Shown one piece after another: positions 1-27,634 of a stretch of 27,634 nucleotides of DNA; the first letter of the stretch is position 1, and each line of letters starts with the position of its first letter. The stretch comes from a virus. The notes under the pieces were generated by a model, which saw only the letters and a program-made list of their open reading frames with translations, had not been told where the DNA came from and made no database searches. Both the position numbers and the translations under genes were made by a program. Location of the stretch: IMG/VR virus record IMGVR_UViG_3300044633_000269, positions 1-27,634 of that record. One strand, given 5' to 3'.

Positions 1-12
1 ATTATTTTTTCC

Positions 13-41
13 TTTACTTATTTCGATTAGTGCGGTATAAT
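13..41 (+). promoter_or_regulatory. Sigma70-type (T4-early-like) promoter for the gp55 operon
   Basis: TTTACT at 13-18 and TATAAT at 36-41 are separated by 17 nt, so transcription should start near 48, ahead of the gp55 ribosome site. The -35 flank CCTTTACTT recurs at two other promoters in this window (7943 and 11776). It resembles the GTTTACTT -35 of T4 early promoters, which suggests recognition by host sigma70 polymerase. Confidence 0.7.
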
Positions 42-73
42 AATACAATGAGTAGGATTATTAGGAGAATAAA

Positions 74-613
74 TTGAAAACTACAACACAATATATTAAT
101 AATGACGATTTTTTAAAAGCTCTTGTCGAATATAAAACCGCTTTGGACGTTTCTAAAAGCGCGGGACAAAAGAAACCCCGGATTCCCAATTATATTGGTG
201 AATGTTTCTTAAAGATTGCTATGAATCTGGCGAAACGTCCTAATTTTTGCTGTTATACGTATAAGGACGAAATGGTTTCGGATGCTATAGAAAATTGTTT
301 GATGTATTTTGAGAATTTTGATCCGGCAAAGTCAACAAATCCATTTGCATATTTTACCCAAATTTGTTGGTATGCTTTTGTAAGAAGAATAGCAAAAGAA
401 AAGAAACAACAATATGTGAAATATAAAGCCACCGAGAATTTTGGGATTCTTGATGAAGAAGAGTTATTAGAACTCGGTGATGGCACAATAAACCAAATTC
501 AAATTTATGATAACCTGTATGAATTTATTGAGCAGTATGAATCTAATGTTAAGGAGAAGAAAGAGAACTCCAAGAAGAAAAAGGGTCTAGAAAATTTCCT
601 AGAGGAAGAATAA
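74..613 (+). CDS. 55: Late-transcription sigma factor gp55
   Basis: This 179-residue protein matches T4 gp55 (185 aa) along its length. It shares the YINN/YVNN-like start, the central YTYKDEMVSDAIENCL segment and the FAYFTQICWYAFVRRIAKE helix, which corresponds to the YITQACFNAFVQRIKKE segment of T4. The family directs host RNA polymerase to TATAAATA late promoters and contacts the gp45 clamp. The C-terminus (GLENFLEEE) is a hydrophobic/acidic tail like the clamp-binding end of T4 gp55. The start is TTG at 74, chosen because AGGAG (63-67) lies 6 nt upstream and no ATG fits better. The gene follows the promoter at 13-41, and its stop overlaps the ftsH start by one base. An exact TATAAATA sits before hsp20 in this window. 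Confidence 0.93.
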   Translation: MKTTTQYINNDDFLKALVEYKTALDVSKSAGQKKPRIPNYIGECFLKIAMNLAKRPNFCCYTYKDEMVSDAIENCLMYFENFDPAKSTNPFAYFTQICWYAFVRRIAKEKKQQYVKYKATENFGILDEEELLELGDGTINQIQIYDNLYEFIEQYESNVKEKKENSKKKKGLENFLEEE

Positions 614-2391
614 TGAATAAACAAATTTTAATCAAGGCAGTTATTCTATTTGCTGTAGTATTTGCTGCGGTAACATTTTATAATAGAATGACTAAGCCAA
701 TAATGCAACAATATCAACCATCTTATACTAGATTTTTGAATATTGTTAAACACGATGGAATCTTTAAGGTTAGGATTCAAGGAAGTAGTCTACATGCTAT
801 TGCAAAAACTGGCGAAGAGTTTGTAGTTAATACTCCAGATAATGATCCACAATTAATTAATGATTTATTATCACATAATGTAGATGTTGTAGTTTTAGAT
901 CCTCCAAAGAGAAGTATTTGGATGGATATTTTAATTAACTCAATTCCTATTGTATTATTAATTTGTGCATGGATTTGGTTTGCTAGGAGACAGGCTGGTA
1001 GTAGATTAGGATCTATTGGAAATTCCAAAGCTAAACTTCTCGAAAAAGATGAACACAATGAAGTTACCTTTGCCGATGTTGCTGGTTGTGATGAAGCAAA
1101 AGATGAACTACGAGAAGTTATTGATTTTCTTAGAAATCCCGAAAAATTTAATAAGCTTGGCGGTAAAGTCCCGAAAGGTGTTCTCTTGACAGGAGATCCC
1201 GGAACTGGTAAAACATTGCTATCCAAAGCGGTTGCTCATGAAGCTGGTGTACCGTTTTATTATTGTTCCGGTTCCGACTTTGTTGAAATGTTTGTTGGTG
1301 TGGGGTCTTCTAGAGTTCGTGATATGTTTGTCGAATTGAAGAAAAATGAATCTGCTATTTTATTCATTGACGAGATTGATGCTGTCGGTAAATCAAGAAG
1401 TTCTGGTATGGTTTCAAATGACGAACGCGACCAAACATTAAATGCATTGCTGGTAGAAATGGATGGATTTGGTACTAATTCTAGGATTATTGTTATTGCC
1501 GCAACAAATCGTGCGGATATCTTAGATAAGGCATTATTAAGACCCGGAAGATTTGATCGTCAAATCGCGGTTGGATTACCGGATTTGAATGGCAGAACTC
1601 AAATTCTTGAAGTTCATACAAAGAATATTCCTATGTCCGAGGATGTGGATTTGCATAGTATTGCTAGAGGAACATCTGGCTTCTCTGGGGCAGAATTAGC
1701 CAATCTTGTAAATGAAGCTACTATTTTCGCTTCTAGAGAAGATTCTGATGTTGTTTCGAAACATAATTTTGAAAAAGCCAAGGATAAGATTTTGATGGGC
1801 GTTGAAAGAAAGACATTTACAATGTCAGAAGATGAACGAAAACTTACAGCAATACATGAAGCTGGACACGCTGTTGTAGGATATTTTTCTAAAGAACATG
1901 ATCCGATTTATAAAGTTTCTATCATTCCTCGCGGCAGAGCACTTGGTATTACTATGTTCCTACCAGAAAGAGATTCGGTTTCAGTTAGTAAAATAAAATT
2001 GGAAAGTCAAATTGCTTCTTTATATGGAGGTAGGATTGCAGAGGAAATTTATGCTGGATTTGATGGTGTTACTACTGGTGCTTCGAATGATATTGAACGT
2101 GCAACTTCGCTTGCTACTAAAATGGTAACTGAATGGGGAATGAGTAAAAAAGTCCCGCCAATTAAATTTGTAGAAATGAATGGATTAACTAATTCCTCGC
2201 AATTAAAATCTGGAATGGAAGAAATCACTACTTTGGTACAAAAAGAAATTCAAGTTTTGATTAACAAGAATTATAAAGCCGCCGAAAGAATTTTAAAGAA
2301 AAATTGGAATAAAGTTGAACAAATGGCTGAACTATTAATGGAACGCGAAACCATTGATGAAGTTCAAATTGAAAATATCATGAAAGGATAG
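613..2391 (+). CDS. ftsH: FtsH-type membrane AAA+ zinc metalloprotease
   Basis: This 592-aa protein has the full FtsH architecture. There are two membrane segments (about residues 5-23 and 106-123) with a small domain between them. The AAA+ module has Walker A GDPGTGKT (194-201), pore motif FVGVG (227-231), Walker B ILFIDE (249-254) and the second region of homology ending in RPGRFD (310-315). The zinc protease has HEAGH (415-419) and a likely third ligand Asp493 in SNDIERAT. FtsH degrades membrane proteins and short-lived regulators at the inner membrane. E. coli FtsH is 644 aa, and this one lacks the long tail. It lies between genes 55 and 47 in the same transcription unit (1-nt overlap with 55), so it is probably expressed with the replication genes. 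No catalytic residue is missing. The phage substrate is unknown. Confidence 0.95.
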   Translation: MNKQILIKAVILFAVVFAAVTFYNRMTKPIMQQYQPSYTRFLNIVKHDGIFKVRIQGSSLHAIAKTGEEFVVNTPDNDPQLINDLLSHNVDVVVLDPPKRSIWMDILINSIPIVLLICAWIWFARRQAGSRLGSIGNSKAKLLEKDEHNEVTFADVAGCDEAKDELREVIDFLRNPEKFNKLGGKVPKGVLLTGDPGTGKTLLSKAVAHEAGVPFYYCSGSDFVEMFVGVGSSRVRDMFVELKKNESAILFIDEIDAVGKSRSSGMVSNDERDQTLNALLVEMDGFGTNSRIIVIAATNRADILDKALLRPGRFDRQIAVGLPDLNGRTQILEVHTKNIPMSEDVDLHSIARGTSGFSGAELANLVNEATIFASREDSDVVSKHNFEKAKDKILMGVERKTFTMSEDERKLTAIHEAGHAVVGYFSKEHDPIYKVSIIPRGRALGITMFLPERDSVSVSKIKLESQIASLYGGRIAEEIYAGFDGVTTGASNDIERATSLATKMVTEWGMSKKVPPIKFVEMNGLTNSSQLKSGMEEITTLVQKEIQVLINKNYKAAERILKKNWNKVEQMAELLMERETIDEVQIENIMKG

Positions 2392-2420
2392 TTGACAAAT
2401 AACATGAAAATTGCTATACT
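2392..2420 (+). promoter_or_regulatory. Possible internal sigma70 promoter over the start of gene 47
   Basis: TTGACA (2392-2397), a 17-nt spacer and TATACT (2415-2420) form a near-consensus promoter. The predicted start, near 2427, lies inside gene 47. It could therefore serve only gene 46 and later genes. In AT-rich DNA this may be chance. Confidence 0.35.
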
Positions 2421-3483
2421 TGGAGATTCACACTTTTTGGCTAGATCTGGTTCAAAGTCATTCAATGAATACTTTGAAAAATTTTATACCAATGTATTTT
2501 TCCCGTATTTATTGCATAATAATATAAAAACTGTCGTACAACTCGGAGATATCTTTGACAACAGAAAACAAGCCCATTTGCAAGGACTCTCCGAATGCAA
2601 AAAATATTTCTTTGATAAGTTAGAAGAATACGATATTACATTATATACTTTGGTTGGAAATCATGATAGTTTTTATAGAGATACTATCAATGTAAATTCT
2701 CAAAATTTGTTATTGAAAGAATACAGAAATATTATCTCTATTGAAAAACCAGATTATGTTGAATTGGCTCCAAATATAAAACCATTATTTCTTCCTTGGA
2801 TTTGTAAAGATAATTATGAAGAGTCTATCCGTAAGATAGGAAAGAGTTCATCCGATATTTGTTTCGGTCACTTGGAACTGCGTGACTTCGCTATGTATAA
2901 AGGATTTATCTCTGACGAAGGCATGGATTGGAAGTTATTCGAAAGATTTGAATTTGTTTTTACTGGTCATTATCATCATCGTTCTACTAGAGGTAATATA
3001 TATTATTTGGGAACCCCGTATGAATTGACATGGCAAGATGATGCTGATCCAAAAGGATTTCATGTATTTAATTTCGAAACAAGAGATTTAGATTTTGTAC
3101 AGAATCCTTATAAAATGTTTAATAAGATCTTTTATGATGATCTATTAAACGAGGATAGTATAAAAGAACAGATAGAACAATCTAAACTCGATACATATGC
3201 AAGTTCCTACATTAAAGTGGTTGTTAAGAATAAACAAAATCCATATCTATTTGATTTATTCATTGATGCTTTATATAAGATTAATCCCCTAGATCTTGTT
3301 ATAATTGAGGATACTGCTGATGTTCTTAACGAAGAAATCAATGATATTGATGAGACAGAAGACACACTTACTATTTTATCCAGATATATAGATAATGTAA
3401 AAACAAAAGAGTTAGATGCTAATAAATTAAAAAATATATTAAGTTCGCTTTATGACGAAGCGATGTCCCTTGAATCAATTTAG
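2404..3483 (+). CDS. 47: Recombination endonuclease subunit gp47 (SbcD/Mre11-like)
   Basis: This is a calcineurin-like phosphoesterase of about 359 aa. Metal-binding motifs are in family order: GDSH (7-10), GDIFD (48-52), GNHD (85-88), FGHLE (154-158) and TGHYHH (187-192). T4 gp47 pairs with gp46 as the Mre11/Rad50-type nuclease that resects DNA ends for recombination-dependent replication and host DNA breakdown. The ATG at 2404 puts MKIAILGDSH where T4 gp47 begins (MKILNLGDWH). A TTG at 2392 would add four residues. The AGGA at 2385-2388 is 15 nt from the ATG but only 3 nt from the TTG, so the start is not certain. Gene 46 follows after 9 nt. Confidence 0.93.
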   Translation: MKIAILGDSHFLARSGSKSFNEYFEKFYTNVFFPYLLHNNIKTVVQLGDIFDNRKQAHLQGLSECKKYFFDKLEEYDITLYTLVGNHDSFYRDTINVNSQNLLLKEYRNIISIEKPDYVELAPNIKPLFLPWICKDNYEESIRKIGKSSSDICFGHLELRDFAMYKGFISDEGMDWKLFERFEFVFTGHYHHRSTRGNIYYLGTPYELTWQDDADPKGFHVFNFETRDLDFVQNPYKMFNKIFYDDLLNEDSIKEQIEQSKLDTYASSYIKVVVKNKQNPYLFDLFIDALYKINPLDLVIIEDTADVLNEEINDIDETEDTLTILSRYIDNVKTKELDANKLKNILSSLYDEAMSLESI

Positions 3484-3492
3484 TAGTATATT

Positions 3493-5211
3493 ATGATAGT
3501 ATTTTCTCGCGTTTCCATGCGTAACTTCTTTTCTGTAGGAAATTCTCCTATAGAAATAAATCTCAATTCTCATAAGAAGACTTTATCTGTTGGTGTCAAT
3601 GGATCTGGGAAATCTTCTTGTATTCTGGATTCTATTTGCTTTGCTTTATATGGAAAACCCTTTCGTAAAGCAAATAAACCAAATCTATTGAATTCTAAGA
3701 ATAAAGCAAATATGTTAGTCACAATTGAATTCTCTATTGGTAATAGAGAGTATAAGGTTGTGAGAGGAATGAAACCAACAGTATTTGAAATATATTGTAA
3801 TGATGTTCTTGTTAATCAAGATGCTTCTTCTAAAGATTATCAAGAATATCTAGAGAAGTATATTCTGAAAGTCAATTACAAGTCTTTCATTAATGTAGTA
3901 ATTTTGGGGTCTGCTAGATATAATCCTTTTATGCAGATGCCAGCGGCAGATAGAAGATCTATTATAGAAGAATTGTTAGATATTCAAATATTCTCTACAA
4001 TGAATGTTTTGGTCAAAGATAAACTTTCTAAATTGAAAGAAGAAAGTAACGATCTAAAATATAATATAGAATTGACAACAGAAAAGATCGAATTGCAGAA
4101 ACAGAATCTCAAAGAACATAAAGAACATACACAAGAAGAAATTAAAAGGAAGCAGGAAGAAATAGCTAAATCCAATGAACAAATTACTTCTCTACAAAAA
4201 GATATAGATTCTATTCAAAAACATATAAATGTTTTACAAGTACAAATTATAGATAAAACTTCTATAGAAACCAAAAGAAGCAAAATGATTTCTATAGAAT
4301 CTAAACTTGAGACTAATTTGAGTAAATTGAGAAGAGAATGTGATTTCTTTGAAAAAAATCATAGTTGCCCTACATGTAGGCAATCTATTGATGAAGAGTT
4401 TAAATCGACGCAGATTGAAGTGAATAATAAAAAGAAATTAGAATTGAAAACCGGGCTTTCCAAATTAACTGAAGAAGCAACAAAACTAGAAGAAAGATTG
4501 GATGAGATAAGATTAATTAACAAAAATATACAAGATCACAATTCAGAGATCGTAAAATTAAATGCCTCCATCTCGGCAATTCAAAATTATATTCAAAAAG
4601 AGTTAAAAGCCATTTCTGAAATATCTAATAATGCGATTGATGAAAATGATGGGAAATTGACTATATTAACTACGGAGTTAGATAAGCATATATCAAACCA
4701 AGATGATTTAACAAATACTAAAAAGTATTATGATTTCTCTGCCGTCCTATTAAAAGATGGAGGAATAAAGACAAGAATTGTTAAGCAATATATTCCTGTA
4801 ATGAATAAGTTAATCAATGCTTACCTTTCGCAGATGAATTTCTTTGTTAATTTCAATATCAACGAAAATTTCGAAGAAGTTATTAAAAGTAGGCATAGGG
4901 ATGAATTTAAATACGAGAATTTTTCTGAGGGGGAAAAATTAAGAATTGATTTGGCAATTCTGTTTACATTTAGACAAATTGCTAAAATGAAAAATTCAGT
5001 GAATACTAATTTATTGATTTTTGACGAGACATTGGATTCTTCTTTGGACTTGAATGGAATTGATCAATTTATGGATTTGATTGAATCGTTAGATGTTAAT
5101 ACTAATGTCATTGTGATTTCGCATAAAGGAGACACTCTGGGCGATAAATTTGATAGAACATTGAAGTTTCAGAAGAAAAAAGACTTTACAAAACTAATAG
5201 AACTAAGGTAA
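3493..5211 (+). CDS. 46: Recombination ATPase gp46 (SbcC/Rad50-like)
   Basis: This 572-aa SMC-type ATPase matches T4 gp46 (560 aa). Walker A is GVNGSGKS near residues 34-41. A long coiled coil (about 170-400) is interrupted by a CPTC zinc hook at 292-295. The ABC signature FSEGEK is at 477-482 and Walker B LLIFDE at 507-512. A stretch after Walker A (ALYGKPFRKA) is nearly identical to T4. With gp47 it forms the end-processing complex for recombination-primed replication. The start matches the T4 N-terminal pattern (RV..RNF.SVG), but there is almost no Shine-Dalgarno sequence before it, so translation may be coupled to gene 47, which stops 9 nt upstream. Confidence 0.95.
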   Translation: MIVFSRVSMRNFFSVGNSPIEINLNSHKKTLSVGVNGSGKSSCILDSICFALYGKPFRKANKPNLLNSKNKANMLVTIEFSIGNREYKVVRGMKPTVFEIYCNDVLVNQDASSKDYQEYLEKYILKVNYKSFINVVILGSARYNPFMQMPAADRRSIIEELLDIQIFSTMNVLVKDKLSKLKEESNDLKYNIELTTEKIELQKQNLKEHKEHTQEEIKRKQEEIAKSNEQITSLQKDIDSIQKHINVLQVQIIDKTSIETKRSKMISIESKLETNLSKLRRECDFFEKNHSCPTCRQSIDEEFKSTQIEVNNKKKLELKTGLSKLTEEATKLEERLDEIRLINKNIQDHNSEIVKLNASISAIQNYIQKELKAISEISNNAIDENDGKLTILTTELDKHISNQDDLTNTKKYYDFSAVLLKDGGIKTRIVKQYIPVMNKLINAYLSQMNFFVNFNINENFEEVIKSRHRDEFKYENFSEGEKLRIDLAILFTFRQIAKMKNSVNTNLLIFDETLDSSLDLNGIDQFMDLIESLDVNTNVIVISHKGDTLGDKFDRTLKFQKKKDFTKLIELR

Positions 5212-5216
5212 AATAT

Positions 5217-5822
5217 ATGAGTGGAATGATTACAATTGATACGGGCGAATCGGCTACAAAGATTATCGAACATAAATATGATCGTTTTGAACTTGTTGAA
5301 GAGAACGATCCTATCTTGAAGCAGATTGCTGAAGAGTTTAATTTTTCTTCCGAAAATGCTGTAGAGTTGTCTGGTAGATTAACAGAAACTTTGAAGACGC
5401 ATAGAGCATATGGTGTCGCTGCTCCTCAGTGTGGAATTTCTAGAAAAGTTTTTGTCATGGGATTTGATAAAGAATATATGACATTATTTAATCCTAAAAT
5501 TGTCCGATCTTCTTTAGAAACAGTGCATATGGAGGAAGGTTGCTTATCATTTCCATTTTTGAGTATGGCTATTACAAGACCTAAAGATGTTACTGTTTCG
5601 TATCAGGATGTAGATGGGAATAATAAAGAGATTAATTTGACGGGCATTTCGGCTAGAGTCGCCCAACATGAAATCGACCATTTGAATGGTATTACGTTTG
5701 ATAAAGTCGCAAAACCTTTGGCTCTGAAATCTTCTTTAAAAAGGAGAGAAAAAAGAATTAAAAGTTTTGCTCGTGAATTGATCCAACAACGGAGAATAGA
5801 GAGTGACAAAAATTCCATCTGA
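5217..5822 (+). CDS. def: Peptide deformylase
   Basis: All three peptide deformylase motifs are intact in this 201-aa protein: GVAAPQCG (66-73, motif I), EGCLS (107-111, motif II, metal-binding Cys) and QHEIDH (150-155, motif III, two His ligands and the catalytic Glu). The enzyme removes the formyl group from nascent N-terminal Met. T4-like cyanophages also carry deformylases, which tend to be shortened at the C-terminus. This one keeps a basic helical tail (about 170-195) and has an N-terminal extension of some 20 residues. TAAGG at 5204-5208 precedes the ATG by 8 nt. The 3' end overlaps the ligase start by 20 nt. Confidence 0.93.
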   Translation: MSGMITIDTGESATKIIEHKYDRFELVEENDPILKQIAEEFNFSSENAVELSGRLTETLKTHRAYGVAAPQCGISRKVFVMGFDKEYMTLFNPKIVRSSLETVHMEEGCLSFPFLSMAITRPKDVTVSYQDVDGNNKEINLTGISARVAQHEIDHLNGITFDKVAKPLALKSSLKRREKRIKSFARELIQQRRIESDKNSI

Positions 5823-7119
5823 TATTATTTTAGAACTGGAATCTGATAATAGTAGACTATTCAAAGAGTCTGTTATTTTTAGAGAAATGCAAGGTGAAAA
5901 TGATGAATTTTTTAAAGGTATTTCTCTTGCATTAGATAAATTGGTTACTTTCGGTATTAAACAAGTACCGGAGAAAATTTCTGATACCGAACATAAATTG
6001 ACTCAAGAAGAGTTTTTTGAAAATGTTAGCCTATTGATTGATAGAAAGGTAACTGGCAATGATGCTAGAAAAATGGTTCTTGAAATGGCTATCAGTTCAT
6101 CTATGCACATGTGGAATAATTGGTATCGTAGAATTTTGATGAAAGATCTTAAATGTGGTGTAGATGTAAAGACTGTAAACAACGTTGCTAAAAAACTTAA
6201 ATCGGAGAAATATAATATTCCTGTATTTTCTTGTCAGTTGGCGTTTGATTCCAAGTTACACGAAACTAAATTAACAGGAAATAAAATTCTACAAGAGAAA
6301 TTAGATGGTACTAGAATTTTATCTATTGTTTATCCTAATGGGAGAGTTGATCAGTTTTCTAGAAATGGAAAAGAGGTTCTGAACTTTGATAAAATCAGAG
6401 GACAGTTGTCCGATTTGGGGTCTATGTTAGATGAACCAACTGTTTTCGATGGAGAAATTATGTCGGAGTCTTTTCAAGCATTGATGACGCAATTGTATAG
6501 AAAGACCGATATTCAAACAAACGATTCTATGCTTTATTTGTTTGATATGATTCCTCTAAGAGATTTTCAATGTGGTAAATCTGATATACCACAACATGAA
6601 AGATTTTTAAATTTGGCTGAAATTACTTCGCGGACAGTTGGTTTAGATAATATTAAAGTGTTGGAATGTATTTCTATTGATATGGATTCAGAAGTAGGAA
6701 TAAAAAAATTTAACGAGTTTAATAAGAAATGTATTGATGCTGGAAAAGAAGGAATCATGATTAAAGACTTGAGTGCGCCTTATGAGTGTAAGCGGTCTGC
6801 AGCATGGTTAAAGTTAAAACCCGTAATGACAATAGATTTAGAAATTATTAATTTACAGGAGGGCGATGATAAATATAAGGGCAAATTGGGTGCTCTTGTC
6901 TGTAATGGGTATGAAGACGAAAAAGAAATTTTAGTCAATGTTGGGTCTGGACTTACGGACAAGGAACGAGAATTATATTGGAATAATTCTTCCAAGGTTA
7001 TTGGCAAAATCGCAGAAATTGAGTGCGATGCTATAACACAGAATCAAAATGGAACTTATAGTCTTCGATTCCCTAGATTTGTTAGATTAAGGGGATTTGA
7101 AGTTGGTGAAAAAATTTAA
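5803..7119 (+). CDS. 30: ATP-dependent DNA ligase (gp30-like)
   Basis: This 438-aa ligase shows the nucleotidyltransferase motifs in order: KLDGTR with adenylated Lys166 (motif I, 166-171), DGEIM (216-220, motif III), EGIMIK (316-321, motif IV) and WLKLKP (335-340, motif V). An OB-fold region ends with FPRFVRLRGFE. It seals nicks during phage replication and repair using ATP. T4 gp30 is 487 aa. An N-terminal helical domain of about 140 residues is retained. The start is GTG at 5803, with GGAG (5791-5794) 8 nt upstream. This overlaps the deformylase gene by 20 nt and implies coupled translation. Confidence 0.92.
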   Translation: MTKIPSDIILELESDNSRLFKESVIFREMQGENDEFFKGISLALDKLVTFGIKQVPEKISDTEHKLTQEEFFENVSLLIDRKVTGNDARKMVLEMAISSSMHMWNNWYRRILMKDLKCGVDVKTVNNVAKKLKSEKYNIPVFSCQLAFDSKLHETKLTGNKILQEKLDGTRILSIVYPNGRVDQFSRNGKEVLNFDKIRGQLSDLGSMLDEPTVFDGEIMSESFQALMTQLYRKTDIQTNDSMLYLFDMIPLRDFQCGKSDIPQHERFLNLAEITSRTVGLDNIKVLECISIDMDSEVGIKKFNEFNKKCIDAGKEGIMIKDLSAPYECKRSAAWLKLKPVMTIDLEIINLQEGDDKYKGKLGALVCNGYEDEKEILVNVGSGLTDKERELYWNNSSKVIGKIAEIECDAITQNQNGTYSLRFPRFVRLRGFEVGEKI

Positions 7120-7139
7120 TATAACTTGATAGGTAAATT

Positions 7140-7937
7140 ATGAAAATTGAAATTTCTGCAGAAACATTAAGATCTAAAAAACTATTTATTGGAATGCCTT
7201 GTTATGGCGGTCAGATGACTGGGATGACTGCTAAGAGTCTTTTGGATCTACAAGCGATGATGGTTCAATATGGTGTGGATGTTAGGTTTAGCTTTCTTTT
7301 TAATGAAAGTTTAATTCAACGTGCTAGGAATTATATTGTTGATGAATTCTTAAATCGTTCTGATTGTACTCATATGATGTTTATTGATGCCGATATCGCA
7401 TTCAATGCACAAGATATTGTAGCCATGCTTGCGCTTGATAAAGAAATCATAGGTGGTCCGTATCCCAAGAAGAGTATTGAATGGGGTCAACTCCACAAAG
7501 CAATTCAAAAGAATCCTGCTCTGCCTATTGAAGAGTATCAAAAGTTGGTAGGATCTATGGTATTTAATCCTGTTGGTGGAATGCAGAGATTTTCTGTTAC
7601 AGAACCTCTAGAAGTTTCTGAAGTTGGTACTGGATTTTGTATGTATCGTAGAGAAGTATTTGAGAAGTTCCAAGAAGCTCATCCAGAATATATGTATAAG
7701 CCAGATCACGTCGGACAAGCTCATTTTGGTGGTGATCGTGAAATTTGTTCATTCTTTAATGTATTCATCGATCCAGAATCCAAGAGAACTCTTTCAGAAG
7801 ATTATTGTAACTGCCATCAGATGAGAAAGTTAGGAATTAAAGTTTGGATGTGTCCTTGGCTACAACTTTCCCATGTAGGAACTTACATCTTCACGGGTAA
7901 TCTACCAGCAGTTGCACAACATCTTGGTGAACTATAA
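7140..7937 (+). CDS. GT-A-fold glycosyltransferase-like protein
   Basis: This 265-aa protein begins with a strand typical of GT-A enzymes (KKLFIGMPCYGG). It then has RARNYIVDEF and the acidic motif FIDADIAFN (81-89), where Asp83 and Asp85 form a DxD metal/sugar-nucleotide site. The later GGPYPKK and the aromatic/His-rich C-terminal half also fit a nucleotide-sugar transferase. Similar proteins occur in T4-like aquatic phages. Donor and acceptor (DNA base, protein or glycan) cannot be told from sequence. It sits between the ligase and clamp genes rather than in the glycan cluster, so a role in modifying DNA or a phage protein is possible. The Shine-Dalgarno sequence is weak. Confidence 0.6.
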   Translation: MKIEISAETLRSKKLFIGMPCYGGQMTGMTAKSLLDLQAMMVQYGVDVRFSFLFNESLIQRARNYIVDEFLNRSDCTHMMFIDADIAFNAQDIVAMLALDKEIIGGPYPKKSIEWGQLHKAIQKNPALPIEEYQKLVGSMVFNPVGGMQRFSVTEPLEVSEVGTGFCMYRREVFEKFQEAHPEYMYKPDHVGQAHFGGDREICSFFNVFIDPESKRTLSEDYCNCHQMRKLGIKVWMCPWLQLSHVGTYIFTGNLPAVAQHLGEL

Positions 7938-7942
7938 AATCC

Positions 7943-7971
7943 TTTACTTTAATTGATGGATAGTATATAAT
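7943..7971 (+). promoter_or_regulatory. Sigma70-type promoter overlapping a start codon
   Basis: TTTACT (7943-7948), 17 nt and TATAAT (7966-7971) repeat the arrangement of the promoter at 13-41, including the CCTTTACTT flank. The predicted start is near 7978, just after the ATG (7970) of the adjoining small gene. The transcript should therefore express gp45 and later genes but not that first reading frame. Confidence 0.6.
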
Positions 7972-8326
7972 GAAAGAATATTCCCACTATTATAAAAAAG
8001 TTCCCTACGAATGTGTTGATGTTTATAGGGTTTTGGAATTATTTGGCGTGACCGATCCAGCTATTCAACATGCTGTAAAAAAGCTGTTGGTGGCTGGTGG
8101 AAGAGGTCACAAAGATCTTGAAAAGGATGTTAAAGAAGCTATTGTTTCTCTTAATAGATGGATCGAAATGAGAAAGGAAGACGAAACTTTCGTATCGACT
8201 GTTTCTTCGGACATTAAAACTAATATAGGACCAGTAGGAAGTATGGACTATCATTATCTAGATAATTGTACTGTTTCTAATGTCAGGACAACTGGACCTA
8301 CAGGGTATTATAATTTGTGTTATTGA
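7970..8326 (+). CDS. DUF3310-like small protein
   Basis: The first 70 residues of this 118-aa protein have the pattern of DUF3310 phage proteins: SHYYKK, YECVDVYRVLELFG, AVKKLLVAGGRG, then HKDLEKDVKEAIVSLNR. This family includes the small nucleotide-metabolism protein of T7-like phages (gene 1.7 type). Its biochemistry is poorly fixed, and I infer only a link to nucleotide metabolism. The last 40 residues (with GPVGS and TGPTGY) are low in complexity and not part of the domain. Its ATG is fused to the -10 of a promoter (TATAATG), so it is probably translated only from transcripts begun further upstream. No clear Shine-Dalgarno sequence is present. Confidence 0.6.
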   Translation: MKEYSHYYKKVPYECVDVYRVLELFGVTDPAIQHAVKKLLVAGGRGHKDLEKDVKEAIVSLNRWIEMRKEDETFVSTVSSDIKTNIGPVGSMDYHYLDNCTVSNVRTTGPTGYYNLCY

Positions 8327-8344
8327 TAATAATTGAGGTATATA

Positions 8345-9022
8345 ATGAAACTAAGTAGTGAGACAATAAATGTCCTTAAAAATTTTTCCAGTATCAATCC
8401 TGGAATTTATTTTAAGGAAGGTAATATCCTATCAACAGTATCTCCGCAAAAGAATATCTTGGCAGATGCTACGATTTCGGAAACTATTCCCCAAAATTTT
8501 GGGATTTATGATCTGAATAACTTTTTATCTGTCATGTCACTTTTTAAGGACGGAGCGGAACTAGAATTTGATTCTAAGCATATTATCATCAAGGGATATG
8601 GTGGACGATCTAAGATCAAGTATAGATTTACAGATCCGTCTATGATTGTCGCGGCTCCTAATGTACGTCCACAAATTCCAACTGTAGATGTAAAGTTTAC
8701 TCTTTCGGAGGAAGATTTTAATTGGTTACTTAGAACTGCAAATGTTTTGGGATCTCCTAATGTAGCTATTGAAAGTGATGGGGAGGTAGTAAGTTTAATT
8801 ACTTTTGATGTAAATGATGACTCGGTTCATACAAACTCTATTTCCATGAATGTAGATGCTAATGGAGCTAAGTATAAAACCGTTTTTAGAACTGAGAATC
8901 TGAAGATTCTTCCCGGAAGTTATGAAGTAGAAATTTGTTCTAAGGGATTGGCTAAATTTACAGAATCTGCATTGGGGCTTGTTTATTACATTGCTACCGA
9001 AAACTCATCAACTTATAACTAA
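8345..9022 (+). CDS. 45: DNA polymerase sliding clamp gp45
   Basis: This 225-aa protein matches the T4 gp45 trimeric clamp (228 aa). It begins MKLSSETINVLKNFSSINPGI, with the typical ILADATISE and YDLNNFLSVMSLF segments, and its acidic beta-rich repeats are as expected of the family. The clamp tethers gp43 to DNA and, with gp55, activates late transcription. The start is the ATG at 8345, because GAGG (8335-8338) lies 6 nt upstream. An in-frame TTG at 8333 would place the ribosome site inside the gene. Gene order 45-dsbA-44-62-regA puts the clamp next to its loader. Confidence 0.92.
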   Translation: MKLSSETINVLKNFSSINPGIYFKEGNILSTVSPQKNILADATISETIPQNFGIYDLNNFLSVMSLFKDGAELEFDSKHIIIKGYGGRSKIKYRFTDPSMIVAAPNVRPQIPTVDVKFTLSEEDFNWLLRTANVLGSPNVAIESDGEVVSLITFDVNDDSVHTNSISMNVDANGAKYKTVFRTENLKILPGSYEVEICSKGLAKFTESALGLVYYIATENSSTYN

Positions 9023-9033
9023 CAGAGGATTAT

Positions 9034-9315
9034 ATGACTAAGACTGTCGCTTCTACATTTGGAACATTTACTGAAGAAGAACTTCGCGTTTTAAAGACTG
9101 GCATGAAAGAGTTGTCCGATGTTATGACAATGCAAGAAGCTCAACGCGATACTCTGAAGGAAATTATCAATTCAGTTCACGAAGAATTGAAGATTCCGAA
9201 GAAAATTATTCGAAAAATGGCAAAGACATATCACAAGAAGAATTATAACGAAGTGGTTGCAGAACAAGAAGAGTTTGAATTACTCTATGAAGGAATTGTT
9301 ACTGAAAATAGTTAA
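9034..9315 (+). CDS. dsbA: DsbA-like double-stranded DNA-binding protein
   Basis: This small (93 aa), charged, helical protein resembles T4 DsbA (89 aa). The match lies in a shared C-terminal pattern of charged helices ending in an acidic stretch: LKEIINSVHEELKIPKK, KMAKTYHKKN and EEFELLYEGIV. T4 DsbA binds double-stranded DNA and influences late-promoter transcription. AGAGGA (9024-9029) precedes the ATG. Its place between the clamp and clamp-loader genes fits a role near late transcription and replication. The identification is from a short pattern and could be mistaken. Confidence 0.6.
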   Translation: MTKTVASTFGTFTEEELRVLKTGMKELSDVMTMQEAQRDTLKEIINSVHEELKIPKKIIRKMAKTYHKKNYNEVVAEQEEFELLYEGIVTENS

Positions 9316-9322
9316 GTAACTT

Positions 9323-9352
9323 TCGAGCCAAGGACGGCTTTTATTTGATGAT
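9323..9352 (+). terminator. Weak terminator-like hairpin before gene 44
   Basis: The dsbA-44 gap contains AGCC, a 6-nt loop, GGCT and then TTTATTT. The stem is only 4 bp, or 5 with a G-T pair, so any termination would be partial. It could trim expression of the clamp loader relative to the clamp. Confidence 0.25.
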
Positions 9353-9372
9353 TTATATTTGAGGTCTTTGTT

Positions 9373-10311
9373 ATGAATGTTGATAATTTCTTATTTGTTG
9401 AAAAATATCGCCCGTCGAAAGTACAAGATTGTATTCTTCCCGAAAATACAAAAAGTACTTTTCAAGAATATGTAAATCGAAAGGAAATTCCTAATCTACT
9501 ATTGGTTGGTGGTGCTGGTACTGGAAAGACTACTATTGCTAAAGCTCTCTGTAATGAGGTTGGTTGTGACTATCTTTTTATCAATGCTTCTGATGAGAAT
9601 GGTATTGATACTCTAAGAACCAAAATTTCAAACTACGCTTCTTCGGTATCTCTTTCTGGAGGAAGAAAAGTTGTTATTCTGGATGAATTTGATGCCGCAA
9701 CTCGAAATTTTCAAGATGCTTTTAGAAATTTTTTGGAGAAATATTCAAGTAATTGTACTTTTATTCTTACATGTAATTATGCGAATAAAATTATTGAACC
9801 AATTCATTCTAGGTGTGCTGTAGTTAACTTTACTATTAACAAAATAGAAAAGAAGAAACTTATTATACAATTTTTCAAACGAGTTTGTACTATACTTGAA
9901 GCAGAAGGGATCGAGTTTGATAAGGAAGTTGTTGCCACATTTGTAAACAAATGGTATCCCGATAACAGACGTATTCTTAATGAGATTCAGAGATATTCCA
10001 TTCATGGAAAAATTGATTCGGGTATTTTATCTCAAGTTGGCGAACTTCAACTGAAAGAATTGATTAAAAGTCTTAAAGAAAAGAACCTTACTGCTGTTAA
10101 GGAATGGATTGTTGCTAACGTGGATAATGATCATAATATCATTTATAGAAAAGTGTATGACGGATTATATGATTTTCTAAAACCTAGCTCTATACCTGCA
10201 GTTATTCTAATTTTGGCTAAGTATCAATTTCAAAGCGGGTTTGTTGCCGATCAAGAAATACAATTTATGGGATTTTTCACGGAGTTAATGATTGAAGCGG
10301 AGTTTAAGTGA
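9373..10311 (+). CDS. 44: Clamp-loader ATPase subunit gp44
   Basis: This 312-aa AAA+ protein matches T4 gp44 (319 aa). It has an EKYRPS start, Walker A GGAGTGKT (46-53), Walker B VVILDEFD (100-107), an NYASS region and an arginine-finger SRC motif (146-148), followed by the helical collar. With gp62 it opens and loads the gp45 clamp at primer ends. GAGG lies 8 nt before the ATG. Its stop TGA overlaps the ATG of gene 62 (TGATG), a usual sign of coupled translation of the two loader subunits. Confidence 0.95.
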   Translation: MNVDNFLFVEKYRPSKVQDCILPENTKSTFQEYVNRKEIPNLLLVGGAGTGKTTIAKALCNEVGCDYLFINASDENGIDTLRTKISNYASSVSLSGGRKVVILDEFDAATRNFQDAFRNFLEKYSSNCTFILTCNYANKIIEPIHSRCAVVNFTINKIEKKKLIIQFFKRVCTILEAEGIEFDKEVVATFVNKWYPDNRRILNEIQRYSIHGKIDSGILSQVGELQLKELIKSLKEKNLTAVKEWIVANVDNDHNIIYRKVYDGLYDFLKPSSIPAVILILAKYQFQSGFVADQEIQFMGFFTELMIEAEFK

Positions 10312-10703
10312 TGGACATATTTAAAGATATAGTCCCATCTATATTACAAACTAAGGAGTATATACTCTCCCAAGAAGAAGAAAAAGAATATAATCCATTT
10401 ATTGTTAATAAAGCACTATCTAGTCATATAGATGCGATTTTTTATGTTAATCAGATGAACATGAATCCACATTTAGATAAGAAATTACAGTATGACTATC
10501 TTTTTTATTCCATTAAAGGCTATAAAAGAGGATACGCAAAATGGGTTAAATATACGGAAAATCCCGATATTAAGTATATTAAGGAATATTTTGGATATTC
10601 TTCCAACAAAGCAAAGCAAGTTTTATCATTATTATCGCCAGAAGATGTTAAAATCATTAGAGAAAAATTAGATAAAGGTGGAAAAACTCCAAATAATAAA
10701 TAA
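10311..10703 (+). CDS. 62: Clamp-loader small subunit gp62
   Basis: This is a 130-aa homologue of T4 gp62 (187 aa) and shorter than it. It is recognised by its position directly after gene 44 and by the conserved core containing LFYSIKGYKRGYAKWVK, which parallels YLMAAVPRGKRYGKWAK in T4. It supplies the non-ATPase subunit that completes the clamp-loader pentamer. The ATG at 10311 is preferred over the adjacent GTG at 10308 because it forms the TGATG overlap with gene 44 and has GGAG (10298-10301) 9 nt upstream. Its final codons form the 5' arm of a hairpin that covers the regA ribosome site. Confidence 0.82.
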   Translation: MDIFKDIVPSILQTKEYILSQEEEKEYNPFIVNKALSSHIDAIFYVNQMNMNPHLDKKLQYDYLFYSIKGYKRGYAKWVKYTENPDIKYIKEYFGYSSNKAKQVLSLLSPEDVKIIREKLDKGGKTPNNK

Positions 10704-10726
10704 CTTATACACATTGTTATTTGGAG
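10687..10726 (+). promoter_or_regulatory. Hairpin sequestering the regA ribosome-binding site
   Basis: CTCCAAATAA (10687-10696) is perfectly complementary to TTATTTGGAG (10717-10726), which contains the GGAG used by regA. Three more pairs (one G-T) extend the stem inward. The 5' arm lies in the last codons of gene 62, so a ribosome finishing gene 62 would open the hairpin. This predicts coupled, otherwise repressed, RegA synthesis. Confidence 0.6.
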
Positions 10727-10732
10727 AAAATT

Positions 10733-11149
10733 ATGACGGATGATATATTTAAGGGACATGGAGTTGAAATTCTATTAGACAACGAAGAAGCATTTCTAAA
10801 AATTAGAGAAACTCTAAGTAGAATCGGAGTAGCATCTAGAAAAGAAAGAACATTATATCCTAGTTGCTACATTCTACATAAGAGAGGATTTTATCGTATT
10901 GTTCATTTTAAAGAGCTTTTTGCGTTAGATGGAAGACCTACAGATATTTCCGAAAACGATTTGGCTAGAAGAAATAGTATCTCATTGCTTCTACAAGATT
11001 GGGAACTATTAAAAATTTCTAATGAAAATGCAATCAAAAATAATACAGTAGATTTGAGTCAAATTAAAATTTTGACGCATAAAGAAAAATCTGATTGGGA
11101 AATACATCATAAATATTCAATTGGATCTAAGAAAAATAATAACATTTGA
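10733..11149 (+). CDS. regA: Translational repressor RegA
   Basis: This is a homologue of T4 RegA (122 aa), here 138 aa. Conserved stretches are FLKIRETLSRIG, YPSCYILHKRG, YRIVHFKELFALDGR, LLLQDWELLKI and a final HKYSIGS, all aligning with T4. RegA is an RNA-binding protein that blocks translation of many early phage mRNAs, including its own. The ATG at 10733 is chosen because GGAG (10723-10726) lies 6 nt upstream. A TTG at 10721 would put that site inside the gene. A hairpin buries this GGAG. The protein is longer than T4 RegA by a polar C-terminal tail and about eight N-terminal residues. Confidence 0.92.
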   Translation: MTDDIFKGHGVEILLDNEEAFLKIRETLSRIGVASRKERTLYPSCYILHKRGFYRIVHFKELFALDGRPTDISENDLARRNSISLLLQDWELLKISNENAIKNNTVDLSQIKILTHKEKSDWEIHHKYSIGSKKNNNI

Positions 11150-11157
11150 TATAAATA
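11150..11157 (+). promoter_or_regulatory. T4-type late promoter (TATAAATA)
   Basis: This octamer is identical to the T4 late -10 element recognised by gp55 and lies in the regA-hsp20 gap. By T4 spacing, transcription would start near 11163, exactly at the foot of the first leader hairpin. It is the only exact match I noticed in a gap between genes in the window. Confidence 0.7.
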
Positions 11158-11162
11158 GTTAT

Positions 11163-11277
11163 ACCCATCGGGATGGGAATTGCAGTGAGAGGATAGGCAA
11201 TTAAAATATTCCTCTCGTCAAACTTCGCCTTCGGGGAAGTTATTTACAATAACTCGCTATAAATTAGGAGAAACATC
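11163..11277 (+). promoter_or_regulatory. Structured 5' leader of hsp20 with possible H-type pseudoknot
   Basis: Four elements are visible. CCCATC/GATGGG (11164-11169 with 11172-11177) forms a hairpin at the predicted 5' end. AATTGC (11178-11183) pairs with GCAATT (11197-11202), and GAGAGGA (11187-11193) inside that loop pairs with TCCTCTC (11210-11216). The two stems interleave as an H-type pseudoknot with an A-rich third loop. AACTTC/GAAGTT plus CC/GG around a UUCG tetraloop form a hairpin at 11221-11241. Its 3' arm can instead pair AGTTAT (11238-11243) with ATAACT (11249-11254). The hsp20 ribosome site AGGAG (11266-11270) could also pair with 11209-11213. A regulatory RNA is inferred. The ligand or signal is unknown. 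Confidence 0.55.
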
Positions 11278-11754
11278 ATGACATATCCATACGGAAAATC
11301 ATTACTACCCGCAACTGTTGGCTTTGATCGTCTATTTTCTACGATGGAAGAGCTAGACAGAATGGTAGGAACAAACAAAGCACCAACATATCCACCATAT
11401 AATATCGTCAAATTTGATATGTATAATTATGAAATTCAAATTGCTGTTGCTGGATTTAGCAAAGACGATATTAGCGTAGAAACAAACCACAACAAACTTC
11501 ATGTTTCTGGTGTTTCTGAGAAATCGGATTCTGAAGTAGAGTATTTACATCATGGTTTAGCTAAACGCGATTTTAAACACGTTTTCACTTTATCTGATAC
11601 ATCAGTTGTAAGATATGCTGATGTTGTAGATGGAATTTTGAAAATTTCTATTGAAAATGTAATTCCAGAAGAAAAACGACCAAGAAAGATTCCAATCGGA
11701 ATCTCGCAAAACACTGCTCTTCTTACAGAAGATACTGCAGACAAAGAAAAATAA
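11278..11754 (+). CDS. hsp20: Small heat-shock protein Hsp20
   Basis: This 158-aa sHsp has an alpha-crystallin domain (about 45-140). It begins NIVKFDMYNYEIQIAVAGF, contains the usual LHVSG strand and has the late ADVVDGILKISI strand matching the A-x-x-x-G-x-L conserved core. A C-terminal IPI tripeptide (I-x-I) mediates oligomer assembly. sHsps hold unfolding proteins without ATP, and T4-like aquatic phages often carry one. The Shine-Dalgarno sequence AGGAG is 7 nt from the ATG. The gene stands alone between an exact late promoter with a structured leader and a strong terminator, so it looks like a single-gene late unit, perhaps supporting capsid or tail assembly. Confidence 0.93.
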   Translation: MTYPYGKSLLPATVGFDRLFSTMEELDRMVGTNKAPTYPPYNIVKFDMYNYEIQIAVAGFSKDDISVETNHNKLHVSGVSEKSDSEVEYLHHGLAKRDFKHVFTLSDTSVVRYADVVDGILKISIENVIPEEKRPRKIPIGISQNTALLTEDTADKEK

Positions 11755-11756
11755 GC

Positions 11757-11784
11757 AAAGGGGGCTTATGCCCCCTTTACTTTT
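11757..11784 (+). terminator. Rho-independent terminator after hsp20
   Basis: AAAGGGGGC (11757-11765), loop TTAT and GCCCCCTTT (11770-11778) make a perfect 9-bp stem, followed by ACTTTT. It begins 3 nt after the hsp20 stop. The descending arm and tail also form the -35 element of the next promoter. Confidence 0.92.
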
Positions 11785-11804
11785 AAGGCAATATATATTA
11801 TAAT
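11776..11804 (+). promoter_or_regulatory. Sigma70-type promoter overlapping the hsp20 terminator
   Basis: TTTACT (11776-11781), 17 nt and TATAAT (11799-11804) give the third copy of the CCTTTACTT...TATAAT arrangement. Transcription should start near 11811, ahead of the small gene at 11827 and the gene 43 unit. Confidence 0.7.
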
Positions 11805-11826
11805 AACTTATTGCATGAGGCTAGAC

Positions 11827-12018
11827 ATGAGAAAGAAGACTTCTGTACCATTAACAATGGTACGTAGCAAAATTAATAATGTTGTGTATTACACATCAAA
11901 AGATTTTCCATCCAAAACTATCGATGGCAATGATTTCATAGGAGTTAAAAAATCTGAGAAGGATAGTCAGATTTTCTACATGAAAAAAGATAGCATGGAA
12001 ATTGTTCCCAACAAATAA
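11827..12018 (+). CDS. Small protein of unknown function (63 aa)
   Basis: A basic 63-residue protein I do not recognise. It starts MRKKTSVPLTMV and contains INNVVYYTSKDFPSK, a probable beta-rich core without Cys pairs or membrane segment. The ATG at 11827 is preferred over the ATG at 11815 because TGAGG (11816-11820) lies 6 nt upstream of it. As first gene after an early-type promoter, it could be an early takeover protein, but nothing in its sequence shows that. The spacing to the next gene is 11 nt. Confidence 0.6.
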   Translation: MRKKTSVPLTMVRSKINNVVYYTSKDFPSKTIDGNDFIGVKKSEKDSQIFYMKKDSMEIVPNK

Positions 12019-12029
12019 TTGAGGTTTTT

Positions 12030-12425
12030 ATGTCCAATTTGAAATATTTGTATGTTAGAAATTTATATCGTAAACGTGATATTACTATTGCATCGGATGT
12101 ATTCGATCAAGATGGAAAGACTTATGTAAAAGCAGCATGGGCTTTTAGATGCAATCACGATAAATTTATTAAACGAGAAGGCAGAAATTTGGCATTCGAA
12201 AGATTGAATTCTTCTGATCCGAATTATAGTACTATTTTTGAAACCGAAGAGGTTAAATTCTATCATATTGCTGCAATCATTCTTTCGGAGATTTTAGTAA
12301 ATCCTTCGACTCCTAAGAAGTATTTGGAAGATATTCATGATGATCTTAGATATTTTACAGAATGTGCTCTACATGGAAAACCTACTTGGGAGAGTGTCTT
12401 TGAAAAAGAAGATTTTGATGTATGA
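12030..12425 (+). CDS. Conserved-type phage protein of unknown function (131 aa)
   Basis: This 131-aa protein does not match a family I can name. The N-terminal half (YVRNLYRKRDITIASDV, then KTYVKAAWAFRC and KREGRNLAFERL) is basic and beta-rich. The C-terminal half is helical and acidic, ending WESVFEKEDFDV. No catalytic motif is evident. TTGAGG precedes the ATG at good distance. Its end overlaps the dCMP deaminase start by 4 nt (ATGA), so the two are translated together and may act in the same early program. Confidence 0.65.
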   Translation: MSNLKYLYVRNLYRKRDITIASDVFDQDGKTYVKAAWAFRCNHDKFIKREGRNLAFERLNSSDPNYSTIFETEEVKFYHIAAIILSEILVNPSTPKKYLEDIHDDLRYFTECALHGKPTWESVFEKEDFDV

Positions 12426-12838
12426 AAGAAAAACTAATCCGATACTATATGGATGTAGCTAAAAGAACGGCGGAACTCTCGACAGCAACTAAATTAAAAG
12501 TTGGAGCTATCATTGTGAAAAATGATAATATTATAGGGTTTTCTTATAATGGTACTCCTCGCGGTTGGGATAATATTTGTGAGTATATAGATCCTGTAAT
12601 TGGGTTAAAAACAAAACCAGAAGTTTCTCATGCGGAAGAAAATCTAATAATGAAATTGGCGTGTTCGCACGAATCCTCAGAAGGGGGAATAATGTTTGTA
12701 ACACACAATCCATGTTATGTTTGCTCTAGATTAATTTACGGAGCAAAAATTACGAAAGTCTATTATGATCAAGATTATAGAGATTCTTCTGGTATTAAAT
12801 TCCTACAAGATTGTGGGATTCCAGTAGTAAAATTATAG
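12422..12838 (+). CDS. cd: dCMP deaminase
   Basis: This 138-aa zinc deaminase has LKVGAIIVKND, a substrate-site stretch NGTPRGWDN, HAE (70-72, zinc His and proton-shuttling Glu) and PCYVC (97-101, two zinc Cys). The NG-TPRG pattern is typical of dCMP deaminases, which convert dCMP to dUMP to feed dTMP synthesis. T4 Cd is 193 aa, so this is a compact version lacking much of the insertion region. I see no separate allosteric dCTP-site signature. The gene overlaps its upstream neighbour by 4 nt and lies in the cluster leading to DNA polymerase. Confidence 0.85.
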   Translation: MKEKLIRYYMDVAKRTAELSTATKLKVGAIIVKNDNIIGFSYNGTPRGWDNICEYIDPVIGLKTKPEVSHAEENLIMKLACSHESSEGGIMFVTHNPCYVCSRLIYGAKITKVYYDQDYRDSSGIKFLQDCGIPVVKL

Positions 12839-12846
12839 AGGTGAAA

Positions 12847-13239
12847 ATGGAAGATAGGGAAAAAGAAATTGAGTTTTTAAAACTTAAACTACAAAAAGAT
12901 GATATTTTAATTATTAAAGTTGATACATCAGAGATGACTCCGGACGAAGCGACTGAAAAGTTAGCTTTTGTAAGAGATGACGAATTTGTAAAATATATTA
13001 AAGAAAAAGGAAATCCTGTATTGGTTTCTTATTCTGGATTGGATTTTGAAATTTTAAGATTGGGTGATACAGATCAAGTAGTTGTTTACATGGATGTTTC
13101 GTCTATGGATGACGAAAAAGCTAATAATTATGAAGACTACATTAAATTTAAATTAAACGAAAGTCTTGGTGATAGGATTATTCCCATCCAAGTTAGGAAT
13201 GGTTCGCCGGTTTTGAAAGTTACTAATGGAGAAAAATAA
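12847..13239 (+). CDS. Unknown protein with apparent internal duplication (130 aa)
   Basis: An acidic 130-aa protein with no family I recognise. Two segments look alike: DILIIKVDTSEMTPDEA (about 19-35) and DQVVVYMDVSSMDDEKA (about 78-94). Each is followed by a charged helix and a hydrophobic strand (GNPVLVS and DRIIPIQV), suggesting two repeats of about 55 residues. The ATG at 12847 follows AGAGGTG (12837-12843). A TTG at 12811 would extend it far into the deaminase gene and is unlikely. Its stop overlaps the next ATG by one base. Confidence 0.65.
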   Translation: MEDREKEIEFLKLKLQKDDILIIKVDTSEMTPDEATEKLAFVRDDEFVKYIKEKGNPVLVSYSGLDFEILRLGDTDQVVVYMDVSSMDDEKANNYEDYIKFKLNESLGDRIIPIQVRNGSPVLKVTNGEK

Positions 13240-13547
13240 TGAATGTAAAATGTTTTAAATTGGTTTCTGGTGAAGATATTATGGCCGAATTCGAAGAATC
13301 GGGAGATAAGATCACATTAACGAATCCTGTACAAATTTCTGTAATACCCTCAAGAACTGATGCTATTCCAACATTTGGATTTTTGCCGTTTCCTGTACAT
13401 ACGGGGCAAAGTAAAAATACCGTCTTGACTCTTAACAAGAATCATATTATATTTGAATGCGAAGCTGGCGAAGAGTTCCTACAACAATATAATTCTATTT
13501 TTGGTTCCGGAATCATCACACCTTCAAAAAATATTCTATTTAATTAA
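13239..13547 (+). CDS. Small beta-rich phage protein, possibly Sm-like
   Basis: This 102-aa protein begins MNVKCFKLVSGEDIMAEF, then KITLTNPVQISVIPS and a short proline-rich stretch (FGFLPFPVHTG). The alternating strands and the SGEDI..E pattern recall small proteins of T4-like phages that I associate with an Sm/LSm-like fold. That assignment is an inference from pattern only. GGAG lies 7 nt before the ATG, which overlaps the preceding stop (TAATG). It directly precedes the polymerase gene, where an RNA-binding or translational role would make sense but is unproven. Confidence 0.6.
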   Translation: MNVKCFKLVSGEDIMAEFEESGDKITLTNPVQISVIPSRTDAIPTFGFLPFPVHTGQSKNTVLTLNKNHIIFECEAGEEFLQQYNSIFGSGIITPSKNILFN

Positions 13548-13558
13548 GAGGTCTTAAT
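13543..13558 (+). promoter_or_regulatory. Palindrome over the gene 43 initiation region
   Basis: ATTAAG (13543-13548) pairs with CTTAAT (13553-13558), leaving AGGT in the loop. The loop and flank hold the ribosome site (AGAGG), and the 3' arm includes the first two bases of the ATG. T4 gp43 represses its own translation through a hairpin at this location, so this may be the equivalent operator. Confidence 0.45.
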
Positions 13559-16145
13559 GTCCAGTTTTTATTTGAATGCCAAGCAATATGGCGATAATAT
13601 TTTGTATATTGGTATTAAAAACGGGAAAAAGATAAGAACCAAAGTTCCATATTCGCCCTCGCTTTATGTTCCAACTACAGAGAAATCTCCTTATAAAACA
13701 ATTTATGGAGAATATCTTCAAAAGAGGAAGCCGGGGTCTATAAAGAAGTGTAAAGAATTCATTGCTCAGTATTCTCAAGTTGACAATTTTTCGATTTACG
13801 GGAATACTAAGTATGAATATTGTTTTATTTCTGATTTGTTTCCTGATGATATAGAATGGGATTTTTCTAAAATTCGTATTGCCATTGTCGATATTGAAGT
13901 AAACTCTGATCCGGAACGGGGAGGTTTCGCATCAGCAGATGATCCTCATCAACCAATAATTTCTATTGCTCTAAAATTCTATGGAGAAGAGAAATATTAT
14001 TTGTTCGGATACCATGATTTCAAATCTCCTGATAATGTATATTATATCAAATGTAAAGATGAATATACTTTGATTAAAAAGTTTATTGATGTTTGGAGTA
14101 TGGATTATCCAAATGCAGTTTCTGGATGGAATACTGCCGGATTCGATATTCCTTACATAGTTAATAGATTTAATAAAATTGTTGGAGTACAAGAAACGAA
14201 GAAACTTTCTCCTTGGGGATTTATCCAAGAAAAATCGACAAGAAAATTTAATGAGAAGTTTGGTAGATATGACGAAGATAAGACATATACTATTGTTGGG
14301 GTGTCATCTTTGGATTATATAGATTTATATAAGAAGTATCAACCGGGAGGAAGTTCTCAAGAGAGCTATAAATTAGACTATATTGCCGAAGTGGAAATTG
14401 GTGAAAATAAGATTGAATTTGAGGGTTCTCTTCATAAATTATATGAGGAAGATAAACAAAAGTTCTATGAATATAACTTAAAAGACGTTGAGTTGGTTGA
14501 GAGTTTAGATCATAAATGTAAGTTATTCGAACTTGGATTAACTCTTTCATATAATTCAAAAACCAATTTCGATGATATATTTCAACAGACTAAAATGTGG
14601 GATGCTCTTGTTTATGATTATTTGAAAAAGAAGAATATCCAAATTCCACAAAATGTAATTGGCGAAGATCAACAGTATGAGGGAGCTTTTGTAAAGCCGA
14701 CTAAACCCGGAATGCATAAATGGATTGTAACTCTAGATGCAACCAGTCTATATCCATCTATTATTATGGGTAAAAATGTTTCTCCAGAAACATTAGTAGA
14801 TCCCAAAGATTATACTGATGATATGAAGAATATTCTTTCTCAGCCAATATCCGTTGATAATCTTCTAGAAAAAAAGATTCAGTTAGATAAGTTAAAAGAG
14901 AATAATGTGACTCTGACACCCAATGGACAATTCTTTAGGACTGATCGTAAAGGATTTCTTCCAGAAATGGTTGAAAAGATGTTCAAGGCTAGACAAGAAT
15001 ATAAAAAGAAAATGATTTCTGCTCAACAGGAATATGAAGTTATTGAGGCTAAACTGAAGACGGATAAGACAGATCCCAATTTAATTCTCGAAAAAGAAAG
15101 GTTGAGTTTTGAGATATCAAGATTTAACAATCTTCAAAATGCTATGAAACTTTGTTTGAATAGTTTGTATGGATGTCTTGGAACTAAATTTTTTAGATTC
15201 TTTGATGTTCGTCAAGCCGAAGCAATTACTATGGAAGGACAGCTTTCTAATAGATGGGTTGCTAATAAGATTAATGCATATCTTAATAATATTCTTAAAA
15301 CCGATGAAGATTATATTATTGGTGGTGATACTGATTCATTGTTTTTATCTTTGAATGGTTTGGTAAATAATGTATGTCCAGAAGGCACTCCTCCCAATAA
15401 GATTGTCGATTTTTTGCTAAAGTCTGCTACAAACAAAATACAACCAGAAATTGATAAATTTTGTGATGAGTTATCAGATTATGTAAACTCTTATGATAAC
15501 AAACTCAAGTATAAATTAGAGAAGATTTGCTCAACTTCGATCTTTACGAGAAAAAAGCGATATGCTCTTAATGTATATTCTAACGAAGGTGTAATTTACT
15601 CGGAACCCAAGATTAAAGTAACAGGATTACAGATTGTTCAATCGACAACCCCCGCATTGGTTAGAGTTGCTTTGAAGGATTGTTTAAAGATGATTCTAGA
15701 CGAAGATAAAGTAAAGTTTCAATCATTTGTAGTCGATTTTAAGAATAAGTTCAATCAATTTAAAATTGAACAAATATCTTTTTCCAAGGGAGTTAATGGT
15801 ATAAACAAGTATCATGACTCAAGCATGATTTATAAGAAAGGAACTCCAATACATGTAAGAGCATCTATCATGTATAATAAATTTCTTGATGATTCAAAAT
15901 TGAATTCAACTTATGAATATATAAAGGATGGGGATAAAATCAAATATTGTTATTTACGAGTCCCAAACCCAATTCGGGAAAATGTTATAGCTTTCCCAGA
16001 AAAACTTCCAAAAGAATTTGATTTATTGGGCTATGTGGATTATAATATGATGTTTGAGAAGGTCTTTCTGGAACCACTAAAACCGTTGACAGAAATTGTT
16101 GGGTGGGATACGGAAAAGAGAAATACCATTGAAGATTTTTTTTAG
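13557..16145 (+). CDS. 43: Family B DNA polymerase gp43
   Basis: This 862-aa replicative polymerase matches T4 gp43 (898 aa). Its proofreading exonuclease motifs are VDIEVNSD (Asp112 and Glu114, the same numbers as in T4), SGWNTAGFD (189-197) and YNLKD (306-310). Its polymerase motifs are DATSLYPSII (394-403, motif A), KLCLNSLYG (531-539, motif B) and GGDTDS (589-594, motif C). The last residues (IEDFF) form a hydrophobic tail like the clamp-binding end of T4 gp43. All catalytic acids are present, so it should be active in synthesis and editing. AGAGG precedes the ATG and lies within a short palindrome. The coding end runs into a T8 tract before the stop. Confidence 0.97.
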   Translation: MSSFYLNAKQYGDNILYIGIKNGKKIRTKVPYSPSLYVPTTEKSPYKTIYGEYLQKRKPGSIKKCKEFIAQYSQVDNFSIYGNTKYEYCFISDLFPDDIEWDFSKIRIAIVDIEVNSDPERGGFASADDPHQPIISIALKFYGEEKYYLFGYHDFKSPDNVYYIKCKDEYTLIKKFIDVWSMDYPNAVSGWNTAGFDIPYIVNRFNKIVGVQETKKLSPWGFIQEKSTRKFNEKFGRYDEDKTYTIVGVSSLDYIDLYKKYQPGGSSQESYKLDYIAEVEIGENKIEFEGSLHKLYEEDKQKFYEYNLKDVELVESLDHKCKLFELGLTLSYNSKTNFDDIFQQTKMWDALVYDYLKKKNIQIPQNVIGEDQQYEGAFVKPTKPGMHKWIVTLDATSLYPSIIMGKNVSPETLVDPKDYTDDMKNILSQPISVDNLLEKKIQLDKLKENNVTLTPNGQFFRTDRKGFLPEMVEKMFKARQEYKKKMISAQQEYEVIEAKLKTDKTDPNLILEKERLSFEISRFNNLQNAMKLCLNSLYGCLGTKFFRFFDVRQAEAITMEGQLSNRWVANKINAYLNNILKTDEDYIIGGDTDSLFLSLNGLVNNVCPEGTPPNKIVDFLLKSATNKIQPEIDKFCDELSDYVNSYDNKLKYKLEKICSTSIFTRKKRYALNVYSNEGVIYSEPKIKVTGLQIVQSTTPALVRVALKDCLKMILDEDKVKFQSFVVDFKNKFNQFKIEQISFSKGVNGINKYHDSSMIYKKGTPIHVRASIMYNKFLDDSKLNSTYEYIKDGDKIKYCYLRVPNPIRENVIAFPEKLPKEFDLLGYVDYNMMFEKVFLEPLKPLTEIVGWDTEKRNTIEDFF

Positions 16146-16160
16146 TTAAAAGAGGTTATT

Positions 16161-17081
16161 ATGAGTGTATTAGATAAATTGAAGAAGAATTCCACTATTA
16201 AAGAATCTTCTATCCTTGCCAAATCGAAATTCTTTGCGGATAAGGATTTTGTTACTACATCAATTCCTGTATTAAACATTGCATTTTCTGCTAGAATCGA
16301 TGGTGGATTCCACTCCGGGTTTACCATGTGGGCTGGAGTTTCCAAGATGTTCAAGACTGGATTTTCCCTCTTGATGGCAAAGGCATATATGGATAAATAT
16401 CCAGATGCTGTATTAATGTTTTATGATTCCGAATTTGGATCGCCGCAATCATATTTCAAATCTTTTGGGATTGATTTGAATCGTGTTTTCCACGTTCCTA
16501 TTGTAAATGTGGAAGAACTGAAGTTTGATATTATGCAGCAAATGAATAACATTGAACGCGGAGATAAGATTATTATTCTTATCGATTCTATTGGTAATCT
16601 TGCCTCCAAGAAAGAGGTGGATGATGCATTGGAAGGAAAGTCTGCTGCTGATATGACTCGTGCAAAACAATTAAAGAGTCTGTTCCGTATGGTTACTCCA
16701 CATTTGACTCTAAAGGATATTCCTTTGGTAGCAGTAAATCATACATACAAAACTATGGAATTGTATGCAAAGGATATTGTTGGTGGTGGTTGTTTGGTTG
16801 CAGGAACTAAAATCCAACTTTCGAACGATACATTTAAAAATATTGAAGAAATTTCTGTGGGAGACTTTGTTAAAACTTTGATTGGCGATAAAGAAGTTAC
16901 GGCAACATGGAATCCTGATACATTGGATGATGGTGAACCAGAATGTTTTGAGATAGAGTTTGAGGATGGATACAAAGTTATTTGTTCTGATAGACACAAA
17001 TTCTTAATTGGTGGGGAAATTAATGGGGAATGGATTGAAGCAAAAGATCTTAAAGTAGGAATGGAATCGGCAATATATTAA
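16161..17081 (+). CDS. uvsX: UvsX recombinase, N-terminal part fused to N-half of a split intein
   Basis: Residues 1-210 are the N-terminal part of a RecA-like UvsX. They include Walker A AGVSKMFKT (58-66), catalytic Glu92 in YDSEFG and Walker B IIILIDS (137-143), ending at KDIVGGG. From Cys211 the sequence is an intein N-half of 96 aa: CLVAGTKIQL (block A), an ISVGDFV strand and CSDRHKF (block B, with the conserved His). It stops at KVGMESAIY just where an endonuclease domain normally begins in full inteins. Protein splicing in trans with the product of the gene at 17273 would join GGG to TGSYY and restore a recombinase of about 363 aa (T4 UvsX 391). The ATG follows AGAGG by 7 nt. UvsX catalyses strand exchange for recombination-dependent replication. 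Confidence 0.93.
   Translation: MSVLDKLKKNSTIKESSILAKSKFFADKDFVTTSIPVLNIAFSARIDGGFHSGFTMWAGVSKMFKTGFSLLMAKAYMDKYPDAVLMFYDSEFGSPQSYFKSFGIDLNRVFHVPIVNVEELKFDIMQQMNNIERGDKIIILIDSIGNLASKKEVDDALEGKSAADMTRAKQLKSLFRMVTPHLTLKDIPLVAVNHTYKTMELYAKDIVGGGCLVAGTKIQLSNDTFKNIEEISVGDFVKTLIGDKEVTATWNPDTLDDGEPECFEIEFEDGYKVICSDRHKFLIGGEINGEWIEAKDLKVGMESAIY
16791..17078 (+). mobile_element. Split intein N-half (96 aa)
   Basis: Block A starts with the nucleophile Cys directly after GGG. Block B is VICSDRHKFL, where Ser replaces the usual Thr but the His remains. The insertion point is the highly conserved DNA-binding L2 loop of the RecA fold, a typical intein position. Confidence 0.92.
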
Positions 17082-17283
17082 GATTCAGAATTTATATACA
17101 AAAGAAATTGTAAGAGTTTCTAAAAATGATGAATTGTGTAATAGTCCTGATTGGGTTAATCCTAGAAAATTGAATCCAGAACCAAAGTATAAAGGTGAGT
17201 ATTGTGATGTAGTAACAACAGCTTCTAATTTGAAAAGATGGCATAATGAAAATTGTAAGAGGAAACTAAATTATGAAAATTAA
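17059..17283 (+). pseudogene. Out-of-frame remnant of a homing-endonuclease-type module
   Basis: Between the intein halves, the frame one base ahead of the upstream gene is open throughout (stop 17281-17283). It has no ATG. Its product includes NLYTKEIVRVSKNDE, a tryptophan (NSPDWVN), then YCDVV and SNLKRWHNENCKRK. The C...RWH.(D/E)NCK pattern is a Cys/His module often found at the C-termini of phage homing endonucleases. The reading frame runs 11 nt past the ATG of the downstream half. I infer a decayed endonuclease region of a formerly continuous intein. It may instead be expressed by +1 frameshifting, but I see no clear slippery site. Confidence 0.55.
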
Positions 17284-17416
17284 ATCAGTTAAATGGTCTA
17301 ATAAATGGACTAAAACTATTAAATCAATTAAGTCGGTTGGAAGACATAAAGTTTATGATATTTCAGTTAAAGACGCTGAACATTATGTGCTTGAAAATAA
17401 TGTGGTAACACACAAC
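17273..17416 (+). mobile_element. Split intein C-half (48 aa)
   Basis: It ends in the canonical His-Asn followed by Thr, and carries block F (KVYDISVKDAEHYVL). With the N-half, the total of 144 aa is the size of a minimal splicing domain without an endonuclease. Confidence 0.92.
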
Positions 17417-17878
17417 ACGGGGAGTTATTATTCGGCAGACAATATTTATATCCTTGGTCGCCAACAAGAAAAGGATGGTACAGAATTGTCTGGATATAAC
17501 TTCATTATTAATGTAGAAAAATCCAGGTATGTTAGAGAAAAGTCCAAAATTCCAATTAATATTTCTTTTGATAATGGGGTTAGTAAATATTCTGGTTTGA
17601 TTGATATTGCTTTGGAACTTGGGTTTGTTATGAAACCATCTAATGGATGGTATTCCAGAGTTAATAAAGAAACTGGAGAAGTTGAAGATAAAAAATATAG
17701 ATTAAAAGAAACCAATACAAAAGAGTTTTGGGAACCAATTTTGAATTCTGAAAGGTTTAAGAATGACATTTATGAACGCTACGCTATTTCTTCTCATGCT
17801 ATCATTTCTGATAATGATATTGAAGAAGAGTTTAACAAAAATCAAGATAGTGAATATGGAGAAGAAGAAGATGATTAA
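17273..17878 (+). CDS. uvsX: UvsX recombinase, C-terminal part preceded by C-half of a split intein
   Basis: The first 48 residues are an intein C-half: a basic stretch (MKIKSVKWSNKWTKTIKSIK), then block F VYDISVKDAEHYVLEN and block G NNVVTHN. Residue +1 is Thr49, the nucleophile of the C-extein. From there TGSYYSADNIYILGRQQ begins the C-terminal UvsX region, with GYNFIINVEKSRYV and GWYSRVNK, as in T4. The acidic end (SEYGEEEDD) is like the UvsX tail. The gene has its own Shine-Dalgarno sequence (AAGAGGA, 17258-17264) and ATG, so it is translated separately. Its end overlaps the next gene by 8 nt. Without trans-splicing neither half should be an active recombinase. Confidence 0.92.
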   Translation: MKIKSVKWSNKWTKTIKSIKSVGRHKVYDISVKDAEHYVLENNVVTHNTGSYYSADNIYILGRQQEKDGTELSGYNFIINVEKSRYVREKSKIPINISFDNGVSKYSGLIDIALELGFVMKPSNGWYSRVNKETGEVEDKKYRLKETNTKEFWEPILNSERFKNDIYERYAISSHAIISDNDIEEEFNKNQDSEYGEEEDD

Positions 17879-18167
17879 TAAAGAATATTTGGAAGGAGTG
17901 GATTTCAAATTTGTTATTCCAGAAGAGGTGTCTGATAATATTGATATAAAATTACTAGCTGGAGAATATGCTGGAGTTGTCTATCGATATGGTGGTGTTT
18001 CGATTGATGAAGATCCAAATAATCCAGTGCTATCTTTTAATTATGATATTATAGATAATAATGGTAATGATGATTTGGAGAGCGAAGATGATTTTAAAAA
18101 TCATATTGGAAATATTTTAGTTTCATTGATTGAACAAAGGCTGAAATCAGAAACCGAGGAGGTTTGA
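17871..18167 (+). CDS. Small acidic protein of unknown function (98 aa)
   Basis: A 98-aa acidic protein between uvsX and gene 41, without a family name I can give. It has FKFVIPEEV, then a strand-rich YAGVVYRYGGVSIDEDPNN, LSFNYDIID, an Asp/Asn/Glu-rich loop and an amphipathic C-terminal helix (IGNILVSLIEQRLK). The ATG at 17871 is chosen because GGAG lies 8 nt upstream. It overlaps the uvsX stop by 8 nt, and its own stop overlaps the gene 41 ATG by one base. Tight coupling with recombinase and helicase suggests a replication accessory role, which is inference only. Confidence 0.7.
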   Translation: MINKEYLEGVDFKFVIPEEVSDNIDIKLLAGEYAGVVYRYGGVSIDEDPNNPVLSFNYDIIDNNGNDDLESEDDFKNHIGNILVSLIEQRLKSETEEV

Positions 18168-19543
18168 TGAGAATTGAACATGCTATTTTAAAGCATTTAA
18201 TATATGATGAGGATTATACTAGAAAGGTTTTGCCTTTTATTAAATCCGAATATTTCTCTGATAGAACTGAAAAGACAATTTATGAGCAGATTAAAGACTT
18301 TGTGGGAGAATATAATACAAATCCTACCTACGAGTCTTTAATCATTCAGTTGAATGAAAACAATTTATCTGAAGAAGAATATACACAAAGTATCGAAGTT
18401 CTGAATGAGATACAATCTACTAAAGATGAATTATGTAAACAAGAATGGTTAGTCGATAAGACCGAAAAATTCTGCCAAGATCAGGCAATCTACAACGGAG
18501 TTTTGGAGTCAATTTCTATATTGGACGGAAAGAATAAAACTCTAGATAAAGGTTCCATTCCTAAGATTTTGTCTGATGCTTTGGCAGTATCTTTTGATCA
18601 AAGCGTTGGGCATGACTTCATTGAAGACTTTGATTCTAGATATGAATACTATCATCGTAAAGAAGAAAGAATTCCGTTTGATTTGGAATACTTTAATAAA
18701 ATTACTAATGGTGGACTTCCCAAAGGAACACTTAATCTTTTAATTTCTGGAACAAATGTTGGTAAGACGTTGACTAAGTGTCATTTTGCCTCTCACTACC
18801 TACAGATAGGCAAGAATGTTTTGTATATCACATTAGAAATGTCCGAAGAAGAAATTGGTAAAAGAATCGATGCTAATCTAATGAATGTTTCTATGGACGA
18901 GTTGATGAGTATGCCAAAAGAATTGTTTGATAGGAAGATAGGCAAGATCAGATCTAATACCGTTGGAAAGCTGATTATCAAACAATACCCAACTTCGTCT
19001 GCTGGAGTTATTCATTTTAGAAACTTGTTGAATGAATTAAATTTAAAAAAGAATTTTATTCCGGATATAATCGTTGTAGACTATATGAACATCTGTTCTT
19101 CTTCTCGATTAAAACTAAGTTCTTCGGTTAATATGTATTCTTATGTTAAAGCAATTGCCGAAGAGTTACGAGGACTTGCAGTCGAATTTAAAGTTCCAAT
19201 TTTAAGTTCTTCTCAATTTAATCGTGGGGGCGGATCAAGCTCTGATCCTAATATGGAAGATGTTTCAGAATCTCATGGTACAAGTATGACGGCAGACTGG
19301 ATTGTTGCTCTCATATCTACTGAAGAATTAGATTCTCTGGGACAGATTATGATTAAGCAAATTAAAAGTAGATATGCGGACAAGAATATTAATAAGCGAT
19401 TTGTTGTAGGCATTGATAGAGCAAAGATGAGATTGTATGACGTTGAAAATTCTGCTCAAGTAGGAATTACTGATTCCGGACAAATGCCACAAATGCCTCA
19501 ACACAAAAGTATGAAAGATAAATTTGAAGGATTTAAAATATAA
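18167..19543 (+). CDS. 41: Replicative DNA helicase gp41 (DnaB-like)
   Basis: This 458-aa helicase aligns with T4 gp41 throughout, including AILKHLIYDEDY at the start, SVGHDF, Walker A GTNVGKT (195-201), NVLYITLEMSEEE, KQYPTSSAG, Walker B IIVVDYMNIC and IKQIKSRYADKN. It forms the hexamer that unwinds the fork and works with the primase. GAGGAGG lies 4 nt before the ATG at 18167. An adjacent TTG at 18164 is less likely. Gene 41 is a known site of split inteins in other phages, but here it is uninterrupted, in contrast with uvsX just upstream. Confidence 0.95.
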   Translation: MRIEHAILKHLIYDEDYTRKVLPFIKSEYFSDRTEKTIYEQIKDFVGEYNTNPTYESLIIQLNENNLSEEEYTQSIEVLNEIQSTKDELCKQEWLVDKTEKFCQDQAIYNGVLESISILDGKNKTLDKGSIPKILSDALAVSFDQSVGHDFIEDFDSRYEYYHRKEERIPFDLEYFNKITNGGLPKGTLNLLISGTNVGKTLTKCHFASHYLQIGKNVLYITLEMSEEEIGKRIDANLMNVSMDELMSMPKELFDRKIGKIRSNTVGKLIIKQYPTSSAGVIHFRNLLNELNLKKNFIPDIIVVDYMNICSSSRLKLSSSVNMYSYVKAIAEELRGLAVEFKVPILSSSQFNRGGGSSSDPNMEDVSESHGTSMTADWIVALISTEELDSLGQIMIKQIKSRYADKNINKRFVVGIDRAKMRLYDVENSAQVGITDSGQMPQMPQHKSMKDKFEGFKI

Positions 19544-20097
19544 TGTTTGATTTCACTAGACTTTATAAAAATGTTTTAAATCAACAGACGTGTGATACTA
19601 TTATTAATATGTTCGAATCTTCTCCGGAAGAGCATGAAGAACGAAATATAAATGATTACATCAAGTTTACAGAATTGAATATCAATAAAAATCCCCAGAA
19701 ATGGGGAGACTTGATCGAATATTTTCTATATCTTTGCAAGGAATATACAAAAGATTATAAAGAACATTTTGGTATAGACGAACACCAATTTCCCAATACT
19801 TATGCATTTGAAGAGATTAGAATCAAGAAGTATTTACCAAATGATTTTCATGAGTTTAAATTGCATGTAGATGTCCAGAATAAAGAATCTGCAAAAAGGT
19901 ATTTGTCATTTTTATTTTATTTAAATAATGTGGAAATTGGGGGAGAAACTACTTTCGGTAGAGAAGATGAGATAATTATCAAACCAGAAATGGGAAATCT
20001 TTTAATGTTTCCTCCCTTGTGGACTAATATTCATACAGGAAAAAAACCAATTTCTGGACCAAAGTACATAATAACTACATATAACGAATACATTTGA
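19543..20097 (+). CDS. 2-oxoglutarate/Fe(II)-dependent oxygenase (prolyl-hydroxylase-like)
   Basis: This 184-aa protein carries the facial triad of 2OG-Fe(II) oxygenases: His108 and Asp110 in KLHVDVQ, and His164 in TNIHTGK. A downstream Lys174 (GPKYIITTY) can hold 2-oxoglutarate. FLFYLNNVEIGGETTFG is the strand/turn typical of the prolyl-4-hydroxylase type. Such genes are common in T4-like aquatic phages, often beside replication genes. The substrate (protein, nucleotide or other) is unknown. The ATG overlaps the gene 41 stop by one base, so it is the last gene of that transcription unit. The -35 of the next promoter overlaps its stop codon. Confidence 0.85.
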   Translation: MFDFTRLYKNVLNQQTCDTIINMFESSPEEHEERNINDYIKFTELNINKNPQKWGDLIEYFLYLCKEYTKDYKEHFGIDEHQFPNTYAFEEIRIKKYLPNDFHEFKLHVDVQNKESAKRYLSFLFYLNNVEIGGETTFGREDEIIIKPEMGNLLMFPPLWTNIHTGKKPISGPKYIITTYNEYI

Positions 20098-20123
20098 CAA
20101 TTTGTATATCTTCGTGGTATAAT
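20094..20123 (+). promoter_or_regulatory. Consensus sigma70 promoter, predicted leaderless transcript
   Basis: TTGACA (20094-20099), 18 nt and TATAAT (20118-20123) are both perfect hexamers. Standard spacing puts +1 at 20130, the A of the next gene's ATG. No ribosome site lies between -10 and ATG. The promoter separates the glycan cassette from the replication genes. Confidence 0.75.
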
Positions 20124-20129
20124 GATCCT

Positions 20130-20558
20130 ATGAAGATTGATTTAAAATTGATAGATGATCTAAAAACTCTGGCGCTTTCTGGAACTCATCCAAAAGTCTG
20201 GATTGCGTCAGCACTTGTTTATAGAAATAAAATAATATCCTATGGGGTGAATCAAATGAAATCCCATCCATATCAAAGTAGATATTCAAGAAATGAAGAA
20301 GCTATTTATTGGCATTCTGAAACTTCTGCTATTTTTAATGCCGATAAAAAAATACATTTCGATAAATTTGAAAAGTCCACTCTATATGTTGCTAGAGTGA
20401 AATACGAGTCCACAAAAAAAGACTCTTTTATCTCCGGCATTTGTATGCCTTGTGATGGGTGTATTAGATGTATAAAAGATTATGGGATAAAAACAGTTAT
20501 ATATACCATTGATCCGATTGAAGGATCAAAAGAACATTTTGGAATTTTAAGATTATAG
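20130..20558 (+). CDS. Cytidine/deoxycytidylate-type zinc deaminase
   Basis: This 142-aa deaminase-fold protein has the zinc motifs HSE (62-64, within WHSETSAIFNA) and PCDGC (107-111). A spacer of about 40 residues contains LYVARVKY. It is not a copy of the dCMP deaminase at 12422, since the TPRG motif is missing and the N-terminal region differs. The substrate may be a free nucleotide, a modified base or a nucleotide sugar precursor. I cannot choose. The ATG at 20130 is chosen over an upstream TTG (20094) because it coincides with the predicted transcription start and gives a normal deaminase start. Expression would be leaderless. Confidence 0.75.
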   Translation: MKIDLKLIDDLKTLALSGTHPKVWIASALVYRNKIISYGVNQMKSHPYQSRYSRNEEAIYWHSETSAIFNADKKIHFDKFEKSTLYVARVKYESTKKDSFISGICMPCDGCIRCIKDYGIKTVIYTIDPIEGSKEHFGILRL

Positions 20559-20566
20559 GACTTATT

Positions 20567-21307
20567 ATGAATCAAACAGTGACGGTGATTACACCAACCA
20601 CAGGTACTCAGTATCTAAAAAAAGCAGTTGAATCAATTCAAAAACAAACTTACAAACATATTCAACATCTAATTGTAGTTGATGGAAAGAAGTATCTTGA
20701 CAAAGTTGCTGATATTTTAAAAGATACTGATATTTCTAATAGGCTAGTAGATGTTATTCCTCTTCCATATCCAACTGGCGAAGATAGATTTAATGGTCAC
20801 AGAATTTATGGAGCATCTATTTATCTCTGTAAAGGAGATTTTGTTTGTTTCCTAGACGAAGATAACTGGTATGATGAAACTCATGTAGAATCTTTGATGG
20901 AAGCAATTTCCGGAAAGGGATGGGCATATTCTTTGAGGAAGATTGTTGATGCCGAAGGCAATTATGTTTGCAATGATGATTGCGAATCTTTGGGGAATTA
21001 TCCATCTATACTGGATGAACGAGATTATTTTGTTGATGTTAATTGCTTCTTTTTGCCCAAAGAGGTAGCTCTACAAACTTCTCCCATTTGGTATCGTAAA
21101 GCAAGAGAACCCGGAGTGCCGGAAGTAGATAGATTTTTGACTCATGTTTTAAGAAGTAATAATCTAGCACAAGAATGTACGGGTCAATATACTGTAAATT
21201 ATCGTGCGGGTAATACCGAAAGGTCGGTTAAAAAAGAATTCTTTATTAATGGTAATGAAATTATGATTGAAAAATATAAAGGCGAATTTCCTTGGAGAAA
21301 AAAATGA
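20567..21307 (+). CDS. Family 2 glycosyltransferase
   Basis: This 246-aa GT2-type enzyme starts with the classic VTVITPTTGTQYLKKAVESI. It then has QHLIVVDGKK, and FLDEDNWYD (96-103) supplies the acidic metal/sugar-nucleotide site. HVESLMEAI and a variable acceptor region follow. GT2 enzymes move a sugar from a nucleotide donor to a growing glycan. The short size, absence of a membrane segment and place at the head of a sugar gene cluster point to a cytoplasmic step in surface polysaccharide or virion glycan building. TAGGA precedes the ATG by 6 nt. The 3' end overlaps the next gene by 4 nt. Confidence 0.85.
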   Translation: MNQTVTVITPTTGTQYLKKAVESIQKQTYKHIQHLIVVDGKKYLDKVADILKDTDISNRLVDVIPLPYPTGEDRFNGHRIYGASIYLCKGDFVCFLDEDNWYDETHVESLMEAISGKGWAYSLRKIVDAEGNYVCNDDCESLGNYPSILDERDYFVDVNCFFLPKEVALQTSPIWYRKAREPGVPEVDRFLTHVLRSNNLAQECTGQYTVNYRAGNTERSVKKEFFINGNEIMIEKYKGEFPWRKK

Positions 21308-22056
21308 GAATTAAATGTTTTATATTTTCGTGGAAGGGGCAATATAAAAATACAATATTTTTAGAAGAATATCTATCGTCGATGGTTGATGTCACGGTTA
21401 TTAATTCCGATGATGATAATAAACACGATCATTGGATCAATATAGGCAATGAATGCTATTTTTCGGATCAATTTAGAAAAGCTCTTGAATTATTTGATGA
21501 GTCGGAATATGATTTCTTTTGGCATGTTCAATCAGATGCTTCTTATGATAATTGGGAAAATATTCTAAAGTCGGCAGAAAAATCATATGAAAAATATCAA
21601 TGGGGAGTTTATGCTCCAAATGTAAATGACACCTACTATATTTCGGAAAGAACGGATATGTTTGATCTTGAAAATAATCTCCGAGTAGTAGCTGATACAG
21701 ATAATACATGCTGGATGGTTCATAAAGATATTATTTCTGACATGAAGAGTGAAGTGAGTTTGATGGAAACAAATCATCTTGGTTGGGGCTGGGATCTTCT
21801 GATCTGTGCATTTTCACATCTTAGAAGAAAATATGTAATTAGAGATTATAATTTCGAAATTAAACATCCCGCTGGAACGGGGTATAAAAAAGAACAAGCC
21901 GAACAAGAAATGGCAGAAATGTTCCAAAAATGTAATGATCTGTTAAAATCTGTAATTTATGATATGAAAATGGATCACAAAGCATTGAATGCTTTATATC
22001 ATGTTAATGAAGAAAAAAATAATATTTTTGTATATGATACTAATGCGAGATTTTAA
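21304..22056 (+). CDS. Glycosyltransferase-like protein (250 aa)
   Basis: This protein has an N-terminal strand (RIKCFIFSWKGQYKNT), then YDFFWHVQSDASYDNW, where the Q-S-D-A region occupies the place of the GT-A DxD site. Further on come TCWMVHKDII and NHLGWGWDLLICAF, a pattern reminiscent of C-terminal acceptor sites in galactosyltransferase-like enzymes. I cannot give a family number. The ATG at 21304 (GGAG 6 nt upstream) is preferred over the TTG at 21292, which would put the ribosome site inside the gene. It shares an ATGA overlap with the preceding GT2 gene, so the two are co-translated. Confidence 0.65.
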   Translation: MRIKCFIFSWKGQYKNTIFLEEYLSSMVDVTVINSDDDNKHDHWINIGNECYFSDQFRKALELFDESEYDFFWHVQSDASYDNWENILKSAEKSYEKYQWGVYAPNVNDTYYISERTDMFDLENNLRVVADTDNTCWMVHKDIISDMKSEVSLMETNHLGWGWDLLICAFSHLRRKYVIRDYNFEIKHPAGTGYKKEQAEQEMAEMFQKCNDLLKSVIYDMKMDHKALNALYHVNEEKNNIFVYDTNARF

Positions 22057-22905
22057 ATGAATATTTGCTATTTAGACTTTTGGCCCGGATTTGATCCAAA
22101 TTCTAATTGGTTTAATCTAGTATTTAAAGATTGCTTTAATAAAGAATTTAATTTTAATTCTTCTCCGAAAGAAGCGGATATTATATTTGCTTCTTCATTT
22201 GGTAAAGAACGATTTAAACATAAAAATTCTAAAGCTGTCAAGATTTTCTATACTGGCGAAAATGAAAGAGCAGAATTCGCTTTTGCTGATTATACTCTTT
22301 CCTTTGATTTTGATACTTATAGTGGTAGAAATTTTAGACTTCCTCATTGGTATCTCTATGTTAATTGGTGGAATGAACCCAATTTTCCCCACGCAAGAAT
22401 ATCATTAGATCAGATGAATCATAAATGGCAACCGAAAGAGATTTGGGATAGAGAAAACTTTTGTGCTATTGTTATAGGAAACGCAGTTCAGAATAGGTTT
22501 GATGTTGCTAGTAAATTGAATGAGTTTAAAGGAGTTCATACATTTGGAAGAGCATTTGGCAATCCATATGAAGGGTGTAAAGTTAAACTTTTAGAAAATT
22601 ATCGATGGAATATTTGTTTCGAAAATTCTATTACTGACGGCTACACAACGGAAAAGTTATTCGAAGCGAAAATTGCCGGATGTATACCAATATATTACGG
22701 ACCTCAAAGTACAGCATTAGATTTTAATGATAGGTGTTATATTAACTATGCCGATTATGATTCAACAGAATCAATATTAGATACGATAGTTAGATATGAA
22801 AGAAGTCTTAATGCGTTTTCGTCAATAGCTTCTCAACCATTGTTCCACAGAACACCGGATTTGAATGGACTATATAGTTTTTTAAGATACATTATTGGTA
22901 AGTGA
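22057..22905 (+). CDS. GT10-family (alpha-1,3-fucosyltransferase-like) glycosyltransferase
   Basis: This 282-aa protein has the GT10 donor-site signature: FENSITDGYTTEKLFEA (188-204) followed by GCIPIYYG (208-215). The family's upstream YTGENER (65-71) and YTLSFDFD are also present. GT10 enzymes transfer fucose, or related deoxysugars, from a nucleotide donor, for example to make Lewis-type antigens on LPS. Without fucose-synthesis genes in view, the donor could be host GDP-fucose or another 6-deoxysugar. It abuts the previous stop without a clear Shine-Dalgarno sequence, so translation is probably coupled. There is no membrane anchor. Confidence 0.85.
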   Translation: MNICYLDFWPGFDPNSNWFNLVFKDCFNKEFNFNSSPKEADIIFASSFGKERFKHKNSKAVKIFYTGENERAEFAFADYTLSFDFDTYSGRNFRLPHWYLYVNWWNEPNFPHARISLDQMNHKWQPKEIWDRENFCAIVIGNAVQNRFDVASKLNEFKGVHTFGRAFGNPYEGCKVKLLENYRWNICFENSITDGYTTEKLFEAKIAGCIPIYYGPQSTALDFNDRCYINYADYDSTESILDTIVRYERSLNAFSSIASQPLFHRTPDLNGLYSFLRYIIGK

Positions 22906-22906
22906 T

Positions 22907-23827
22907 ATGTACGTTTCTAATAATTTTGTTGAGTTGAATGATACTATTGCCGCATGGCTAAAAGAAGATAAATCATTTTCTATTGTTCGTATAGATAATA
23001 CTGCAGGATATGTTTTGGATTGTATGGATAAAGGAACTCTTCCTGTCCATCAATTCTTCAATGAGAATACACTAATTGAAGCTGGAATTAATCCCAGATC
23101 AATGGATTATGTATATTCGTATGTATATCCGGAAACAATTAAAGTGATGAAAAATTCGGATATCCTTGGATTTGTTGATATTTCTGGCGACATTTCGCGC
23201 AATCAGAAATTCCTATCGCAATTTTCAAATATACCTATTTTTTATTCTGGGCATACGTATCATGTATTAGATCCTGGATTATTAGTTGGCGAAGCAGAAG
23301 TTGGATATGTCGAAAATCCTTGGACCCAATATCTGAAAGGAAAAAAAGTTTTGGTAATTTCTTCTCATTATGAATCCATAATGAGTCAGTGGGAAAAGAT
23401 AGACTTGATTTGGGGAGATAGAAAAGATAAAATAGTTCCATTCGATTTGGTTGGTTGTATTCGTTCTCCTTATCATCCTATGTTAGATGATAGGCAATAT
23501 CAAGGTTGTAATACTTTTGAAAAGTTGTTGGATTATATTAAACGAGAAATTGACAAATATGATTATGATGTTTTGTTAACTTCGGTGTCTCATCAATCTC
23601 CTTTTTACGCAGACCATGCGAAACAACAAGGAAAAGTGGGAATTCAAACGGGAGGAATATTACAATTATATTTTGGAATTAAAGGAAATAGATGGACTCA
23701 AAATGTTGGATATGCAAAATGGCAAGAAATGTTTAATGAACATTGGATATATCCATTAGAAATTGATGCTCCACAACGAAGAAAAGAATTCTCTTTTCTA
23801 GAAACTACATTTGCTTATTGGGGATAA
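22907..23827 (+). CDS. Putative polysaccharide-synthesis glycosyltransferase (GT-D-like)
   Basis: This 306-aa protein starts with a helix and SFSIVRIDNTAGYVL, comparable to the RxGDGE opening of GT-D-fold enzymes but with Asp-Asn in place of the GDGE acids. The C-terminal part, DVLLTSVSHQSP then GKVGIQTGGILQLYFGIKG and NRW, is a pattern seen in proteins of bacterial polysaccharide loci. That similarity is recalled from pattern, so the family is tentative. The ATG at 22907 follows the GT10 stop by 1 nt. A TTG at 22895 is an alternative. No membrane segment is visible. Confidence 0.5.
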   Translation: MYVSNNFVELNDTIAAWLKEDKSFSIVRIDNTAGYVLDCMDKGTLPVHQFFNENTLIEAGINPRSMDYVYSYVYPETIKVMKNSDILGFVDISGDISRNQKFLSQFSNIPIFYSGHTYHVLDPGLLVGEAEVGYVENPWTQYLKGKKVLVISSHYESIMSQWEKIDLIWGDRKDKIVPFDLVGCIRSPYHPMLDDRQYQGCNTFEKLLDYIKREIDKYDYDVLLTSVSHQSPFYADHAKQQGKVGIQTGGILQLYFGIKGNRWTQNVGYAKWQEMFNEHWIYPLEIDAPQRRKEFSFLETTFAYWG

Positions 23828-23832
23828 TTATT

Positions 23833-25155
23833 ATGGAACATTTGGATTCGATTCTGTCGCAAGTTGAAGCGTTTATTAGGAATAAAAACGCTTCAAGAAA
23901 TTGGGTAGCTGGGGAAAATTATGTTAATTATGCTGGTCCGTATTTTGATCATAATGAATATGTTGCAGCAGTAAAAACGTTATTGGCTGGGTGGTTAGTA
24001 ATGGGTGAAGATTCTCTAAAGTTTGAGAGAAAATTCCCTAAATTTTTTGGTAAAAAATATGGTATTCTAACTAATAGTGGTTCTAGTTCAAATTTATTAA
24101 TGATGAATGCTTTGGCATCCAAGAGTTATTATGGATTTCCAAAAGGAACAAAAGTATTAATGCCTATTGCTGGATTTCCCACGACACTAAATCCAACATT
24201 ACAAATGGGCTTTGATCCAGTATTTTTGGATATTGAATTAGATACTCTCAATTTGGATTTGACTAAAGCAGAAGATTTAATAAAGAAACATGATGTAAAA
24301 GTAATCACATTTGCACATGTATTGGGAAATCCTCCTAACATGGATCAAGTAATGGATTTAGTTAAGAAGTATAACCTTGTTCTTCTTGAAGATTGTTGCG
24401 ATGCTTTAGGTTCTACATATAATGGTGAACCATTAGGAAGTTTTGGAGAAATGGCATCATGTAGTTTTTATCCCGCTCATCATATTACTATGGGAGAAGG
24501 AGGATTTGTTGCTTCCAAATCTGCTGAAATCGAAGTTATTTTAAGAAGTCTTAGAGAATGGGGGAGAGGATGTTATTGTGTTGGTCCAAAGGCAAACACG
24601 CTTAAATGCGGAACTTGTAAATCTCGTTTTAAAAATTGGATTCCTGCTCTTCCTGATGAGACTTTTGATCACAAATATGTTTATGATGAAATTGGTTACA
24701 ACTTAAAGCCCATTGAACTTCAAGCATCGATGGGGTTACATCAACTTGAAAAGCTTGATGAGATTACAACTCTTCGCAAAAGAAATTATAATCTTTTATT
24801 TGATATATATAAAAAGTATGAAGAATATTTTCATCTACCAAGGGCGACAAATGGATCAGATCCTAGTTGGTTTGCATTCCCTCTTACAATTAAAAAGGAT
24901 GCCCCTTTTAAACGGTTTGATTATGTGAATTTTTTGGAAGATAAAAAGATCCAGACTAGACCATATTTTGCTGGTAATATTATGTTACAACCTGCATATT
25001 CGCATTTAATGGATTTGGAAACTGCTAGAAATGAATATCCGAATGCAACTTTCTCCACAACAAATACATTATTTCATGGAACTAGTCCTGTTATAACTCC
25101 AGAACAGATTAAGTATATTGGAATTTGTGTCGATGAATTTATGAGTAAACTATGA
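23833..25155 (+). CDS. rfbH: RfbH-like NDP-4-keto-6-deoxyhexose 3-dehydratase (Fe-S, PMP)
   Basis: This 440-aa DegT/AHBA-fold protein has His (216) where aminotransferases have the PLP-binding Lys (SFYPAHHITMGEGG). This is the hallmark of the dehydratases RfbH (E1) and ColD. It also has a cysteine cluster (CYC, 247-249, and KCGTC, 258-262) like the 2Fe-2S site of RfbH. ColD lacks this cluster and is shorter. RfbH removes the C3 hydroxyl of CDP-4-keto-6-deoxyglucose with pyridoxamine phosphate and a partner reductase, giving 3,6-dideoxyhexoses of O-antigens. No reductase (RfbI/E3) gene is seen here, so electrons may come from a host partner. GGGGAT precedes the ATG. The next gene overlaps by 4 nt. 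Confidence 0.88.
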   Translation: MEHLDSILSQVEAFIRNKNASRNWVAGENYVNYAGPYFDHNEYVAAVKTLLAGWLVMGEDSLKFERKFPKFFGKKYGILTNSGSSSNLLMMNALASKSYYGFPKGTKVLMPIAGFPTTLNPTLQMGFDPVFLDIELDTLNLDLTKAEDLIKKHDVKVITFAHVLGNPPNMDQVMDLVKKYNLVLLEDCCDALGSTYNGEPLGSFGEMASCSFYPAHHITMGEGGFVASKSAEIEVILRSLREWGRGCYCVGPKANTLKCGTCKSRFKNWIPALPDETFDHKYVYDEIGYNLKPIELQASMGLHQLEKLDEITTLRKRNYNLLFDIYKKYEEYFHLPRATNGSDPSWFAFPLTIKKDAPFKRFDYVNFLEDKKIQTRPYFAGNIMLQPAYSHLMDLETARNEYPNATFSTTNTLFHGTSPVITPEQIKYIGICVDEFMSKL

Positions 25156-25781
25156 ACGTTAAACAATTAATTAAATTTGAGACGGAAGTTGCTAGACGAT
25201 TTAATAATAAAGAAATACGATCTCCCGTCCATTTATATCACGGAAACGAAAAACAAATTCTCAAAGTTTTTGAAAAAATTGATATACATAATGATTGGGT
25301 TTGTTGTACTTGGAGAAATCATTACCAATGCCTATTGAAAGGTGTTCCGGAAAATGTTTTATTGGATAAAATTATTGCTGGAAAAAGTATGGTAATGAAT
25401 CTTGCTGAGTATAAGATTGTTTCTTCTTCTATCGTCGGAGGCATTCCGTCTATTGCAGTTGGTATTGCGGAATCTATTTTAAGAAATAAAGAATCTGGAT
25501 CTAGAGTTTGGTGTTGGGTAGGGGATATGAGTGCTGAAACGGGCGCTTTTCATGAAGCATATAAGTATTCTGTAAATCATGAATTACCAATTACATTTGT
25601 GGTTGAAAATAATAAACTTTCTGTAACTACTCCAACGGAAAAGATTTGGGGGAGAACTGTACCTTGGTATCTTCCGAAAAATTACTCTAGAAAATGGTAC
25701 GAATCTTCCAATTTGATTTATTATGAATATAGTAATAAAGTATATCCCCATGCCGGGGCTGGTGTGAGGGTACAATTCTAA
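25152..25781 (+). CDS. ThDP-binding subunit, E1-alpha/transketolase-N-like (short)
   Basis: This 209-aa protein resembles the alpha subunit of 2-oxo acid dehydrogenase E1 and the N-domain of transketolase. It has WRNHYQCLLKG (54-64), GGIPSIAVGIAESIL (96-110) and the ThDP diphosphate/Mg motif GDMSAETGAFHEA...VVENN (124-154; the GD and NN ends are present). Typical E1-alpha proteins exceed 320 aa, so this is close to the bare cofactor domain. The beta-like partner is the next gene, overlapping by one base. Placed after an RfbH gene, it may transfer a two-carbon unit to a ketosugar rather than serve central metabolism. That role is inference. Confidence 0.75.
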   Translation: MNVKQLIKFETEVARRFNNKEIRSPVHLYHGNEKQILKVFEKIDIHNDWVCCTWRNHYQCLLKGVPENVLLDKIIAGKSMVMNLAEYKIVSSSIVGGIPSIAVGIAESILRNKESGSRVWCWVGDMSAETGAFHEAYKYSVNHELPITFVVENNKLSVTTPTEKIWGRTVPWYLPKNYSRKWYESSNLIYYEYSNKVYPHAGAGVRVQF

Positions 25782-26323
25782 TGAACGATCAATTAATATA
25801 CAAAAATGAATTATCTTCTGCTATGGAATGGCTTTCCAAGCAACCGGATACAATTTTTATTGGACAGGCGATAGAATATGAAGGTACTGGATTGTACGAC
25901 ACTATGAATCTTGTTCCTCCCGAAAGAAAAATGGAATTCCCAATTGCAGAAAATTTCCAAGTTGGGTTTTCTATTGGAATGGCTTTAAATGGTTTTATTC
26001 CGGTATCTATCTTCCCAAGATGGAATTTTCTATTATGTGCTGCAGATCAGTTAGTAAATCATTTGGATAAAATGGTTTCTATGTCTGATATGGGATATGT
26101 ACCAAAGGTAATTATTAGAGTTGCAGTCGGTTCTGAAACCCCTATTAATCCTCAAGATCAACACAAAGGTAATTTTTCAGAATCTTTTAGAAAAATGTTG
26201 CAAAATACGGATGTTTTGGAACTAGATTCCCCCGATAAAATACTACCATCATATAAACTTGCATATACTAGAACTGATCGAAAGAATACTATACTAGTAG
26301 AATTTTCCGATTATGGAAAATAA
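25781..26323 (+). CDS. ThDP-enzyme pyrimidine-binding subunit, E1-beta-like (short)
   Basis: This 180-aa partner of the preceding gene contains the Pyr domain of E1-beta/transketolase enzymes. Key parts are TIFIGQAIEYEGTG, KMEFPIAENFQVGFSIGMAL (Glu57, the residue that activates the ThDP aminopyrimidine ring), PVSIFPRWNFLL and ADQLVNHLDK. An aromatic GNFSESFRKML segment follows. Normal E1-beta is near 325 aa, and the C-terminal transketolase domain is missing. Genes overlap on both sides (1 nt upstream, 11 nt downstream), so the pair and the following SDR are tightly coupled. The active site would form at the interface of the two proteins. Confidence 0.75.
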   Translation: MNDQLIYKNELSSAMEWLSKQPDTIFIGQAIEYEGTGLYDTMNLVPPERKMEFPIAENFQVGFSIGMALNGFIPVSIFPRWNFLLCAADQLVNHLDKMVSMSDMGYVPKVIIRVAVGSETPINPQDQHKGNFSESFRKMLQNTDVLELDSPDKILPSYKLAYTRTDRKNTILVEFSDYGK

Positions 26324-27098
26324 AATACTTGTTTTAGGGGCTTCTGGATTTATTGGAAAGTTTCTGTCTAAAAACTTAGAAGCTATTCCAGTATCCAGAA
26401 AAGATGTAGACTTGGAAGATTTTAACGAAGTTAGAAGTTTATTAAAAATTCATAAACCAGATGTTATTATAAATTGCGCTTCTAATACAGATACCAAAAT
26501 GATGTTTAATGCAAAAGCATATCATCAGAATTTGGTAATGTTTAATAATTTATATCTACTAAGAGAAGAATTTGGGAAATTAATTAATTTCGGATCTGGA
26601 GCGGAGTTTGATAGGAGATTTCATATCAATAATTTAAAAGAGGAGAGCATATTTGCGTGTTCTCCTTTTGATCATTATGGGATGAGTAAAAATATTATAT
26701 CCCGTATGATGTTTCCTATAGATAATTTTTATAATTTACGGTTGTTTGGATGCTTCCATGATACTGAAAATAATAGTAAACTATTCAAAAAAATTCTGAC
26801 TAAAGAACCTATAAAAATAGATAACAAATATTTTGATTATATTTCATTGGATGATGTTCTTACTGTGGTTGAGAACTATATAGATAAAGAATGTTTTTAT
26901 AAAGATTTGAATCTTGTTTATACTACTAAATTGCTATTGAGTGAAGTTGTTGACGAATTTATAAAAATACATAATTTACCTAATAAAGTAATTATAAAAA
27001 ATGTAGGTCTTAATTATACTGGTAATGGTTCTAGATTGAGTTCTTTAAAATTGAACTTAAAAGGTATGAATCAAGGACTAATTGATTATAAAATATAA
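26313..27098 (+). CDS. SDR-family NAD(P)-dependent epimerase/reductase (RmlD-like)
   Basis: This 261-aa extended-SDR protein has the nucleotide-binding GASGFIG (9-15), VIINCAS (51-57), an FGSG strand and the catalytic YGMSK (122-126). The short C-terminal domain fits 4-ketoreductases of the RmlD or CDP-abequose-synthase type rather than 4,6-dehydratases, which are longer. Together with RfbH it could reduce the 4-keto group of a dideoxysugar, or of its branched derivative. The substrate is not determinable. It overlaps the preceding gene by 11 nt. The ATG is used because it starts directly with the Rossmann strand. Confidence 0.85.
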   Translation: MENKILVLGASGFIGKFLSKNLEAIPVSRKDVDLEDFNEVRSLLKIHKPDVIINCASNTDTKMMFNAKAYHQNLVMFNNLYLLREEFGKLINFGSGAEFDRRFHINNLKEESIFACSPFDHYGMSKNIISRMMFPIDNFYNLRLFGCFHDTENNSKLFKKILTKEPIKIDNKYFDYISLDDVLTVVENYIDKECFYKDLNLVYTTKLLLSEVVDEFIKIHNLPNKVIIKNVGLNYTGNGSRLSSLKLNLKGMNQGLIDYKI

Positions 27099-27111
27099 TG
27101 GAGAAGTTTAG

Positions 27112-27634
27112 TGTCTAAAAAGATAGTATATGTTACGGGATGTTTGGGATTTATCGGATCTCATATAACAAAAGAATGTTTAGATAAAGGATGGTATGTA
27201 ATTGGGGTTGATAAAATTACATATGCGGCAAATCAAAATCTATTAAAAACTTTCTTAGAATATGAAAAATTCAAATTTATAGAATCTGATATTAATGATT
27301 TGGACTATCTATATGATTGTGATTATGTTATTAATACTGCCGCAGAAACACACGTAGATAATTCTATTATTAGTTCTAATGTATTTCTAAACTCTAATAT
27401 AAATGGTGTGCATCATTTACTAGAATTGATTAAACAGAAGCATAAATTTAAAATGCCTATATTTTTACATTTCAGTACAGATGAAGTGTATGGGGATATA
27501 AATGTTGGTTCTCATAAAGAAACTGATCTATTAAAACCATCCAACCCCTATTCGGCATCAAAAGCCTCTGCGGATATGCTTATTCTTGCATGGGCTAGAA
27601 CTTTTAGTGTTCCGTATATTATTGTTCGACCAAC
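27112..27634 (+). CDS. rmlB: dTDP-glucose 4,6-dehydratase-like SDR (RmlB), 3' end cut by window
   Basis: Only the first 174 codons are in the window. They show an extended-SDR dehydratase: TGCLGFIGSH (Rossmann motif), AAETHVDNSI (the RmlB AAESHVDRSI pattern), STDEVYGD (catalytic Thr-Asp-Glu) and NPYSASKASAD (catalytic Tyr and Lys). It makes the 4-keto-6-deoxy intermediate from a nucleotide glucose, the first step in 6-deoxysugar synthesis. RmlB works on dTDP-glucose, whereas RfbH usually needs the CDP form, so the two may feed different sugars or the nucleotide may differ here. The start is GTG at 27112, with GGAG (27101-27104) 7 nt upstream. Confidence 0.88.

What the first reader, a model, noticed from the sequence alone, without database searches (positions are those of the whole stretch)
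16161..17878. UvsX recombinase encoded as two genes joined by a split intein
The recombinase is broken at the RecA L2 loop. The first gene ends in a 96-aa intein N-half starting with Cys, and the second begins with a 48-aa C-half ending HN, followed by Thr. Each gene has its own start and ribosome site, so active UvsX would need protein trans-splicing. Fractured phage genes with split inteins are known for gp41, NrdA, NrdJ and IMPDH. I do not know a described uvsX case, so this may be new. Splicing would act as a checkpoint on recombination-dependent replication.
Basis: partly seen in the sequence, partly recalled or inferred. Interest (0 to 1): 0.88.

Follow-up and report, generated by a model that had tools for sequence, protein, structure and literature searches.

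The report
Phage recombinase split by an intein
A phage DNA-repair gene (uvsX) is broken into two genes whose proteins carry matching halves of a self-splicing element, and the gap between them is the decayed tail of a mobile DNA-cutting enzyme gene; the arrangement is of a known kind and occurs in already sequenced phages, but relatives seem to show it arising, decaying and being mended again.

Summary
In detail: 16161-17081 encodes UvsX 1-210 plus a 96-aa intein N-half; 17273-17878 a 48-aa C-half plus the UvsX remainder; splicing would give 363 aa. Two other virus records agree at 1740 of 1740 bases.

The gap is not a spacer: it holds the tail of an HNH-type homing-endonuclease gene whose catalytic part is gone, and its Cys-Lys-Arg-Lys codons contain the likely ribosome site of the second gene. 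And the break is not new in databases: 25 phage records (19 isolates without RefSeq copies) carry the intein N-half in uvsX; the eight opened have an endonuclease gene, two of them broken, between the halves. No held paper that I searched describes it, but the main 'fractured genes' paper (Dassa 2009) was not held.

Relatives show empty sites, intein plus endonuclease, endonuclease lost (the window), and an apparently re-fused intein 99% identical to a split one. Splicing is inferred from conserved residues, selection and exact empty sites. The 'checkpoint' idea has no support here.

The parts
16149..16157 (+). Shine-Dalgarno-like site of the uvsX-N gene (AAAGAGGTT)
   Evidence: duplex energy -6.5 kcal/mol, ends 3 nt before the ATG
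16161..17081 (+). gene 1: UvsX N-part plus intein N-half, 306 aa
   Evidence: PHROG 8337 E 5.3e-84, PHROG 97 E 4.5e-64
16161..16790 (+). N-extein, UvsX residues 1-210, ends ...DIVGGG
   Evidence: 98% identical in protein to the intein-free allele L016/L017; dN/dS against L017 0.021
16791..17078 (+). intein N-half, 96 aa, Cys1, block B SDRH
   Evidence: Cys1 in 42 of 42 and [ST]xxH in 42 of 42 distinct N-halves
17080..17283 (+). remnant of an HNH-type homing-endonuclease gene: C-terminal zinc-finger-like tail, 67 codons plus stop, no ATG in this frame, first Cys of the finger replaced by Gly
   Evidence: blastp 52-69% identity to tails in L004, L008, L013, L015, L024, E 9e-21 to 8e-30; PHROG 655/27406/12324 only weakly, E 0.007-0.027; 'zinc finger' by eye
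17086..17091 (+). CAGAAT, presumed scar of the deletion: in L015 this word stands just after the IntN stop and again at the start of the endonuclease tail, 542 bp apart
   Evidence: the deletion between the copies is inferred
17256..17264 (+). Shine-Dalgarno-like site (TAAGAGGAA) of gene 2, lying in the Cys-Lys-Arg-Lys codons of the endonuclease remnant
   Evidence: -6.0 kcal/mol, 8 nt before the ATG
17273..17878 (+). gene 2: intein C-half plus UvsX C-part, 201 aa
   Evidence: PHROG 18112 E 5.5e-74; Pfam T4_UVSX_C E 8.8e-22
17273..17416 (+). intein C-half, 48 aa, block F VYDISV..., ends VVTHN
   Evidence: HN followed by Thr (30) or Ser (2) in 32 of 32 distinct complete C-junctions
17417..17875 (+). 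C-extein, UvsX residues 211-363, +1 residue Thr
   Evidence: 93% identical in protein to the empty allele L017; dN/dS 0.074

Best explanation
uvsX of this T4-like phage is a 'fractured' gene. A split intein sits at a GG|TG stretch of the recombinase. The two genes are translated separately; the intein halves fold together, Cys1 attacks, the N-part is passed to Thr+1, Asn cyclises, and a continuous 363-aa UvsX results. The split was made, or is kept open, by a free-standing homing-endonuclease gene that lies between the halves in close relatives and that spreads intein plus endonuclease as one block into intact uvsX genes. In the window's lineage most of the endonuclease gene was deleted, probably between CAGAAT copies. 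Its 3' tail remains and contains the likely ribosome site of the second gene, which could explain why the tail is kept. Shown: sequence anatomy, homology of the gap, empty sites, recent movement of the block in relatives, selection on both genes. Inferred: the splicing chemistry, cutting by the endonuclease, the deletion route, and the reason the tail is kept.
For: Both halves match intein or Hint models and UvsX families; contiguous relatives match the intein model better. The family profile finds the gp41-1 intein at E 3e-8, behind two repeat-driven Tako8 entries. Catalytic residues: Cys1 42/42, [ST]xxH 42/42 distinct N-halves, HN|T/S 32/32 distinct C-junctions. Exact empty sites: in 48 of 48 intein-free loci the exteins abut in one open frame. 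L017 is 98% and 93% identical in protein, dN/dS 0.021 and 0.074. The gap equals an endonuclease tail. Ribosome site in the tail. Recent movement: L008 against L031 has flanks 100% (2297 bp) and 99.2% (2400 bp) identical around an exact insert; L013 against L037 98.9% (4629 bp) and 99.5% (992 bp). Intein and extein trees disagree.
Against: No splicing was shown, and the two halves were not co-modelled. The one model made, of the intein of the contiguous relative L050, is of modest quality (pLDDT 67.6; its alignment put N-half ends into C-half columns) and Foldseek TM-scores are about 0.37. The remnant's dN/dS (0.14-0.22 against four relatives, undefined against a fifth) is no higher than among intact tails (0.16-0.35), so its decay rests on the missing catalytic part, the missing ATG and the lost Cys, not on substitution rate. 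The ribosome site in tail codons is not universal: 16 of 26 loci scored have another best site. The pairwise dN/dS covers both branches, not the fractured one alone.
Confidence: 0.92

Rival explanations
1. The two proteins are not spliced but work as two subunits, as reported for the split NrdA of phage Aeh1 and the split gp43 of Aeromonas phage 25.
For: Precedents in T4-like phages (PMC2988022, passages seen). No splicing was demonstrated here.
Against: Both halves of an intein are present and their catalytic residues are invariant in 42 of 42 and 32 of 32 distinct sequences. Without selection for splicing these should decay; intein dN/dS against six relatives is 0.07-0.19 in the 9 of 12 comparisons where dS was defined.
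Confidence: 0.05
2. Sequencing or assembly error, or a one-gene intein read through two frameshifts.
For: The gap is open in a third frame.
Against: Three records agree base for base; relatives carry the same break with a full endonuclease gene in between, which explains the third frame; two frame changes within 200 bp would be needed.
Confidence: 0.01
3. Decayed pseudogene; the phage uses another recombinase.
For: The endonuclease in the gap is itself decayed.
Against: dN/dS 0.021 and 0.074 in the exteins against L017; only the two uvsX halves, no second copy, in two records of the same phage of 89,959 and 10,345 bases, both possibly incomplete.
Confidence: 0.02
4. Splicing is a regulated checkpoint on recombination-dependent replication.
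For: [quoted passage not shown] paper not held).
Against: Presence and absence among near-identical phages (L008/L031, L013/L037) and linkage to an endonuclease fit a selfish element; nothing found here points to regulation.
Confidence: 0.05

Closest known systems
Fractured genes with split inteins (Dassa et al. 2009, doi 10.1093/nar/gkp095; not held; known here by recall and as a citation in other papers)
   Same: DNA-metabolism gene broken by a split intein with a free-standing homing endonuclease in between, in phages
   Different: Here the gene is uvsX and the endonuclease is reduced to its tail. Whether uvsX is among that paper's gene types I could not check.
gp41-1 split intein (PDB 6qaz)
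   Same: Best intein match by sequence profile (E 3e-8) and best Foldseek match of the L050 model (E 7.9e-5)
   Different: Host gene is a helicase (recalled); about 23% identity to the L050 intein
Fractured uvsX of named phages: Proteus Pm5461 and PM2, Shewanella Thanatos-1, Yersinia TG1, Pseudomonas PspYZU05, Vibrio VmeM-32 and EniLVp02, Escherichia HY03 and others
   Same: Same insertion codon, homologous split intein, two uvsX genes
   Different: In the eight opened the gene between the halves is of GIY-YIG type (by annotation, Pfam or by eye), broken in TG1 and VmeM-32; the window has the tail of an HNH-type gene. In the tables seen none is called an intein; VmeM-32 has a 'HintC' note.
PolB split intein with HNH endonuclease of phage MIJ3, and the similar PolB mini-intein of Salicola phage SCTP-2 (PMC6892783, passages seen)
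   Same: Named phage, putative split intein, HNH endonuclease between the halves; a contiguous relative in another phage
   Different: DNA polymerase; the passages seen give no order of events
Aes123 and CP21 PolB split inteins of T4-like phages (PMC11923092, PMC12707363, passages seen)
   Same: Split inteins in a T4-like replication gene; the usual natural split site is the endonuclease position
   Different: Cysteine-less; different gene; splicing studied by experiment
T4 SegA and I-TevI homing endonucleases (PMC2988022, passages seen)
   Same: SegA cuts in uvsX; I-TevI is controlled by a late promoter and an RNA hairpin over its ribosome site
   Different: segA lies between uvsX and beta-gt, not inside uvsX

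Membership tests
UvsX recombinase | Homology along both parts to UvsX families | tested here: met
   PHROG 97 E 4.5e-64 (N) and 2.9e-15 (C); T4_UVSX_C E 8.8e-22
Split intein, class 1 type | Cys1, block B [ST]xxH, C-terminal HN, nucleophile at +1 | tested here: met
   window has C, SDRH, HN, T
Split intein, class 1 type | Two separate products that ligate their exteins in trans | not testable with these tools
   Two genes shown; ligation needs an experiment
Fractured gene (split intein with free-standing endonuclease) | Host enzyme gene broken by the split intein, exact empty site in relatives | tested here: met
Fractured gene (split intein with free-standing endonuclease) | Homing-endonuclease gene between the halves | tested here: not met
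   In the window only a 67-codon tail is left; present in 17 of the 26 split loci read, two of the 17 broken
HNH homing endonuclease (PHROG 655) | HNH catalytic region | tested here: not met
   The window remnant aligns only with residues 168-237 of the relatives' open frames of 230-242 residues. Three relatives (L004, L008, L024) match PHROG 655 at E 8e-51 to 2e-58 and PHROG 12434 (HNH) at E 4e-7 to 6e-12; Pfam HNH models are below cut-off in L008 and L024 and absent in L004

The most novel reading that the evidence does not exclude
The split state of this intein is a reversible scar left by an endonuclease gene. The endonuclease opens the intein, later decays (window: 67 codons left; L014: a 36-bp gap), and a last small deletion can fuse the halves again. 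L145/L146 carry a one-gene intein; that of L145 is 99% identical in DNA to the split intein of L014 and lacks 30 bp that hold the stop codon and endonuclease remnants; the old ribosome site and start codon now read Glu-Glu-Ile-Met in frame. The window is caught part-way on that road.
Probability: 0.65. Interest if true: 0.72.

Novelty: new member of a known kind. Interest (0 to 1): 0.55.

Why it matters
Split inteins are widely used tools, and how natural ones arise and disappear is open. One gene family here gives related phages at several stages: intact gene, intein with an endonuclease gene, intein with an endonuclease remnant, and fused mini-intein. That makes the order of events testable. 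The recombinase concerned also takes part in the recombination that copies such elements (PMC2988022, passages). Phages listed with laboratory E. coli K-12 hosts carry the same break, so trans-splicing of UvsX can be tested directly.

Tried and rejected
Frameshift or assembly-error reading: rejected. 'Empty spacer': rejected. The first dN/dS run on the remnant used the wrong frame and was discarded (tail part), then redone. Tako8 hits, which rank above gp41-1 in the structure-sequence search, are spread over seven weak repeat matches and were set aside. A count run with alignment rows mixed into the locus set was replaced by a clean one. One origin of the contiguous inteins L032 and L050 is not rejected (AU p 0.14); the groups in the AU tests were chosen after seeing the tree.

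Rows left out: of the 35 split sources, nine near-copies (L002, L003, L006, L007, L009, L010, L011, L018, L042) were not read, leaving 26; the trees used 15 of the 48 intein-free loci; intein dN/dS used six relatives. One search counted 53 records covering at least 80% of the query; 25 of these carry the N-half; the others I did not look at.

Literature: 'uvsx' with 'split intein' 0 papers, with 'protein splicing' 0, with 'intein' 9, with 'homing endonuclease' and 'split' 8, with 'interrupted' and 'GIY-YIG' 3. From these lists I saw uvsX passages in PMC2988022, PMC4177764 and PMC5587285 only; none describes a uvsX intein. 'uvsx' occurs 0 times in PMC10448857, PMC12707363 and PMC11923092. The rest, I saw as listings (24, 39 and 78 in part). 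The library holds only openly licensed papers and no preprint server.

Full report
Observation. The window is a 27,634-base virus record with T4-like replication genes. The gene at 16161-17081 encodes UvsX 1-210 followed by a 96-residue intein N-half; the gene at 17273-17878 encodes a 48-residue intein C-half followed by the rest of UvsX. Two other records match it at 1740 of 1740 bases over 16161-17900; one of them, L002, is 99.94% identical over 8918 bases, so it is not a mere copy. The finding as observed is confirmed.

What lies in the gap. In the third forward frame 17059-17280 is open. From 17080 on it matches the C-terminal tails of endonuclease genes that fill the gap in the relatives L004, L008, L013, L015 and L024: 52-69% identity, E 9e-21 to 8e-30. 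Three of those genes were scanned (L004, L008, L024): they match PHROG 655, homing endonuclease, at E 8e-51 to 2e-58, PHROG 12434, HNH endonuclease, at E 4e-7 to 6e-12, and Pfam NUMOD3; the Pfam HNH models are below their cut-offs in two and absent in one. The window lacks everything before about residue 168 of those open frames, has no ATG in this frame, and reads KGEYC where those five relatives read (H/Y/F)KCxxC. In L015 the word CAGAAT stands just after the intein stop codon and again at the start of the tail, 542 bp apart; the window has one CAGAAT joining the two contexts. A deletion between the two copies is the simplest reading, but it is inferred.

Expression. Gene 2 starts 8 nt after TAAGAGGAA, which lies inside the Cys-Lys-Arg-Lys codons of the remnant. 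Among the 26 split loci scored, the best site is this word or a close one (TAAAAGGAA, TGTAAGGAA) in the corresponding tail codons in ten: window, L004, L008, L012, L013, L015, L020, L026, L041, L086. In the other 16 it is another word or lies elsewhere, so this is not a rule of the family. I scored the stretch between the N-half stop and the next gene in 30 inteins that I took to hold an endonuclease gene; in three of them (L097, L149, L158) the script found no endonuclease ATG. It contains TATAAATA, the T4 late-promoter word (recalled), in 13 of 30; the general density of the word in those loci is 0.116 per kb. It is absent near the break in 10 of 10 loci without a full endonuclease gene, the window included. 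Late promoters with RNA hairpins over the ribosome site are a published mode of control of several T4 homing endonucleases (PMC2988022, passages seen). The window seems to have lost such a control region as well.

How it most likely works. The two proteins are made separately and spliced in trans. Cys1 is present in 42 of 42 distinct N-halves and [ST]xxH in 42 of 42; HN followed by Thr or Ser in 32 of 32 distinct complete C-junctions. Against the intein-free allele L017, with which it shares 98% and 93% of residues, dN/dS is 0.021 and 0.074 in the two exteins, at dS 1.1 and 0.7; the comparison is pairwise and covers both branches. The intein halves also look constrained: 0.07-0.19 in 9 of 12 comparisons with six relatives, dS being undefined in the other three. 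The model of the intein of the contiguous relative L050 is of modest quality; its best Foldseek hits are inteins or intein-like domains, gp41-1 first, with low TM-scores of about 0.37. Splicing itself was not tested.

Distribution and mobility. Of 89 sources (88 loci and the window), 35 are split, 2 are contiguous, 48 have no intein and one open UvsX frame, and 4 are cut off by a contig end. The 80 loci are the best 80 of 596 confirmed relatives in a capped list, so these are not frequencies. Over the loci held later, 39 distinct split and 3 distinct contiguous N-halves were seen. Of the 26 split loci read closely, 17 hold an endonuclease gene (two of them broken) and 9 only a short remnant or none. 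L008 and L031 have flanks 100% and 99.2% identical, L013 and L037 98.9% and 99.5%, with and without the intein block: the block was gained or lost recently, and its exact presence and absence fits homing. The intein tree joins L004, L012 and L013 (95/91), a group that the extein data reject (AU p 1e-49, group named after the tree was seen). Genes of different endonuclease types occupy the place: HNH-type, Seg-like GIY-YIG in L083, and others that read as GIY-YIG by eye.

Apparent re-fusion. L145 and L146 carry a contiguous intein. In L145 its DNA is 304/306 and 104/105 identical to the split intein of L014, while the exteins are 74.8% and 71.5% identical, so the intein moved recently between phages. 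L145 lacks 30 bp that L014 has between the halves, including the stop codon; what remains of the former ribosome site and start codon reads Glu-Glu-Ile-Met in frame. The gap in L014 begins like that of L008 and L015, which hold the endonuclease gene (TAAGATTCAGAAT), and its 3' end resembles their tail codons, so loss by deletion is simpler than fresh gain. The reverse order is not excluded. L032 shows ...LQNTMKI... in its linker, which could be the same kind of fossil; L050 shows nothing clear.

Known or new. The arrangement belongs to the 'fractured gene' kind (Dassa 2009, recalled and seen cited, not read). In the phage collection the N-half is found in 25 records, each of which is also a UvsX hit; removing six RefSeq copies leaves 19 isolates, against 2320 records with some match to the whole gene-1 protein. 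Eight were opened: all have two uvsX pieces with an endonuclease gene, in two of them broken, between them. In six of the eight both pieces are annotated as recombination, repair or uvsX proteins; in HY03 the second piece, and in VmeM-32 both, are 'hypothetical'. No held paper that I searched describes a uvsX intein, but the search was by words, few passages were read, and the main paper was not available. I therefore call the window a new member of a known kind. What looks new to me is the series of decay and apparent re-fusion in relatives and, in one related contig, a UvsX in three pieces; for these two I made no literature search of their own.

Limits. Metagenomic contigs may be chimeric; the host is unknown; Nei-Gojobori dN/dS at such dS is rough; few branches are well supported (5 of 30 in the intein tree, 22 of 43 in the extein tree).

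Noticed in passing
L092 900-4865 (same contig as L128): UvsX in three genes through two split inteins at two sites; the middle gene encodes an intein C-half, 11 UvsX residues (SMFPTAVISGG) and a second intein N-half. Both gaps hold a gene that looks like a homing endonuclease by eye. L142 has only the first of the two inteins.
   Followed up: partly
L128 7767-8402 and 9198-10319: The neighbouring gp41-like helicase in the same contig also seems broken by intein pieces: an N-part ending in a short Cys-starting tail and a later ORF with an intein C-end (by eye; one weak Pfam intein match near the contig end).
   Followed up: no
L012 1481-3984: DNA polymerase (gp43-like) broken by what looks like a second split intein, with a gene between the halves that looks Vsr-like by eye, next to the fractured uvsX (Pfam intein matches).
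   Followed up: no
L145 3050-4520 and L014 2386-3858: Contiguous and split versions of one intein, 99% identical in DNA, in exteins 72-75% identical.
   Followed up: yes
window 613-2391: ORF of 592 aa that by eye is an FtsH-like AAA+ zinc metalloprotease; a 2019 abstract says of FtsH-like and TilS proteins that they had not been reported in phages (PMC6892783, passage seen).
   Followed up: no
window 23818-27098: Row of sugar or cofactor metabolism genes by eye: aminotransferase-like, two transketolase- or dehydrogenase-like halves in separate genes, then a reductase/epimerase-like ORF.
   Followed up: no
window 17273-17416: The window's intein C-half carries an insert of about 13 residues (around KWSNKWTKT) not seen in the other C-halves aligned.
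   Followed up: no
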